Assembly: GCA_021842465.1 (NCBI GenBank)
Contig: JAKBZN010000007.1
Span: 1-64,000 of the forward strand
Source: Pseudomonadota bacterium
Lineage (GTDB): Bacteria > Pseudomonadota > Gammaproteobacteria > Burkholderiales > Burkholderiaceae_F
Direction of reading: 5' to 3'
DNA length: 64,000 nt
Part shown: one piece after another, positions 1 to 64,000 of the stretch
How positions within the stretch are numbered: position 1 is the first letter of the stretch
How the letters are laid out: the number at the start of each line of letters is the position of its first letter
Position numbers and translations under genes: made by a program
The notes under the pieces: generated by a model
What the model was told of the DNA's origin: nothing
What the model saw: the letters and a program-made list of their open reading frames with translations, nothing else
Databases searched by the model: none

Positions 1-74
1 GAAGCGGATATTTCGGGAAAATTACGATTCGCCAAGAAATGTTGTATTTTCCCTACGTGTGATACCTTGCGGGC

Positions 75-1535
<1,461 letters not shown>

Positions 1536-1538
1536 CGG

Positions 1539-2606
1539 TCATCGCGAGGCCCGCAGATCCAACGCCAGGGCCACCGCGGCATCGACCTCCTCGTACTCCG
1601 GCCACCCCGCCGAGCCGCCCACCAATCGCACCTGCGCGCCGATCGGCCGGGTCTTGGCCGGATCGGTGACGCCGAAGACCCCGATCAGCCGGGCGCCAAC
1701 CGCCCCGGCCAGATGCCCTGGCCCGCTGTCGTTGGCCACGACGAGGCGGCTCCCCGCCAGCAGCGCGGCGAACGCGCCCAGATCCAGCGGTTCGAGGAAC
1801 ACCGCGTCCGGGCAGGCGGCGCGGGCACCGGCCTCTTCGCCCGGCCCAGGACACACCACGGGGGATTCCCCGGCCGCCCGCAACGCGCGCGCCAGCCGTC
1901 CGAACCCCTCCCACGCTTTGACCTTGCCGTGATGCTGTCCGCGCACCGTGGGACACAGCACGACATATCCGTCCCGCACGCCCGCACGCGCGAGGGCTGC
2001 GCGCGCGCCCCCCCATGCCGCATCGGGAATGCGCAGCACCGGCGTACCGGCCGCCTCCGGCCCGTCGCCGGACCGCCCCAGCCACGTCCGCGCCAGGTGC
2101 AGGTAATACGCGCTGGTGTGCATGTCCCCATGCCATTGCGCGGGAACCGCGACCGGCGCAGCAAGCAGCCAGCCTCGACCATCGGTGCGGTACCCCGTCG
2201 CACGCATGCCGGCCCGGCGGACCTCCCAGGCCGAAGAGAACGAATTCGGGAACAGCAGCGCCTCGCCGCGCCCCGGCTCAGCCCGACGCCAGGCCCGCAA
2301 TGCCGCGATCCGCGCCCCTCGCTCGGGCGCCCAGGGCAACACCGGCCAGGCGTATCCAGCAAACAGTTCGGCGGCCCAGGGTCGCCCGAAAAGCGTCAAG
2401 GATGCACCGCGCTCCGCCAGAAGATCCAGCGCGGGCAGCGTCATGCAGGCGTCGCCGAGATGGTTCGGCAAGCGAACGAGTAGGGAACCCAATGTGTCAT
2501 TCCTCCCGATTCCGGTGGTGAACGCCGACAACCGCGGCACGGGTTTCCCTCGTGTCCCGAGCCCCCGCATGCCGGCGATCCGTGCAATCTGCCAGAATAC
2601 CGCCAT
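1539..2606 (-). CDS. Glycosyltransferase family 9 (ADP-heptose:LPS heptosyltransferase-like)
   Basis: Reading frame 1539..3611; LLVRLPNHLGDACMTLPALDLL and VANDSGPGHLAGAVGARLIGVFG motifs of GT9; start placed at ATG 2606 (uncertain). Confidence 0.8.
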   Translation of the reverse strand: MAVFWQIARIAGMRGLGTRGKPVPRLSAFTTGIGRNDTLGSLLVRLPNHLGDACMTLPALDLLAERGASLTLFGRPWAAELFAGYAWPVLPWAPERGARIAALRAWRRAEPGRGEALLFPNSFSSAWEVRRAGMRATGYRTDGRGWLLAAPVAVPAQWHGDMHTSAYYLHLARTWLGRSGDGPEAAGTPVLRIPDAAWGGARAALARAGVRDGYVVLCPTVRGQHHGKVKAWEGFGRLARALRAAGESPVVCPGPGEEAGARAACPDAVFLEPLDLGAFAALLAGSRLVVANDSGPGHLAGAVGARLIGVFGVTDPAKTRPIGAQVRLVGGSAGWPEYEEVDAAVALALDLRASR

Positions 2607-2699
2607 GTCCGCCCCGCCATTCGACCGGAACACGCCGGGACCGCGGACCGACGCCCCGGAAGGGCGGTTCAACGCACTGAACGGAACGTCCATTCCCTG

Positions 2700-4502
2700 A
2701 TGTCCCCCGCAACCGCCGTACCGGGCTCCGGCCCCTTCCGCCGTCTTGCCGACCCCAACCTGCGCCGCATGATCGCCCTGGTGTGGGCGCACCGCCCCAT
2801 CCTGGGACTGGCCACCGTCACGATGGCCATCGACGCATCCTGCCAGGGGCTGATCGCCAAGCTCACCGCGGTCCTGCTCGGGCACGGGATCATCCGCAAC
2901 GACCCGCGGTTCGGCTACTGGATGCCGCTCGCCTTCATCGGCGTATTCGTCGTGCGCGGTCTGGCGAACTTCTCCAGTTCCTACCTCGTGAACGTGGCGT
3001 CGCAGAACGTGCTGATCAGCCTGCGCGGGGAAATGTTCCAGCGCCTGCTCCACTGGCCGCAGGCCACCATCGAGAACACCCCCTCCGGGATCGTCATCTC
3101 CAAGTTCCTCAACGAAGCGAGCAACGCCCTCTCGCTCACCGCCGAGGTGTTGCTCACCGCCGTGCGCGAATCGTTCACCACCATCGCGCTGCTCGGACTG
3201 CTGCTTTTCGACAACTGGCGGCTCACGCTGCTGACCGTCGTCGTCGGCCCGACGATTGCCACGGTGCTGCGCTCGATCGGCAAGCGGCTGCACCGGCTCA
3301 ACCGGGAAAGCCAGGCCATGCTGGGCGAAATGACGCGCGCAGTGCAAGAGGCGCACGACGCGGGGCGCATCGTCAAGGTCTACGGCGGCCAGGCGTATGA
3401 GACCCGCCGGTTCGATGCCATCAACCAGCGCCTCCGCCGCTTCGCGATCAAGATGCAGATCGCCGTCGGCGCCTCGACCCCGGCGACCCAGATCGTCGCC
3501 GCGACCGGTATTGCCGTCGTGATCACCATCGCGATGTGGCAGGCCCGCCACGGGCAACTCACCGGCAGCCAGTTCATCGAGTTTCTGACGGCCGCACTGA
3601 TGGTGCTGCAACCGCTACGGCGCTTGTCGTCGATCAACAGCGCCACCGCACGCATGGCGGCGGCGGCGGAGAGCGTGTTCGGGATGATCGATTCGTCCCA
3701 GGAAGCCGAAACCGGCACGCGCGAGCTGGCGCGTGCCGCCGGCGCGATCACCTTCCGCGACGTCTCCTTCGAATACCCGGGGGCCGCCGCGGCGGCGCTG
3801 CATCACGTGAACCTGACCGTCCGCGCCGGCGAGACGATCGCCCTGGTCGGGCACTCCGGCGCCGGCAAGACGACCCTCCTCAACCTGCTGCCGCGCTTCC
3901 TGCGCCCGACGGCGGGGGAGATCCTGCTCGACGATATCCCGATCGCGGACCTGACGCTTGCCAGCCTGCGCCGCCAGATCGCCCTGGTTTCCCAGGACGT
4001 GGTGCTCTTCGACGATACGATCCGCGCCAACATCGCCTATGGCGCGGGAATTCCCGAGGGCGAGGTCGGCCTGGACCGAATCCGCGCCGCCGCGGAGGCC
4101 GCCTACCTGCTGCCGTTGATCGAATCGCTGCCCAACGGCTTCGACACCCGAATCGGCGAAAACGCCGTCAAGCTCTCGGGCGGGCAGCGCCAGCGCCTGT
4201 CGATCGCGCGCGCCCTGCTCAAGGATGCGCCCATCCTGCTCCTCGACGAAGCGACCTCGGCGCTGGACTCGGAGTCCGAGCGGATGATCCAGATGTCGCT
4301 CGAACGCCTGATGCGCGGCCGCACCACCTTCGTCGTCGCGCACCGGCTGTCGACGATCGAGCATGCCGACCGCATCGTCGCGATGGAACACGGCCGGATT
4401 GCCGAGATCGGCACGCATGGGGAACTGCTGGCCCATGGCGGGCTCTACGCCAATCTGCACCGGATCCAGTTCTCCGCGGCACGGGCTTCCGAGCCGGCAT
4501 GA
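2700..4502 (+). CDS. msbA: Lipid A export ABC transporter, permease/ATP-binding protein MsbA
   Basis: 600 aa; TM half plus Walker [10 protein letters not shown], signature [32 protein letters not shown]. Confidence 0.92.
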
Positions 4503-4596
4503 GTCGCCCCGTGCGGCGGAACCGCGGCCGCACCATACTTTTGACGGAGAGTAACGGTCATGACGACGTACCCGCTTCGAAGGAGGGACACCAGCC

Positions 4597-4671
4597 GTCA
4601 TCGCGAGGCCCGTAGGGCCGTGGCGATCCACGAAACGACTGGATTGCTTCGGGCTTCGCCCTCGCAATGAC
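4597..4671. repeat. Interspersed imperfect palindromic repeat (75 bp)
   Basis: GTCATCGCGAGGCCCGTAGGGCC...GGATTGCTTCGGGCTTCGCCCTCGCAATGAC; ends are inverted copies; related element at 25238..25313. Confidence 0.75.
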
Positions 4672-4766
4672 AATTGTTTCATTGCGTTAATCTCCGTGCA
4701 ATCCTTGGCGCCGCGAATTGCCTACACTAGCGTGCTTTCGTACGGGTTCAACGACGTCCTCCGGCA

Positions 4767-5846
4767 ATGACCTTCTTCATCGAGGCGCTTCTTTCCTGTC
4801 TGCTCACCGCGGCGCTGATCGTCTGGCTGCGCCGGCCCGCGCTCCGCTTCGGATTGGTCGACCACACCGGCGGGCGCAAGCGGCATGGCGGGGCCGTGCC
4901 GCGGATCGGCGGACTGTCCCTCACCCTGGGATTCTCGGTGGTGCTGCTGTTCTCCGCCTCGGTCTTGTCCCATTACGCAATTGCGCTCGTCGCCGTCGCG
5001 GCCCTCGCGGCGGTCGGACTGCTCGACGACATGGGAGAGGTGTCCGCGCGGACGAAACTCGGCGTCCAGGCGCTCGCCGCGCTGCTGATGACCTCGTGGG
5101 CCAACGTGTTCCTGGAGAACCTCGGCAACCTGTTCGGGCACGGGCCGATCGAACTGCGCAACTGGGGCATCCCGCTCACCCTGTTCGCCACCGTGGCGGT
5201 GATCAACGGCCTCAACATGCTCGACGGCCTCGACGGACTGGCCGGCGGGGTGGCGTTTTCCAACCTCGCCTTCTTTGCGTTCCTCGCCGCATCCCTCCGG
5301 GATCTCGACGCCGTCAAGCTGCTCGCGGTGCTGCTGGGCGCCATTGCCGGATTCCTGGTGTTCAACCTGCCGCATCCGTGGCGCAGCGCCCAGCGCCGAA
5401 CGTTCCTCGGCGACACGGGCAGCCTGGTTCTCGGCTTCTTCGTCGCCTGGTTCTCCGTGGCGCTGACGCAGCGGCCGGCCGCCCACGTTCCGCCCATCGT
5501 CATGCCGTGGATCCTCGGCGTCGTCCTGCTGGACACGTTCACCGTCACCATCCGCCGCACGCTGCGCCGACGCGACCCGACCGTTCCCGACCGCGGACAC
5601 ATCCATCACCTGCTGCTGCGGCGCGGATTCACCGAACGGGAGACGCTGGCGATCCTGCTCGGCGGCAATGCGCTGCTGGGCCTGATCGGGATCGTGCTCT
5701 GGCGGTCCGGCATTCCGGACCGGGTCAGCTTCCTGCTGTTCCTGGGCGTCATCGCGGCATACGTGGCAGCGTTCCTTTTTCCCAATCGGTTGTTCCGTCG
5801 GCGCGGCCGGGCCGTGGGCACGGCCGGAAGCTCGCATTCCCGGTAA
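4767..5846 (+). CDS. MraY/WecA-like undecaprenyl-phosphate sugar-phosphate transferase (GT4 family)
   Basis: 359 aa polytopic; NGLNMLDGLDGLAGG, FLGDTGS and GHIHHLLLRRG motifs. Confidence 0.88.
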   Translation: MTFFIEALLSCLLTAALIVWLRRPALRFGLVDHTGGRKRHGGAVPRIGGLSLTLGFSVVLLFSASVLSHYAIALVAVAALAAVGLLDDMGEVSARTKLGVQALAALLMTSWANVFLENLGNLFGHGPIELRNWGIPLTLFATVAVINGLNMLDGLDGLAGGVAFSNLAFFAFLAASLRDLDAVKLLAVLLGAIAGFLVFNLPHPWRSAQRRTFLGDTGSLVLGFFVAWFSVALTQRPAAHVPPIVMPWILGVVLLDTFTVTIRRTLRRRDPTVPDRGHIHHLLLRRGFTERETLAILLGGNALLGLIGIVLWRSGIPDRVSFLLFLGVIAAYVAAFLFPNRLFRRRGRAVGTAGSSHSR

Positions 5847-5855
5847 CGCTCGGAT

Positions 5856-6046
5856 ATCGCTACACGACCCTGGCCGCAGAAGCCGCGCATGCGCGCGGCA
5901 AGCGGGCCGGCGCGGCGCAGTTGCTGCGATCGCCGGCGCTACGGTTCGTGAAGTTCCACGTGCTGCGACCGGGCCTTCTCGACGGGGTCCCGGGCCTGAT
6001 CCACATCCTGATCGGCTGCGGCGGCAGTTTCTTGAAGTATGCGAAG
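5856..6046 (+). pseudogene. Duplicated 3' fragment of a family-2 glycosyltransferase gene (direct repeat copy 1)
   Basis: 191 bp identical to 10712..10902 except 4 substitutions, no indels (constant offset 4856); encodes only YTTLAAEAAHARGKRAGAAQLL...LIHILIGCGGSFLKYAK. Confidence 0.85.
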
Positions 6047-6083
6047 ATCGGGCACTGCAGAATCGCCCCGCCGCGCCACGGCA

Positions 6084-7268
6084 ATGATGCAACTCCGAAA
6101 GCGCCTCAAAAACTCGCCGCTATATCACCTCGAGTGCCTGCGACGGACGCTGCGCATCCTGGCGATCGACGCCACACTGCCGAGGCCGCCGCGCCATCCG
6201 GATCGCCGCGGCCGCAAGATCGGCCTGGTCAAGCGGGGCGGGATCGGCGACTGGATCCTTTTTTCCCCCGCCCTCGAAGCATTGCGCAACGGCTTTCCCG
6301 CGCAGGACACCGAGATCGTCGTCTATACGGAAGCACGTACCGCCGAGATCGCCGGGATGATCGGCCTCGCCGACCGCATCGTCGTATTCGACCGCCACGC
6401 CGTGCGCAAGCGCGCGTGGGTCCGGCATCGCCTGCTGTCCGACCTGCGGCGCGAAGCGTTCGACGTCTGGATCGACGCGGACATCTCGCGCACCAGCATC
6501 GGCGATGCGTTCGCCTTGGCCAGCGCCGCGCCGATCCGCCTGGGATACGCGGCCAGCGCGCTGGAGCGCTGCCACGCGCGAATCGAGCGCCGCGCCTACA
6601 CCGACCTGCTCCCGGACAAAACGGGGAAAATCCACATGTCGGTGCGCTTCGACCGCTTGATCCGGCACGCCCTGGAACGCGCGGCGCCCGCGGCGGGCCG
6701 CACACCGGTCGTGCAGCCATCCGGTCTGCAGGCATACGCCTGGGACGGCCGGGAAAGTCGCACGCTGGTGATCGCCCCTGCCGCAAGCGCATCCACCCGC
6801 ATCTGGCCGGCGGAACGGTTTGCCGAACTGGCGGCATCGCTGGCGCGCGATCACGGCCTGCGGCCGGTCGTCGTCGGCGGCACCGCGGACGCGGAACTCT
6901 GCAACCGGATCGCATCGATGCTCGCCGGCTTCGACGCGCAGAGCCTGACTGGCCGCCACACCCTCGCCGGGCTGTTCGACCTGATCCGCAGCGCCCGACT
7001 GCTTCTCACCAGCGAGAGCGCGCCGATGCACATCGGGCGGCTCACCGGGACTCCGACGCTCGCGATGGTCTCCGGTGCCGATTTCACGAGCTACTCCGCC
7101 TATCCTCCCGCCCCCCATTTCGCCGTCGCCAGCCATCCCGACCGCAGTTGTTTCGACTGCCGGTGGCACTGCATTCATCCGGTGCCGGATCCCGGGGCAA
7201 TCCGGCGGTGTCTCGACGAGGTGAGCGTGGAGCAGGCCAGCACGCTCGCGGAACAACTCCTGCGATGA
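6084..7268 (+). CDS. Glycosyltransferase family 9 protein
   Basis: MMQLRKRLKN...KIGLVKRGGIGDWILFSPALEALRNGFP; LLLTSESAPMHIGRLTGTPTLAMV; start could be 6039. Confidence 0.8.
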   Translation: MMQLRKRLKNSPLYHLECLRRTLRILAIDATLPRPPRHPDRRGRKIGLVKRGGIGDWILFSPALEALRNGFPAQDTEIVVYTEARTAEIAGMIGLADRIVVFDRHAVRKRAWVRHRLLSDLRREAFDVWIDADISRTSIGDAFALASAAPIRLGYAASALERCHARIERRAYTDLLPDKTGKIHMSVRFDRLIRHALERAAPAAGRTPVVQPSGLQAYAWDGRESRTLVIAPAASASTRIWPAERFAELAASLARDHGLRPVVVGGTADAELCNRIASMLAGFDAQSLTGRHTLAGLFDLIRSARLLLTSESAPMHIGRLTGTPTLAMVSGADFTSYSAYPPAPHFAVASHPDRSCFDCRWHCIHPVPDPGAIRRCLDEVSVEQASTLAEQLLR

Positions 7269-8002
7269 CCAGCCTCTTGTTTTGTACCGGCTATGTGCGC
7301 GACGCGCAGCATTGGCATGCCCGCTATCGGCGCTGGCTCGACTTCTACGCCGACGGTCCGATCGACCATGCGAAGCGCGTGGTGATCGACGATGGATCTC
7401 CCTATTTGCCGCCACCGGCGGAAATCGATGTCGTCGCGGACGCGCCGTCGGCAGGACGTTCGCCGCGGCGGGATGTGCTGCTGCACTTCGCGCAGCATCT
7501 CGGCCGACAGAGCGGCGCAGCCTATCCGGGGTGGTGGCGGAGCTTTTTCCATTCCCTCGATCTTGCGCGTGCCATGGGAGCGGAAAAAATCGTCCATATC
7601 GAATCCGATGCCTATGTCCTGCGTCCCCGTTTGGCGGAATTTCTGAATGGCCTGCGTACAGGCTGGCATGTCCTGTGGATTCCGACCTACGGCATGCCCG
7701 AGACCGCCATCCAGGTCATCTGCGCCGACCAGTTCCAACAATTCGATGCCTTCCGGAGCGACCCCGGAAATCAAATCAACGAGCGCATCGCCGAGCATAT
7801 CCTCCCCTTTACGGACATCCACAAGGAGTTCATCGGCGATCGGTATAGCGAGTTCAAGCGCAACCGGGGAATTTTCCGGTCCCGGAAGTTCGACCGGATC
7901 CCGTTGTTTCAGAGGGATTTTTTCTGGGCGCCGATCCCTCCTGAAGCGGATTTCGCCACCCAGGTGGTGCCGCGGCAGACCGTTGCATTCTGCCGCCGGT
8001 AG
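7265..8002 (+). CDS. Conserved hypothetical protein in glycan locus, possible glycosyltransferase-like
   Basis: ATG overlaps stop of upstream GT9 (ATGA); 245 aa; contains ESDAYVLRP after IVHI, resembling a D-x-D-like segment. Confidence 0.55.
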   Translation: MTSLLFCTGYVRDAQHWHARYRRWLDFYADGPIDHAKRVVIDDGSPYLPPPAEIDVVADAPSAGRSPRRDVLLHFAQHLGRQSGAAYPGWWRSFFHSLDLARAMGAEKIVHIESDAYVLRPRLAEFLNGLRTGWHVLWIPTYGMPETAIQVICADQFQQFDAFRSDPGNQINERIAEHILPFTDIHKEFIGDRYSEFKRNRGIFRSRKFDRIPLFQRDFFWAPIPPEADFATQVVPRQTVAFCRR

Positions 8003-8025
8003 GCGGGGCTGCGCAGACAACGAGG

Positions 8026-8232
8026 ATGTTTCGTCCGGATCATCGCCTCCGATTCCGGGGTGGAATCCGGGTGCTTCGCGAGAAACTGCAGGGTAAACTC
8101 CCGGGGCTTCAGCAAGAAACCTGCGCGATCCGGGCGGACATGAAAGCCATGGAAATGAAACTGACCATTCGCACCGGCGGCATGATGACCGTCATGACCG
8201 GAATCCTCTATACGCTGCTGCGACTGCACTGA
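8026..8232 (+). CDS. Small ORF; C-terminus resembles DUF1640-type coiled-coil/single-TM proteins, possible remnant
   Basis: 68 aa ending RADMKAMEMKLTIRTGGMMTVMTGILYTLLRLH. Confidence 0.35.
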   Translation: MFRPDHRLRFRGGIRVLREKLQGKLPGLQQETCAIRADMKAMEMKLTIRTGGMMTVMTGILYTLLRLH

Positions 8233-8278
8233 TCTCGCCACGCCGGCAACCGGCCGGCGGCGGATTCGACCCTCCCCC

Positions 8279-9184
8279 ATGTTCACCATCCTCATCCCCA
8301 CCTGGAACAACCTGTCGTTCCTGAAACTCTGCGTCGAAAGCATCCGCCGGCACTCGGCCTTCGACCACGAAATCCTCATCCACGTCAACGACGGCTCGGA
8401 CGGAACGCTCGAATGGGTGCGCAACCAGGGGCTGCGCCATACCCACAGCACCGGCAACATCGGCATCTGTTTCGCACTCAATCAATTGAGCCGTCTGGCC
8501 ACCCGCGACTGGCTGCTCTACCTCAACGACGACATGGTCTGCACGCCCGGCTGGGACACCGCCCTGCTGGCCGCCACATCACGGCTCGCGACGCCGCTGT
8601 GCTTTCTTTCGTCGCTGCTCATCGAACCGAACCAGGGAACGAACGGCAACGTCCTGTGCCGCGATTTCGGTCGCGGACCGGAATCCTTCGACGAAGCGGG
8701 ATTGCTGACCTACGCCGCATCCCTGCGCGAAGCCGACCGCAGCGGCGCCGCCAGCCAGCCGACGCTGGTACGGCGGGAACTCTGGCACCTGGTTGGCGGC
8801 TACAGCATCGAGTTCGGCCCCGGAATGAGCAGCGACGACGACTTCCTGATGAAACTCTGGATCGCCGGGTGCCGCGATTTTCACATCATCGGCGGCAGCC
8901 TCGTCTATCACTTCGCCTGCCGCAGCACGGGCCGCGTGCGCCGCAATCGCGGACACCGGGAGTTCCTGATGAAATGGGGCATCACGTGGCGGGAATTCCG
9001 GCGGGACTATCTTCGGCGGTCCGCCACCGTCCCCTCCGGCGAACTGCCCGCCGTACCCGTGCCCAGCATGCAAAGCCGGATGAAACGGATGTTCCACGGC
9101 GCCAAGGGATTCCCGCTCGAAGATCTCCGCGCGTGGGACGACAACCCCAGCCGGCACCTCGTGCTTTCCGAACCGCCACGATAG
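8279..9184 (+). CDS. Glycosyltransferase family 2 protein
   Basis: MFTILIPTWNNLSFLKLCVESIRRHS...DGTLEWVRN, YLNDDM. Confidence 0.85.
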   Translation: MFTILIPTWNNLSFLKLCVESIRRHSAFDHEILIHVNDGSDGTLEWVRNQGLRHTHSTGNIGICFALNQLSRLATRDWLLYLNDDMVCTPGWDTALLAATSRLATPLCFLSSLLIEPNQGTNGNVLCRDFGRGPESFDEAGLLTYAASLREADRSGAASQPTLVRRELWHLVGGYSIEFGPGMSSDDDFLMKLWIAGCRDFHIIGGSLVYHFACRSTGRVRRNRGHREFLMKWGITWREFRRDYLRRSATVPSGELPAVPVPSMQSRMKRMFHGAKGFPLEDLRAWDDNPSRHLVLSEPPR

Positions 9185-9224
9185 ACTGCCCTTTGCGCAC
9201 GCGCCACTTTTTCGTAAAATATGC

Positions 9225-9234
9225 GCCAATTGGC
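9225..9234. promoter_or_regulatory. Candidate TA operator palindrome
   Basis: GCCAATTGGC perfect palindrome 15 bp before the antitoxin ATG (9249), with flanking TTCGT...ACGAA. Confidence 0.35.
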
Positions 9235-9248
9235 AAACGAAAGACAAA

Positions 9249-9701
9249 ATGAGCCTTGCATCGGCAACACGCTTGGGTGTCTCGGTTGAATCCCTGCTTG
9301 GCGGCAGACAGGTCTTGCAAGCCAAGCCGCGCACTCCGTTGGATTGGGTGTCGATCATTCGCCAGGGGATTCCGTCCTTGGCCATCGATTCGCTGGCCAA
9401 AACCATCCATGTAACCCATTCCGAATTGGCGACGGCATTGGGCATACCGGAACGTACGCTGGCCAGGCGCAAGAAGGAAGGAACGCTGAGCAGCGAGGAG
9501 ACCGCCAAAATTGTGCGCCTCGCCCGCGTGATCCGACGTGCCGAGGAAGTTTTCGAAGACCTGGAGATTTCCCTCGACTGGCTGAAATCTCCCAATGCCT
9601 CCCTGTCCGGCGCAACTCCGTTTTCCTTGCTGGACACCGACATCGGCGCAGAAAACGTGATGGATACCCTCGGCCGCATCGAACACGGCGTGTTTGCGTA
9701 A
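9249..9701 (+). CDS. DUF2384/Xre-MbcA-ParS-type antitoxin
   Basis: 150 aa; ELATALGIPERTLARRKKEGTLSSEETAKIVRLARVIRRAEEVFED; 1-bp overlap with downstream RES ORF. Confidence 0.88.
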   Translation: MSLASATRLGVSVESLLGGRQVLQAKPRTPLDWVSIIRQGIPSLAIDSLAKTIHVTHSELATALGIPERTLARRKKEGTLSSEETAKIVRLARVIRRAEEVFEDLEISLDWLKSPNASLSGATPFSLLDTDIGAENVMDTLGRIEHGVFA

Positions 9702-10168
9702 TGCCCACGGTGTGGCGGCTGCTTTCGGCCCGATATGCGGAATCCGCGTTCTCGGGCGATGGCGCCCGCCTTTATGGAGGTCGGTGGAACCGCAAAGGGG
9801 TACCGATCGTTTATACCGCCGGCAGCCAGTCGCTGGCGATGCTCGAACTACTCGTGCAGGACGAGCCGCTACGCGCCCGCTACGTCATGATTCCGGCCAT
9901 GCTGCCGAGGAACCTGAGGATCGAACGCCTCGCGCCCGAACAACTTCCGGGCGACTGGCGCGGCCTTGCCGCACGGGAATCGCTGCAGGCAATCGGAACG
10001 GGTTGGGCAAAGCGCCAGTCAAGCCCAGTCTTGGCCGTGCCCAGCGCGGTCATTCCGTCCGAAACCAATTACCTGCTCAACCCATTGCACCCGGCGTTCG
10101 GCAAGATCGAGATCGGAAAACCGCAGGAATTCATCACCGATTTGCGCCGGAAAAGGCGATCCCGGTGA
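9701..10168 (+). CDS. RES-domain toxin
   Basis: WRLLSARYAESAFSGDGARLYGGRWNRKGVPIVYTAGSQSLAMLELLV; LLNPLHPAFGKIEI. Confidence 0.9.
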   Translation: MPTVWRLLSARYAESAFSGDGARLYGGRWNRKGVPIVYTAGSQSLAMLELLVQDEPLRARYVMIPAMLPRNLRIERLAPEQLPGDWRGLAARESLQAIGTGWAKRQSSPVLAVPSAVIPSETNYLLNPLHPAFGKIEIGKPQEFITDLRRKRRSR

Positions 10169-10182
10169 TCTGTGACCGCCCC

Positions 10183-10941
10183 ATGCACCCGATATCCGCC
10201 GTCCTCATCTCCCGCAACGCCGCATCCCAACTGGAAGCCTGCCTCGGCGCGGTCTCGTTCTGCGACGAGATCCTGGTCGTCGATAGCGGCAGCACCGACG
10301 ACACCGTCGCGATCGCGCAGCGCCGCGGCGCCCGCGTGATCGCCACCCACTGGCGCGGATTCGGGCCGCAGAAGCAGTTTGCGGTGGGGCAGGCAAGCCA
10401 CGACTGGGTACTCTGCGTCGACGCCGACGAGCGGGTGAGCGAGCGCCTGCGGGACGCCATCCTCGCAACCCTCGCGGCGCCGGCATGCGCCGCCTACATG
10501 TTCCCCCGCTGCAACCGATTTCTGGGGCGCTACCTGCGCCACGGCGAAGGCTATCCCGACTGGAGCCTGCGGCTGTTCGACCGCCGCCATGCGCGATGGT
10601 CGGACGACGCGGTCCACGAAAAGGTGCTGACCGACGGTGCGGTCGGACGTCTGCATGGCGATCTGATCCACGACTCGGCGGAGACCCTGGAGCACTACCT
10701 GGAAAAGCAGAATCGCTACACGACCCTGGCCGCAGAAGCCGCGCATGCGCGCGGCAAGCGGGCCGGCGCGGCGCAGTTGCTGCTATCGCCGGCGCTACGG
10801 TTCGTGAAGTTCTACGTGCTGCGACTGGGCTTTCTCGACGGGGTCCCGGGCCTGATCCACATCCTGATCGGCTGCGGCGGCAGTTTCTTGAAGTATGCGA
10901 AGCTCCGGGCGATGCAGACTCGGACTTCCTTCCCCCGATGA
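10183..10941 (+). CDS. Glycosyltransferase family 2 (LPS core WaaE/KdtX-like)
   Basis: ISAVLISRNAASQLEACLGAVSFCDEILVVDSGSTDDTVAIA...VLCVDADERVS; 3' end is repeat copy 2 (10712..10902). Confidence 0.85.
   Translation: MHPISAVLISRNAASQLEACLGAVSFCDEILVVDSGSTDDTVAIAQRRGARVIATHWRGFGPQKQFAVGQASHDWVLCVDADERVSERLRDAILATLAAPACAAYMFPRCNRFLGRYLRHGEGYPDWSLRLFDRRHARWSDDAVHEKVLTDGAVGRLHGDLIHDSAETLEHYLEKQNRYTTLAAEAAHARGKRAGAAQLLLSPALRFVKFYVLRLGFLDGVPGLIHILIGCGGSFLKYAKLRAMQTRTSFPR
10712..10902 (+). repeat. 191-bp direct repeat copy 2 (intact GT2 3' end)
   Basis: Same sequence as 5856..6046 with 4 substitutions. Confidence 0.9.
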
Positions 10942-11004
10942 TGCAGTTTCGGCTGCGCCTCGAGCAGGCTGGCGCGCTGGCCAACCGCCTCTTGCAATTG
11001 CGCC

Positions 11005-12258
11005 ATGAAGGCGGCGCGGATCCGCGATCGTCTTGAAGGTTTTTTCGGCAAAGCCACCATGAGCGTATACACCCCCATCGGTTACCTTGCCGTATCCATG
11101 CTCCTGCTTGCCGTTGCCGGAAGTCCGGTTTTCCGTGCGGCCGATGCATCCTGGCATACCCAGACCAACCGAACCTCGACGATCGACGGGCTTCGGGGAT
11201 TTCTTGCCCTCGGCGTATTTTTTCACCACGCCGTCATTTATCACCGATTTCTGATCGATGGCGTATGGACCACACCGCCCTCCGCCTTTTATACGGAACT
11301 CGGGCAGGCATCCGTCGTCCTGTTCTTCATGATCACCGGATACCTGTTTTGGGGAAAGGCGGTCGAAGCGGAAGGAAAACTCGATTGGCGCAGCCTGTAC
11401 ATCGGCCGCATATTCCGCATCGGACCGATGTACTACCTCGTGACGGTCGCGATGCTGGCCATCGTCTTGCGCACCACCGGATTTCAAATGAAAGAGCCGC
11501 CATCGGCGCTTGCGCATGAGTGGCTTCGTCTATCCCTGCTCGGATACTACGGCCCCGGCTCGATAAACGGCTACCAGAACGCCTGGCTGATCATCGCCGG
11601 CGTCACGTGGACGCTGCACTACGAATGGCTTTTTTACCTTCTCGTCCTGCCGGTTTCGACAATTTTCTTCGCCCGCCGAAACATTCACCTCTCATATGGC
11701 GCGGCGGGATTCGCCGTCGCGGTTCTGATGCTGTTTCATCACCCCACCGCCACCTCCGCCGGCTATGCGGCGTTTTTCACGGGAATGCTCTGCGCCTCCC
11801 TCCGCGCAGCAGGCATGGCGATCGATTCGCGACGGCATGCGAACCAGATTGCTTCGATCATCATTCTGGTGCTGCTCGGAATCCTGGTCAGAATGCCAAG
11901 CGCATATTCCCCCATCCCGATTTTGCTGTTGGCCGCGGTCTTTTTCTTGTGCAGCGCCGGATGCACGGTTTTTGGCCTTCTGAACTGGCGCGCGTCCAAA
12001 CGGCTCGGCGAAGTCAGCTACGGGATTTACCTGCTGCAAGGACTGGTTCTCTACGCTTTTCTCCGCCCCCACGGAATCCGCGCGCTTGCGCTTGGCTCGG
12101 TCGCGGAGTATTGGGGGATCGTGCTTCTGGCCGCGGTAGTGCTCATCGGTTCCGCGCTGATCGCCCATGTATCGATCGAAAAGCCAGGGATCCGAATCGG
12201 ACGCCGGATTGCGCTCCGCAGGAAGCAACCGCTCCTGTCGCTGGAAAAAGCGCCGTGA
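11005..12258 (+). CDS. Acyltransferase family 3 (OafA/YrhL-like)
   Basis: STIDGLRGFLALGVFFHHAVIYH...VVLFFMITGYLFW...RIFRIGPMYYL; start 11005 or 11059. Confidence 0.85.
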   Translation: MKAARIRDRLEGFFGKATMSVYTPIGYLAVSMLLLAVAGSPVFRAADASWHTQTNRTSTIDGLRGFLALGVFFHHAVIYHRFLIDGVWTTPPSAFYTELGQASVVLFFMITGYLFWGKAVEAEGKLDWRSLYIGRIFRIGPMYYLVTVAMLAIVLRTTGFQMKEPPSALAHEWLRLSLLGYYGPGSINGYQNAWLIIAGVTWTLHYEWLFYLLVLPVSTIFFARRNIHLSYGAAGFAVAVLMLFHHPTATSAGYAAFFTGMLCASLRAAGMAIDSRRHANQIASIIILVLLGILVRMPSAYSPIPILLLAAVFFLCSAGCTVFGLLNWRASKRLGEVSYGIYLLQGLVLYAFLRPHGIRALALGSVAEYWGIVLLAAVVLIGSALIAHVSIEKPGIRIGRRIALRRKQPLLSLEKAP

Positions 12259-12289
12259 GGTGCGCCCCTACCGATCAGAGGGAATCCGA

Positions 12290-13291
12290 CTACCGCTTTC
12301 GCAGCATCCGTTTGAGCTGCAACACCGGCGCATACACCTGCGGACATCCGGCAATCAACAGCATCCGCAAACGCAGCGCCGGCTTTACCTTGTGCCGGCC
12401 CACAGCAAGCGCCAAGCGCGCGCCCATACCCGGCGCATCGAACATCGCGCGAATGAACCGCTCCCGCGCCTGTTGTGCCGCCAGCGCCACCCGCATCGCC
12501 CCGCCGAGTCCCGCGATCTCGGCATCGCGCTGCAACTGCGCCATTTCCGCCAGCGCAAACCGGTTTCCGCGCTGGAACCGGGCCAGCATTTCGCCCACCG
12601 ACGCCGGCGTCCGTTTGCCCGACAGTCCCCCCCGGCGATACCGCACCAGCGGCTCGCGCAGGCTGAGCGCCCCTCCGGAGACGATCGCCCGAAAGGTCAT
12701 GATCTGGTCTTCCGCCGCGGCGCCCGCCATCATGGACCCGAAGCGGTCGAACAATCGGCGCGACCACGCATGGGCCGCCCCGACGACATATGGGCGCTTC
12801 GCGGTCCACTCGGGCAGGCTACGACAGGCGCCCAGGTCATCGGGCGCGATCCGCCCATGCAGGACACCGGCGTCATCCATGTCGATGAGGTCGGTGGCGA
12901 TCAGATCGTTTTGCTTCCCGTGCGCAAGCCAGAATCGAACGACCCGCTCACAGCGTTCGGGAACGGAAATGTCGTCGCCGGCCGCGACGAACAGCAGTTC
13001 CCCGCGCGCCATCGCCGCAAGCCGCGACAGATGCGCGCTGATCCCCTCGTTGATTTCGTTGCGGCGGACGGTGATGTGATGCGGGCCCCCGTAGCCGCGC
13101 ACCGCGGATTCGATTGCGGCATAGGTCCCGTCCGTCGATGCATCGTCCGAGATCAGGATCTCGGTCGGTTCCCAGGTTTGCGCCAGCGCGCCGCGCACGG
13201 CATCGGCGACGAATCGCTCCTGGTTGTAGGCCACCAGCAGAATGGACACCAAGGGGCGACTCGCCGCCCCGCCGTTATTCGATTGCCCCAT
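12290..13291 (-). CDS. Glycosyltransferase family 2 protein
   Basis: PLVSILLVAYNQERFVADAVRGALAQTWEPTEILISDDASTDGT; start at ATG 13291 in frame of ORF 12290..13933. Confidence 0.82.
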   Translation of the reverse strand: MGQSNNGGAASRPLVSILLVAYNQERFVADAVRGALAQTWEPTEILISDDASTDGTYAAIESAVRGYGGPHHITVRRNEINEGISAHLSRLAAMARGELLFVAAGDDISVPERCERVVRFWLAHGKQNDLIATDLIDMDDAGVLHGRIAPDDLGACRSLPEWTAKRPYVVGAAHAWSRRLFDRFGSMMAGAAAEDQIMTFRAIVSGGALSLREPLVRYRRGGLSGKRTPASVGEMLARFQRGNRFALAEMAQLQRDAEIAGLGGAMRVALAAQQARERFIRAMFDAPGMGARLALAVGRHKVKPALRLRMLLIAGCPQVYAPVLQLKRMLRKR

Positions 13292-13372
13292 ATCCGGAAG
13301 CCGGAAAACCGTTTCGCCGATGCCGTACGATGCCGGGATGGTACCGAAATATCCGTCCCGTAGAATTCGCGG

Positions 13373-14512
13373 ATGGTCATGCCCGAAATCGCTATCACGG
13401 CCCAGGCACTCAAGGATTCCGGCGGCGCCGAACGCTACACCCGCGACGTGATCGCCGGCCTGCACCGGCTGGGAATCCGGCCAACGCTGTTCGCGCACGA
13501 GATCGATCGCGAACTGGTGGAATCCGGCTGGGTCGACGCCCGGCCGATCAACGTGCGCTGGGCGCCGCGCCCGCTGCGCAATCTCGCATTCAACTGGATG
13601 CTGGGGCGCCGCCTGCGCGGCCACCGCCCGCGCTGCCTTTTCGCGATCAACCACTCGCCCTATGCCGACGTCGCGCTGTGTGGCGGAACCCATCCGGGCT
13701 TTCTGGAGAGCATGGAACAACGCGCCCGTCAGCGCGACCTCTGGCAGGTCGCGCTGGAGCAGAAAACCTACGCGAACGCGCACACAATCGTCGCCCACTC
13801 GCATTTGATGGCCGGGGAACTGCGGCACTTCTACGGCATTCCCGAGACAAAGATCCGCGTCCTGTACCCGCCCGTCGACACGGCGCGGTTCCACCCGATC
13901 GACCCGGCGGAGCGGCTTGCGGCGCGCCGGCAACTCGGCCTACCGGAGGACCGCGTGGTCTTCGGGTTTTCCTCGACCGGCCACAAACGCAAAGGCTACG
14001 GTCTGCTCGAACCGTTCTTCGCCGAGACCCGGCTGCCGGTCTGCCTCGCCGTCGCCGGCCGGCCAATTCCGCGGGAGTGCGAGACGATCCGCTACGTCGG
14101 CTATCAAAAAAACATCGAACGGTTTTTTGCCGCCGTGGATTTCACCATCGTCGCCTCGATATACGAACCCTTCGGCCTGGTCGGCGTCGAATCGGTTCTC
14201 TGCGGCACGCCGCTGGTCATCGCCGACAACGTCGGATCGGCGGAGGCGGTGGCGGACGATGCGATGATCGTGTTCAACCGAAAGAAGGCGGACGATTTCG
14301 CGCGCGCGGTCCACGTCGCTGTGGATCGGGTCCGCGGCGGGGGTGGGCGCATCGCCCGTCCGCTCGACAGCCTGCGCTATGCACCCGACGTCGACACCCA
14401 CGTCGCGGCTTTGGTCCGGATTCTCGCACCCGACATGCAAGACCGGGGTCATCTCCCATCGGCATCGGCGGAAGCGAGCAATGGAACTGCCGAGCCTTGT
14501 TCACTCGATTGA
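13373..14512 (+). CDS. Glycosyltransferase family 4 (GT-B) protein
   Basis: 379 aa; GGAERYTRDVIAGLHRLGI, FGFSSTGHKRKGYGLL, SIYEPFGLVGVESVLCGTPLVIAD. Confidence 0.85.
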   Translation: MVMPEIAITAQALKDSGGAERYTRDVIAGLHRLGIRPTLFAHEIDRELVESGWVDARPINVRWAPRPLRNLAFNWMLGRRLRGHRPRCLFAINHSPYADVALCGGTHPGFLESMEQRARQRDLWQVALEQKTYANAHTIVAHSHLMAGELRHFYGIPETKIRVLYPPVDTARFHPIDPAERLAARRQLGLPEDRVVFGFSSTGHKRKGYGLLEPFFAETRLPVCLAVAGRPIPRECETIRYVGYQKNIERFFAAVDFTIVASIYEPFGLVGVESVLCGTPLVIADNVGSAEAVADDAMIVFNRKKADDFARAVHVAVDRVRGGGGRIARPLDSLRYAPDVDTHVAALVRILAPDMQDRGHLPSASAEASNGTAEPCSLD

Positions 14513-14564
14513 ACGCTGTTCCCCGACCACGATCCGCCGAAGCGGATTGCGCCGGCAAAACGCC

Positions 14565-16472
14565 ATGATTCAACCAACGAGAAACGACGGCTGGCATCCG
14601 AGGTATCGCCCCGATATCGATGGGTTGCGAGCCGTCGCCATCCTGTCCGTTCTGACCTACCATGCAAACCCGGCGCTGCTACGAGGAGGATTTTGCGGGG
14701 TCGACATCTTCTTCGTGATCTCGGGATATCTGATCACGTTGATCATCGCGAGCACCCTGGCAGCCGACCGATTCCGGTTTCGCGACTTCTACTCTCGACG
14801 CGTTGCCCGCATCTTCCCGGCACTATTGCTGGTGCTCCTCGCCTGCTACGCAGTAGGCTGGTGGAACCTGATCGATGTGGAATATCAGGAACTGGGGAAG
14901 GAAATTGCTGCGGCGGCGGGTTTCGTCGCAAATCTCGTGCTCTGGCACGATGTCGGCTATTTCGATGGCGCGGCCAGAACCAAACCATTGTTGCACCTCT
15001 GGTCCCTGGGCGTGGAGGAGCAGTTCTATCTCTTCTGGCCATTCGCGTTATGGTGGACACGGCGCGTGCGATGGCGTGCATCACACGTGACCCTCGGTAT
15101 CGGCCTGGCGTCATTCGCCGCCAATCTTTGGATGCTCCGCCACTCCCCGGCAGCCGACTTTTATTCCCCGTTCACCCGGTTCTGGGAATTGATGGCGGGG
15201 GCCTGGCTCGCTCTCCGCCACCATGAGTCGGCGGCATCCATAGAGGCGAGAGACCGATTGGCGGCCCTCGGCGCAGTGCTGATCCTGGGTTCATTGACCC
15301 TGCTGCGGCACGAGACCTTCCCTGGGTGGCAAGCAGTTTTTCCGGTGACTGGCGCAACCTTGCTGGTGTCCGCCGGACCACAAGCATGGTTCAACCGGCA
15401 TGTTCTCGCTCACCGCGCGCTCGTCGGTATCGGGCTGATCAGCTTCTCGCTATACCTTTGGCATTGGCCGTTGCTAGTTTTCGCCGACGCCATCGATGGC
15501 TCGTGGCCGCATGGGTCGACTTTGGCGGAGTTGATCGCCGCGAGTTTCGTACTGGCGTGGCTCACGTACATGCTCGTCGAAACGCCGATGCGCCGCCCCG
15601 GCTGGCGCGGGCGGGTCGTGATCGGTGCCATGACGGCGATGCTGGCCACCGGGTTCGTTGGATACAAGACGGACACCCGCAAGGGGCTCGGTTTCCGCCT
15701 GGACGCGATGGCCGAAAAATTCGTCGCCGTCGAGGACAACGGCCAAACAGTTGCTGCATGGCGCGATGACATCTGCTTTCTGGAGCGCGATGGCCAGCAC
15801 TTCGGAACCCAATGCGCCGACCCGGGAACGCTTCCAGTGGTCGTCCTTTGGGGGGATTCGCACGCTGCGCAGTTCTATCCCGGGCTGAGGTCGTTGCAAA
15901 AGGACTACCGATTCCGGATTGCCCAATATACGACCTCCGGCTGCATTCCCGCTGTCGACACCTCGGATCCGCGCCCACTGTGCCGCAGCGACAACACTAC
16001 AGCCATTGCCGCCATCGCAACGCTCCGTCCGAACCTGGTGGTCCTCAGCGCAAGCTGGACCATGGCAGACCTATCCCGCCTCTCCGCCACGATCCTTCAT
16101 CTGCGGAATATCGGTGCACATCGGATCGTTCTCATCGGGCCCACGCCACGATGGAACCAGATGCTGCCCAAGCTCTATTTCCTGTATTGGCGCAAACATC
16201 ACGGCCGATTGCCGCGAACTTCCCGCTTCGGCCTTGTGTCGGACGTGGCACCGTTGGACGTCGCCGCGCGTGGCGTTGCACGTCGCCTTCACGTAACCTA
16301 CCTCTCGCCGTACGCGGCACTATGCAATGCCGACGGTTGTGCTACCCGCATCGGGTCAGGACGGGGAATCATTACGACGTTCGATGACTCGCACCTGACC
16401 CTGTCGGTATCGAATCAATTGATGCGCAAATTCGCGCCTAGCCTGTTTGGTTCCAACAAGAAATCGGGTTGA
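14565..16472 (+). CDS. Acyltransferase 3 with C-terminal SGNH domain (OafA-like)
   Basis: YRPDIDGLRAVAILSVLTYHANPALLRGGFCGVDIFFVISGYLI; C-terminal VVLWGDSHAAQFYPGL. Confidence 0.85.
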   Translation: MIQPTRNDGWHPRYRPDIDGLRAVAILSVLTYHANPALLRGGFCGVDIFFVISGYLITLIIASTLAADRFRFRDFYSRRVARIFPALLLVLLACYAVGWWNLIDVEYQELGKEIAAAAGFVANLVLWHDVGYFDGAARTKPLLHLWSLGVEEQFYLFWPFALWWTRRVRWRASHVTLGIGLASFAANLWMLRHSPAADFYSPFTRFWELMAGAWLALRHHESAASIEARDRLAALGAVLILGSLTLLRHETFPGWQAVFPVTGATLLVSAGPQAWFNRHVLAHRALVGIGLISFSLYLWHWPLLVFADAIDGSWPHGSTLAELIAASFVLAWLTYMLVETPMRRPGWRGRVVIGAMTAMLATGFVGYKTDTRKGLGFRLDAMAEKFVAVEDNGQTVAAWRDDICFLERDGQHFGTQCADPGTLPVVVLWGDSHAAQFYPGLRSLQKDYRFRIAQYTTSGCIPAVDTSDPRPLCRSDNTTAIAAIATLRPNLVVLSASWTMADLSRLSATILHLRNIGAHRIVLIGPTPRWNQMLPKLYFLYWRKHHGRLPRTSRFGLVSDVAPLDVAARGVARRLHVTYLSPYAALCNADGCATRIGSGRGIITTFDDSHLTLSVSNQLMRKFAPSLFGSNKKSG

Positions 16473-16541
16473 TCCGGTTCCAGGATTGGATGGCATCTCG
16501 ATCCGTCGCCGAAATGCTGTACTTCCGCGGGCATTCCCGCC

Positions 16542-17954
16542 TTACATCATCGTCTCTCGGCGGCGTACTTCGATCATCGCCAACATCGCCGCGCTCAGCA
16601 CCGCCAGCAAATCACAGGTCATGTCGAGCGCGATGATGTCGTTGGTCAATCCGTCGATCGCGGTGGCAAGGATTACTCCGATTCCTCCATATGCTGTCGC
16701 GCCAACGAAGGGGTCTCCCGCAAGGCGATTACGCCAGAAATAAATTCCCATGCCCAAGTAGAACAGCAACAGCGATGCAAGGCCGATCAGCCCCATGCCG
16801 GCAATGGTTGTGAAGAACTCGCTGTGCTTGTATTCACCCGCGGCCTCAGGCCGGGCCTGGCGCCGCTGGATTAGATCATTGATTCCGGCGGCGATCCTCC
16901 CCCGGCCGACGCCGTAGATTGGGTGCGCCGAAAAGAGTTTCCAAGCCGCCTGCCAGTATTGCAGCCGCAATCCGATCGCGGTGTCCCGGTCTCCCTGCTG
17001 ATACGCGGCAAGATTGGCTCGAATATCGGTAATGCGGTTGTGCGCATAATTGGTGGAGTACAAGCCGAGGGCGCCGATGGCGACGACTGCCGCAGCAGCT
17101 ACGATTTTCTTCCAACTCGAAAGCCAACGCCGCTGGGCCATGAGCAGAAGGAGAAACACCGGGATCACGATCAACGCGCTCCGCGCTCCCGTCGCGTACA
17201 CGCCATACAGCCCCAGCAGCAGCGCAACTGCCCGAATAAAAGACGCCATCGAACTTCGCTTCGCGTCCCATCCAGCCGCCATGACGGCGAGAAATGCGAG
17301 CAGCAGCACGGTGTCTCCCATTGGAAGCGGGTTGGTAAACGAATTCCGAAACCGATTCATCGCATTCCAGCCCCCCGCAGGGCGCTGGACGATTGCGGTT
17401 ACCCCGACGACGATCGCGCCCGCTGCACAGCCCCAGCCGAGAACCCGAAAATGCCGGGATGGCAGGCGACATAGCATCAAGAACACTGGGATCGCCAAGA
17501 CAAAACGGGAAAGGGTGTCGTACGACTGCGGCAACCAGAACCGATAGACGATCTGCTGAACGGCAACGCAGGAAAACAGCGCAAGCATCCCGACCGTGAA
17601 CCAAGCATATCTGCGCAACGGCGCAAAATAATCCTCGACCCGGCGATTGGCAAACGCAAATCCGATCGAAAGCAAGGCAAGCAGGAGGTAACAAGCGCTC
17701 GTGCTGTGACGCACCACAATGTTCAAACTAGGGATAAGAAACAGCAACGCGCCAATGATCGCGCTCAGCCACCGAGGTATCGCCTTCGCGGCAAAGGCGC
17801 CTTCCTCATCCATGATCTTGCCTGCCACGCTATGGCCTCCTTCGTTCCTTACATGACCCACATCGAATCGCCCAGCGGGCATATTCCTAGCCAAAATTCG
17901 CCCATTGTAGAGCACTGAATTGATCAGTCTGTCCAACAGCGTTTTATGCATCAT
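16542..17954 (-). CDS. O-antigen ligase/polymerase family membrane protein (Wzy_C)
   Basis: Polytopic; LYGVYATGARSALIVIPVFLLLL...HPIYGVGRGRIAAGINDL...EYKHSEFFTTIAGMGLIGL. Confidence 0.8.
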   Translation of the reverse strand: MMHKTLLDRLINSVLYNGRILARNMPAGRFDVGHVRNEGGHSVAGKIMDEEGAFAAKAIPRWLSAIIGALLFLIPSLNIVVRHSTSACYLLLALLSIGFAFANRRVEDYFAPLRRYAWFTVGMLALFSCVAVQQIVYRFWLPQSYDTLSRFVLAIPVFLMLCRLPSRHFRVLGWGCAAGAIVVGVTAIVQRPAGGWNAMNRFRNSFTNPLPMGDTVLLLAFLAVMAAGWDAKRSSMASFIRAVALLLGLYGVYATGARSALIVIPVFLLLLMAQRRWLSSWKKIVAAAAVVAIGALGLYSTNYAHNRITDIRANLAAYQQGDRDTAIGLRLQYWQAAWKLFSAHPIYGVGRGRIAAGINDLIQRRQARPEAAGEYKHSEFFTTIAGMGLIGLASLLLFYLGMGIYFWRNRLAGDPFVGATAYGGIGVILATAIDGLTNDIIALDMTCDLLAVLSAAMLAMIEVRRRETMM

Positions 17955-18140
17955 TAAAGGTATGCGGGAGCGTAGTACCCAGAATGCAGGTCGAAGCAGC
18001 CACAGCGCTCGGGATTCCGGTGGACAACATCTCAGCGACGGCCTCAGCGTCTTTCGCATTCTGACGCGACTGCATTGAACCGGCCGGGAAACCGCTGGAC
18101 ACACGCGGCGACCGAACTCGAATCGCGTCGTCCGGCCCCG

Positions 18141-21100
18141 TCAAACCACGAACCGCGCCTCCACCCCCGCCTGGCTTCGCAGATCCTCGATCAAGCGCGG
18201 ATCGCCACGCACCCGCCAGGCATCCGGCAGATGAAGGTCGACCGACGCCCGGCCATTGCCGTAGGGCAGTACGACCCGGCAGCCGGCGGCGGCCCCGGCG
18301 TCCGACTCGTCGTTCCCGTCGGCTGCGCGATACACCCCCAGCACGCGCTCGAGCGCTGCGACGTCGACCTGCGCGCCGACCGGCGCGACCAGGGTGGCCT
18401 GGGCCTGCGCGCGGGCGCCCGCGAGATCGAGCACGTCGTCGGCGCTCAACGCGAGGCGCTGCGAGAACTCGTCGTAGCGGGCGCGGCCGATGACGAACAC
18501 GAGCTGATCCTCCTTGCACACCGCGCGACGGCGATCGAAGAGGTCGGAAAACACCGTCACCTCCATCTGCGCGCTGGCGTCGTCGAGCAGCAGCACGCAC
18601 ATCCGCCCGCGGCGCGTGTTCTGACTGCGCACCGAGACGACGATGCCGGCGATCCGCACGCTTTCGCGCGCCTGCTTGAGGTCGGCGAGGCGGGTCGGCG
18701 CGATGCGCCGGGCTTCCTCCTCGAACTCGGTGAAGAGGTGGCCGCTGAAACAGAACCCGAGTGCGCTGCGCTCGTTGGCGAGCCGCTCGCGCTCGCTCCA
18801 GGACGTGTACGGGACGTCGATGACGATCGCGGCATCGCCCGCCCCCCCGGGCACGGGGTCGCCGAAGAGGCTCTCCTGTCCGGCGTGCGCCAGCGCGTGT
18901 TCGGCCGCGTCCAGGCTCGGCCCCAGGGTCGCCAGAAGGCGGGCACGATCCTCGTCGATGGCGTCGAACGCGCCGGCGCGGATCAGCGCCTCGATCACCC
19001 GTCGGTTGACCCGCTGCTTGTCGACGCGCGCGCAGAAATCCGCGAGGCTCGTGAACGCGCCGGCGGCCCGCAAGGCGATGATCGATTCGATCGCCGCCTG
19101 CCCCGTCCCTTTGATCGCGCCCAGGCCGTAGCGGATCGTCGCGGTATCCACCGGAACAAACCGGTACGCGCCGAGGTTGACGTCGGGAGGAAGGATCGTC
19201 AGGCCGCCGGCGCGCGCGTCGGCCACGAGATCCTGCACCTTGTCGGTGTCGTCCATCACCGTCGACAAGTTGGCGGCGAAGAATGCCGCCGGATGATGCA
19301 CCTTGCAGTAGGCCGTCTGGTAGGCGACGTAGGAATACGCTGCGGCGTGCGACTTGTTGAACCCGTAGCCGGCGAACTTCTCCATCAGATCGAAGAGCTC
19401 GGTCGCGGCCTTCTCCGGCACGCCGTTCTTCGCCGCGCCCTCGACGAAGATCGTCCGGTGCTGCGCCATCTCTTCGGGCTTCTTCTTGCCCATCGCCCGG
19501 CGCAGCAGGTCGGCGCCGCCCAGTGAATAGCCCCCGATCGCCTGCGCGATCTGCATCACCTGCTCCTGGTACACCATGATGCCGTAGGTCGAACCCAGGA
19601 TCGGCTCCAGCCGCGCGTCCAGGTAATGGGCGCGCTTGCCGTGCTTGCGGTCGCAGAATTCCGGGATCAGGTCCATCGGCCCTGGTCGGAACAGCGCATT
19701 CAAGGCGATGAGGTCGTCGAACCGGTCCGGCTTGGCACGCTTGAGCAGGTCGCGCATGCCGCGCGATTCAAACTGGAAGATGGCGGTGGTGTTCCCGACG
19801 CGAAACAGCTCGAAAACCGCCGGATCGTCGAGCGGAATCGTTTCGAGCGAAAACGTGCTCGCCGGATCGAGTTCGTGCACGTACCGCACGGCGAGCGCCA
19901 GGATGGTGAGCGTGGTCAGTCCCAGGAAGTCGAACTTGACCAGGCCCGCCTTCTCGACGTCGTCCTTGTCGAACTGACTCACCACCGCGTCGGTGCCCTG
20001 CGCGCAATACAGCGGACAGAAATCGGTGAGCCGGCCGGGCGCGATGAGCACGCCGCCGGCATGCATGCCGACGTTGCGCACCAGCCCCTCGAGCGGTTTG
20101 GCAAGTTCGACGATTTCGCCGGCCTCTTCGTCGCCGCCCACCGCATCGGCGAACGCCGGCTCCTCGCGCAGCGCGCGTTCGAGCGTCCAGGGATCCGCCG
20201 GGTTGTGCGGAATCAGCTTGGAGAGGAAGTCGCACTTGCTGTAGGGCATGTCGAGCACGCGACCCGCGTCGCGGACCACCGCCTTGGCCCCGAGGGTGCC
20301 GAAGGTGGCGATCTGCGACACGGCGTCGGCACCGTACTTGCGCTTGACGTAGTCGATGACCCGGTCGCGCCCATCCTGGCAAAAGTCGATGTCGAAGTCG
20401 GGCATCGACACCCGCTCGGGATTGAGAAATCGCTCGAAGAGCAGGTCGTAGCGCAAGGGGTCGAGATCGGTGATGCCCAGGGCATAGGCGACGAGCGAAC
20501 CGGCACCCGAGCCGCGCCCGGGACCGACCGGAACCCCATTCCCCTTCGCCCAGTTGATGAAGTCCGCGACGATGAGAAAGTAGCCCGAGAAACCCATCTT
20601 GGCGATGGTCGTCAGTTCCATCTCCAGCCGGGCCTCGTACTCCGGCTGCTTGACGTCGCGCAGCGCCGCATCGGGGTACAGCGCCTCGAGGCGGCGCGTC
20701 AGACCCGCCTGGGAAAGGTCGCGGCAATGCTGGTCGAGCGACACGCCGGGCGGCGTCGGGTAGTCGGGCAGACGCGGCTTGCCCAGTTGGAGTTGCAGAT
20801 TGCAGCGGCGCGCGATCTCGACCGCGTTGTCGAGCGCCGCGGGCAGATCGGCAAAGCGCTCGCGCATTTGCGCCGCCGACAGGAACACCTGCTCCGCGGT
20901 GAAGTTGCGCGGGCGCCGGGGATCCGCCAGCGTCCGACCCTCGGCAATGCACACCCGGGCCTCGTGGGCACGAAAATCCTCGGCGCGGAGAAACTGCACC
21001 GGGTGGGTGGCGACCAGCGGCAACCCCACGCGCACGGCAAGCGCCGCCGTGGCGCGGCAGCAGGGTTCGTCGTAGGGCCGGCCGGCGCGCTGAATCTCCA

Positions 21101-21602
21101 GGTAGAAGCGCCCGGGGAACTGCGCCGCCAGGCGTCGCGCCGCCGCCTCCGCCACCTCGGCCTGGCCGGAACACAGCGCCGCTCCGACCTCGCCCGCCGC
21201 GGCGCCCGAAAGCGCGATCAGACCGCCGGTCCCCTCGCTTTCGAACCATTCCGGCCGCATCATCGCGCGGTTCAGGTGCTGGTTCTCCAGCCAGGCGCGG
21301 GAAATGAGGCGGCACAGCCGAAGGTAGCCCTCGCGGTCCTGCACCAGCAGCAGCAGGCGGTGCGGCTGGTCGCGGTCGGCGGGGTTTTCGATCCAGGCGT
21401 CACACCCCAGGACGGGCTTGACACCCGCCTTGCGCGCGGCGCTGTAGAACCGCACCGCGCCGAACAGGTTCGCGCTGTCCGTCAGGGCGACGGCGCCCTG
21501 CCCGTCCGCCGCGGCGGCGCGAACGAGGTCGTCGATGCGGGTCAGACCGTCGACAATGGAAAACTCGGAGTGGACGCGGAGGTGGATGAAGCCGGCGGAC
21601 AT
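18141..21602 (-). CDS. dnaE: DNA polymerase III subunit alpha
   Basis: 1153 aa; PHP start FIHLRVHSEFSIVDG; FDIDFCQDGRDRVIDYV; GYGFNKSHAAAYSYVAYQTAYCKVHHPAAFFAANLS. Confidence 0.96.
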   Translation of the reverse strand: MSAGFIHLRVHSEFSIVDGLTRIDDLVRAAAADGQGAVALTDSANLFGAVRFYSAARKAGVKPVLGCDAWIENPADRDQPHRLLLLVQDREGYLRLCRLISRAWLENQHLNRAMMRPEWFESEGTGGLIALSGAAAGEVGAALCSGQAEVAEAAARRLAAQFPGRFYLEIQRAGRPYDEPCCRATAALAVRVGLPLVATHPVQFLRAEDFRAHEARVCIAEGRTLADPRRPRNFTAEQVFLSAAQMRERFADLPAALDNAVEIARRCNLQLQLGKPRLPDYPTPPGVSLDQHCRDLSQAGLTRRLEALYPDAALRDVKQPEYEARLEMELTTIAKMGFSGYFLIVADFINWAKGNGVPVGPGRGSGAGSLVAYALGITDLDPLRYDLLFERFLNPERVSMPDFDIDFCQDGRDRVIDYVKRKYGADAVSQIATFGTLGAKAVVRDAGRVLDMPYSKCDFLSKLIPHNPADPWTLERALREEPAFADAVGGDEEAGEIVELAKPLEGLVRNVGMHAGGVLIAPGRLTDFCPLYCAQGTDAVVSQFDKDDVEKAGLVKFDFLGLTTLTILALAVRYVHELDPASTFSLETIPLDDPAVFELFRVGNTTAIFQFESRGMRDLLKRAKPDRFDDLIALNALFRPGPMDLIPEFCDRKHGKRAHYLDARLEPILGSTYGIMVYQEQVMQIAQAIGGYSLGGADLLRRAMGKKKPEEMAQHRTIFVEGAAKNGVPEKAATELFDLMEKFAGYGFNKSHAAAYSYVAYQTAYCKVHHPAAFFAANLSTVMDDTDKVQDLVADARAGGLTILPPDVNLGAYRFVPVDTATIRYGLGAIKGTGQAAIESIIALRAAGAFTSLADFCARVDKQRVNRRVIEALIRAGAFDAIDEDRARLLATLGPSLDAAEHALAHAGQESLFGDPVPGGAGDAAIVIDVPYTSWSERERLANERSALGFCFSGHLFTEFEEEARRIAPTRLADLKQARESVRIAGIVVSVRSQNTRRGRMCVLLLDDASAQMEVTVFSDLFDRRRAVCKEDQLVFVIGRARYDEFSQRLALSADDVLDLAGARAQAQATLVAPVGAQVDVAALERVLGVYRAADGNDESDAGAAAGCRVVLPYGNGRASVDLHLPDAWRVRGDPRLIEDLRSQAGVEARFVV

Positions 21603-21694
21603 GGGGGCAGATTGTAGGCTGTTACCATCCGGGGTTTGGGCGGGATCGATCCCGCGGACATCCGCGAAGCGGCAACGTTCGTCGGACAGGCAGC

Positions 21695-22714
21695 GTGGAC
21701 TTTTTATCGAGCTTCGACTACATCGCTCCCATCCTGCAGATCACCCTGATCGATCTGCTGCTGAGCGGCGACAACGCGCTGGTCATCGCGATGGCCTGTG
21801 CCCACCTGCCGTCGGATGTCCGCCGCCGGGCGATGGTCCTCGGCACCTTCGCGGCGATCTTCTTTCGCGTCATCCTCACGCTCGTCGCCACCGTGGTGCT
21901 GCGCGTCCCCTACCTGAAGCTCGCCGGCTCCCTGGCGCTGCTCTGGATCGGCATCTCGCTGCTCACCGATGACGACGACGCCCGCCAGGCCGCCAAGGCC
22001 CGCAGCGCGGCGGCCGGACTCGGCAAGGCGATCGCCATCATTGTGAGCGCGGACCTGGTAATGAGCCTGGACAACGTTCTCGCAGTCGCCGCCGCCGCCG
22101 AGGGGCATCTATGGTTCCTGATCCTGGGCCTGCTCGGCAGCATTCCCGTGCTGCTCGTATCGAGCGTCCTCATCTCGCGACTGCTCGATGCCTACCCCTT
22201 CCTGATCCGCGCGGGCGGCGGACTGCTGGGATGGATCGCGGGGCGCACCGCGGTTTCGGACCCGGCCTATGCCGCCGCGCTCAACACCAGTTCCTGGGGC
22301 CTGGTGGTCGCCGCGCCGGTGCTGGGCGCGCTCTACGTACTCGGGCAGGCGCGGTTGCTGCGACGCGAGCCAGGCGATCGTGGCGAACTTCCGCCCGCTC
22401 CCGCGTTGCGGAAGCCGGTTGCGCCGCCGCATGCCCCCCGCACCCTGCCCTCTGCCCCCGCCGGGGGGAGAGGGGAAGGCGAAGCGATCCCCGCCCCCCC
22501 GCCAGCCGGAGCCCGCCCCTTCCGCACCACAGCCCCGCTGCCCGAGGAACGGCCGGACGACAGCCCTGCGCCGGATCCGCAACCGGCTTCCCCGGTCACC
22601 CTTCCGAAAAAATTCTCCCGGATGGATCTGGCGATCATGGCCGGCATCGCGGTCCCCGTCCTGCTGTTTCTTGGCATGATCCTGTTTTTCGTCTGGAAGG
22701 CGGTTCGCCCGTAA
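21695..22714 (+). CDS. TerC-family integral membrane protein with extended Pro-rich C-terminal linker plus extra TM
   Basis: ITLIDLLLSGDNALVIAMAC...VSADLVMSLDNVLAVAAAAEGH; GTG start. Confidence 0.85.
   Translation: MDFLSSFDYIAPILQITLIDLLLSGDNALVIAMACAHLPSDVRRRAMVLGTFAAIFFRVILTLVATVVLRVPYLKLAGSLALLWIGISLLTDDDDARQAAKARSAAAGLGKAIAIIVSADLVMSLDNVLAVAAAAEGHLWFLILGLLGSIPVLLVSSVLISRLLDAYPFLIRAGGGLLGWIAGRTAVSDPAYAAALNTSSWGLVVAAPVLGALYVLGQARLLRREPGDRGELPPAPALRKPVAPPHAPRTLPSAPAGGRGEGEAIPAPPPAGARPFRTTAPLPEERPDDSPAPDPQPASPVTLPKKFSRMDLAIMAGIAVPVLLFLGMILFFVWKAVRP
22448..22475. repeat. GC-rich palindromic insert in TerC linker
   Basis: CCCTCTGCCCCCGCCGGGGGGAGAGGGG; similar in type to 47931..47962. Confidence 0.5.
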
Positions 22715-22741
22715 CCCCCCCTCGAACCCGGAACGATCCTG

Positions 22742-23917
22742 ATGCAAGCAAGCGCCCCCGATCCCGAAACCCCGGAAACGACGCCGCCCGATGTCGAGGC
22801 GCCCACGCCCCGGATCGTCCTCGTCTTCCGCAGCATCTCCACCGCGGTCCAGTCCGTCCTGCAATCCTTGGGCTGGGCCGGCAAAGGCCGCCATCTCGTG
22901 GTCGCCATCCTCATCGCCGCATGGGTCGTGTCGGGCGTCTATCGCGTCAACCCGAATCAGCAGGGCGTCGTCCTGCGCTTCGGAAAATGGGTGGAAACCA
23001 CCGGACCGGGCCTGCACTACCACCTGCCATTCCCCGTTGAAACGGTGCTCGAACCGGCCGTCACCCAGGTCCACCAGTTGATCCTGGGGGTGATGAACAA
23101 GGCCCCCGCCGGCACGCCGACGATCATCATCCCGCTGCCGTCGATCGGCGGAGCGCCGGCCATCGGGCTCTCGCAGACCGACGTCGCATACCAGATGCTC
23201 ACCGGCGACGAGAACGTGGTGCTCGCGAACTACACCATCTTCTGGCGGATCAAGAGCGCGAAGGACTACCTGTTCAACATCCAGGACCCGGTCCAGACGG
23301 TGAGCCTGGCGGCGCAAAGCGCAATGCACCAGATCATCAGCCAGTACCCCATCCAGGCGGCGCTGTCGGACAAGCGCATGGAAATCGCGCAGAAGGCGCA
23401 GGATCTCACCCAGCAGATCCTCGACGGCTACCACGCCGGCATCCTCATCCTGCAGGTGCAGCTCCAGCGCGTCGACCCGCCCAGTGCGGTCATCGACGCG
23501 TTCAACGACGTGCAGCGTGCCAAGGCGGACCAGGTCCGCTCGCGCAATAACGCCGAGGCGTACGCCAACTCGATCCTGCCGCAGGCGCGGGGTCAGGCAG
23601 TGCGCATCGTGCAGGACGCCGAGGCCTACCAGGCCCAGGTGGTGAACACGGCCCAGGGGGAGGCGCAGCGCTTCCTCGCGGTATACAACGCCTACAAGCA
23701 GGCCAAGGATGTGACGGCCTGGCGCATGTATCTGGACAGCATGGATCAATTGTTGAAGAAGTCGGGAAAAGTGATCGTCGACACCTCCGGCAAGGGGCTG
23801 GGGAGCGTCGTTCCGTACATGCCGGTTGCGCCCAGCCGGCTGCCGGGAAACGCCGCGGGGCAAACCGCGCCGGCGGTGGCCAACGGTTCGGGCTCGGGTT
23901 CGGGAGGCGGACAATGA
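22742..23917 (+). CDS. hflK: FtsH protease modulator HflK
   Basis: VYRVNPNQQGVVLRFGKWVETTGPGLHYHLPFPVETV; band-7 domain, adjacent to hflC. Confidence 0.93.
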   Translation: MQASAPDPETPETTPPDVEAPTPRIVLVFRSISTAVQSVLQSLGWAGKGRHLVVAILIAAWVVSGVYRVNPNQQGVVLRFGKWVETTGPGLHYHLPFPVETVLEPAVTQVHQLILGVMNKAPAGTPTIIIPLPSIGGAPAIGLSQTDVAYQMLTGDENVVLANYTIFWRIKSAKDYLFNIQDPVQTVSLAAQSAMHQIISQYPIQAALSDKRMEIAQKAQDLTQQILDGYHAGILILQVQLQRVDPPSAVIDAFNDVQRAKADQVRSRNNAEAYANSILPQARGQAVRIVQDAEAYQAQVVNTAQGEAQRFLAVYNAYKQAKDVTAWRMYLDSMDQLLKKSGKVIVDTSGKGLGSVVPYMPVAPSRLPGNAAGQTAPAVANGSGSGSGGGQ

Positions 23918-24825
23918 CACCGACCCCGCTCAAGCGCACCACGTTTTGGGCAGCGGCCGGCATCGGCGTGCTGGCCTTCCTCTCGCTCTACACGGTGAAC
24001 CAGACCGAAGAGGCGCTGGTGGTGCGGCTTGGCAAGCCGGTACGCGCCGTGCATTCTCCCGGCCTCCACTGGAAGATGCCGCTGATCGACTCCGTCGTGT
24101 ACTACGACGCGCGCCTGCTCCATCTGGAGCCGCCCCTCGAACAGGTCATCCTCGGCGACCAGAAGCGCCTGCTGGTGCAGGTCTATGCGCGCTACCGGAT
24201 CACCGATCCGCTGCTCTACTACCAATCGGTTCAGACCATCACGCAGGGCCAGGCGCAGCTCTCGCAGATCATCAGTTCGGCGACACGGCGTTCCCTCGGC
24301 CAGGTGCCGCTGACGTCCCTGCTCACCCCGGACCGGGTCAAGGCAACGATGGCGATCCTGACGGAGTCGGCGGCGCGGTCCCTCTCGCTCGGCGTGACGG
24401 TAACCGATGTGCGGCTGCGCCGCGCCGATCTCCCGCCCGAAACCAGCCAGGCGATTTACGACCGGATGAAGTCGGAGCGCAACCGGATGGCGAAAGAACT
24501 GCGCGCGCAGGGGATTCAATGGCAGCAGGAGATCGAAGCCAAGGCCGACCGCGAACGCACGGTGATCCTCTCCGAAGCGCAGAAACAGGCGCTGACCATT
24601 CACGGCGAGGGCGACGCCCAGGCGACGCGCATCTACGCGCAGGCGTATGGCAAGGATCCGGCGTTCTACAAGTTCTACCGGGCGCTGCGCACCTACCAGG
24701 GTTCGCTCGCCGACTCGACGCCCACGCTCATGCTCTCGCCGAATTCCGATCTGCTCCGGTTTTTCGACAAGGGGTCGGCCGGTGCAACGGCGCAGGGCCG
24801 CAAATCGCGGACCGGCGCCCAATGA
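23914..24825 (+). CDS. hflC: FtsH protease modulator HflC
   Basis: LYTVNQTEEALVVRLGKPVRAVHSPGLHWKMPLIDSVVYYDARLL; overlaps hflK by 4 bp. Confidence 0.93.
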   Translation: MTPTPLKRTTFWAAAGIGVLAFLSLYTVNQTEEALVVRLGKPVRAVHSPGLHWKMPLIDSVVYYDARLLHLEPPLEQVILGDQKRLLVQVYARYRITDPLLYYQSVQTITQGQAQLSQIISSATRRSLGQVPLTSLLTPDRVKATMAILTESAARSLSLGVTVTDVRLRRADLPPETSQAIYDRMKSERNRMAKELRAQGIQWQQEIEAKADRERTVILSEAQKQALTIHGEGDAQATRIYAQAYGKDPAFYKFYRALRTYQGSLADSTPTLMLSPNSDLLRFFDKGSAGATAQGRKSRTGAQ

Positions 24826-24826
24826 T

Positions 24827-24853
24827 TTGACGGCGAAGCGCTTCGCGTACACT
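24827..24853 (+). promoter_or_regulatory. Candidate sigma70-like promoter for HU with palindrome GCGAAGCGCTTCGC between -35 and -10
   Basis: TTGACG (24827) - 15 nt - TACACT (24848); palindrome 24833..24846; HU ORF starts 24873. Confidence 0.35.
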
Positions 24854-24872
24854 CCGCGTTTTCATCGAAAGG

Positions 24873-25184
24873 ATGCCTGTCATGAATCGTCTCGAACTCG
24901 CTGAAAAAATCGCCCAGGAACACGACCTGTCCCGCGCCCAGGCGGAGCGGATTCTGAAAACCGTGACCGACACGATCGTCGGCGTGGTCAAGAAGGGCGG
25001 TACGGTCGGCATCGTCGGGTTCGGCACGTTCAAACAGACGTCCCGCGGCGCGCGCAAGGGCCGCAACCCGGCCACCGGCGAAGCGGTCAAGATTCCCGCG
25101 CGCAAGGTGCCGAAGTTCCTCGCCGGCGCCGGTTTCAAGGACGCCGTCGATCCGAAGGCCGCGGCCCGTCGCCGCGCGAAGTAA
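24873..25184 (+). CDS. HU-family DNA-binding protein
   Basis: VGIVGFGTFKQTSRGARKGRNPATGEAVKIPARKVPKF. Confidence 0.95.
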   Translation: MPVMNRLELAEKIAQEHDLSRAQAERILKTVTDTIVGVVKKGGTVGIVGFGTFKQTSRGARKGRNPATGEAVKIPARKVPKFLAGAGFKDAVDPKAAARRRAK

Positions 25185-25237
25185 GCGTCGAGTCCCCGCG
25201 CTCTTCCCGGGAGCGCGATGGCGCAGCCTGCGCCATC

Positions 25238-25313
25238 GTCATTGCGGGGGCGAAGCCCGAAGCAATCCAGCCCACCCGCTGGATCGCCACGGCCCTGCGG
25301 GCCTCGCGATGAC
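25238..25313. repeat. Interspersed imperfect palindromic repeat, same family as 4597..4671
   Basis: GTCATTGCGGGGGCGAAGCCCGAAGCAATCCAG...CTGGATCGCCACGGCCCTGCGGGCCTCGCGATGAC. Confidence 0.75.
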
Positions 25314-25338
25314 GGAGTTGGCGGTTGGGGGCTTTCGC

Positions 25339-25637
25339 GATGACGCCATCGTCATTGCGGGGGCGAAGCCCGAAGCAATCCCGTTGACGACGTTGGCGGT
25401 TGCGGGTCTTCGCGATGACGCCATCGTCATTGCGAGGGCAAAGCCCGAAGCAATCCCGTTGACGACGTTGGCGGTTGCGGGTCTTCGCGATGACGCCATC
25501 GTCATTGCGAGGGCAAAGCCCGAAGCAATCCAGTTGACAGGGTTGGCGGTTACGGGTCTTCGCGATGACGCCATCGTCATTGCGAGGGCAAAGCCCGAAG
25601 CAATCCAGTTGACGGGGTTGGCGGTTACGGGTCTTGC
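25339..25637. repeat. Tandem array, 4 units of 75/75/75/74 bp
   Basis: Each unit GATGACGCCATCGTCATTGCGRGGGCRAAGCCCGAAGCAATCC...TTGGCGGTTRCGGGTCTTCGC; starts 25339, 25414, 25489, 25564. Confidence 0.9.
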
Positions 25638-25646
25638 GATGAACCG

Positions 25647-28343
25647 TCAGGGAATTTCTCCTGCCCCCCGTGCGGGAACGCCGGTTGGCGCGCTCGCCGC
25701 GAGGTCTTCCACCAATCTCGGCCGCACGCCGAGATCCCGCCAGTTCTCCGGGTGACAGGAGAACAGCAGGATCTGGTGCCGGGTAGCGGCGTCGAATAGC
25801 ACCCGCTTCATCCGGTCCAGGCGCGCCGCATCACTGTGCACCAGCGCGTCGTCGAGCAGGATCAAGGTCGGGCGTCCCGCCTCCTTGAGCAGGTCGGCGT
25901 ACGCCAACCGGCTGATCACCCCCATCTGTTCGCGGGCGCCGAAACTCAACGACGCAAACTCCGCGGAACCCGCCTCCGGCGCCATCCCCGGGCGGACCAA
26001 CAGGCGCGGCGCAAAATCCTCGCCCAGTTCGAGCGCGGCCTGCGGAAACAGCATCCGCACGGTGCGATCGAGATGGCGCTGCAGCGGCGCACGCAATCGT
26101 TGCGCGACCGCGGCGCGCCGGGCATCCAGCATTTCCAGCAGGTGATCGAGCGCGGCGGCGCGGCGGCGCAAGCCGGCGGCATGCCGGGCGGCCTGTTCAT
26201 GCTCGCCCACGAGATCGGCATGGCGCTCGTCCAGGCCCTGCGCGCCCAGCGTCGCCAGTTCGGATTCCAGCATACCGATCTGGAACCGACGCTCGCTCTG
26301 CGCGCGTTCCGCCGCTTCGGCGCTGGCGCGGTAGCGCGCGGCATCCTGGGCGAGCAATTCCGGCCGTGCCGCATCGATCGCCTGCCGCAGCGTTTCGATC
26401 TTGCGGGCCAGCGCCGCGCGTTCGGTGTTGACGTCATGCCATTCGTCCTGTGCCTTGCGCAAGCGCTCGGCGCGATCCGGGGCATCGAGCCGCGACCGCA
26501 AATCCCGGTGCTCCCGTTCGGCCGCGTCGAGTGCGGCCTGGGCATTCGCGGCGGCGAACCCCGCCTGGTTCCATTGCTCGGTCACGGCATCGCGCTCGGC
26601 GCGCGCGCGCCCTTCGGCCGATTCCGCTTGGACGATCGAGGGACGGTCCGCAGCCGCATCGGCGGGAGGCGGGAACGCCGCAAGAATCGATTCCTCCTGC
26701 CGAAGGCGGATCGCCGATTCCGCCAAGGCCGCGCGCAGCACGTCGATTCCCTTGGGCGCCAGCGCGCGCAACGTCGCCTCCCGCGTCGTGCATTCCGCCA
26801 GATGCCCGCGGTATTGCCGCTGACGGGCCTCCGCGTCCTCCCACGATGCGAGGCCGAGCGCGCGCAACGCCGCGTCCTGACGCACCTGGAGCGCATCGAG
26901 CTCGGATCGCAGTTCCGCAAGGTCGGCTCCACCGGGTGCGACCTCGATCCGTCCCACGCCCGGCACCGTCAGCACGGTGGACGCAACGATCAGCACCTCT
27001 CCCGCCCCGCCGCACTCGGTTTCGCCGACGCGGATGCTGCGGCCGGCCGTGATGTCGTAGCGCACGCGCGTCGCCGCGGCCGTCTGCCGGATCGCCAACT
27101 CGCGCAACCGCGCATGGCGATCGCGAAGCGGTTGCCAATCCTCCTCCCGCAGCTCGGTCTCGGTGGAAAGCCGCCGCGCTGCCAGCAGTGCCGTCTGTTC
27201 CGCTTCGGCCGCGCGCAGCGTCTCCTCGCCCCGGGCAAGCTGCGCGCGCAGCTCCTCGACGCGCCCCATCGATGCACGCCGCTGGTCCTCCCGACGTGCC
27301 AGGGTCAGCGCCGCGGTCGCCGCGTCGACCTGCGCCTGCGCCTGCTCGCGCCGCGCCTGCCAGGACGCGACCGCCGCCTGCGCGGACTGCTGCGCGGTGC
27401 GCGCGGTATCGCACGCCGCCGAGCGCGCCGCGAAATCCCGCTCCTCCTGCGCGAACGTGTCCAGGCGCTCCCGCAACAGGACATGCCGCTTCTCGAGTTG
27501 TTGCGCACCATCTTCCACGGTGCGCAATTCGCGCTGGATGCGCTCCACGGCCTCGAGGTCGGCGATCGCCTTGCGCTCCTGGGCGCGCATTGCCACCCAG
27601 GGCTGTTCCGCCGCCTCGTGGTCGTACTCGGCGCGCAGCGCCGCGATCCGATCCACCTTGCCCCGATAGGAAGCCAGGGTCGCCTCGAGCGTTTCGATTT
27701 CGCGCCGCAGCGCGTCCGCCCGCGCCAATGCCTGCGCGTAGTCGCCCCGCGGCTCGCCGCGCGAGGCGGTGAGCAGGGCATTGCGTTCCGCGGCCACCCG
27801 CTCCCGCACGGCATCGCCGATGCCGCCGGCAACCGCGCCCAGCGCCTCGCCCAGCGCGCGGTTCAGGTGGTCCGCGGCATGGGACACCGGGTCGCCGATC
27901 TCCTGCGCCATCCCCTGCTCGATCCAGAGCAGTCCTGGAATGCCCCAATGCCTCGCATTGCTCTCCCCTCGGCCGGGGAACCCGAACCCCAGCATCGCCG
28001 CGAGATGGTCCTCGGCATCCGCTCCGTCGAGCTTGCGGCCGTCGATCTCGAGTTCGCATCGTCTCTGATGCAGAAACCGCTTGCGCAGCCGTGCGGTATG
28101 GCCGCCGATGGTGAAGTCGATTTCGATCGACGGCGATGCGGCGGAATCCCCCCAGGGCCGCAACGCCTCGACGCTGCCCGAGCGATGGCGCTCGAAAAAC
28201 GCCGCGCGGATCGCCGCGGCGATCGTGCTCTTGCCGGCTTCGTTCAGCCCGACGAACAGGTTGAGTCCATCGTCGAAGTCGCCGATCTCGATCGGCGCGC
28301 GGAATTTCCGCAGTTGCTCGATGCGCAGGCGCAGGATCCTCAC
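25647..28343 (-). CDS. SMC/Rad50-like ATPase (YhaN-like AAA family ATPase)
   Basis: 898 aa; N-terminal RKFRAPIEIGDFDDGLNLFVGLNEAGKSTIAAAIRAAFFERH, long coiled coils, C-terminal LSFGAREQMGVISRLAYADLL and LILLDDALVHSD; GTG start overlaps upstream stop. Confidence 0.82.
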   Translation of the reverse strand: MRILRLRIEQLRKFRAPIEIGDFDDGLNLFVGLNEAGKSTIAAAIRAAFFERHRSGSVEALRPWGDSAASPSIEIDFTIGGHTARLRKRFLHQRRCELEIDGRKLDGADAEDHLAAMLGFGFPGRGESNARHWGIPGLLWIEQGMAQEIGDPVSHAADHLNRALGEALGAVAGGIGDAVRERVAAERNALLTASRGEPRGDYAQALARADALRREIETLEATLASYRGKVDRIAALRAEYDHEAAEQPWVAMRAQERKAIADLEAVERIQRELRTVEDGAQQLEKRHVLLRERLDTFAQEERDFAARSAACDTARTAQQSAQAAVASWQARREQAQAQVDAATAALTLARREDQRRASMGRVEELRAQLARGEETLRAAEAEQTALLAARRLSTETELREEDWQPLRDRHARLRELAIRQTAAATRVRYDITAGRSIRVGETECGGAGEVLIVASTVLTVPGVGRIEVAPGGADLAELRSELDALQVRQDAALRALGLASWEDAEARQRQYRGHLAECTTREATLRALAPKGIDVLRAALAESAIRLRQEESILAAFPPPADAAADRPSIVQAESAEGRARAERDAVTEQWNQAGFAAANAQAALDAAEREHRDLRSRLDAPDRAERLRKAQDEWHDVNTERAALARKIETLRQAIDAARPELLAQDAARYRASAEAAERAQSERRFQIGMLESELATLGAQGLDERHADLVGEHEQAARHAAGLRRRAAALDHLLEMLDARRAAVAQRLRAPLQRHLDRTVRMLFPQAALELGEDFAPRLLVRPGMAPEAGSAEFASLSFGAREQMGVISRLAYADLLKEAGRPTLILLDDALVHSDAARLDRMKRVLFDAATRHQILLFSCHPENWRDLGVRPRLVEDLAASAPTGVPARGAGEIP

Positions 28344-29464
28344 CGCGCCGCTCCCGCCGGGGCACGGATCTCGTCGAGCAGCCCCGCAAGCAGCACCAGC
28401 CCGTCGCGGGCGCGCTCGTCATCGCCTTCCCGCGCTTCGGCGCGCAGCGCGTCGATGACCTCGCCGAGATATCCCTCCGCATGCAAGGCCTGGATGTCCT
28501 CGGCAGTGGGTAGCAGGCGCAGCGCGTCCAGATCCGCGATCAGGCTGTGCGCTCGGGCCCGCGCCGCGGCCAGCGCCCGGTCCAGCGCCAAGCGGCCCGC
28601 CAGATCGATCTGCCCGCGCACGGCCAGCGCGACGACGTCGTCGGGCCCCAGTGCCTCGAACTCCCGCGCGAGACCGTCGAGATCGCCGGCAACCCGCAAT
28701 TCGTGCTCCAGCATCCGCCAGCGATATCTTCCGGTCGCCACCGGTCGAACCTGGGGCAGTGCGCCAGGCTGCGCGATCTCGACCACCAGCGCCTGTCCCG
28801 AATCGTTGTTCCGGAACCGATCGGTTTCCGGGGTTCCGCTGTACCACGTACGCGGGTCGATCTGCCGGGTGCCGTGCCAGTCGCCCAGCGCCAGATAGTC
28901 GAGCCGTGCCGACGCCGCCCGGCCGGCCGCGATCGGGTTGGGCGAATCGATCTCCGGCGCAAGGATCCCCTGCACGCTGCCGTGCGCAATGCCGACGCGC
29001 AGCAGCCCCGGCGGCGTCGCGGCATCATCGAACCACTCGGTGCAATCGCTGTAGGTATGCCGTTGCGTCAATGGCGCCGGCAGGATCGCGACCGCCGGCG
29101 CCTCGAGCACCAGTGGCTCCGCGCGCAGGCAGACATGCACATGGGACGGAATCGCCCCGAGTCGCCGGGCACGCGTCCAGACCGACTCGGCCAGGCCCGC
29201 ATCATGGTTCCCGGGGATCAGGACCCACGGCCCCCGAAAACCGTCCATGCGCTGGAACAGCCGCAGCACCGTGCGATCGGAAACGCCTTGGGCGTCGAAC
29301 ACATCTCCCGCCACCACCACCAGATCGGCCGTTTCGCGGCAGGCCAAGTCGGCGATGCGCGCAACGGCGTCGAAGCGGGCCTCCGCGAGCAGCGCCGCCT
29401 CGTCCGCATCGAACTGTCCGTAGCGCTTGCCGATCTGCCAATCGGCGGAGTGCACCAGCTTCAA
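28340..29464 (-). CDS. Mre11/SbcD-like metallophosphoesterase (DNA repair exonuclease)
   Basis: KLVHSADWQIGKRYGQF...DLVVVAGDVFDAQGVSD...PGNHDAGLAESV; TTG start overlapping RND stop (TTGA). Confidence 0.85.
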   Translation of the reverse strand: MKLVHSADWQIGKRYGQFDADEAALLAEARFDAVARIADLACRETADLVVVAGDVFDAQGVSDRTVLRLFQRMDGFRGPWVLIPGNHDAGLAESVWTRARRLGAIPSHVHVCLRAEPLVLEAPAVAILPAPLTQRHTYSDCTEWFDDAATPPGLLRVGIAHGSVQGILAPEIDSPNPIAAGRAASARLDYLALGDWHGTRQIDPRTWYSGTPETDRFRNNDSGQALVVEIAQPGALPQVRPVATGRYRWRMLEHELRVAGDLDGLAREFEALGPDDVVALAVRGQIDLAGRLALDRALAAARARAHSLIADLDALRLLPTAEDIQALHAEGYLGEVIDALRAEAREGDDERARDGLVLLAGLLDEIRAPAGAAR

Positions 29465-32400
29465 GTCCGGTCACCCACCAGCCGGCGCACGGTCACATAG
29501 AACACCGGAATCAGCAGCAGTCCGAACACGGTCGCGAACAACATCCCGCCGATCACGCCGGTGCCGATCTCGTGCCGCGCCACCGCGCCCGCGCCGGTCG
29601 AGAGCACCAGCGGCAGCACGCCGAGGATGAACGCGAAGGAGGTCATCAGAATTGGCCGCAGCCGCAGCCGCGCCGCATGGACGACCGCCTCGACCAGCGA
29701 CATGCCCTCCGTCTGGCGCTGCACCGCGAACTCGACGATCAGGATCGCATTCTTGGCCGCAAGGCCGATCACCGTCACAAGGCCGATCTTGAAATAGATG
29801 TCATTCGGGAACTCGCGCAGCAGGCAGAACGTGAGCATACCCAGCAGCCCCAACGGGACCACCAGCAACACCGCCACGGGAATCGACCAGCTCTCGTACA
29901 GGGCCGCCAGACACAGGAACACCACCAGAATCGACAGACCGAGCAGTGCCGACGTCGAACTGCCGCTCAGTAGTTCCTGGTATGACTGGCCGGTCCAGTC
30001 GGCGCCGTAGCCCGGCGGCAGCGCCCTGTCGACGATGTTCTGCACGGCATCCATCGCCTGGCCGGTTGTATAGCCGGCCCGCGGGTTGCCGACGACTTCG
30101 ACCGCCGGATAGCCGTTGTAGCGCTGCAGCAAGATCGGCCCGACGCCCCAGTTGGTCTTGATCACACTGGATAGGGGGATCATGTCGTATGGGCTGATCG
30201 ATGTATTGGCGGCCGACGGGTCAAGGGGGGCGGTGCCGGAAACCCCTCCCGTTGCCGTCGCGGCGACCGCGCCGCCCGCCGGGGTATAGAGGTGCCGCAG
30301 CGCATCGAGGCCCATCCGATACTTTGCGTCGTCCTGGATGAAAACCCGCTTGATCCGCCCGCCATACGCCATCTGGTTGACATAGAACGGCGCCATCTCG
30401 GTCTCGATGGTGGCGTAGACGTCGGCGAGCGACAAGCCCATCGACGCCGCCTGCTGGCGGTCAAGCACGATGTCGAGCTGCGGCGCAGGCGGCAGGGCAT
30501 TCTCGCGAACCTGGTAAAGCATCGGGTTTTTGGCGGCATCGGCAACCAGGGTTTGCGCAGCGCCGTTGAGCTGCTGGTGCGACTGCCCGGTGCGCGCCAG
30601 CAGATACAGATCGATCCCGCCAAACCGGCTCAGCCCACGGATCGTCGGCAGATTAACCGCGAACATGCGGGCGTCCGGAATCCCCATCAGGATTCCGTTG
30701 ATCCGCGGGATCAACTGCATCGCCGTCTCGGTGCGCGCATCCCAGTCCTTGAGCTTGATGAAGGCCATGCCGACGTTTTCGCTCGAACCGACGAAGCTGA
30801 ACCCCTCGGGCTGGAACACGCCTGCAATATCGTTCGCGACCGGGCTGTGCATCAGCGCGTGGCGCAACTCCGCCATGACCTGGTCGGTCCGCTGCAGGGT
30901 CGCCCCGGGCGGCAGGTTGACCAGGACGAGGACAAAGCCCTGGTCCTCGTCCGGAACGAAGCTGGTCGGCATCCGGGTGTACAGGAACCCCGCCAGCACC
31001 GTCACCAACGCGAACAACACCATCCAGCGCGGGGCGTGCCGAACCGCCCGGTCGACGTGACCCTGATAGGCGTGCGCCCCGCCGTTGTAAACCTGGTCGA
31101 ACCAGCGAAACACCACGTTGCGCCCCTCGTGATGCTCGGGCTTGAGCAGGGCCCCGCACAGCGCCGGCGTGAACGACAGGGCCAGGAACGCCGAAAACGC
31201 CATCGAGATCGCGATCGTCAGGGCAAACTGCGCATAGATGATCCCGGTGGCGCCCGGCTGCAGCGCCGACGGCACGAACACCGCCGTGAGCACCAGCGTG
31301 ATCGCGATGATCGCCCCGGTGATCTGGCGCATCGCCTTGCGCGTCGCCTCCTTGGGATCGAGACGCTCGGCGGTCATGATGCGCTCGACGTTCTCGATGA
31401 CGACGATCGCATCGTCGACGACGATGCCGATGGCCAGCACCATCCCGAACAGCGTGAGCTGGTTGATCGTGTAGTGCAGCATCGACAGCCCGATGAACGT
31501 GCCGAGCAGCGCAACCGGAATCACCAGGGTCGGGATGATGGTCGCCCGCAGGTTCTGCAGGAACACCAGCATCACGAAAAAGACCAGCACGATCGCCTCG
31601 GCGAGCGTGAGCAGAACCTCTTTCATCGATGCCGTGATGAACGGCGTCGTGTCATAGGGTACCGACCACTTCACCCCCTGCGGAAGGCTGCGCGCAAGGG
31701 TCGCCATCTCGGCCTTTACCGCCGATGCCACCGACAGCGCGTTCGCCCCCGGCGACAGGAATACGCCCATGCCACCCGCCGCCTTGCCGTCAAAGTTCGT
31801 CGCCGTGCCGTAGCTCTGCGCGCCGAACGAAATCTTGGCGACGTCCCGAAGCCGGACCGTCGTCCCGTTGCGATCGGCCCGCACGATGACGTTGCGGAAC
31901 TGGTCGAGCGATGAGAACAGCGCGTCGCCGGAAACCGTCGCCGTGAACTCCTGACCCTTGACCGCCGGATCCGAGCCGATCGCGCCGGCGGCGAACTGCC
32001 CATCCTGCGCATTGACCGCATTGAGCACCTGGGTCGTCGACAGTCCGTACGCCTGCAGCTTGTCCGGGTCGAGCCAGATGCGCACGGCGTACTCGGAGCC
32101 CAGCAGGAAGGTGTTGCCGACGCCGTTGACGCGCGCGATCTCCGGCTGGATCTCCGAGGCCATGATGTCGGCGAGCCGCTTGTCGTCGATCGCCGGGTTG
32201 TTGGACTGCAAGCCGATGAACATCAGGATGTCGGGCGTCGCCTTCGCAACGGTGATGCCCTCCTGGATGACCTGGGCGGGCAGCAGCGGCGCCGCCAGGT
32301 TGACCTTGTTCTGGACCTGGACCTGCGCGATGTCCGGATTGGTGCCGGTGGCGAACGTCAGCGTGATGACCGTCTGCCCATTGGAGCCCGACGTCGAACT

Positions 32401-32634
32401 GAAGTACAGCAGGTTGTCGATTCCGGTGAGCTGCTGCTCGATGACCTGGGTGACCGTCGTCTCCATGGTCGCGGCGCTCGCCCCCGGGTAGTTGGCGGTG
32501 ACCGTCACCTGCGGCGGCGCGATGTTGGGATAGGAATCGACGCCCATCGTCCGCAGGGAGATGGCACCGAACAGGATGATCAGGATCGCGATCACCCAGG
32601 CGAAGATGGGACGCTGGATAAAGAAGCTAGGCAC
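29461..32634 (-). CDS. RND multidrug efflux inner-membrane transporter (HAE1, AcrB-like)
   Basis: 1057 aa; MPSFFIQRPIFAWVIAILIILFGAISLRTMGVDSYPNIAPPQVTVTANYPGASA; VVDDAIVVIENVERIM. Confidence 0.95.
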   Translation of the reverse strand: MPSFFIQRPIFAWVIAILIILFGAISLRTMGVDSYPNIAPPQVTVTANYPGASAATMETTVTQVIEQQLTGIDNLLYFSSTSGSNGQTVITLTFATGTNPDIAQVQVQNKVNLAAPLLPAQVIQEGITVAKATPDILMFIGLQSNNPAIDDKRLADIMASEIQPEIARVNGVGNTFLLGSEYAVRIWLDPDKLQAYGLSTTQVLNAVNAQDGQFAAGAIGSDPAVKGQEFTATVSGDALFSSLDQFRNVIVRADRNGTTVRLRDVAKISFGAQSYGTATNFDGKAAGGMGVFLSPGANALSVASAVKAEMATLARSLPQGVKWSVPYDTTPFITASMKEVLLTLAEAIVLVFFVMLVFLQNLRATIIPTLVIPVALLGTFIGLSMLHYTINQLTLFGMVLAIGIVVDDAIVVIENVERIMTAERLDPKEATRKAMRQITGAIIAITLVLTAVFVPSALQPGATGIIYAQFALTIAISMAFSAFLALSFTPALCGALLKPEHHEGRNVVFRWFDQVYNGGAHAYQGHVDRAVRHAPRWMVLFALVTVLAGFLYTRMPTSFVPDEDQGFVLVLVNLPPGATLQRTDQVMAELRHALMHSPVANDIAGVFQPEGFSFVGSSENVGMAFIKLKDWDARTETAMQLIPRINGILMGIPDARMFAVNLPTIRGLSRFGGIDLYLLARTGQSHQQLNGAAQTLVADAAKNPMLYQVRENALPPAPQLDIVLDRQQAASMGLSLADVYATIETEMAPFYVNQMAYGGRIKRVFIQDDAKYRMGLDALRHLYTPAGGAVAATATGGVSGTAPLDPSAANTSISPYDMIPLSSVIKTNWGVGPILLQRYNGYPAVEVVGNPRAGYTTGQAMDAVQNIVDRALPPGYGADWTGQSYQELLSGSSTSALLGLSILVVFLCLAALYESWSIPVAVLLVVPLGLLGMLTFCLLREFPNDIYFKIGLVTVIGLAAKNAILIVEFAVQRQTEGMSLVEAVVHAARLRLRPILMTSFAFILGVLPLVLSTGAGAVARHEIGTGVIGGMLFATVFGLLLIPVFYVTVRRLVGDRT

Positions 32635-32661
32635 CGCTGGACTCCTGCAGATCCCGGAGGA

Positions 32662-33828
32662 CTATTGTTTCGTGCCCGAGGCGTCCGGCGCCTTGGGCTG
32701 CCACGCACCGGCGACAACATGCTGCCCGGGGCGAACCCACAGCAGGCCCGAGACGATCACCCGGTCGCCGTCGGCCAAGCCCCGCGGAACAACCCAGTCG
32801 CTGCCGACGCTGTCACGCACGACGACCGCCTTGCGCAGCACCTTCCCATCGGCGCCGACCACCAGCACATATGCACCGGACGCATCGCGCAACAGCGCCC
32901 GCTGCGGCACCAGGAACACACCGTCCTGGCGGCCGAGGTCGACGCGCAGCCGCACATACATGCCCGGCAACAGCATCCGCGCCGGATTGCGGACGATCGC
33001 GCGCATGTCGACCGCCCCGGTGGCGGCATTGACCCGCACCCCGGAAAAATCGAGCTTGCCAACCTGCGGATAGGGCGACTCGTCCGGCAGCACGATCGCC
33101 ACCTTGGCCTTGCCCTGCCCGTCCAGCGCCAGTTCGCCGCGCTCCTGCGCATGGCGCAGGGCGACGAGATCGGCGGCGCTGATGGTGAAGTTCACGTACA
33201 CCCGATCGATCTGCTCGATGGTGGTCAGCAGCGTGCTCCCGGCGCCGCTGTCGCTGGTGCCGCTGCCGACGATGGCGCCGGTGGTCACCTGCTGCTGCCC
33301 GGCGATCCCGGAGATCGGCGCGCGCACATCCGCATAGCCCAGATTCACGCGCGCGGCCTCGACCAGCGCCTTGTCGGCCTGCACCTTGGCCGCCGCGCTG
33401 CGCGCCGCGGCGTCGGCATTGTCGACCGTCTGCTGGGACACCGACCCGATCGGCAGCAGCGCATGGTCGCGCTGCGCCGTGACGGTGGCGTTCGTCAGCG
33501 TCGCACGGTCTTCGGCAAGCACGGCCAGATCGTTGTCGAGCTGCGCCTTGTAGTACGCCGGATCGATCCGGAACAGCAACTGCCCGCGATGCACCGCCCG
33601 GCCTTCGCGATACACCCGGTCGAGGAGCACGCCGGACACCCGCGCGACGACGTTCGCACTCTGATATGCGGACACGCGTCCGACGAATTGCCGCTCGAGC
33701 GCGGCGCCCTGCCGGACGACCCGCACGGTGTAGACCTTCTGCGGCGGGCGCGCGGGCGGCGGCGGCGCGTGTTTGCTGCAGCCGGCGACCAGGCCGAGGG
33801 ATACGACCAACGAAACGAACCATTTCAT
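32662..33828 (-). CDS. RND efflux periplasmic adaptor (MFP) lipoprotein
   Basis: MKWFVSLVVSLGLVAGCSK lipobox; VVARVSGVLLDRVYREGRAVHRGQLLFRIDPAYYKAQLD. Confidence 0.92.
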   Translation of the reverse strand: MKWFVSLVVSLGLVAGCSKHAPPPPARPPQKVYTVRVVRQGAALERQFVGRVSAYQSANVVARVSGVLLDRVYREGRAVHRGQLLFRIDPAYYKAQLDNDLAVLAEDRATLTNATVTAQRDHALLPIGSVSQQTVDNADAAARSAAAKVQADKALVEAARVNLGYADVRAPISGIAGQQQVTTGAIVGSGTSDSGAGSTLLTTIEQIDRVYVNFTISAADLVALRHAQERGELALDGQGKAKVAIVLPDESPYPQVGKLDFSGVRVNAATGAVDMRAIVRNPARMLLPGMYVRLRVDLGRQDGVFLVPQRALLRDASGAYVLVVGADGKVLRKAVVVRDSVGSDWVVPRGLADGDRVIVSGLLWVRPGQHVVAGAWQPKAPDASGTKQ

Positions 33829-35360
33829 GGATGACTCCCGGATTGCGTTGCGACGGCGACCGGCGTCGGCGATGCACCCGCCGCATCCTCCTGCCACCCT
33901 CCGCCCAAGTTCTTGATCAGCGTGACACTGCTTTCGCACCAGGCCGCGCGCGCGTCGATGCGGTTCTGCCGCGCCTGCAGCAGGGTGACCCGCGCGGCGA
34001 GCAGATCCTGCTCGCTGGTTGCGCCGACCCGTCGCTGCGCGCGGGCGCTGGCATAGAGCCGCTCGTTGCGGCGCAGGATGCGCGCCTGGGCGGTTGCCTC
34101 GACGCCCAGATGACGCATCGACGAGAGCGAATCCTCGACGCTCTGGAACGCCGTGACGACGGCATTGCGGTACCCCGCAACCGCCTGGTCGTAGCTTGCG
34201 CGCGCCGAATCCATCGCGGCTTCGCGCGCCCCGCCGTTGAACAGCGTCACCGCGAGACTCGGCCCAATCGTCCAGACCCGGTTGGCGATCGACAGGATGT
34301 GGGCGAAGGAGCCACTTTCGAAACCGCCGTCGGCCGTCAACGTGAGGTTCGGGAAGTACGCCGCCTTGGCGACCCCGATCCGCGCATTGGCCGCCGCCGC
34401 GGTGCGCTCGGCGCTGACGACGTCGTAGCGCCGCTCCAGCAGTTGTCCCGGCAGCACCGGCGGAATCGCGGGCATGGCGAAGGCATATCCGGAATCGGGC
34501 GCCAGCGAAAACGCGGCGGGCGCCCGCCCCAGCAGCACCGCGATGGCGTGCTCATCCTGTTCGCGCGCCAACTCGGCGGTCTGCAACGCAGCGACCGCGG
34601 CATCGAGCGTGTCCTGCGTGGCGCGCAGCGTGTCCTGCGACGCTGCGCCGACGCGAACCGCCGCCTGCGTCATGCGCACGATCCGTGCGTCGGTGTCCCG
34701 CTCGCCTTGCAGCACCGCGATGTCGGCGTCGGCCTGGCGCAGCGCGAAATAGTCCGATGCCACGCTGGCCGCGATCGACAAGCGCACGCCGGCAAGCTGG
34801 GCATCGCTGGCCTGGGCACTGGCCCGCGCCGCCTCGACGGTCCGGCGCACCGCCCCCCAGAGATCGGGCTCCCAGCTCGCCGTCAGCATCACCGAGGCAA
34901 GGTTGTAAAAGGCGGCACCGCCGCCCCCTCCGCCGAATGGGTTGGATCCGCCGCCCGCCGTGGCACCGCTGGGGCCACTCAGGATCCCGATGAGGGGCGA
35001 GCCCGGCCCGAAGCCGCCGCGCACCTGGCCCGCGCTGGCGCCGATCGTCGGATAGAACGCCGCGGCGCTGGCGCGGACCGTCGCCTGCGCGACGCGGTAC
35101 GACGCCTCGGCCGCGGCAATCGACTGGTTGGCTTTCAGCGCTTGCTCGACGAGGCCGTCGAGCACCGGGTCGCGATAGCTCCGCCACCAATCGTCGCGCA
35201 GCGCGAGGGCCGTTCCCGGCCGTGCGCGCTGCCATTCGACGCCCTCCTTGAAATGGTCGGGAACCGCCACCGCCGGCCGGTGATAGTCCGGACCGACCGC
35301 GCAGCCGGCCAGCCCGGCGAATGCGGCCGCAACCGCCGCCCATGCCGCGGCGCGACGCAT
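33825..35360 (-). CDS. RND efflux outer-membrane factor (NodT/OprM-like)
   Basis: LAGCAVGPDYHRPAVAVPDHFKEG; ASWEPDLWGAVRRTVEAARASAQASDAQLAGVRLSIAASVASDYFALRQ; start may be 35408. Confidence 0.9.
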   Translation of the reverse strand: MRRAAAWAAVAAAFAGLAGCAVGPDYHRPAVAVPDHFKEGVEWQRARPGTALALRDDWWRSYRDPVLDGLVEQALKANQSIAAAEASYRVAQATVRASAAAFYPTIGASAGQVRGGFGPGSPLIGILSGPSGATAGGGSNPFGGGGGGAAFYNLASVMLTASWEPDLWGAVRRTVEAARASAQASDAQLAGVRLSIAASVASDYFALRQADADIAVLQGERDTDARIVRMTQAAVRVGAASQDTLRATQDTLDAAVAALQTAELAREQDEHAIAVLLGRAPAAFSLAPDSGYAFAMPAIPPVLPGQLLERRYDVVSAERTAAAANARIGVAKAAYFPNLTLTADGGFESGSFAHILSIANRVWTIGPSLAVTLFNGGAREAAMDSARASYDQAVAGYRNAVVTAFQSVEDSLSSMRHLGVEATAQARILRRNERLYASARAQRRVGATSEQDLLAARVTLLQARQNRIDARAAWCESSVTLIKNLGGGWQEDAAGASPTPVAVATQSGSHP

Positions 35361-35407
35361 CGCGCCCCCCCGTCCTGCACCCGTCCCATCCAACGCCATC
35401 GACGCCA

Positions 35408-36097
35408 TCAACGCATCCTCGAATCGGCAGGCGCCCTGTGGACGCTGCCCTGCAAGAAAATCCGCACCGCCTGCCGGGCGATGCGGGCACGCGCCTCGGC
35501 ATCGGGTCGCGCGCAGACGCCGCGCAGCATGCGCGCACGGACCCCGCCCAGTACCAAGTAGACGAACTGTTCGGCGGCAAGGTCGACGTCGTCGAGATCG
35601 AGCAACCCCTCCCGAGCGACACGCCCGAAAACCTCGGCCAGCGGCCCCATGTCGGCGCGCGCGCCATCCTCGTTGCAGGCGCCGTTGATCAACTCCGGAA
35701 ATCGGCGCGCTTCGACCAGCAGCAGCCGGTGCAGCGCCAGCATGTCGCTCCGGGTTCCCACCTCGAGCAGGTGTTCCGCCACGCGCTGCAACGCCCCTTG
35801 CAGATCGGCGGGTTCGATGGCGATGTCGTGCAGAACGGCGGTCCACTCCCGGCGCAGGCGCTGCATCACGGCGGCGAACAATCCCGCCTTGTCGCCGAAA
35901 TGCTCATAGAGCGTCTTTTTCGCGACCCCCGCCTCGCAGGCAACGCGGTCCAGCGTCGTCTCGGCATAGCCCTGGGTGAGAAAAATCTCCTGCGCGACGT
36001 CGAGCATGCGAAGATGCCGCGCCTCCGCGTCCTCGCGGCAGGGGCGTCCGCCGGAACATCTTTTTTGGCAGGGCTCGGGGGTGGCGGGTTCGGTCAT
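35408..36097 (-). CDS. TetR/AcrR family regulator
   Basis: HLRMLDVAQEIFLTQGYAETTLDRVACEAGVAKKTLYEHFGDKAGLFAAVM HTH. Confidence 0.9.
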   Translation of the reverse strand: MTEPATPEPCQKRCSGGRPCREDAEARHLRMLDVAQEIFLTQGYAETTLDRVACEAGVAKKTLYEHFGDKAGLFAAVMQRLRREWTAVLHDIAIEPADLQGALQRVAEHLLEVGTRSDMLALHRLLLVEARRFPELINGACNEDGARADMGPLAEVFGRVAREGLLDLDDVDLAAEQFVYLVLGGVRARMLRGVCARPDAEARARIARQAVRIFLQGSVHRAPADSRMR

Positions 36098-36109
36098 AGG
36101 CTGTGAATG

Positions 36110-36125
36110 GAAACGGAATCGTTTC
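36110..36125. promoter_or_regulatory. Candidate TetR operator
   Basis: GAAACGgaatCGTTTC inverted repeat immediately upstream of the TetR start. Confidence 0.4.
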
Positions 36126-36250
36126 GTTTCGAATATCATTCCGCCGAAAGCTTGCCTTGTCAAGGAAAACCACGACGTGCCGGGGGAAGCCCGCAGGCGG
36201 ACGTGCCGGCGAGGAACTGCGCCTGCGCGGCGCGGCGGTGCGAGGCCCGA

Positions 36251-36607
36251 TCAGGCCTTCTTCACGAACTGGGATTTGAGTTGCATCGCACCGATTCCAT
36301 CGATCTTGCAGTCGATGTCGTGATCGCCGTCGACGAGGCGGATGTTCTTCACCTTGGTTCCGACCTTGACGACCAGCGACGATCCCTTGACCTTGAGGTC
36401 CTTGATCACGGTCACCGTATCGCCGTCGTGCAGCGCATTGCCGACCGCATCGCGGATTTCGCGCGGCGCATCGCCGCCGGTATCCGGACCCGCCGACGTC
36501 GCGCCGTTCTTGTCCCATTCGTGCCCGCACTCGGGGCAGACGTACAGGTTCCCGTCCTCATAGGTGAATCCGGAACCGCATTGCGGACACGCGGGAAAAT
36601 CGCTCAT
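36251..36607 (-). CDS. PhnA/YjdM-type zinc-ribbon protein
   Basis: [30 protein letters not shown]...[46 protein letters not shown]. Confidence 0.9.
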
Positions 36608-36698
36608 TATTTCTTTCCGTATCGATCGTCGAGGGAATGACGGTCGCGGATCCCGTTCAGCCCGGAATCACGCCCGCCGGCACCGCAATCCGGAGATT

Positions 36699-37208
36699 TT
36701 AGTGCTCCGAGCGGTTTCCCAGTCGCTCCATCGTGGCAAACAGCAGCCCGGAAACGACGATGGTCAAATGGATCAGCAGACGCCACTTGAGCAGAACGAG
36801 GTCCGCGCTGCTGAGCGTCAAAAAAATGCGCAGGAGTTCGACCGCGGAGATCGCGATGATCGAACCGAGCACCTTGAGTTTCAGGTCCGAAAAGCCGACC
36901 TGCCCCATCCAGCCCAATCGTTCGTCATGCGCGGCCTCGTCGAGGCGCGATACCGAACTTTCATAACCGGCAAGGATCACGATGATCAGGAGATTTGCCA
37001 TCAGCGTGACGTCGACCAGGTTCAACACGCCGACGACGACGTCGTTGCTGCCGAGCGTCGCGGCATGCGCAATCAGGCCGAACAGCACCTTGCCGAACTT
37101 GAACAGCAGCAGGCCGATCGCCGCGATCAGTCCGACGAAAAACGGGGCCAGGAGCCAACGGCTGCCGAACAGCACAGACTCGACGATCCGCTCGGACGAT
37201 TTCAGCAT
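36699..37208 (-). CDS. UPF0114/YqhA family membrane protein
   Basis: SERIVESVLFGSRWLLAPFFVGLIAAIGLLLFKF...LVDVTLMANLLIIVILAGYESSVS. Confidence 0.85.
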   Translation of the reverse strand: MLKSSERIVESVLFGSRWLLAPFFVGLIAAIGLLLFKFGKVLFGLIAHAATLGSNDVVVGVLNLVDVTLMANLLIIVILAGYESSVSRLDEAAHDERLGWMGQVGFSDLKLKVLGSIIAISAVELLRIFLTLSSADLVLLKWRLLIHLTIVVSGLLFATMERLGNRSEH

Positions 37209-37294
37209 GGACGTTTCCGGTGTATCCAGGTTTCCGGACACAGCCTACCGGTTCGCACGGGCCCATGCCAATACGCAACCGCGATTTTCCATTC

Positions 37295-37315
37295 CTGGCG
37301 GAGACGGAGGGATTC
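37295..37315. repeat. att-like direct repeat distal to tRNA-Ser
   Basis: CTGGCGGAGACGGAGGGATTC, perfect 21/21 copy of 44981..45001, which overlaps the tRNA-Ser 3' end. Confidence 0.88.
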
Positions 37316-37671
37316 TAGTCTACTTGTAAATCAAATAGTTATTTCAACAGTACCATGCTTCGAACCATGATCAAGGTTCTGAGGCATTCCCCAAGCGGCT
37401 ACTGCAACGCGACTGGCACAGCAGCGGCGGCGTGAGCGCCCCGCCCAGGAGACCAAAAGCCAGGTCACGTATTCTTGTCGCCAAACGCGATCGCCCACCC
37501 GGATGCGCTCGCCTTGCTTTGGGGGGTGGAACGGCAGGAGGTGATCGAGCGCCTGCTGGTCAATCTCGACCTCCCCGCCCGCGCGAAACTGGAAAAACCG
37601 TCGAAACCAGGGAAAGTATCCTCTTCGAACCCGAGTCCCGACCGATCCCGCGCATTCCGGCGGGAATCCCG

Positions 37672-38268
37672 ATGACACAAGCCAAGACCCAGACCACCCG
37701 CTGCGCAATCTGCGGCGAATCCACCCCGGACCATCTCATCGTCCAATACGGCTCCCAGGAACACGGATCCCGGGAAGTCTGCACCCGATGCATGAACGCC
37801 GACATGGCCGAACGCTGCGGACTCGATTTCGAACACGTCGAATTGGAGCCCGTGACGATGACCGACTGTTCCGGGAAATCGCATGAATTCCATTTCGCCA
37901 CGCATTTGCTCGGCGGCATGATGACGATCGACGCGTTCGAACTGCACGATGGCACCCCGTGCGGCCACCAGTTCCAGGTCATCGGTTCCCCGGACGACGA
38001 GCCGTTCGACCTGATGGCCCAGTTGATCGCGCGGATTCGGCGCGCCCTTTCCGTTTCGCATCTCTCCGAAGATCCGCGCCACGGGCTGCAGATCGCCGGG
38101 CAGAAGGTCTGCGGCCAAATCACCTGCGATCTCGATGACGACGCCGTGGGGCCGGCCGTCGTCATCGATGGCCGGGAGATCTCCTGGGAGGAGTTCGGCC
38201 GCATGCTGGGTACGTTCGAGGGCTTCCACTTCCGGTTGGAAATCGTCGACCGGAGCGAAGCGCCTTGA
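37672..38268 (+). CDS. Uncharacterised protein with paired CxxC (putative zinc-binding)
   Basis: MTQAKTQTTRCAICGESTPDHLIVQYGSQEHGSREVCTRCMNADMAERC; stop overlaps TTG start of SNF2 gene. Confidence 0.7.
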   Translation: MTQAKTQTTRCAICGESTPDHLIVQYGSQEHGSREVCTRCMNADMAERCGLDFEHVELEPVTMTDCSGKSHEFHFATHLLGGMMTIDAFELHDGTPCGHQFQVIGSPDDEPFDLMAQLIARIRRALSVSHLSEDPRHGLQIAGQKVCGQITCDLDDDAVGPAVVIDGREISWEEFGRMLGTFEGFHFRLEIVDRSEAP

Positions 38269-41045
38269 ACGAATCGCCGCAAACGCGGATCGCGCCGCGG
38301 GTTACGCCCCACGGACACCTGCTGATCGAACGCGACCCCAAGGCGCCAGCGCTGCCGGAGGACCTCGCGCGGCGCATTGACGACGCGTTTGCCCAAGGAA
38401 CCGGATTCGGCCTGCTGCAGCTTGCCGCAAGCGAAACCGCCGCCGTCCCCGCTGCCTTCGGCTTCTTCCGGCAATTCGCACTGCGCTATGTCTATGCGCT
38501 CTGCGCGGTGCCGGACGGCGCGCGGGTGGGCGCCGACCACCCGGCGATCGAACTTCACGACGCCGAGATCGGCGAAGCGATCCTTGCCGCGCCGCTCATC
38601 GCCGGCTCCGAATACATCACCCCAGACGCGCTCCGGACCTGGTGGGCCGAGATCGCCGAGGCCGCCCGCGCCGAAATGCGCGCGCAGGACTGCAGCATCG
38701 AAGCCTTCCTGCACGCCCGCAACCCGGTCTGGAACAGCGTCGGCCGCATCCATTTCAATCTCGCCCCCAATCGCAGGGGCAGCAAGGGCGGCAACGGCGC
38801 TGATGGCATCGATGCCGAACCCTTCGCGTTCGTCGTCACCTATACCCCCAAGCTGCTGGCGCAAGGGCGGCCACAGCACGTGCCGCTGGGCCAGGCCTTG
38901 CAGGCGGCCGCCGGAGCCCGGCAACGGGAGCAATTGCTGTCGCTGCTCGCGCCCGTGCAGCGGGCCGGCGAGTCCTGCGACTGGGTCAAGGCGCTGCAGG
39001 AGTCCGGAGACCTCTATCGGCCGACGCTCTGGAGCGCGGCGCAGGCCTACCGGATGCTGCAGGACAGCCCCCAACTGGAGCGCGCCGGCGTGATCGTCCG
39101 CCTGCACGGCCTCTGGAACGGCCCCAAGCCGCCCCGCCCCAAGGTTTCCGCCACGGTCGGGAACCGCGCTCCTTCTGGACTGGGACGCGACGCCCTGCTC
39201 GACTTCCAGGTCGGCATGACGCTCGAAGGCGAGCCGCTCAGCGGCGAGGAAATCCGCAGCCTTCTGTCCGGCACGGAGAGCCTGGTCTGGCTGCGCGGCC
39301 AGTGGGTCGAGGTGGATCGGGATCGGCTCGCTTCGCTGCTCGAGCGCTTCTCCCGGATCGAAGCACTGGCCTCCCGCAGCGGCATCGGGTTCTTCGAGGC
39401 CTCCCGCATGCTCGCCGACGCCGGAATCGGCGGGTCGGAACTGGCGGCCGACGCGGAGGATGCCGGCTGGATCGGCGTCGAAGCGGGGCCCTGGCTTGCA
39501 CAACGCCTGGCCGAACTGCGCGGCACGGACGGGCAGGCCGCCGCCCCCTATGCACCCCCGCCGGGTCTCGCCGCCGAACTGCGGCCGTACCAGGCGGCGG
39601 GCGTCCGGTGGCTGCAGCTGCTCGCCCAGCTCGGCCTGGGCGCCTGTCTCGCCGACGACATGGGCCTGGGGAAGACGCTGCAGGTCATCGCCCTCCTCCT
39701 GCACGGCAAATCCGAACGCCGCAAGCCGCGCCGCATGACGAGGGGAACCACCGCGACCCGTGCGACGCTGCTCGTCGTTCCGGCCTCGCTCATCGCCAAC
39801 TGGGTCGCGGAATTCCGACGATTCGCGCCCAGCCTGCGCATCCTCGTCGCACACCCCTCTGCCACCCCCGCCGCCGAGATCCGCGCCCTCGACCAAGCGG
39901 GAGTCGGAGCCTGCGACGCGGTGATCACGAGTTACGGCACGCTCGCGCGATCCCCCAACCTGCAGGGCATCACCTGGTTTGCGATCGTCGTGGACGAGGC
40001 CCAGGCGATCAAGAATCCCGCGACGAAGCAGGCGCGCGCCGTCAAGGCCGTATCGGCCCCCGTGCGGATTGCGCTGACCGGGACCCCGGTCGAGAACCGG
40101 CTCGGCGACCTGTGGTCGATCTTCGACTTCACCAATCCGGGCCTGCTCGGGACTGCGCGGGAGTTCGCGGAATTCACCAACCGGCTGGCACGACGGGACG
40201 TCAACCCCTACGGTCCGCTGCGCACGCTTGTCCGTCCCTATATCCTGCGGCGCATGAAGACCGACCGCGCAATCATTGCCGATCTGCCGGACAAGACGGA
40301 AATGGTCGCCTACTGCCCGCTCACAAAGCCGCAGGCTGCGCTCTACCAGCAGGCAGTCGATGCACTCACTTCGGATCTCCAAACGACGCAAGGCAACGCC
40401 CGGCGCGGGCTGATCCTCGCCTACCTCACCCGGTTCAAGCAGATCTGCAATCACCCCCGGCACTGGATCGGCGGCGCGGATTGGGCGGCGGACGAGAGCG
40501 GCAAGTTCGCGCGGCTTTCGGAAATCTGCGAGACGATCCGCGAGAAACAGGAAAAGGTCCTCGTGTTCACGCAGTATCAGGAGGCCACCGCACCGCTTGC
40601 GGCGTTCCTCGGGGAGATCTTCGAGCGACCCGCCCTGGTTCTTCACGGCAAGACGCCGGTCAAAGCGCGGCAGGAACTCGTCGCCCGCTTCCAGGAGGAC
40701 GATCTCGTCCACGCCTTCGTGATCTCGCTGCGCGCGGGCGGCGTCGGCCTCAACCTGACCGCCGCATCGCACGTCGTGCACTTCGATCGGTGGTGGAACC
40801 CCGCCGTGGAGAACCAAGCCACGGATCGGGCATACCGCATCGGGCAAAAGCGCAACGTCCTCGTCCACAAGCTGGTCTGCCGGGGAACCGTCGAGGAGCG
40901 GATCGACCGGATGATCGCCGAGAAGACCGCGCTCGCCTCCGACCTGCTCGACTCGCGCGACGAAATCAAGCTCACCGAACTCTCCAACGCGGAACTGCTG
41001 GATCTGGTCAAGCTCGACCTGCGCTCCGCAGCGGCGGAGGCATAG
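38265..41045 (+). CDS. SNF2-family helicase/ATPase with SNF2-associated N-terminal domain
   Basis: 926 aa; CLADDMGLGKTLQVIALLLHGK, VVDEAQAIKNPATKQARAVKAV, VFTQYQEATAPLAAFLGE, SLRAGGVGLNLTAASHVVHFDRWWNPAVENQATDRAYRIGQ. Confidence 0.93.
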   Translation: MNESPQTRIAPRVTPHGHLLIERDPKAPALPEDLARRIDDAFAQGTGFGLLQLAASETAAVPAAFGFFRQFALRYVYALCAVPDGARVGADHPAIELHDAEIGEAILAAPLIAGSEYITPDALRTWWAEIAEAARAEMRAQDCSIEAFLHARNPVWNSVGRIHFNLAPNRRGSKGGNGADGIDAEPFAFVVTYTPKLLAQGRPQHVPLGQALQAAAGARQREQLLSLLAPVQRAGESCDWVKALQESGDLYRPTLWSAAQAYRMLQDSPQLERAGVIVRLHGLWNGPKPPRPKVSATVGNRAPSGLGRDALLDFQVGMTLEGEPLSGEEIRSLLSGTESLVWLRGQWVEVDRDRLASLLERFSRIEALASRSGIGFFEASRMLADAGIGGSELAADAEDAGWIGVEAGPWLAQRLAELRGTDGQAAAPYAPPPGLAAELRPYQAAGVRWLQLLAQLGLGACLADDMGLGKTLQVIALLLHGKSERRKPRRMTRGTTATRATLLVVPASLIANWVAEFRRFAPSLRILVAHPSATPAAEIRALDQAGVGACDAVITSYGTLARSPNLQGITWFAIVVDEAQAIKNPATKQARAVKAVSAPVRIALTGTPVENRLGDLWSIFDFTNPGLLGTAREFAEFTNRLARRDVNPYGPLRTLVRPYILRRMKTDRAIIADLPDKTEMVAYCPLTKPQAALYQQAVDALTSDLQTTQGNARRGLILAYLTRFKQICNHPRHWIGGADWAADESGKFARLSEICETIREKQEKVLVFTQYQEATAPLAAFLGEIFERPALVLHGKTPVKARQELVARFQEDDLVHAFVISLRAGGVGLNLTAASHVVHFDRWWNPAVENQATDRAYRIGQKRNVLVHKLVCRGTVEERIDRMIAEKTALASDLLDSRDEIKLTELSNAELLDLVKLDLRSAAAEA

Positions 41046-42041
41046 ATGCGCCGGCGTTCCTGGTCTTCGTTTCCACCCTATGTACCCGTGGCGGAACGTC
41101 GCCGCAAGGCGGAGACCGCGGCGAAGAAGCTCGCCGCCAAAGGGGAGGCGCTGGAGCCGGTGCAGATTTCCGGCGTGGCCATCGCCCGGACGTTCTGGGG
41201 GCGGTCCTGGCTCGCCAACCTCGACCGGTATGCCGACTTCGCCAATCGCCTGCCGCGCGGCCGCAGCTATGTCCGCAGCGGCGCCGTGCTCGACCTCCGG
41301 ATCGAGAAACGGATCGTCCGCGCGAGGGTGCAGGGCAGCTCGCTCTACACGGTGACAATCGAAATCGATGCGCTGGCCGCCGCGCGCTGGCAGCAAATCC
41401 GCAAGGAGTGCGCCGGGGCGATCGACACCGTGGTGGAATTGCTCGCGGGCAAGCTCTCGCAGTCGGTGATGGCCCTCATGACCGACCCGGGGCGTGGGCT
41501 TTTTCCGAACAACCGGGAAATCCGCGTGCAATGCAGTTGCCCGGACATCGCCCAACTGTGCAAGCACGCCATCGCCGCCCTCTGCGGTGTCGGCAACCGC
41601 CTGGACAGCAAGCCGGAGCTGCTATTTCTGCTCCGCGGAGTCGATCACGCGGACCTGATCGACGAAGCGGTGCAAAACGCTGGGAAGATCGGCGAAGCCG
41701 CATCTGTCGCGCTCTCGAACCGCGACCTGGAGGAGATCTTCGGATTTCAGGTCGCCGATCCTACCGAGCCGATCGAGATCGCCGCGACGGTCAAGACTCC
41801 GCGCAAGGCGGCCAGAAAATCCCCCGCGAAGAAATCCACGACAACGGCAAGCCGAACTTCCGCCAAGACTGGTGCCAAGTCGGCGGCAACGCGATCCGTG
41901 GCGATGAAAAATTCGCGCGCCGTGCCGCGAAAAGCGTCAACAGGTACGAAAACCTCTGCCCGGTCGGCGGCCGGAAAGCGAGCCGCGCCGAAATCGCCCA
42001 AAACCACCCCAGTGAAAAAGGGCAAAGCGAGCCGGAAATGA
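41046..42041 (+). CDS. SWIM zinc-finger protein with Lys/Ala/Ser/Thr-rich C-terminal tail
   Basis: SWIM CSCPDIAQLCKH; tail KTPRKAARKSPAKKSTTTASRTSAKTGAKSAATRS...PVKKGKASRK; ORF starts directly after SNF2 stop. Confidence 0.88.
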   Translation: MRRRSWSSFPPYVPVAERRRKAETAAKKLAAKGEALEPVQISGVAIARTFWGRSWLANLDRYADFANRLPRGRSYVRSGAVLDLRIEKRIVRARVQGSSLYTVTIEIDALAAARWQQIRKECAGAIDTVVELLAGKLSQSVMALMTDPGRGLFPNNREIRVQCSCPDIAQLCKHAIAALCGVGNRLDSKPELLFLLRGVDHADLIDEAVQNAGKIGEAASVALSNRDLEEIFGFQVADPTEPIEIAATVKTPRKAARKSPAKKSTTTASRTSAKTGAKSAATRSVAMKNSRAVPRKASTGTKTSARSAAGKRAAPKSPKTTPVKKGKASRK

Positions 42042-42214
42042 TCGCGCGCAATCCCGGCCGACGAACGTTCTCAACCGCTCAGGAATTCATGACGGGTAAC
42101 GAGCGCATCCGCACGGTGAGGGTGCTGGGAAAGCGCCGGCGTTTGGCAGTGGAGCCGTTGGGAGTCGTCAGGTCTGCCGTTGCGTCGTGTTCGCGTTTTT
42201 GCTAACATGCAGTC

Positions 42215-42541
42215 GTGAGCTACGAGATTTCGTATTTCCACGAGCGCGTTCTTGCCGAGATCGAGTCTTGGCCCATTGACGTCCTTGCGGACTATGCCCG
42301 TCTGGTCGAACTCCTGATCGAACACGGCCCGAATCTTCGTCTTCCCCATTCGCGGGCGCTTGGCGAAGGGCTCTTTGAGTTGCGACCGCGCGGGCATTCT
42401 GGCATCGGTCGCGCGTTCTACTGTTTTCTCGTTGGCAAGCGTGTAGTGGTCGTGCATGCCTTCGTCAAGAAAGCCCAACAGACTCCCGACCGAGAGTTGA
42501 AGTTGGCGCGCAAACGCGCCAAGGAGATACGCCATGACTGA
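42215..42541 (+). CDS. HigB/RelE-type toxin (Gp49-like)
   Basis: 108 aa; LIEHGPNLRLPHSRALGEGLFELRPRGHSGIGRAFYCFLVGKRVVVVHAFVKKAQQTPDRELKLARKR. Confidence 0.9.
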   Translation: MSYEISYFHERVLAEIESWPIDVLADYARLVELLIEHGPNLRLPHSRALGEGLFELRPRGHSGIGRAFYCFLVGKRVVVVHAFVKKAQQTPDRELKLARKRAKEIRHD

Positions 42542-42851
42542 CATCAAATTCAAACCTGTCCGCCACGACCACAAGGCTTTCGTTGAAAAGGCATCGAAGC
42601 GCAAAGGCTTCGTCGATGCTTACGATGCGCTCGCGCTCGAATACCAGTTGGCAAACCAAATGCTCAAGGCCCGTTCCCGCGCCGGCCTCACTCAGGACGC
42701 GGTTGCCGAGCGCATGGGCACCACCAAGAGCGCGGTCTCCCGCCTAGAGTCCGCGGCCAAACATGCTCCGTCGATCGCCACCCTCAAGCGTTATGCCAGT
42801 GCGGTCGGCTGCGAGCTTCAGGTGCGGCTCGTGCCTCAGAAGGTCGCGTGA
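42534..42851 (+). CDS. HigA-type XRE antitoxin
   Basis: ALEYQLANQMLKARSRAGLTQDAVAERMGTTKSAVSRLESAAKHAPSIATLKRYASAVG; overlaps toxin ORF. Confidence 0.9.
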   Translation: MTDIKFKPVRHDHKAFVEKASKRKGFVDAYDALALEYQLANQMLKARSRAGLTQDAVAERMGTTKSAVSRLESAAKHAPSIATLKRYASAVGCELQVRLVPQKVA

Positions 42852-42877
42852 CCACGTGTATCACTGAATTTATTAAC

Positions 42878-43063
42878 TCATTGCAGGTAGCGTCGGCCCA
42901 TACGCGGAAAACGCCGCAGGTTGAGGATCACCGTGTCCTGTAGCGCCGCCAGCAGAGCGTCGTAGGTGAGCGGCGCTCCGGCTTCCCGAAGACAGGCGTC
43001 GATGGATTCCAGCCGTTCCAGGAAGCTCGCGGTAAGTTCAACCCGGTACGCCGGCTCAGCCAC
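42878..43063 (-). pseudogene. Truncated RelE/ParE-type toxin (N-terminal 61 aa)
   Basis: MAEPAYRVELTASFLERLESIDACLRE...VILNLRRFPRMGRRYLQ* stops where ParE-like proteins normally continue; overlaps upstream antitoxin. Confidence 0.65.
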
Positions 43064-43382
43064 GCTTGGCGACCCGGGCGGGCGATTTCCTCGCGGCGGC
43101 GCGCCGCTTCTGGAGGGCGGCGATGGCCGCGCCCGCCTCCTGCGTGCGGCCCGCTGCGACGTCGGCCAGGCCGCGGCGCGCGTCGTCGATCAACAGCAGG
43201 TGGATGCGCTCGCGCTCCAGGCGGTGGTAATAGTCGAGGCGATCGGAATCGATCAGCGCGACGTAGCTCTCGCCGTTCTTGGTGATGATCTTCTCGGCAC
43301 CGGCCTTCACCTGCTCGGCGAGCTCGGACAGGTTGGCGCGGGCCTGGGTGAAGGGCACGATGTCGCCGACGGTGAAACCCAT
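43056..43382 (-). CDS. Phd/YefM-type antitoxin
   Basis: VGDIVPFTQARANLSELAEQVKAGAEKIITKNGESYVALIDSDRLDYYHRLE. Confidence 0.85.
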   Translation of the reverse strand: MGFTVGDIVPFTQARANLSELAEQVKAGAEKIITKNGESYVALIDSDRLDYYHRLERERIHLLLIDDARRGLADVAAGRTQEAGAAIAALQKRRAAARKSPARVAKRG

Positions 43383-43620
43383 GGCTGGACCCCCGTATAA
43401 CGTTACGGAATTCTGTGCAGAATACGGCAGATGCAAAGGCGTCGAAAGTGACCGTCTCCGTCGCGCGGCGCGTGCTCCCAGCGCTCAGGGTGCCCGACCC
43501 CGCTGGATCAACAAACCGTTTCTTGACGCGGACACTCTCGGCTTTTCGTAAGCGCAGACGCCGCCGCGGAGCAATAGGTCCGGGGCAAGACCGTTGATCA
43601 GACTGTCAGCGCGTGCTCGG

Positions 43621-44115
43621 TCATAGCTTCATCGCCTCACGCAGGTCGGCCACCGTCACCATCAATGTCATGGCATCGAGCGGCGATTCGTCAAGGCCGA
43701 GACCGAGGTAGAAGGTCTTGGCCTCTTCGGACAGGGCGTGCACGACCATGCCGCGGATGCCGATGGCGTCGGCCGCATGGATCACGCGCAGCGCTGCGTC
43801 CTGGAAGAGCGCACGGCCGAGCCCCTGCCGGTGATGGCTTGTCGCCACGGCCAGCCGGCCGAGCACGACGACCGGGACCGGATCGGGCATGTTGCGGCGG
43901 AAGCGGCCGGGCGCGGCGGCTGGGGCTACAGCGCTAGACGCGAGAGCGTAGTAGCCGACGACCTTGCGGTCTTCGCACGCGACGAACGTGCGCGAGGCGC
44001 CGCTGATCTGGTTCGCGGCCGCGCGGCGTTCGAGCCAGCTGTTGAGCGACGCCACCCCGCAGTCGAAGCCGGCGATATCGTGGTCGGGGTTGAGCGGTTC
44101 CGGAGCGCGCAGCAT
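43621..44115 (-). CDS. GNAT-family toxin (TacT-like)
   Basis: LNPDHDIAGFDCGVASLNSWLERRAAANQISGASRTFVACEDRKVVGYYALASSAV...VVLGRLAVATSHHRQGLGRALFQDAALR. Confidence 0.88.
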   Translation of the reverse strand: MLRAPEPLNPDHDIAGFDCGVASLNSWLERRAAANQISGASRTFVACEDRKVVGYYALASSAVAPAAAPGRFRRNMPDPVPVVVLGRLAVATSHHRQGLGRALFQDAALRVIHAADAIGIRGMVVHALSEEAKTFYLGLGLDESPLDAMTLMVTVADLREAMKL

Positions 44116-44120
44116 CCGGT

Positions 44121-44411
44121 TCAGGCCGTCTTCCAGGGCGCCTTGCTGCGCATCGTCCGCTGCAGCCGTTCATTGGGTTGGGCCGGACGGTCGAGCCGCT
44201 TCAAGAATTCACCATAGGCCTCGGGGCTGACCACCATCAGGGCGCGGTCCAGCAGCGTCTCTTCCGCTGCGCGGCGTGCAGCCTCCAGGATGAAATCCGT
44301 GCGCGTCTTGCCCGCCGACTCCGCCGCGCGGTCGATCAGGTTGCGCTCGGCCGGCGGGATGCGCAGGTTGAGCGTGTCCCGGGGCGCCTTCGTCGTGCTC
44401 GCAGTCGTCAT
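44121..44411 (-). CDS. DUF1778 antitoxin (TacA-like RHH)
   Basis: DTLNLRIPPAERNLIDRAAESAGKTRTDFILEAARRAAEETLLDRALMVVSPEAYGEFL. Confidence 0.88.
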   Translation of the reverse strand: MTTASTTKAPRDTLNLRIPPAERNLIDRAAESAGKTRTDFILEAARRAAEETLLDRALMVVSPEAYGEFLKRLDRPAQPNERLQRTMRSKAPWKTA

Positions 44412-44449
44412 GGCTTGTCCTCTGCAATCTGGCGCCACGATATCACATC

Positions 44450-44468
44450 GTAACGACAAAGTCATTAC
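44450..44468. promoter_or_regulatory. Candidate operator upstream of TacA-like antitoxin
   Basis: GTAACGAC-aaa-GTCATTAC inverted repeat (one mismatch). Confidence 0.35.
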
Positions 44469-44726
44469 AAATCCGCCATGGATTGTGCCAGCGGGGGTGC
44501 GGCCGTTGGCGCCCTGACGCTCCCGACAGATCCCTACTGCGCCGGATAGGGCGGGAGGATCATGGTTCGGCTGACGAGGCCTGTAGCGGCCGCGCGGAGT
44601 TTGACCAGACGCGCCGACCTACCCGTGATCAGCACGATCGCGGACGAGACGTTGATTTTGCTACAAGATCTGGGTTGCTTGCTGGTCACTCGATGACCGG
44701 CATACCATGGCGAATCTGCTCATTTT

Positions 44727-44822
44727 TCAGTCGGTGCGAACATACAGACCTCCACCATCGGTGAGCTTGTAGGGTTTCTCGCGTGGCTTCGCCTGTTCCA
44801 CCATCCGTGCCGTGAGAGACAT
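44727..44822 (-). pseudogene. N-terminal stub of a P4-type tyrosine integrase (DUF4102 region)
   Basis: MSLTARMVEQAKPREKPYKLTDGGGLYVRTD*; matches the typical start of integrases of this class, then stops; 159 nt from tRNA 3' end, same direction. Confidence 0.75.
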
Positions 44823-44981
44823 GGTATCGGCCTCCTGCCATACCATGTTCGTACCATATTCTGCGCCGGGTTGGCGTTGGTAGTCGCTGGCGGGCTTTGG
44901 CGGACTATGGTACGCCCCCAGAGAGAAAAAGCCCGGCTCCTTGGCGGGGCCGGCTTCTTTTGGCACTGTTTGGCGTAACGC

Positions 44982-45075
44982 TGGCGGAGACGGAGGGATT
45001 CGAACCCTCGATGCGAGTTTTTGCCCGCATGCTCCCTTAGCAGGGGAGTGCCTTCGACCTCTCGGCCACGTCTCC
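44982..45075 (-). tRNA. tRNA-Ser(GCT)
   Basis: Reverse complement GGAGACGTGGCCGAGAGGTCGAAGGCACTCCCCTGCTAAGGGAGCATGCGGGCAAAAACTCGCATCGAGGGTTCGAATCCCTCCGTCTCCGCCA; 7-bp acceptor stem, long variable arm, encoded CCA. Confidence 0.96.
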
Positions 45076-45194
45076 GAATTTCGGCGGGGTGCTGCGAGAA
45101 GCGGCTCCCGTGCGAACCCTGCAGTGTAGAGCCTGCTCGAAACCGGGTCAAACGGGAGTGCCGTATCGTGGGCGCGGCCGCGCACCCGCGAAGA

Positions 45195-46454
45195 TCACGC
45201 GCCCGCGCTCTGCTCCAGCCCGAACGCCTTGTGCAGCGCGCGCACGGCGAGTTCCATGTACTTGTCCTCGACGACGCAGGAGATCTTGATTTCGCTCGTC
45301 GAGATCATCTGGATGTTGATGCCTTCTTCCGACAGCGTGCGGAACATCAGGCTGGCGATGCCCACGTGCGAGCGCATGCCGATGCCGACCACCGACACCT
45401 TGCAGATGCGCGTGTCGCCCAGCACCGCCCGCGCGCCGATATGGGCCTTGAGTTTGCCATCCAGCAGTTCCATGGCCTTGGCGTATTCGTTGCGGTGAAC
45501 CGTGAACGAAAAATCGGTCAGGCCGTCGGCACCGGTGTTCTGGATGATCATGTCGACGTCGATGTTGGCGTCGGCGACCGGACCGAGGATCTGATACGCG
45601 ATGCCGGGGCGGTCCGGCACGCCGGTGAGGGTGATCTTGGCCTCGTCGCGCGTGAACGCGATTCCGGAAATGGCGGCCTGTTCCATCTGGGTATCTTCCT
45701 CGAACGTGATCAATGTTCCCGAATCCGCCTCTTCTTCGAGCGGCATGTCGGCGTCGGTGAGGCTGGAGAGCACGCGCAGCCGCACCCGGTATTTGCCGGC
45801 GAACTCCACCGAACGGATCTGCAGGACTTTCGAGCCGAGGCTCGCCATCTCCAGCATTTCCTCGAACGTGACCGTGCGCAGGCGCTGCGCCTCGGGAACG
45901 ATGCGCGGATCGGTGGTGTAGACCCCGTCCACGTCGGTGTAGATCAGGCATTCGTCGGCACCCAGCGCCGCGGCCAGCGCCACCGCGGAGGTATCCGAAC
46001 CGCCGCGGCCCAAGGTGGTGATATTGCCGTGTTCGTCCTGGCCCTGGAACCCCGCCACGACGACGACCTGTCCGCCGTCCAGGTCGGCGCGAATCCGCGC
46101 CTCGTCGATGGCGACGATGCGCGCCTTGGTGAACGCGCTGTCGGTGAGCACGCGGACCTGGGCGCCGGTATAGCTGCGCGCGGGAATCCCGATGCTCTTC
46201 AACGCCATTGCCAGCAGGCCGATCGTCACCTGCTCGCCGGTCGAGGCGATGACGTCGAGTTCGCGAGGATCGGGCTCGGCTTGGAGTTCCTTCGCCAGAC
46301 CGATCAGGCGGTTGGTCTCGCCGCTCATCGCGGAAACCACGACGACGATCTGATGACCGGCACGGCTCCACTTGGCGATGCGGCGGGCGACGTTCTTGAT
46401 GCGCTCCGTGCTGCCAACGGAGGTTCCGCCGTACTTGTGGACGATGAGCGCCAT
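45195..46454 (-). CDS. lysC: Aspartate kinase
   Basis: [29 protein letters not shown]; two ACT domains at C-terminus. Confidence 0.96.
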
Positions 46455-46492
46455 GAAATTCGGGAAAATCGAATGAAAACCCGCAATTATAC

Positions 46493-46535
46493 GGAGAACT
46501 GCCCGGAGAACTGCCCGGAGAACTGCGCGGAGAAC
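46493..46535. repeat. 12-bp tandem repeat, ~3.6 copies, upstream of lysC
   Basis: GGAGAACTGCCC x2, GGAGAACTGCGC, GGAGAAC. Confidence 0.9.
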
Positions 46536-46560
46536 GGGTGTCGGGCCTCCCGATGACGTC

Positions 46561-48183
46561 TCAGGACCCTGGACCGAAGTGCGCTGCGGATACCGACGTC
46601 AGCAGGTCCTCCGCGCCGGTCCATTCGATGCGGATTCGCCCGGCGCCTGGTTCGACGAAGCGCACGTCGGCACCGAGTCCGGCGGCGTAGATCAGCCGGT
46701 CGTCCCGCCAGACCAGGGGAAGCGCAGCGCGGTCGAATTCCGGCACGCCGCGTTCCTGATACCAGTGCTTGAGGTGTTTCGACGGGCGGGCGGGATGCGG
46801 CTTGAGCCGCTCCCCGCCGCTGCGGCTGCGCAGGTCCAGCGGTTGCGCGCGCAGCCAGTCGGGATCAAACCCGGCGGCGTCAGTCGGCAGAAACCGGAGC
46901 ACGCCGCCCCAGGATGGCACGGGAAGCTCCGGTTCGCCGCGCCACAGCAAGCGCTCGCGCCCCCGCGCGTCGGCGCCGGGTACGCGCAGGCAAAGCAGGC
47001 CGCGATGGCGGCGCAACTCCTGTCGGCCGAAGCGGATCCGCATGCGCCCCTCCGGCGCACCCTCGATCGCCTGTGCCAGCGCCTCCCGCAACCGCGCGCG
47101 CGGCGGCGCCTCCACGCCGGCGCGCGCCAGCCACGCGCGCAGCACCAAGGCCTGGCGCGTGGGCGTCAACGTGGCAAGCCGATCGATGCGAAGCATGTCG
47201 ACCGGCGCACCATCCATGCACCATTGCAGCAACTCGGCGCCGAGTTCCTGCACCAACTCCGCGGCGTCCGCGATCAGATCGATCGAGCGCGCCGCCGACT
47301 TGCGAACCCCGCTGCGGATCGCCGCCAGTTGCGGCAGCACGTTCGCGCGGATCGCATTGCGCGCGAGCCGCGTGTCGGCGTTGCTGGGATCGTCGATCGT
47401 TGCCAGCCCGTACCGCGCGACGTAGTTCGCCATGGCCTCGCGCGGCACGTCCAGGAAAGGCCGCAGCACTTGCACCGCGTCGCCTCCTTCCTCCCCGTAC
47501 TCCGCGCCGCGCGCCGCGGCGATCCCGGCCAGGCCGGCCGGGCCCGCCCCGCGCAGCCATTGCAGCAGGAAGGTTTCCAGGCGGTCATCCGCATGATGCG
47601 CGGTGAGCACAAACGCCGCGCCCCGTTTTCGCGCCGCGTCGACCAGCGCGCCATACCGCGCATCGCGGGCGCCGGCCTCGACGCCTCGCGCCCGCCATGC
47701 CACCGCAACCCGACGCACGACGCATTCCACGCCGCGGGCGGCGCATTGGGCGGCGCAGTGCTCCGCCCAATCGTCCGCGCAATCCTGAAGACCGTGATGC
47801 ACATGGACCGCGAGCAGGGATTGAAACGCGGCATGGCCACGATCGCGCAGGCGGCAGGCGAGATCGAGGAGCGCGGTGGAATCGGGGCCGCCGCTATAGG
47901 CAAGCACGAGCCCGACGCGCACACCCTCACCCCCGCCCTCTCCCGCCGCCGCGGGAGAGGGGGAACCCACCCCGCCGCACCGACACCCGAGCAAGCGGAT
48001 GTCCGCACGCGGCGCCGGGTCGCTGCCGCCCTGCCCGCGCCCGTCGGCAAGCGAACGGGGCGCGGAAACCGCGCCTTCCACCGCGCGCTGCAACGCGCTC
48101 AGCAGAACGCGGTCTTCCGTGCTCTCCGGAAGAAACGCGGAGTCCGGCTTATGCTTCGCTGGGGGCTTCCTTGAACTTGCCAT
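46561..48183 (-). CDS. tilS: tRNA(Ile)-lysidine synthetase
   Basis: [27 protein letters not shown]-loop and [28 protein letters not shown]; start uncertain (GTG 47922 possible). Confidence 0.88.
47931..47962. repeat. GC-rich palindromic insert in tilS N-terminal region
   Basis: CCCCGCCCTCTCCCGCCGCCGCGGGAGAGGGG. Confidence 0.55.
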
Positions 48184-49129
48184 AGCTCATCAGGCGGGCG
48201 TGCCGGGCCGCGAGCAGATCCTTGGTCTTGACGCCCTGGAACTGCCGCAGGGCGTCGGCCAGGGCACGCTTGAGCAGGGTGGCCATCTCGTCGGGATCGC
48301 GATGCGCGGCACCCACCGGCTCGGCAACGATGCGATCGATCAGGCCCAGCGCCTTGAGGCGATTGGCGGTCAGGCCCAGCGCCTCGGCCGCGTCGGACGC
48401 GCGCTCGGCGCTTTTCCACAGGATCGACGCACAGCCCTCCGGGGAGATCACCGAATAGGTCGAGTACTGCAGCATGAGCACCATGTCGGCCACGGCGATC
48501 GCCAGCGCGCCGCCCGAACCGCCCTCGCCGATGATCGTCGAAATGATCGGCACCTGCAGCTGCGACAGCACGAACAGGTTGTGGCCGATTGCCTCGGACT
48601 GGCCCCGCTCCTCGGCGTCGATGCCGGGATAGGCACCCGGCGTATCGACGAACGTGAACAGCGGCAGGCGGAATTTCTCCGCCAACTTCATCAACCGCAG
48701 CGCCTTGCGATACCCCTCGGGCTTGGGCATGCCGAAGTTGCGCATCGCACGCTCCTTCGTGTCGCGCCCCTTCTGCTGGCCGATCACCATCACTGGCTGG
48801 CCATTGAACCGGGCCAGGCCTCCGACGATGGAGGGATCGTCGGCGAACGCGCGATCGCCGTGCAGCTCGTGGAAATCGGTGAAGATCCGGTTGACGTAAT
48901 CAAGGGTGTAGGGCCGCTGCGGATGGCGCGCGAGCTGGGAAATCTGCCAGGGTGTGAGCTTGGCGTAGATCTCCTGCAGCAGTCCCCGGCTCTTTTCCTG
49001 CAGGCGGGCGATTTCATCGGAAATATCGACAGCGGAATCGTCCTGGACGAACCGCAGCTCCTCGATCTTCGATTCGAGGTCGGCGATCGGCTGTTCGAAA
49101 TCCAGAAATGCGGTCTTGGCGGGCGGCAT
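48149..49129 (-). CDS. accA: Acetyl-CoA carboxylase carboxyltransferase subunit alpha
   Basis: [35 protein letters not shown]...[21 protein letters not shown]. Confidence 0.96.
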
Positions 49130-49140
49130 GGCTTCGTCTT

Positions 49141-49833
49141 TCAATATTCGACCGGAACCGGGTCCAGGCTGCGCCAAAGGTACCAGGTCGCGACGCTGCG
49201 ATAGGGCGCCCAGCGTCGGCCCAGCTGCGCAACCTTTTCCCGTCCGGCACCGCGCAGGAGATCGGCGGCCGTCTCCCCAGGAAAATAGTGCATCCCGACC
49301 GCCTTGAGCAGGCCGAGGTCGTCCAGCGGCAACACGTCGGGGCGCAGAAGATTAAAGATCAAAAACATCTCGGCTGTCCAGCGGCCGATGCCGCGGATTT
49401 CCGTCAGGCGGCGAATGACCGCCTCGTCGTCCCAGGCGGCCATCTCCGCCGCGTCGATGCGGCCGTCGGAAAAATGGCGGGCCAGATCGCGCAGGTATTC
49501 GACTTTGCGGTCCGACAGGCCGCAGGCCCGCAAGGTCGTCGCGCGGCGGCGCAACAGCGATGCCGCAGCCTCCGCGGCCCCCAATTCGGGACAGCGCAAG
49601 CAGAGCCGCTGCCAAACCGAATCGGCAGCCTTTACCGAAATCTGCTGTCCGACGATCGAGCGCGCAAGCGTGAGAAACCCGTCGCCCCGGCTCGCCAGCG
49701 CCACGCGCGGGTGGCCGGCGATGATCGCGCCGAGGGTCGGATCCGCCACGCGCAGGCGACGCTTGGCGGCGGTCCAATAGTCCGGGGCGGGGATGCCGCG
49801 CGGGGAAGGAGGAATTCCTAGCTCCGCCGCCAT
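49141..49833 (-). CDS. DNA-3-methyladenine glycosylase 2 family (AlkA-like)
   Basis: [19 protein letters not shown]...[37 protein letters not shown] HhH-GPD. Confidence 0.9.
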
Positions 49834-51206
49834 GTCGTGCCGCCTGGCCCGTCTTCCAGCACGATGCCATCGGCCGCGAGTTCGGCGCGGATGCGGTCGG
49901 CGGTCGCGAAATCACGCGCCTTCTTGGCGGCCGCGCGCGCCGCGATCCGTTCCGCGATCCGTTCACCGTCTGCGCCGTCGCCGACCGCTTCCGTTCCGCC
50001 GGGCGACGATTGCAGAAACGCGTCGGCATCGTCCTGCAGCAGGCCGAGCACCCCGCCCAGCGCGCGCAACTGCGCCGCCGCGACCGGCGACTTGCCGCGG
50101 TTGACCTCGCCGGCCAGATCGAACAGTTCGGCCACCGCCGCCGCCGTATTGAAATCGTCATCCATCGCCGCGGCGAAGCGCTGCCCATGCGGCTCCTGCC
50201 AGTCGACCGCGACCGGAGCGCGCGCGAAGCCCCGCAACGCGGTATAGAGCCGCGCCAGCGCGGCGCGCGCGTCCGCGAGCAGGTCCGGGGTGAAGGAGAT
50301 CTGTCCGCGGTAGTGCGTCCGGACCAGGAAAAACCGCAGGACTTCCGGCTGGTGCCGGGCCAGGGCATCGCGAATGGTGAGGAAGTTGCCCAAGGACTTG
50401 GACATCTTTTCCTCGCCCACGCGCAGCGCGCCGCAATGCATCCAGAGATTGGCCATCCGCTCGCCGAACGCGCCTTCGCTTTGCGCGATCTCGTTTTCGT
50501 GGTGGGGAAAAATCAGGTCCGGACCACCGCCATGGATGTCGAAGGTATGCCCGAGGGTCGCGGCGGACATCGCCGAACATTCGATATGCCAGCCCGGCCG
50601 GCCCGGCCCCCAGGGCGACGGCCAGTGCGGCTCGTCGTCCTTGGCATGCTTCCAGAGCGCGAAGTCGAGCGGATCGTGCTTGGCCTGGCGGACCTCGATG
50701 CGCTCGCCGGCACGCAACTCGTCGAGGGATCGCCCCGAAAGCTTGCCGTAGCCCGGAAACTTGCGGACCGCGAAATCGACGTCGCCGTCCTCGGCGAGAT
50801 AGGCCAGGCCCTTGCGCTCGAGCGTGCCGATGAGGTCGAGCATCTCCGGGATGTATGCGGTGGCACGGGGCTCGATGTCAGGCCGCTCGATGCCCAGCGC
50901 ATCGAGGTCCTCGTGCATCGCGCGGATGTTGCGCTCCGTCACCGCGGAGATCGGCTCCCCGCGCTCCTGGGCGCGGCGGATGATCTTGTCGTCGACGTCG
51001 GTGATGTTGCGCACGTAGGTCACGCGCAGGCCGCGGGCGCGCAGCCATCGCTGCACGACGTCGAACGCCACCATCAGGCGGGCATGCCCAAGATGGCAGA
51101 GATCGTAGGTCGTCATGCCGCATACGTACATGCGTACATGCCCCGGCTCGAGGGGAACGAGGTCTTCGACGCGGCGGGAAAGGGTGCTGTAGATTCGGAT
51201 CGTCAT
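49818..51206 (-). CDS. cysS: Cysteine--tRNA ligase
   Basis: [18 protein letters not shown]...[41 protein letters not shown]...[11 protein letters not shown]. Confidence 0.97.
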
Positions 51207-51428
51207 GGAGGTCGGCAGGGAATCGCCATGCGGCCCCACCCAAGCGGCGATCGGGTCCGCGCACACGACCGGGACGCCTTCGGGCGCAGCCAAGGAGGCG
51301 GACTGGACGTCCGGCAGGCAGGCAGCCGGGAGTTCGTCACGAACCCGCGTTCTGGAGATTCCTTAGAATGACGAATTCCAGTATATCAGCGCCCTAGCTG
51401 CCCTTCGATTTCCCCACCGGATTCCGCC

Positions 51429-52061
51429 TTGCCGCCCACCCCTCGTTTTTCCGACGCTCGCTTTCCAATTCCGGCCGCCGCGGCGCTGATCGCCGCCGCG
51501 GCCCTCATGGCACCCGCCGCGCATGCGCAGTCGGCAAACGCCCAGGCCGCGCCCACGATCGCCCCCACGCTTGCGGCCAAACCGCCGGCGAACGACAACC
51601 CGACCGCCGCGGCGATGAAGGCCATCGCCGGCGCCCTGCGCAAGGGCGATCGGCCGGGCGCCTTGAAGCTTGCCGACGCATTTCTTGCCACCCACCCTCG
51701 GAACGTCTCCGTGCGCTTCCAGCGCGCGGTGATTCTCGAGGATCTGAACCGCCTGCCGGAGGCCGCCGCCGCGTTCGAATCCCTCATCCGGGACTTTCCG
51801 GAGTTGCCCGAGCCCTACAACGATCTGGCCGTGATCCACGCGGCCCAGGGCCATCTCGAATTGGCGGAACAAGACCTCCGCCGCTCGATCGGCGCGCAAC
51901 CGAACTACGTCACCGCGCGCGAGAATCTGGGCGACCTGTACATCGCCATGGCGGTCGCCTCCTATGCGAGCGGCGTCCAGCTCGCACCGGCCAACGGCGC
52001 GCTTCGAAAGAAACTCGCGATGGCGCGCAACTTGTCGGCCGAACTGACAAAAGCGCGCTGA
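51429..52061 (+). CDS. Secreted/periplasmic tetratricopeptide-repeat protein
   Basis: N-terminal signal-like segment; AVILEDLNRLPEAAAAFESLIRDFPELPEPYNDLAVIHAAQGHLELAEQDLRRSI. Confidence 0.75.
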   Translation: MPPTPRFSDARFPIPAAAALIAAAALMAPAAHAQSANAQAAPTIAPTLAAKPPANDNPTAAAMKAIAGALRKGDRPGALKLADAFLATHPRNVSVRFQRAVILEDLNRLPEAAAAFESLIRDFPELPEPYNDLAVIHAAQGHLELAEQDLRRSIGAQPNYVTARENLGDLYIAMAVASYASGVQLAPANGALRKKLAMARNLSAELTKAR

Positions 52062-52125
52062 GCGCCGCATTCGCAACCCCCCCAGCCCCCTCCCGCGAGC
52101 GGGAGGGCACTTCAGGAGAATCCCC

Positions 52126-52719
52126 TTGAAACGATTCCGTAGCGCTCTCGCCCTTCTTGCCGTCGCTGCCTGTGCAGCGCTTCCCCTTCGCCCCGCGGTC
52201 GCCGCCGAGCCGGCGAAGCCGGTGATCGTGACGCTCGACACCAACGTCGGCAAGATCGTGCTTGCGCTCGACCCGCAGCGCGCCCCCAGGACGGTGGCGA
52301 ATTTCGTGCGCTATGTCCGCGACGGGTTCTACCGCGGCACGATCTTCCATCGGGTGATCCCCGGCTTTATGATCCAGGGCGGCGGCTACACGAAAGACCT
52401 GAACGAGAAGCCGACCCGGGATCCGATCCCCATCGAAAGCAATAACGGCCTCAAGAACCTGCGCGGCACCATCGCGATGGCGCGCACCAGCGATCCGAAC
52501 TCGGCCACTGCGCAGTTCTTCATCAACATCGTCGACAACGGCTTTCTCGACTACCCCGGCCAGGACGGCTACGGCTATACCGTGTTCGGCCGCGTGATTT
52601 CGGGGCTGGGCGTGGTCGACCGGATCGCCGCGGTCCCCACCACGTCGCAAGACGGGGCGTTCCAGAACCTGCCGTCGACGCCCGTGGTGATCGAGGACGC
52701 GCATCTCGGCAACCATTGA
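52126..52719 (+). CDS. Periplasmic peptidyl-prolyl cis-trans isomerase (cyclophilin type)
   Basis: signal peptide; [32 protein letters not shown]. Confidence 0.93.
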
Positions 52720-52751
52720 CCCTTTCACCCCGCCACTCGGAGAAAATCCCC

Positions 52752-53252
52752 ATGTCCAAAGTCATCCTGCACACCAACCACGGCGCAATCGGCATCGAAC
52801 TCGACGCGGAGCGCGCTCCCCAGACGACGGAAAACTTCCTCGAATACGTCCGGACCGGCCACTACGACAACACCGTCTTCCATCGCGTGATCGACGGCTT
52901 CATGATCCAGGGCGGCGGGTTCGAGCCCGGCATGCGCCAAAAGTCCACCCGTGCGCCGATCGACAACGAAGCCGCCAACGGCCTGCGCAACGACAAATAC
53001 ACGATCGCGATGGCCCGCACCTCGGACCCGCACTCCGCCACCGCGCAATTCTTCATCAACGTCGCCGACAACGAGTTCCTCAACCATACGGCGCCCACCG
53101 CGCAAGGCTGGGGCTATTGCGTGTTCGGCAAGGTCGTCGACGGCACCGACGTCGTCGACCGGATCAAGGGTGTGCGGACCGGACGCAGCGGGTTCCATGA
53201 AAACGTGCCGTCGGAAGACGTGGTCATCGAGCGCGCGGAAGTCGCGGCGTAA
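52752..53252 (+). CDS. ppiB: Cytoplasmic peptidyl-prolyl cis-trans isomerase (cyclophilin type)
   Basis: [57 protein letters not shown]. Confidence 0.93.
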
Positions 53253-53263
53253 GGAGCGACGGC

Positions 53264-54013
53264 GTGCTGCGCGACCCGGTATTCATTTCGGACCTGCATC
53301 TCTGCGCGCAGCGGCCCCGCACGCTCGCGCGCGCGCTCGCCTTCTTTGACGGGACCGCGGCCGGGCACGCGGAACTCGTCATCCTCGGCGACCTGTTCGA
53401 ATACTGGCCCGGCGACGACAGCCTGGACGCGCAGACGCCCGACGACGACGTCGCGCGCACGGTGGCCGCCGCCCTGCGGCGACTCGCCGACCGCGGCGTC
53501 GCGATTTCCCTGATCCATGGCAACCGCGACGTGCTGCTCGGCCCGCGCTTCGCCGAAGCGTCGGGCGTCCGCCTGCTGCCCGACCCCGTGGTCGAGCAGG
53601 TCGGCGGGGTTCCCACCCTGCTCTCGCACGGCGACGCCTACTGCACCCGCGACACCGCGTACCAACAATTCCGGTTGCAGGCCCGCGACCCCCGCTTTCA
53701 GGCCGCGTTCCTCGCCCGCCCGCTCGCCGAGCGCCGCGCGCTCATCGGCCAGGCCCGCGCCCAAAGCGAACAGGAAAAGCAGCGCCTCGCCGCGGAAATC
53801 ATGGACGTGACGCCGGAGGCGATCGCCCAAGCCATGCGCGATGCCGGCGCCACGCAGATGATCCACGGCCACACCCATCTGCCCGGCCGCCACGCCTTCC
53901 CGCTCGACGGCCGCGAGGCCGTGCGCTGGGTGCTGCCGGACTGGGACGAAGACACGGAGCCGGCACGCGGCGGCAGCCTGGCGGTCGTGGATGGAGTGCT
54001 GACGCTGCGGTGA
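53264..54013 (+). CDS. lpxH: UDP-2,3-diacylglucosamine diphosphatase
   Basis: PVFISDLHLCAQRPRTLARALAFF...LVILGDLFEYWPGDD...LIHGNRDVLLG; GTG start. Confidence 0.92.
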   Translation: MLRDPVFISDLHLCAQRPRTLARALAFFDGTAAGHAELVILGDLFEYWPGDDSLDAQTPDDDVARTVAAALRRLADRGVAISLIHGNRDVLLGPRFAEASGVRLLPDPVVEQVGGVPTLLSHGDAYCTRDTAYQQFRLQARDPRFQAAFLARPLAERRALIGQARAQSEQEKQRLAAEIMDVTPEAIAQAMRDAGATQMIHGHTHLPGRHAFPLDGREAVRWVLPDWDEDTEPARGGSLAVVDGVLTLR

Positions 54014-54051
54014 CGCCTGCACCGCGCAATCCCCGTGCAAGCCTGCGCAAA

Positions 54052-54288
54052 CGTTTGACGGCTGCGCCCCGCCGGGACCGGCTACGCGGTGGTCGCCCCT
54101 GCGGGGCGACTGCGCTGCGCTGCACAGTCCGCGGGCGCACGGCCAACTCGCTGCGCGCCCTGCGGACGCTGCGCTCGAACAAGGGCCGTGAGTCAGAAAG
54201 GGAGGCGCGCGTTCGCGCGCCGCCCGCGTCCTTGCCCTGCTCGCCACCGCGTCTTATGCCGGTCCCGGCGGGGCGCAGCCGCCAAACG
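54052..54288 (+). repeat. Foldback repeat element copy 1 (arms 54052..54092 / 54244..54288)
   Basis: Arms CGTTTGaCGGCTGCGCCCCGCCGGGACCGGC-ta-CGCGGTGG versus inverted copy at 54244..54288; core GGGCGCACGGCCAACTCGCTGCGCG...GGGCCGTGAGTCAGAA shared with copy 2. Confidence 0.85.
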
Positions 54289-54357
54289 CAATCGTGATTT
54301 GGGCCGAGAAGGCAAGACACCCCCCGATTGGAGCCCCATGCCCGGAAAAGGGGAACC

Positions 54358-54471
54358 ATGCGGCTGGAGCAGAACGACGAGTGGTTCCTGAACCGTTGCC
54401 GCATGCAATATGAGGATCTCCGGTCGCCCCGCGAACCTGCACCGACGCGGCTGTCCGCCGTAGCACGCTGA
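54358..54471 (+). pseudogene. C-terminal remnant of an IS256/mutator-type transposase
   Basis: MRLEQNDEWFLNRCRMQYEDLRSPREPAPTRLSAVAR*, resembling the LLEQNDEW...L.AV ending of this family. Confidence 0.5.
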
Positions 54472-54504
54472 GTAACGTGTGCTCAGCCAATCCGGGCTGT
54501 GAAC

Positions 54505-55057
54505 CTACGCCACACCGCGACCAGTTTCCAAAGCCGCCCCGTACAACCGGAAAACTTGACCACAAAAGTCATCGATGAAGTTACTTGTAAGGACGGTAGC
54601 ATTCCAATTTCTATCTATGAAAGTGACTGATTGGAGGTCATCGGAAAGTTGGAATGTACCGTGGGAAAAGGCGTTTCTAATGTGCTGTGCGATGGTTCCT
54701 TCACGGCACCGCCCCAGGTACTGCTTAAAGGGAAACAGGCTGGAGCCCTCGACAACCATTTCCAGGCCATCTTCGAGGTGCTGACTCCGCATATATACCA
54801 TTGCAACATATCCACGAAGCATGAACACACCGCTCCAGCGAACGCGCTCCATTTCCGCATCGGGGGACGGCTGTGCAATTCGATCGGAGCGTGGCAATCG
54901 GTGCTCCGGAAATGAAATTACTCAAACCATACGCAGAAAATGCGTTATGTAATTTTTCGTCGCATATGAAAAGACCGAGTCTTGTAATTTCCCGCCGAAG
55001 TACCTCGTCTGAAACGTTGCCTAGTTCTTCCAGAATTGGTTGAAGATCAATCTCCAT
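54505..55057 (-). pseudogene. HEPN-like protein gene, apparently split by a frameshift
   Basis: 5' part 55057 (MEIDLQPILEELGNVSDEVLRREITRLGLFICDEKLHNAFSAYGLSNFISGAP), 3' part in another frame (54505..54897) with HIRNAFSHGTF (RxxxxH). Confidence 0.5.
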
Positions 55058-55110
55058 GTGAAACTCCTTGGGCGAGACCTATCAACGTTTTATTGTTCCA
55101 CAATGTTTGC

Positions 55111-55356
55111 CACCAGTTCCGGATACCCTTCGCCTGCTCCGGCCCCGTTGGGGGGCGCGGAGAGCAGCGCAGGAGTCGGGGCGGCGCGCGAACGCGCGCT
55201 ACTCCTTCTGACTCACGGCCCCTGTCCGAGCGCAGCGTCCGCAGGACGCGCAGCGAGTTGGCCGTGCGCCCCGGCTCCGAGCAGCGCAGCGGAGGCAGCC
55301 CGCAGGGCTGACCGCGACACCGGGCAGGAACAGGCGAAGGGTATCCGGAACTGGTG
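55111..55356 (-). repeat. Foldback repeat element copy 2 (arms 55111..55136 / 55331..55356)
   Basis: 26-bp perfect inverted repeat CACCAGTTCCGGATACCCTTCGCCTG; core homologous to copy 1 but in opposite orientation. Confidence 0.88.
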
Positions 55357-55458
55357 CACGACAACTTTCGCGCGAATTGTATGTTTACGAACGATATGTC
55401 GCGCGATCCACAACGCAATTCGTTCAAAGCGGAACGAAGCAATACCGCCGAACAAACG

Positions 55459-56262
55459 TCAGCGATGGCGCTTCGTCCCCGCCCGCTCCGCCTTCGGCCG
55501 CTCCATCGCCGCCGCGATCCCCCGCAGGATGTCCACCTCCGTCCGGGTCGGCCGCGCGCGCAGCAGCAGACGCCGCATCCGCGCCATCAGGTTCTTCGGC
55601 TGCCCGGGATCCAGATACCCGACCGCGATCAAGGCTCGCTCGAGATGCCCGAACATCGCCTCGGTCTGCTCGACGCCTGCCGCCGCATCGTCTTCGCGCG
55701 GCGCGGTTTGTGAAACGTCGCGGCGGGGCAGCGGCGCGAGGGGCGCCCCCGTCTGCCGCAACAATTCCCGGCGGCTTTCGTAGGCGGCGATCTGCGCCGC
55801 CTGGGCGAGATTGAGCGACGCGCGCAGCGGATCCGCCGGAATCGCACAGACCGCATGGCAACGCTGCACGTCCTCGTTGGTCAGGCCCGTGCGTTCCGTG
55901 CCGAACACGAACGCGATCTCCGCCCCATCCCCGCACGCCGCCTGCGCGGCTTCGCGGGCCGCCTCGCGAACCTCGATCGGCTCCGGTCCGAACCCGCGCG
56001 CATACCCGCTCATGGCGTACGCGCGCTGTACCCCGTCGAGCGCCTCGGCCAGCGAATCACAACTCCGCGCCCCGACCAGCACGTCCGCCGCCGAGGTCGC
56101 GAACGCCAGCGCCTCCGGGTCTTCGCGAAACTCCGTGGTACGCGGCTGCACCACGACGAGCCGCGAAAACCCCATGGTACGGATCGCCCTCGCGCAAGCG
56201 CCGATATTGCCCGCATGCGCGGGCGCGACCAGTACGAATCGAAATTGCGAGAAACCCGACAC
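55459..56262 (-). CDS. trmJ: TrmJ-like tRNA/rRNA (SpoU) methyltransferase
   Basis: FRFVLVAPAHAGNIGACARAIRTMGFSRLVVVQPR...IAFVFGTERTGLTNEDVQRCHAVCAIPADPLRASLNLAQAAQIAAYE; GTG start. Confidence 0.88.
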   Translation of the reverse strand: MSGFSQFRFVLVAPAHAGNIGACARAIRTMGFSRLVVVQPRTTEFREDPEALAFATSAADVLVGARSCDSLAEALDGVQRAYAMSGYARGFGPEPIEVREAAREAAQAACGDGAEIAFVFGTERTGLTNEDVQRCHAVCAIPADPLRASLNLAQAAQIAAYESRRELLRQTGAPLAPLPRRDVSQTAPREDDAAAGVEQTEAMFGHLERALIAVGYLDPGQPKNLMARMRRLLLRARPTRTEVDILRGIAAAMERPKAERAGTKRHR

Positions 56263-56329
56263 CGAACACCCGTAAAATCGCGATTTGCGTCCACCGACCG
56301 CGCGTGCCGCACGGCCGCGCCCCCTTCTC

Positions 56330-57136
56330 ATGCACCCGCTACTGAATACCGCCATCAAAGCCGCCCGCAAGGCCGGCGCCATCATCAACCGCGCCAGCCA
56401 CGACGTCGACCTGCTGAAGGTCAGCGCGAAGGGCCAGGCCGATTTTGTCACGGAGGTCGACCACGCTGCGGAACAGGCGATCATCGAGACGATTTCCCAG
56501 GCGTATCCCGACCACGGCTTTCTCGCCGAGGAGTCGGGGCGGAGCCAACCGCCAGGCGCCAAGGCCGACTTCACCTGGATCATCGATCCGCTCGACGGAA
56601 CGACCAACTTCATCCACGGGTTCCCGCAATACGCGGTGTCGATCGCCTGCATGCACGAGGGACAGATCACCCAGGCGGTGATCTACGACCCGTCGCGCAA
56701 CGACCTCTACACGGCGACCCGCGGCCGCGGCGCGTTCCTCAACGACCGCCGCATTCGCGTATCCAAGCGCAGCCAGATGGCCGAAGCCCTGATCGGGACC
56801 GGATTCCCCTTTCGCGACCTGGAATTCCTCGACCGCTACCTGGCGATCTTCCGCCGCGTCACCGCCGCCACCGCAGGGATCCGCCGTCCGGGTTCGGCCG
56901 CGCTCGATCTCGCATGCGTCGCCGCGGGCCGCTATGACGGATTCTGGGAATTCCGGTTGTCGCCGTGGGACATCGCCGCGGGAATCCTGCTCGTGATCGA
57001 GGCGGGCGGCTTGGTCACCGACGATCAGGGCGGCGCCGCATACCTGGACAGCGGCAACGTCGTCTGCGGCAATCCCAAGATCGCCCCGCAATTGCTGCAA
57101 CTGGTAAGCGGCGCCGAGACGGCGCCGCGGTTGTGA
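56330..57136 (+). CDS. suhB: Inositol monophosphatase family protein
   Basis: [18 protein letters not shown]...FLAEESG...[24 protein letters not shown]. Confidence 0.93.
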
Positions 57137-57143
57137 CCGACGA

Positions 57144-57662
57144 ATGGGCTGCCCCGTGAAATGCCCCGTACGTGGCCCCGCCGGGCCACGCATCCTGTAT
57201 GGCGCGGTCGCCTTCGCCGCCACGGCGCTGATCGGATTCGCGATCTACCTGCAGGAGGTCAAGGGACTCGAACCCTGCCCGCTGTGCATCCTGCAGCGCT
57301 ATGCCTATGTGGTCGTCGCGGCGGCCGCTCTGGTGGCGGCGTTGATGCCGACGTCCGGACCACGCGTCGTCGCGCGGATTGCGGCGTGGATCGGGATCGC
57401 GTTCGCGGTGGCGGGCGCGGGTGTGGGGGTGTGGCACGTCTGGCTGCAGACGCATCCGCCCAAATTCGCGTCCTGCGGACCGAGCCTGCAGTATCTCGTC
57501 GCCAATCTGCCCTTGGGGCGGGCCTTGCCGCGCATCTTCCAGGGCTATGCGGACTGCACGGAAATTACGTGGCGGCTTCTGGGGCTGACGATCCCGGCGT
57601 GGTCCCTGTTGTGTCTGCTGGGATTGGCCACAATGCTGTGGGCCGCGCAGCGGCGCCGGTGA
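57144..57662 (+). CDS. dsbB: Disulfide bond formation protein B
   Basis: YLQEVKGLEPCPLCILQRYAYV; FASCGPSLQYLVANLPLGRALPRIFQGYADCTEITWRLLGLTIPAWSLL. Confidence 0.93.
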   Translation: MGCPVKCPVRGPAGPRILYGAVAFAATALIGFAIYLQEVKGLEPCPLCILQRYAYVVVAAAALVAALMPTSGPRVVARIAAWIGIAFAVAGAGVGVWHVWLQTHPPKFASCGPSLQYLVANLPLGRALPRIFQGYADCTEITWRLLGLTIPAWSLLCLLGLATMLWAAQRRR

Positions 57663-57719
57663 CCCGGCCCGACCGACGGCCGGAACGGGTCACCCACGCA
57701 CGTCGCAGCGGGGCGACGG

Positions 57720-58877
57720 TCACGCCGCCGCGGGTTCGCTCGTCGCCTTGCCGGAGTAGGTGGTCCAGCAGTGCCGCGAGAAGTCGTAGAGCTTGCAGTT
57801 GCGTGCCGTCTCAAAATACCAGCGCCACGAGAACGGCTGGATGACGATGCGCTGGGGCAACAGGTCTTCCAGCATCTTCTGGGCATTCTTCAGCCGGTAG
57901 AGCGGAATGCTCATGTCCAGGTGATGCGCGGTGTGTTCCATGATGTGGTGCAGCACCGCGCCGAACCGCAGCGGGAAGGTCAGATGCACGGTCGTGGAGA
58001 TGAACGGCTGTGCGCGCGCCCAGGCGATGCGGTCGTCGTACCAGTTGACCTTGACGTGGGTATGGTGGACGTACACCACGAACCCGATCATCGAATTCCA
58101 GAAGAAGAACGGCACGGCCCAGCCGAACACCAGCACGGGCGCGATGGCCTGACCGGTCGCATGCGCGGCCCAGGCCAGGACGGCGGCCCAGGCCAGTCCG
58201 TACACGCTCACCAGCACGTTGTCCCAGAAGAAGATCGGACGGCGGGTACCCATGTACGTCTTGCTCGGGAAGAACATGCGCAGCCACCAGATTTCGAACA
58301 TGTAGTACAGGCCCGGCGCCCAGCCGCTGCGATAAATCCGGTCCAGCACCCGTCGGCCGGGCGAGAGGGCCTCGAACTCCTCCCGCGTCAGCGGTGCCCA
58401 GACGAAGTCGAAGCCCTTGAGATTGGTGTACCCGTGATGCACGACGTTGTGCCCGATGTCCCAAAGGCTGTAGGGCGTGATCGACGGCAGGAACGCGATG
58501 CGCCCCAGTACCTTGTTCAACCGGCGATGCGGCGTCAGGCTCTGATGACAGGCATCGTGCCCGATGATGAACAGCCGGCCGATCCAGAACCCGGCAATCA
58601 TGCCGAACAGCAGCTTGATCGGCCACGAGTGCGCGAGCACCGTCCCGCCGAGCAGGGAGAACAGGACGAGATAGTCGAAACCCAGCAGCACGATGGCGTA
58701 TGCCGTCGTGCGCTCCGCCAGCGGGATGAGCCAGCGCCGCATGACCTTGCGGTGCGGTAGCGGCTCGCCGACGGGAATCGGAGCGAGAGGGAGAGAACCG
58801 GTTTCGGATGAACGTTCCGGCGAGGTTCCCGCCGGAGAAGAGGCCTCTGCGGCCGGCATCGATGATATGGACGACAT
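57720..58877 (-). CDS. Fatty acid desaturase
   Basis: Histidine boxes GHDACHQS, HHGYTN, HHIMEHTAHH; polytopic. Confidence 0.9.
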   Translation of the reverse strand: MSSISSMPAAEASSPAGTSPERSSETGSLPLAPIPVGEPLPHRKVMRRWLIPLAERTTAYAIVLLGFDYLVLFSLLGGTVLAHSWPIKLLFGMIAGFWIGRLFIIGHDACHQSLTPHRRLNKVLGRIAFLPSITPYSLWDIGHNVVHHGYTNLKGFDFVWAPLTREEFEALSPGRRVLDRIYRSGWAPGLYYMFEIWWLRMFFPSKTYMGTRRPIFFWDNVLVSVYGLAWAAVLAWAAHATGQAIAPVLVFGWAVPFFFWNSMIGFVVYVHHTHVKVNWYDDRIAWARAQPFISTTVHLTFPLRFGAVLHHIMEHTAHHLDMSIPLYRLKNAQKMLEDLLPQRIVIQPFSWRWYFETARNCKLYDFSRHCWTTYSGKATSEPAAA

Positions 58878-58965
58878 ATGTTCCAGCAATGCAGGGCCCC
58901 AACGGCCCCGGAAAAAACAACGGCCGGGGGATCCTACCTCCCGAGCGCGACCGGACTTTGACCTA

Positions 58966-58991
58966 AGTAAAACAAAACACGGTATTTTACT
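58966..58991. promoter_or_regulatory. Candidate regulatory inverted repeat between desaturase and mutS
   Basis: AGTAAAA-12 nt-TTTTACT in the divergent intergenic region. Confidence 0.3.
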
Positions 58992-59125
58992 GTGCTTGGT
59001 GGCTTGCGGTACGGGTTGTTGCATGTTCGTCGTTCGCCGGCCGCACCCACGCCCATGGCGCCCCCGGGAAGAATCGGTCGCGACGTTCCGCCGCGCCCCG
59101 GATCGGTGCCTGCCACCCCGAACGG

Positions 59126-61816
59126 ATGGGGTTTCCAACCGAAGTCGAATTCACGATCAGCACATTGGATACGAAACAACATACCCCGGTGATGCAGCAG
59201 TTTCACCGGATCAAGGCGCAATATCCCGAAGAACTCGTCTTTTACCGGATGGGGGACTTCTACGAACTGTTCTACGAGGACGCGGAAAAGGCCGCGCGGC
59301 TGCTCGGCCTGACGCTGACCGCCCGCGGCCAGTCGGGCGGCGCGCCGGTGAAGATGGCGGGCGTGCCGGCCGTCAGCGTCGACCAATACCTCGCCCGGTT
59401 GGTCCAACTGGGTGAGTCGGTCGCGATCTGCGAGCAGGTGGGGGATCCGGCGACGGCGCGCGGCCCGGTGGAACGCAAGGTCGTCCGGGTGGTCACCCCG
59501 GGGACCCTGACCGACCAGGATCTGCTGCCGAACAAGCGCGACGCGGCGCTGGCCGGAATTGCCTTCGGAACGCCGTCGAACCACGGCCCGGCCCGGGACA
59601 CGGCGGTGGCGGTCGCCTGGCTCGTGCTGGCCAGCGGAGACCTGCGGGTGGTCGAGACGACGGCCGCGGAGCTCGACTCCGAACTGGCGCGCATCGCGCC
59701 GGCCGAAATCGTTGCGGCGGAAGGGCACGCGGCGCGGATCCGCGCCGCGGTTCCGGTGCGCAGCGCGCCCGACTGGCACTTCGACGCCGCGCGCGGCGAT
59801 CCCCTGTTGCGTGAGGCGCTCGGCGTGGCGAGCCTCCACGCCTTCGACCTCGACCGGCGGCCGTTGGCGTTGGCCGCCTGCGCGGGCCTCCTCGATTACG
59901 CCCGGCATACCCAAGGGCGGCAGGCCGGGGAGCGCCTGGCCCATATCGTCACCGTCCGGGTGGAATCCCATTCCGACTACATCGGCATCGATCCGGTGAC
60001 ACGGCGCAATCTCGAGATCACCGAGGCGATTCGCGACCCCGCGGCGCCGACGCTCTTTTCCACCCTCGACCGCTGTGCGACCGGAATGGGCAGCCGGCGT
60101 CTGCGCCACTGCCTGCACCATCCGCTGCGCGATTCCCAAGCGGTGCGGGCGCGCCAGGACACGATCGCCGCCCTGCTGCGCGCCGATGCCGCGCAGTCCA
60201 TGCTGGACGCGCTCTCGGCGGTGCCCGACCTCGATCGCATCGCCAGCCGCATCGCGCTGCGATCGGTGCGTCCGAAGGAACTCGCCGCGCTACGCGCCTG
60301 CGCACCGGCACTGGGCCGGGCGGCGGCGCTCGCCGACGCGCTCGACGTCGCCAGTTCGCCGGACCGCTCGATTCCGGGCCCGCTCGCGCTGGCGGAAACG
60401 CTGGTGCGGCGCCTGGCGGAGGCGCTGGCCGACGAGCCGGCCTACAGCCCGCGCGACGGTGACGTGATGCGCACCGGGTTCGACGCGGAACTCGACGAAC
60501 TGCGCGCGCTGCGCGACAACGCCGGCGCCTTCCTCGTCGACCTCGAAGCGCGCGAGCGGGCGCGCACCGGAATTCCCAACCTGCGGGTGGAATACAACCG
60601 CGTGCACGGCTATTACATCGAGGTCACCAACGGCCAGGCGGACAAGGTTCCCGAGGATTACCGCCGCCGCCAGACCCTGAAGAACGCCGAGCGCTACATC
60701 ACGCCGGAACTCAAGTCCTTCGAGGACCGCGCACTCTCCGCGCAGGAACGCGCACGCGCGCGCGAAAGGGAATTGTTCGACGCGCTGCTGCGGGAACTGG
60801 AACCGGAGATCGGGCCGCTGCTGCGCACCGCGGATGCGGTGGCGATGATGGACATGCTGAGCGCGCTCGCCGCGCATGCCCGCGCGGCGGGATGGGTCCG
60901 ACCCACCCTGCGGCCGCAGCGCGGCATGGACGTCGAAGGCGCGCGCCATGCCGTGGTCGAACAGACCCTCGAGACGTATACCCCCAACGACTGCCGCCTC
61001 GACGACGCCCGGCGCATGCTCATCATCACCGGCCCGAACATGGGTGGAAAATCCACCTACATGCGCTCGGTGGCGCTCATCGCCCTGCTGGCGCACTGCG
61101 GCAGCTACGTTCCCGCCGCACGGGCGGAGATCGGACCGGTGGACCGGATTTTCACGCGCATCGGCGCGGCCGACGACCTCGCGCGCGGCGCATCGACCTT
61201 TCTCGTCGAGATGACCGAAGCCGCGGCCATCCTGCACAACGCCGGACGCCACAGCCTCGTGCTCATGGACGAGATCGGCCGTGGAACCTCCACCTTCGAC
61301 GGCATGGCGCTGGCGGGCGCGATCGCGCGCGCCCTGGTCCAGACCAACGACTGTCTGACGCTGTTCGCCACCCATTATTTCGAAATCACCGCGCTCGCGG
61401 CCCAATTGCCCGGCGTGGCGAACGTGCACGTCGCGGCGACCCAGACGCGCGGCAAGCTCGTTTTCCTGCACCAGGTACGGGAAGGTCCGGCGAGCCAGAG
61501 CCACGGATTGGCGGTTGCCGCCCTCGCCGGCGTGCCCCAGGCCGTGATCGGCCATGCCCGTGCCCTGCTTGCCCGGTTGGAGACGAACGCCGCGGCGGCA
61601 GCGGCGATGGACGCGCGCCAGCCCGACCTGTTCACCGCCGTGGACGGATCGAGCCCCTCGACGGCGGCAGCCGAGCCGCGGGAAGCGCCGATGCCCGACC
61701 CCCTGCGCGGGCGGCTGCGGGACATCGACCCCGACCGTCTGACCCCGCGCGAAGCGCTGGACCTGCTCTATGCGCTGCATACGGAGGCGGGCGCAGGAGG
61801 CCCGGAACATGCCTGA
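59126..61816 (+). CDS. mutS: DNA mismatch repair protein MutS
   Basis: [73 protein letters not shown]. Confidence 0.97.
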
Positions 61817-63068
61817 CCAGCAGCCCTTTTTCGATCCCCTGCCCCCGCCGCTTGCCCGCCTGGGATCGGTTCCCGTCGCCCAATTCCTGCGCCGCACCTG
61901 GCACCGCAAGCCGCTGCTCGTCCGGCAGGCGATTCCCCGCTTCACCAATCCGGTCACCCGCGATGCGCTCTTCGCCCTGGCGCGGGACGAGGACGTGGAG
62001 TCCCGCATCGTCGAGCATGGCGCCGGGCGCTGGCGCCTGCGTCGCGGGCCGTTTTCCGAACGCGCATTCCCCGGCCTCCGGCGCAAGGACTGGACGGTGC
62101 TCGTCCAAGGCGTCGATCTCCACCTTCCCGCGGTGGCGAGCCTCGCCGCGCGCTTCCGATTCCTGCCGCTGGCACGTTTCGACGACGTGATGATCAGCTA
62201 CGCCACCGACGGCGGCGGCGTGGGTCCGCACGTCGACCAATACGACGTGTTCCTGCTCCAAGCCCAAGGCCGCCGACGCTGGCGCATCGCCGAGCGCTTC
62301 GATCCGCGGTTGCGCGAGGGAATGCCGCTGCGGCTGCTGGCGAACTTCCATCCTGAACAGGAATGGGTGCTCGAACCGGGGGATCTGCTGTACCTGCCGC
62401 CCGGGGTCGCCCACGACGGCGTCGCGCAGGGGGAAAGCATCACGATCTCGATCGGGTTTCGCGTCCCGACGCGCCAGGAACTGGCGGATGCCTGGGCAGA
62501 GCGGCAGGGCCGCACCGCGCCGCTGGCGGGACACCTCTCCGACACCGTGCGACGGCGCGCGTCCAGCCCCGCCCGCCTGCCCGAGGAACTGGTACACGCC
62601 GCGCGGGCGGCGCTGCGCAACGCCGCGCCCACCACCCGGCAGCTGCGCCAGACCCTGCTGGAACACTGCACCGAACCCAAGCCCCAGGTGTTCTTCGATC
62701 CGCCACGGCGGCCGATGGCGTCGCCGCGCTTCGCCCGGCGCATCCGCCGCGACGGAGTCGCCGCGGATCTGCGCACCCGCATGCTGTACTCCGGCCCCGA
62801 CTTCGCGATCAACGGCGAACTGCAGGAGGCGCTGTCCGCGCTTCCGGCATCGGACCGACGTCGGCTGCGAACGCTGGCCGAACAGGGGCGACTATCGCCG
62901 GAATCGGTCACGGAGTCGGGCGCGCCGCCCCGGAGCACTCCCCCGCTCCGCGGCCGAGGTGTCCGACAGACGCATTCCCAAAACCACGCTATTGCACCGC
63001 AGCAACAATCCCTGGATACGCTGCTTTATGCGTGGTATCGCAACGGTTGGTTGCATTTATTTCCCTAG
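61809..63068 (+). CDS. Cupin/JmjC ribosomal-protein arginine hydroxylase-like (RoxA/YcfD family)
   Basis: [17 protein letters not shown]...[33 protein letters not shown]...[13 protein letters not shown]. Confidence 0.88.
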
Positions 63069-63246
63069 GAAACTTGCGGCAAAACACGGGAACCGCCCTA
63101 GGAATCCCCTACAATTGCTGCACCGCGGAAGATCCGCTTCCGATGGAGTCGCCACCCGTCCCGCGTCGCCGGGAGCGCGCGGGCCCGTCCGGCAGCGGAA
63201 AATCGCGGAAATCGCATTACCCCCTATCGAACAAAAGGAACGCACC

Positions 63247-63468
63247 ATGAAAAAAATCCTCATCGCTGCCACGCTGACCATCGCCGCTTTGGCCGCATGC
63301 GAAAAATCGGAACAGCCGGCTGCGCCCGCGCAGGCTCCGGCTCCTGCGGCGGCTCCGGCGGCTCCGGCTGCCGCGCCGGCGCCGGCCGCGCCCGCGAACG
63401 GTGCTGCCGCTCCGGCTGCTCCCGCGAACGGGACTGCCGCCCCTGCCGCCAACGACAAGAAGCAGTAA
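63247..63468 (+). CDS. Small Ala/Pro-rich lipoprotein
   Basis: MKKILIAATLTIAALAACEKSEQPAAPAQAPAPAAAP... lipobox then low complexity. Confidence 0.7.
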   Translation: MKKILIAATLTIAALAACEKSEQPAAPAQAPAPAAAPAAPAAAPAPAAPANGAAAPAAPANGTAAPAANDKKQ

Positions 63469-63488
63469 GCGCAGCGCTACGCGCCATG

Positions 63489-63516
63489 AAAAAGGCCGGG
63501 AAATTTCCCGGCCTTT
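63489..63516. terminator. Rho-independent terminator, likely bidirectional
   Basis: AAAAGGCCGGGAAATTTCCCGGCCTTTT between convergent genes. Confidence 0.88.
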
Positions 63517-63585
63517 TTCGTTTTTCCGCCGCCCGCGGTACTCGCGGGCAACCGGGAACGCCGCGCCATCCGGTCGCGGCCCCGC

Positions 63586-64000
63586 CTACATCGCGTCGCG
63601 CAAACGGCCCAGTACATGCTGCGCCGCCAAGCCGCCGTCCGGCTTGCCGTCGGGGTCCTGCACCACGATGGTCGTGATGGTGCCGTCGGAATGCAGCGCG
63701 ATCTGGAAACGCTGCGCGGGGATCTGGGTGTCGGAATTGAATACCCGGTTCCACCAGTTCCGTTTGGCGCGCTGCGCCGCCTCATAGCTCGGGTCCAGGT
63801 ACCGGATGTGGTAGATCCAGTGCGCCGCATCGCGACCCGTCACCGTGAAGTCGACGCGATCGATCGCCGCCGCCACCCGCTGCCAGACATCGTCGATCGA
63901 TTCCTGGACCTGCAGGGTCGTGATGCCATCGACGATCACGGTATGGACATCGGATTCCACGTGCACCGTGGGAACGGCTGGCGCGGCGACCGGCGCAGCC
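63586..64000 (-). CDS. bamC: Outer membrane assembly factor BamC (partial, continues past right edge)
   Basis: ESIDDVWQRVAAAIDRVDFTVTGRDAAHWIYHIRYLDPSYEAAQRAKRNWWNRVFNSDTQIPAQRFQIAL; frame open to window end. Confidence 0.85.
   Translation of the reverse strand, partial: AAPVAAPAVPTVHVESDVHTVIVDGITTLQVQESIDDVWQRVAAAIDRVDFTVTGRDAAHWIYHIRYLDPSYEAAQRAKRNWWNRVFNSDTQIPAQRFQIALHSDGTITTIVVQDPDGKPDGGLAAQHVLGRLRDAM

Follow-up and report, generated by a model that had tools for sequence, protein, structure and literature searches.

An accessory SNF2-SWIM gene pair, with an optional third gene coupled in front of it, in an island at tRNA-Ser(GCT)

The locus described here raises the question of whether three adjacent genes form one coupled system and, if not, which of them belong together and what they might do. 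In the 64,000-nucleotide stretch of DNA analysed (the window), an open reading frame check placed the three genes, A, B and C, on the same strand over positions 37672-42041, in agreement with the earlier note that had drawn attention to them:

37672..38268, + strand: gene A, ATG start, 198 aa, DUF7685-DUF7686-DUF7713; an optional passenger
38265..41045, + strand: gene B, TTG start, 926 aa, SNF2-family ATPase with DUF3670 and motor
41046..42041, + strand: gene C, ATG start, 331 aa, SWIM zinc-finger protein

The junctions were also as that note had read them: the TTG start of B lies within a TTGA that overlaps the TGA stop of A, and the ATG of C comes directly after the TAG of B. Furthermore, a GGAG inside the 3' end of A may serve as the ribosome-binding site for B.

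According to Pfam, DUF7685, DUF7686 and DUF7713 cover A end to end, and the protein carries two CxxC motifs, at residues 11-14 and 37-40. B is composed of DUF3670 (PF12419, 91.3 bits), located before the motor, followed by SNF2-rel_dom and Helicase_C; the SNF2 motor match reached an E-value of 2.9e-61 (PF00176), and the motor motifs are intact (GLGKT at 467, DEAQ at 577, TGTP at 605, AGGVGLN at 824 and QATDRAYRIGQ at 851). The SWIM match of C (PF04434) scored 19.9 bits, barely above the cut-off of 19.6, and its CxCx6CxH motif at residues 163-174 (C163, C165, C172 and H174) is intact. C ends in a basic, low-complexity tail, in which the last 80 residues contain 31% K+R and no D or E at all; the tails of the measured C homologues hold 18-32% K+R. 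The Pfam scan revealed neither a nuclease nor any other effector domain in A, B or C. Among solved structures, B is closest to the Sulfolobus SNF2 core 1z63 (E 3.2e-120), and 1z6a was matched as well. PDB sequence searches with A and with C gave no matches. An AlphaFold model of A (five sequences, pLDDT 57.9) did not resemble any PDB fold at E <= 0.001, and the structure model of C, with a pLDDT of 41, was too poor for use.

We then considered which of the three genes are held together elsewhere. C followed B on the same strand in 25/25 loci, the spacing ranging from -10 to 58 nt; the loci came from genome contigs, IMG/VR contigs and plasmids. The distances of B and C were correlated (r 0.74, Mantel p 0.001), as is expected for any linked, co-inherited pair. 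A B-like protein was found in 149 plasmid records, 51 of them conjugative, and a C-like protein in 108 (54 conjugative); among phage records, C matched only one, a Wolbachia phage. One plasmid with the pair is pHG1 of Cupriavidus necator H16, where the genes are H16_RS32355 and H16_RS32350. A C-like match occurred in 28 genomes of the family, including the window genome and its congener G002. In the other 26, nearly all the C-like regions lie in frames of ~1,190-1,410 aa (one, in G009, lies in a 184-aa frame), and these long frames fit a fused SWIM-SNF2 protein. Indeed, the B and C searches agree in contig, strand and frame length in G013, G015 and G018, so the motor and the SWIM region share one frame there. 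The pair thus shows the features of SWIM-associated SNF2 proteins, namely intact motor motifs, a SWIM motif in the linked protein and conserved adjacency. A functional SNF2-SWIM link is supported, and the association, which the earlier note gave as known, is already on record: SWIM-associated SWI2/SNF2 ATPases, in mobile systems too, are named in PMC5512222, which cites Durr et al. 2005. The accessory, rather than ubiquitous, status that the note had assumed also holds, with SNF2 proteins carrying DUF3670 in 20/300 genomes of the order and DUF7686 in 5/399. From these results, the working unit is very probably an accessory B-C operon to which A is an optional addition.

Gene A, in turn, behaves as a separate family. 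DUF7686 was present in 1/274 genomes of the class, besides the few in the order, and A matched 15 plasmid records, while phage records and viral contigs yielded no A homologues. Among 21 B loci examined, A lies directly upstream of B in the window only, and five A relatives in genome contigs had neither B nor C on the surrounding stretch. Of all the A-homologue loci examined, only that on a Paraburkholderia sp. PGU19 plasmid (L081) had B or C on the surrounding stretch; some 2.8 kb separate the end of A from C there, and the two genes are on opposite strands. The idea that the A-B junction is private to the window genome was dropped, however, since G002 retains what looks like a remnant of the 3' end of A. 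In this congener, homologues of B (85% identical) and C (81%) are found at ~1.355 Mb, away from the tRNA-lysC region at 2.26 Mb and thus at a different locus from the window's island, and A is missing. The 19 bp before the start of B in G002 are identical to the window and encode the terminal residues of A, although they include the possible GGAG ribosome-binding site for B, which could itself explain their conservation. DRS(D/E)E is the C-terminal sequence of several proteins of the A family. Because the 19-bp identity spells the end of A, A probably once preceded B-C in G002 and was then deleted while B-C stayed, and A would seem dispensable to the pair, since G002 keeps B-C after this apparent loss. 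The idea of the triad as a conserved unit was thus abandoned: A is missing upstream of every other B homologue checked, and outside the window its place next to B is marked only by the apparent 19-bp remnant. Taken as the search for co-occurrence of the three families that the note had suggested, these results have B-C constant and the A homologues mostly without B-C neighbours. A belongs to a separate, largely plasmid-borne zinc-motif family, and its coupling to the pair is an optional feature of this lineage.

A looser partnership would nevertheless be conceivable, in which A, UPF0149, UPF0158 and the SNF2-SWIM pair are a modular plasmid set shuffled between loci. UPF0149 adjoins A in loci L011 and L014 and B in L081 and L089, whereas UPF0158 adjoins A in L043 and L045 and comes after C in L082, so that both families stand beside A and beside B-C at different loci. 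Furthermore, at least three of the 15 A-bearing plasmids also hold a close B, the two genes being about 4 kb apart in NZ_AP023182, and G002 apparently had A too. On the other hand, several of these loci are closely related (L081 with L089, L011 with L014), so that independent cases are few, co-residence is confounded by the wealth of accessory genes on the large plasmids of the same genera, and most A loci have no B, UPF0149 or UPF0158 nearby. UPF0149 is absent from the window's own genome. We therefore regard A as a genuine loose partner of this kind as quite unlikely, and it is a still longer shot that DUF7685-7686-7713, UPF0149, UPF0158 and SNF2-SWIM make up an undescribed mobile system protecting or maintaining large plasmids and islands, with A as a putative zinc-binding adaptor for the translocase. 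The neighbourhood pattern of UPF0149 and UPF0158 is a lead.

The genomic setting of the genes was delimited by the following features:

37295..37315, + strand: left boundary, an attachment-site-like repeat matching the 3' end of tRNA-Ser perfectly over 21 bp
42215..42851, + strand: island cargo outside the B-C pair, a module of a Gp49-like toxin and an HTH antitoxin
42878..43436, - strand: Phd/YefM antitoxin and a 61-aa ParE-like toxin, probably truncated; island cargo
43621..44465, - strand: island cargo, a module of a GNAT toxin and a TacA-like antitoxin
44727..44816, - strand: possible remnant of a tyrosine integrase N-terminal arm-binding domain, weak (PF13356, E 0.018, 15.6 bits, below cut-off)
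44982..45075, - strand: tRNA-Ser (GCT); the repeat at the right boundary is its 3' end, at 44981-45001

The 21-mer CTGGCGGAGACGGAGGGATTC occurs within the 64-kb window at 37295 and 44981 only, and its BLAST E-value of 3.6e-7 in 8.2 kb makes a chance origin very unlikely. In the congeners G002 and G003, synteny with the window breaks off at ~37279 and resumes around the tRNA; between these shared flanks lie ~5.3 kb of other DNA in G002, containing an AbiEi/AbiEii pair and, as judged by eye from the ORF content, an IS66-type transposase, and ~1.05 kb in G003. The short G003 stretch resembles, also by eye, a methyltransferase gene, and G001 has different DNA to the left of the tRNA. No exact left copy of the repeat was found in G001, G002 or G003. 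The island has no intact integrase, only the weak N-terminal remnant, whose reading frame ends in a stop. Given the tRNA-end repeat and the shared flanks around differing content in the congeners, the island is real. The description of it as a tRNA-bounded island with toxin-antitoxin modules needed correction in one respect: the island and the modules stand, but the window contains a single tRNA, tRNA-Ser(GCT), and the other edge is the 21-bp repeat. It is apparently a small, horizontally acquired, decayed element integrated at the tRNA-Ser(GCT) 3' end.

With three toxin-antitoxin modules in the island, and with A upstream of B in one genome only, the A-B coupling could be functionless and the whole set neutral cargo, kept by the neighbouring modules. 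This is highly improbable in our view, as B and C are 81-85% identical between the window genome and G002 at different loci with their frames open, and the B-C pair is conserved across many plasmids.

We also weighed a role of the pair, with or without A, as an anti-phage or anti-plasmid module, in which C or A would sense foreign nucleic acid and B would block replication or transcription. SNF2 helicases do belong to known defence systems, and B matched the PADLOC models of ZorD (Zorya) and DpdE. Moreover, the pair lies at a tRNA hotspot that varies in content and here also carries toxin-antitoxin modules, the same site holding the Abi pair in G002, and C gave a weak PADLOC match to the defence candidate PDC-S62. 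However, the ZorD and DpdE matches run mainly across the shared motor region, and in NCBIfam B scored 275.3 bits against the curated cut-off of 1500 for ZorD and 33.9 against 500 for DpdE, so that membership in Zorya or Dpd was rejected; the part of the window that was read also shows no Zorya or Dpd partner genes. The best NCBIfam model for B, NF058637 (SCO1167/SCO6262 family helicase), covered residues 300-917 with 563.2 bits, less than half of its cut-off of 1200, and this assignment was likewise dropped. In addition, the Pfam scan showed no effector domain in the three proteins, and residence on conjugative plasmids is general for mobile-element cargo.

The neighbourhoods gave a similar answer. 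PADLOC hits beside eight homologous pairs (seven genome-contig loci and that of G002) were in no excess over control regions, mostly from the same genomes, with 101 vs 101 proteins compared, although the samples were small and uneven, G468 had no control stretch, and a modest enrichment could be missed. Gene calls for this test were made with a simple custom script. The hits near the pairs were scattered and single (mads_3, mads_8, HerA and PDC models), and the four PDC-S62 matches among them are probably the SWIM proteins themselves; the controls gave a GajB/UvrD-type match. Some B-C pairs do lie near possible defence genes and may have a role in conflict. Overall, the role in nucleic-acid surveillance or defence against mobile elements that had been suggested for this locus received no positive support, and we consider it unlikely.

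Finally, we compared the pair with systems of known type. We found no established job for SNF2-SWIM pairs, widespread as they are on bacterial plasmids, and, in the literature searched, no paper on DUF3670, DUF7686, DUF7713 or PDC-S62. The SSO1653/SsoRad54 type has the SNF2 motor class of B, to which 1z63 is the best PDB match, linked to SWIM, but the window pair differs in having a DUF7685-7686-7713 gene coupled in front. B. subtilis was positive for DUF3670, and we take its DUF3670 protein to be YwqA, with YwqB presumably as the partner of YwqA there. A PcrA pull-down enriched YwqA together with RNA polymerase (PMC3797733), and YwqA is listed among RNA-polymerase interactors and believed to backtrack the polymerase (PMC10804225, PMC7385302). 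YwqA is, like B, an SNF2 protein containing DUF3670, a likeness by domain and description, whereas it is a resident gene of B. subtilis and the window pair is island cargo.

SNF2 proteins are translocases on double-stranded DNA. B would accordingly be an SNF2-type double-stranded-DNA translocase and C its putative nucleic-acid-binding SWIM zinc-finger subunit, for which the basic tail is a fitting feature, and the two would most likely act as one complex; the motor and SWIM region in one frame in relatives lend this indirect support. C may target the motor to nucleic acid or clamp it there, while B, in translocating, may displace or back up bound proteins. A stalled RNA polymerase would be the likeliest substrate, a notion borrowed by analogy from YwqA and RapA. 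As an outcome, large plasmids and islands would better tolerate blocks to transcription and replication. The translational coupling of A to B would go back to an ancestor common to this species and its congener, A being an addition that the pair can apparently do without. We favour such a two-subunit DNA-clearing translocase because of the relation to 1z63, the SWIM-SNF2 literature, the YwqA reports and the basic tail of C. As a whole, an accessory SNF2-SWIM translocase of the SSO1653/YwqA kind in a decayed tRNA-Ser island is the best explanation, which we hold with slightly better than even confidence; that its activity is the removal of proteins or RNA polymerase from DNA is put forward more tentatively, at somewhat short of even.

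B-C is a known kind of SNF2-SWIM pair, already seen on many plasmids, and what is new is the coupling of A in front of it here. Which genes should be studied jointly follows from the operon found in 25/25 loci, the single-frame relatives and A's apparent loss from G002. If the pair does help mobile DNA to withstand blocks to transcription or replication, it would represent a new kind of plasmid fitness module; if its role is instead in defence, a new defence pair.

Homologues of gene A, which in the window encodes the 198-aa DUF7685-DUF7686-DUF7713 protein, are repeatedly preceded on their 5' side by a member of a family without a name (MDxxQKxxLxDExxRAQPH...; L013:9642-9944, L014:7389-7814, L044:8519-8944 and L052:2829-3305 among the compared loci). 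The A homologue of L014 (9971-10510), a frame of 179 aa with an end that diverges from the family, appears to be frameshifted, possibly through an assembly error, since the sequence comes from a MAG. UPF0149-family genes adjoin A in two loci (L011:6-458 and L014:9252-9794) and gene B, the SNF2 ATPase, in two others (L081:16080-17096 and L089:5773-6762), and UPF0158 similarly adjoins A in L043 and L045 and lies 3' of gene C, the SWIM protein, in L082.

The SNF2-SWIM pair is also present on the IMG/VR contigs L076-L080, which are viral by classification and may be either viruses or plasmid pieces. In G013:C24, G015:C1 and G018:C71, and probably in further genomes from the family to which the window belongs, a C-like SWIM region and a B-like motor share one long open frame, an architecture different from the two-gene form of the window genome and its congener G002.

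Within the window, the ParE-like toxin (42878-43063), which adjoins an intact Phd antitoxin, comprises just 61 aa and is probably decayed. In G002, an AbiEi/AbiEii pair (L030:12816-14487) lies at the same tRNA-Ser site as the SNF2-SWIM island of the window. The 3' end of this tRNA-Ser is a variable hotspot within the genus.

Follow-up and report, generated by a model that had tools for sequence, protein, structure and literature searches.

How do two neighbouring foldbacks come to share a core while each carries paired arms that differ from those of the other? The question is raised by an insertion in the window, the whole stretch of 64,000 nucleotides analysed here, which belongs to a genome of 2.25 Mb in 52 contigs that is about 89% complete (G000). 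An initial annotation had taken the arms for the termini of the element and had left a choice between a structured RNA or single-stranded DNA (ssDNA) with covarying stems and an element that copies its flank in inverted orientation on insertion. Here, we find it probable, at roughly 0.75, that the locus is a decayed non-autonomous IS630-family element in which the foldbacks are passenger or cargo modules with stems paired at the DNA level.

The window locus

The insertion, its neighbours and its parts are as follows.

54014..55458, no strand: whole insertion, between lpxH-like and RNA-methyltransferase-like genes
53264-54013, + strand: lpxH-like gene, left neighbour of the insertion
55459 onward, - strand: RNA-methyltransferase-like gene, right neighbour of the insertion
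54052..54288, + strand: module A, a foldback
54052..54082, + strand: module A, 5' arm of outer stem P1
54258..54288, + strand: module A, 3' arm of outer stem P1
54091..54111, + strand: module A, hairpin H1, GGTCGCCCC-TGC-GGGGCGACT
54129..54229, + strand: module A, P2/P3 stem-loop, bearing the conserved apical-loop motifs and inner hairpin H4
54145-54151, + strand: module A, apical-loop motif AACTCGC
54172-54181, + strand: module A, apical-loop motif CGCTCGAACA
54205-54220, + strand: module A, inner hairpin H4
55111..55356, - strand: module B, a foldback inverted relative to A
55319..55356, - strand: module B, 5' arm of outer stem P1 (as read on the - strand)
55111..55148, - strand: module B, 3' arm of outer stem P1 (as read on the - strand)
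54289..55110, no strand: spacer separating A from B, of low GC (0.43 at its lowest)
55421..55445, - strand: right outer terminal repeat in decayed form, CGTTCAAAGCGGAACGAAGCAATAC, with about 20/25 as in an IS630-type right end

Both foldbacks are present where the initial annotation had drawn them, with the core that it had seen in each. The arms of module A are 31 nt long and 97% complementary (54052-54082 with 54258-54288), and those of module B are 38 nt long and 92% complementary, the outer 26 perfectly so (55319-55356 with 55111-55148). The common core of 155 nt lies in inverted order (54091-54245 on the + strand versus 55159-55313 on the - strand) and is 83% complementary; the small hairpin pair, TCGCCCC-TGC-GGGGCGA versus CAGCCC-TGC-GGGCTG, had been read correctly. 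As ssDNA, module A folds at -105.7 kcal/mol (z -8.3) and module B at -94.5 kcal/mol (z -8.7), far better than shuffled sequences, none of which did as well (0/200 for each).

Most relatives have a shorter spacer (about 60-200 bp). Two overlapping open reading frames (ORFs) at 54505-55057 (-), in different frames, resemble one broken gene, and an RNAFSH stretch in one of them recalls a HEPN motif; neither ORF has a match in Pfam, NCBIfam or plasmids.

Copies and subtypes

Copies exist well beyond this locus. BLAST with the core gave 19 matches in the window genome, several at contig ends, 21 in a closed genome of the same genus (G002), 23 in G001, 6 in G006 and 1 in G016. Module copies at contig ends (L009, L011, L013 and L019 in G000; L069 and L074 in G001) are frequent enough that these repeats probably break draft assemblies, which makes copy numbers in drafts uncertain.

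Read side by side, the copies fall into two subtypes. Subtype A has an outer stem CGGCTGyGCCyCGyCGGGrCCGGC followed by ACGCGGTGGTCG, and subtype B a stem of CACGAGATCCGGGCGCCCTGCACCGGTTCC type followed by GTGTCGCGGTCG or a variant of it. At many sites an A (+) is followed by a B (-) 60-200 bp away, and other copies are single, fused or deleted (for example C29:10527-10639 and C1:171609 in G000). Within one subtype the arms are homologous across copies and differ by compensation. By sequence, then, the window foldbacks make up a single pair, one of subtype A and the other of subtype B, rather than two insertions that each have arms of their own. The earlier impression of unrelated termini was right in that each module pairs with itself and A differs from B; it arose from setting a single A copy against a single B copy, and does not hold within either subtype.

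One copy, in G006 (C206), has mismatched arms: at L022:1498-2057 the 5' arm of an A module resembles that of the neighbouring B, and the module's own arms pair incompletely, which suggests arm exchange between modules.

Three modules of G002 (two A and one B; L112:3107-4560 at C1:1111250, C1:93554 and 2599103) are split at one position, after CTGCT of the conserved 3' strand. The split is due to an IS110-family element (that in L112 matches NF033542 at E 3e-86), with CT apparently the common core dinucleotide, and this insertion sequence appears to target the module.

Outer ends and insertion sites

The mobile unit ends further out than the arms, which are internal stems and not element termini. 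Intact units are roughly 400-800 bp long and hold both modules inside conserved outer repeats, TA-GTGTAGTGCTTCG...CGAAGCACTACAC-TA. Beyond the hairpins, the left end reads CTAGTGTAGTGCTTyG...GGAACGAAA and the right end CGTTCCAAACAGAATGAAGCACTrCACTAG. A pattern search of G002 found ends of the same type 1.17 kb apart in complete insertion sequences encoding a transposase of 361 or 378 aa, both of the IS630 family (NF033545, E 9e-84 and 4e-80; Pfam DDE_3, E 2e-21, for the 361-aa protein). The left end of the unit matches the left end of the insertion sequence, and the right end its right end. A MITE had been dismissed earlier on the ground that its terminal inverted repeats (TIRs) would be conserved; conserved TIRs do exist, outside the coordinates then considered.

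Read side by side, the unit and the insertion sequence have only about 30 bp at each end in common, and nothing resembling the modules lies inside the insertion sequence. Derivation of the unit by internal deletion was rejected on this ground, the inner modules being unrelated to the insertion sequence. Units of less than 1 kb have no transposase ORF, and the spacer ORFs of the window belong to no Pfam or NCBIfam family. Four IS630 transposase genes are found in G002 and partial ones in G001; the window genome, in an assembly about 89% complete, has none that is close (the best match is 28% identical).

Comparison of empty and filled sites shows insertion into CTAG with duplication of TA, a known habit of IS630 elements. 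The empty site in G001 reads ...GCCATC-TAG-TCCCTGCG and the filled site in G000 ...GCCATC-TA-[GTGTAGTGC...GCACTGCAC]-TA-GTCCCTGCG. This site is the stop codon of a glnK-like gene (GCCATCTAGTCCCTGCG, empty, in G001; GCCATCTA-element-TAGTCCCTGCG in G000), whose TAG is retained after insertion, and G002 carries an independent insertion at the identical TA in opposite orientation. The left and right flanks of an IS630 copy agree in the same way, with TA as the duplicated target.

Intact copies thus have the TIRs, the CTAG target and the TA duplication of an IS630-family MITE, and the window copy keeps a decayed right TIR only. No shuffled sequence matched as well as this relic (0/300, 55421-55445), and a left outer repeat was looked for in the window copy and not found. 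With its left TIR lost and its right TIR degenerate, the window copy leans on its homologues for its assignment, on which it is, as far as sequence comparison goes, a decayed relic of a non-autonomous IS630-type element.

Sites orthologous to the window locus bear on the proposal that the element copies its flank inverted on insertion, giving each copy arms of its own, as the difference between the A and B arms of the window could suggest. The window insertion is absent from G002 and G003, where the lpxH-to-trmJ gap is about 100 bp or less, and G001 holds only a 5' remnant, consisting of a stretch of the sequence upstream of the A module and a few arm bases. The empty sites contain neither arm, which means that the target was not the template of the arms; flank copying is refuted for this site and, with arms homologous among copies of one subtype at different sites, is hardly conceivable as a general explanation.

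Within this genus, an IS630 transposase would move the unit in trans through the TIRs. The modules would be passengers or functional cargo predating the IS630 association: they do not derive from the interior of the insertion sequence, and other genera have the same modules within different outer repeats.

Distribution across the class

A first covariance model, built on the core, detected the module in another 12 genomes of the class. These distant copies share only the loop motifs (AACTCGC...CGCTCArACA, plus CTGCGnTnCTCG on both sides); their stems are freely different in sequence and still paired. A second model (R2) was built from them and holds P2 pairs only, since the distant alignment shifts stem P3 by one column between groups. 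It found the module in 55/369 genomes of the class and in 47 of the 271 genera sampled, mostly in several copies and often as inverted pairs. In a draw of 399 genomes from the phylum all 13 carriers belonged to the same class, the number of other classes drawn being not known.

Outer repeats vary by genus, being CTAG-containing GTGGTTGTTTCGGCCCT in G260 and of TTCATCGCG type, right behind apparent terminators, in G221; the IS630 association is therefore local and the module widespread. In G221, elements at L267, L269, L271 and L273 start immediately behind terminators made of a hairpin and a T run, which suggests that these elements prefer terminator tails. In many other genera an AT-rich hairpin of ACTTTCTTTGCTCGTGCAAAGAAAGTAACCAAAGAAA type precedes each module (L165, L167, L189, L260); the window copies lack it.

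In other families, the core gave weak BLAST matches (query about 44-72; several of L024-L032) that look like chance and were discarded; at least five of them fall in what is apparently one protein-coding sequence (AAHGNSLRAL-like motif), with no module around. At the sensitivity of blastn, the window copy matched nothing in plasmids or phages. A pattern search of genome contigs gave no hit to the exact core and, with a looser pattern, one metagenome-assembled genome of the genus.

Stem pairing and the RNA alternative

RNAalifold gave one branched structure per subtype (23 A copies, 14 B copies). Subtype A has 86 two-sided changed cells versus 25.2 in shuffled alignments (0/500), with two-sided change in 18/28 pairs of the outer stem P1, and its inner helices hardly vary. 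When A, B and the G016 copy are taken together, covariation extends to the inner helices (61 versus 20.1 shuffled; 97.7% of cells paired), and one-sided stem states are rare. The covarying stems of a multi-copy structured element, as first envisaged, are therefore borne out across genomes.

An RNA under selection is expected to tolerate G.U far better than A.C. The modules have covarying stems without this preference: G.T versus A.C is 15 versus 23 in A, 5 versus 12 in B and 16 versus 21 in 51 distant copies (equal penalties), counts that are suggestive and not a test, given that the copies are related and non-independent. Because G.T is no commoner than A.C, we infer pairing at the DNA level over selection on RNA. 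Of the two structural readings offered at the outset, DNA-level pairing fits better than RNA.

The modules might still act as RNA, supplying both inward-reading genes with structured 3' ends that serve as terminator, stabiliser or RNase substrate; the inverted pair would then give transcripts from both sides one and the same RNA. Besides the strong covariation, gene context speaks for this: adjacent opposite modules are invariably ordered + then - (21/21 among the loci read), flanking genes are convergent in 16, co-directional in 17 and divergent in 1 of 34 cases by a crude ORF rule, and both window neighbours are oriented so as to read a module in its sense form. However, promoter avoidance would likewise bias gene context, G.T shows no excess over A.C (36 versus 56 over the three sets), and the module has no match in Rfam, for the window even at E up to 1. 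No terminator-like T-tract follows the modules, and G221 elements and some of G260 lie downstream of an apparent intrinsic terminator. We consider this RNA function unlikely.

With a DNA-paired passenger of an IS630-family element, the reading that we prefer, insertion would be tolerated downstream of genes, as in the window between two convergent genes. Compensating stems with fixed loop motifs, and a module pair that recurs in many genera of the class, are observed; what keeps the stems paired may be template-switch correction between the two arms or, alternatively, selection for a foldback or cruciform whose fixed loop bases serve for recognition.

The inner modules form a broad, apparently unnamed family. 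The loop-motif strings did not appear in the literature searched, which for PMC3733652 and PMC2267715 covers the running text, and an earlier record under another name is possible. A wider proposal, which we put forward tentatively and rate below an even chance, is that of a structured-DNA repeat, widespread in this class, of inverted folded modules with invariant unpaired bases and freely compensating stems. An enzyme of the host or of a mobile element would recognise it as folded ssDNA or cruciform, and various transposons would have captured it time and again, among them IS630 in this genus. Given the breadth of the module and its lack of an Rfam match, spurious small ORFs are probably called at many of these repeats by annotation pipelines, and a common repeat of the class may be without a name or an assigned enzyme. 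Copies within one genome provide dozens of compensatory changes at known sites, and hence a testable case for the old question of whether long bacterial palindromes owe their perfection to selection or to template-switch correction between arms.

Comparison with known systems

BOX elements of the pneumococcus (PMC3049150) are likewise structured repeats built of modules, and IS630-type MITEs occur in the same genome, but by description the BOX modules and architecture differ from those found here. The Caulobacter CIR elements (PMC2229807) are described as two long hairpin arms and a linker; here, by contrast, modules A and B are homologues of one another, enclosed by TIRs of IS630 type.

REP/BIME/REPIN and TIR repeats (PMC3733652, PMC3116915) are palindromic, dispersed, often in inverted pairs and downstream of genes, and REP-type repeats are targets of insertion sequences (PMC1525189), as the module seems to be. 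The modules might belong to the REP/REPIN-like or 'TIRtron' repeats, with movement by a Y1 (RAYT-type) transposase that works on their folded single strand; they are palindromic, intergenic and paired in inverted order, and Di Nocera et al. 2013 (PMC3733652) report Y1 transposases flanked by long, partly self-complementary TIRs that are also dispersed in pairs. However, the modules are much larger and branched (about 240 nt with several stems, versus a palindrome of 20-40 bp), and linkage to a Y1 transposase was not found: in carrier genomes 0/30 Y1_Tnp loci have a module within about 1.5 kb, and the Y1_Tnp family is missing from 9/34 carriers, including the closed genome G229. With ends and TA duplication of IS630 type in this genus, a Y1-driven repeat is very improbable.

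Beside the REP, REPIN and TIR repeats, the closest in kind to the IS630-family unit proposed here is RUP of Streptococcus pneumoniae, a MITE for which movement by IS630-Spn1 has been proposed (review: PMC2229807). Both are non-coding and intergenic, with IS630-like TIRs, TA ends and proposed movement in trans. RUP is 107 bp long, whereas the unit described here spans about 400-800 bp and carries two covarying modules of 240 nt in inverted order.
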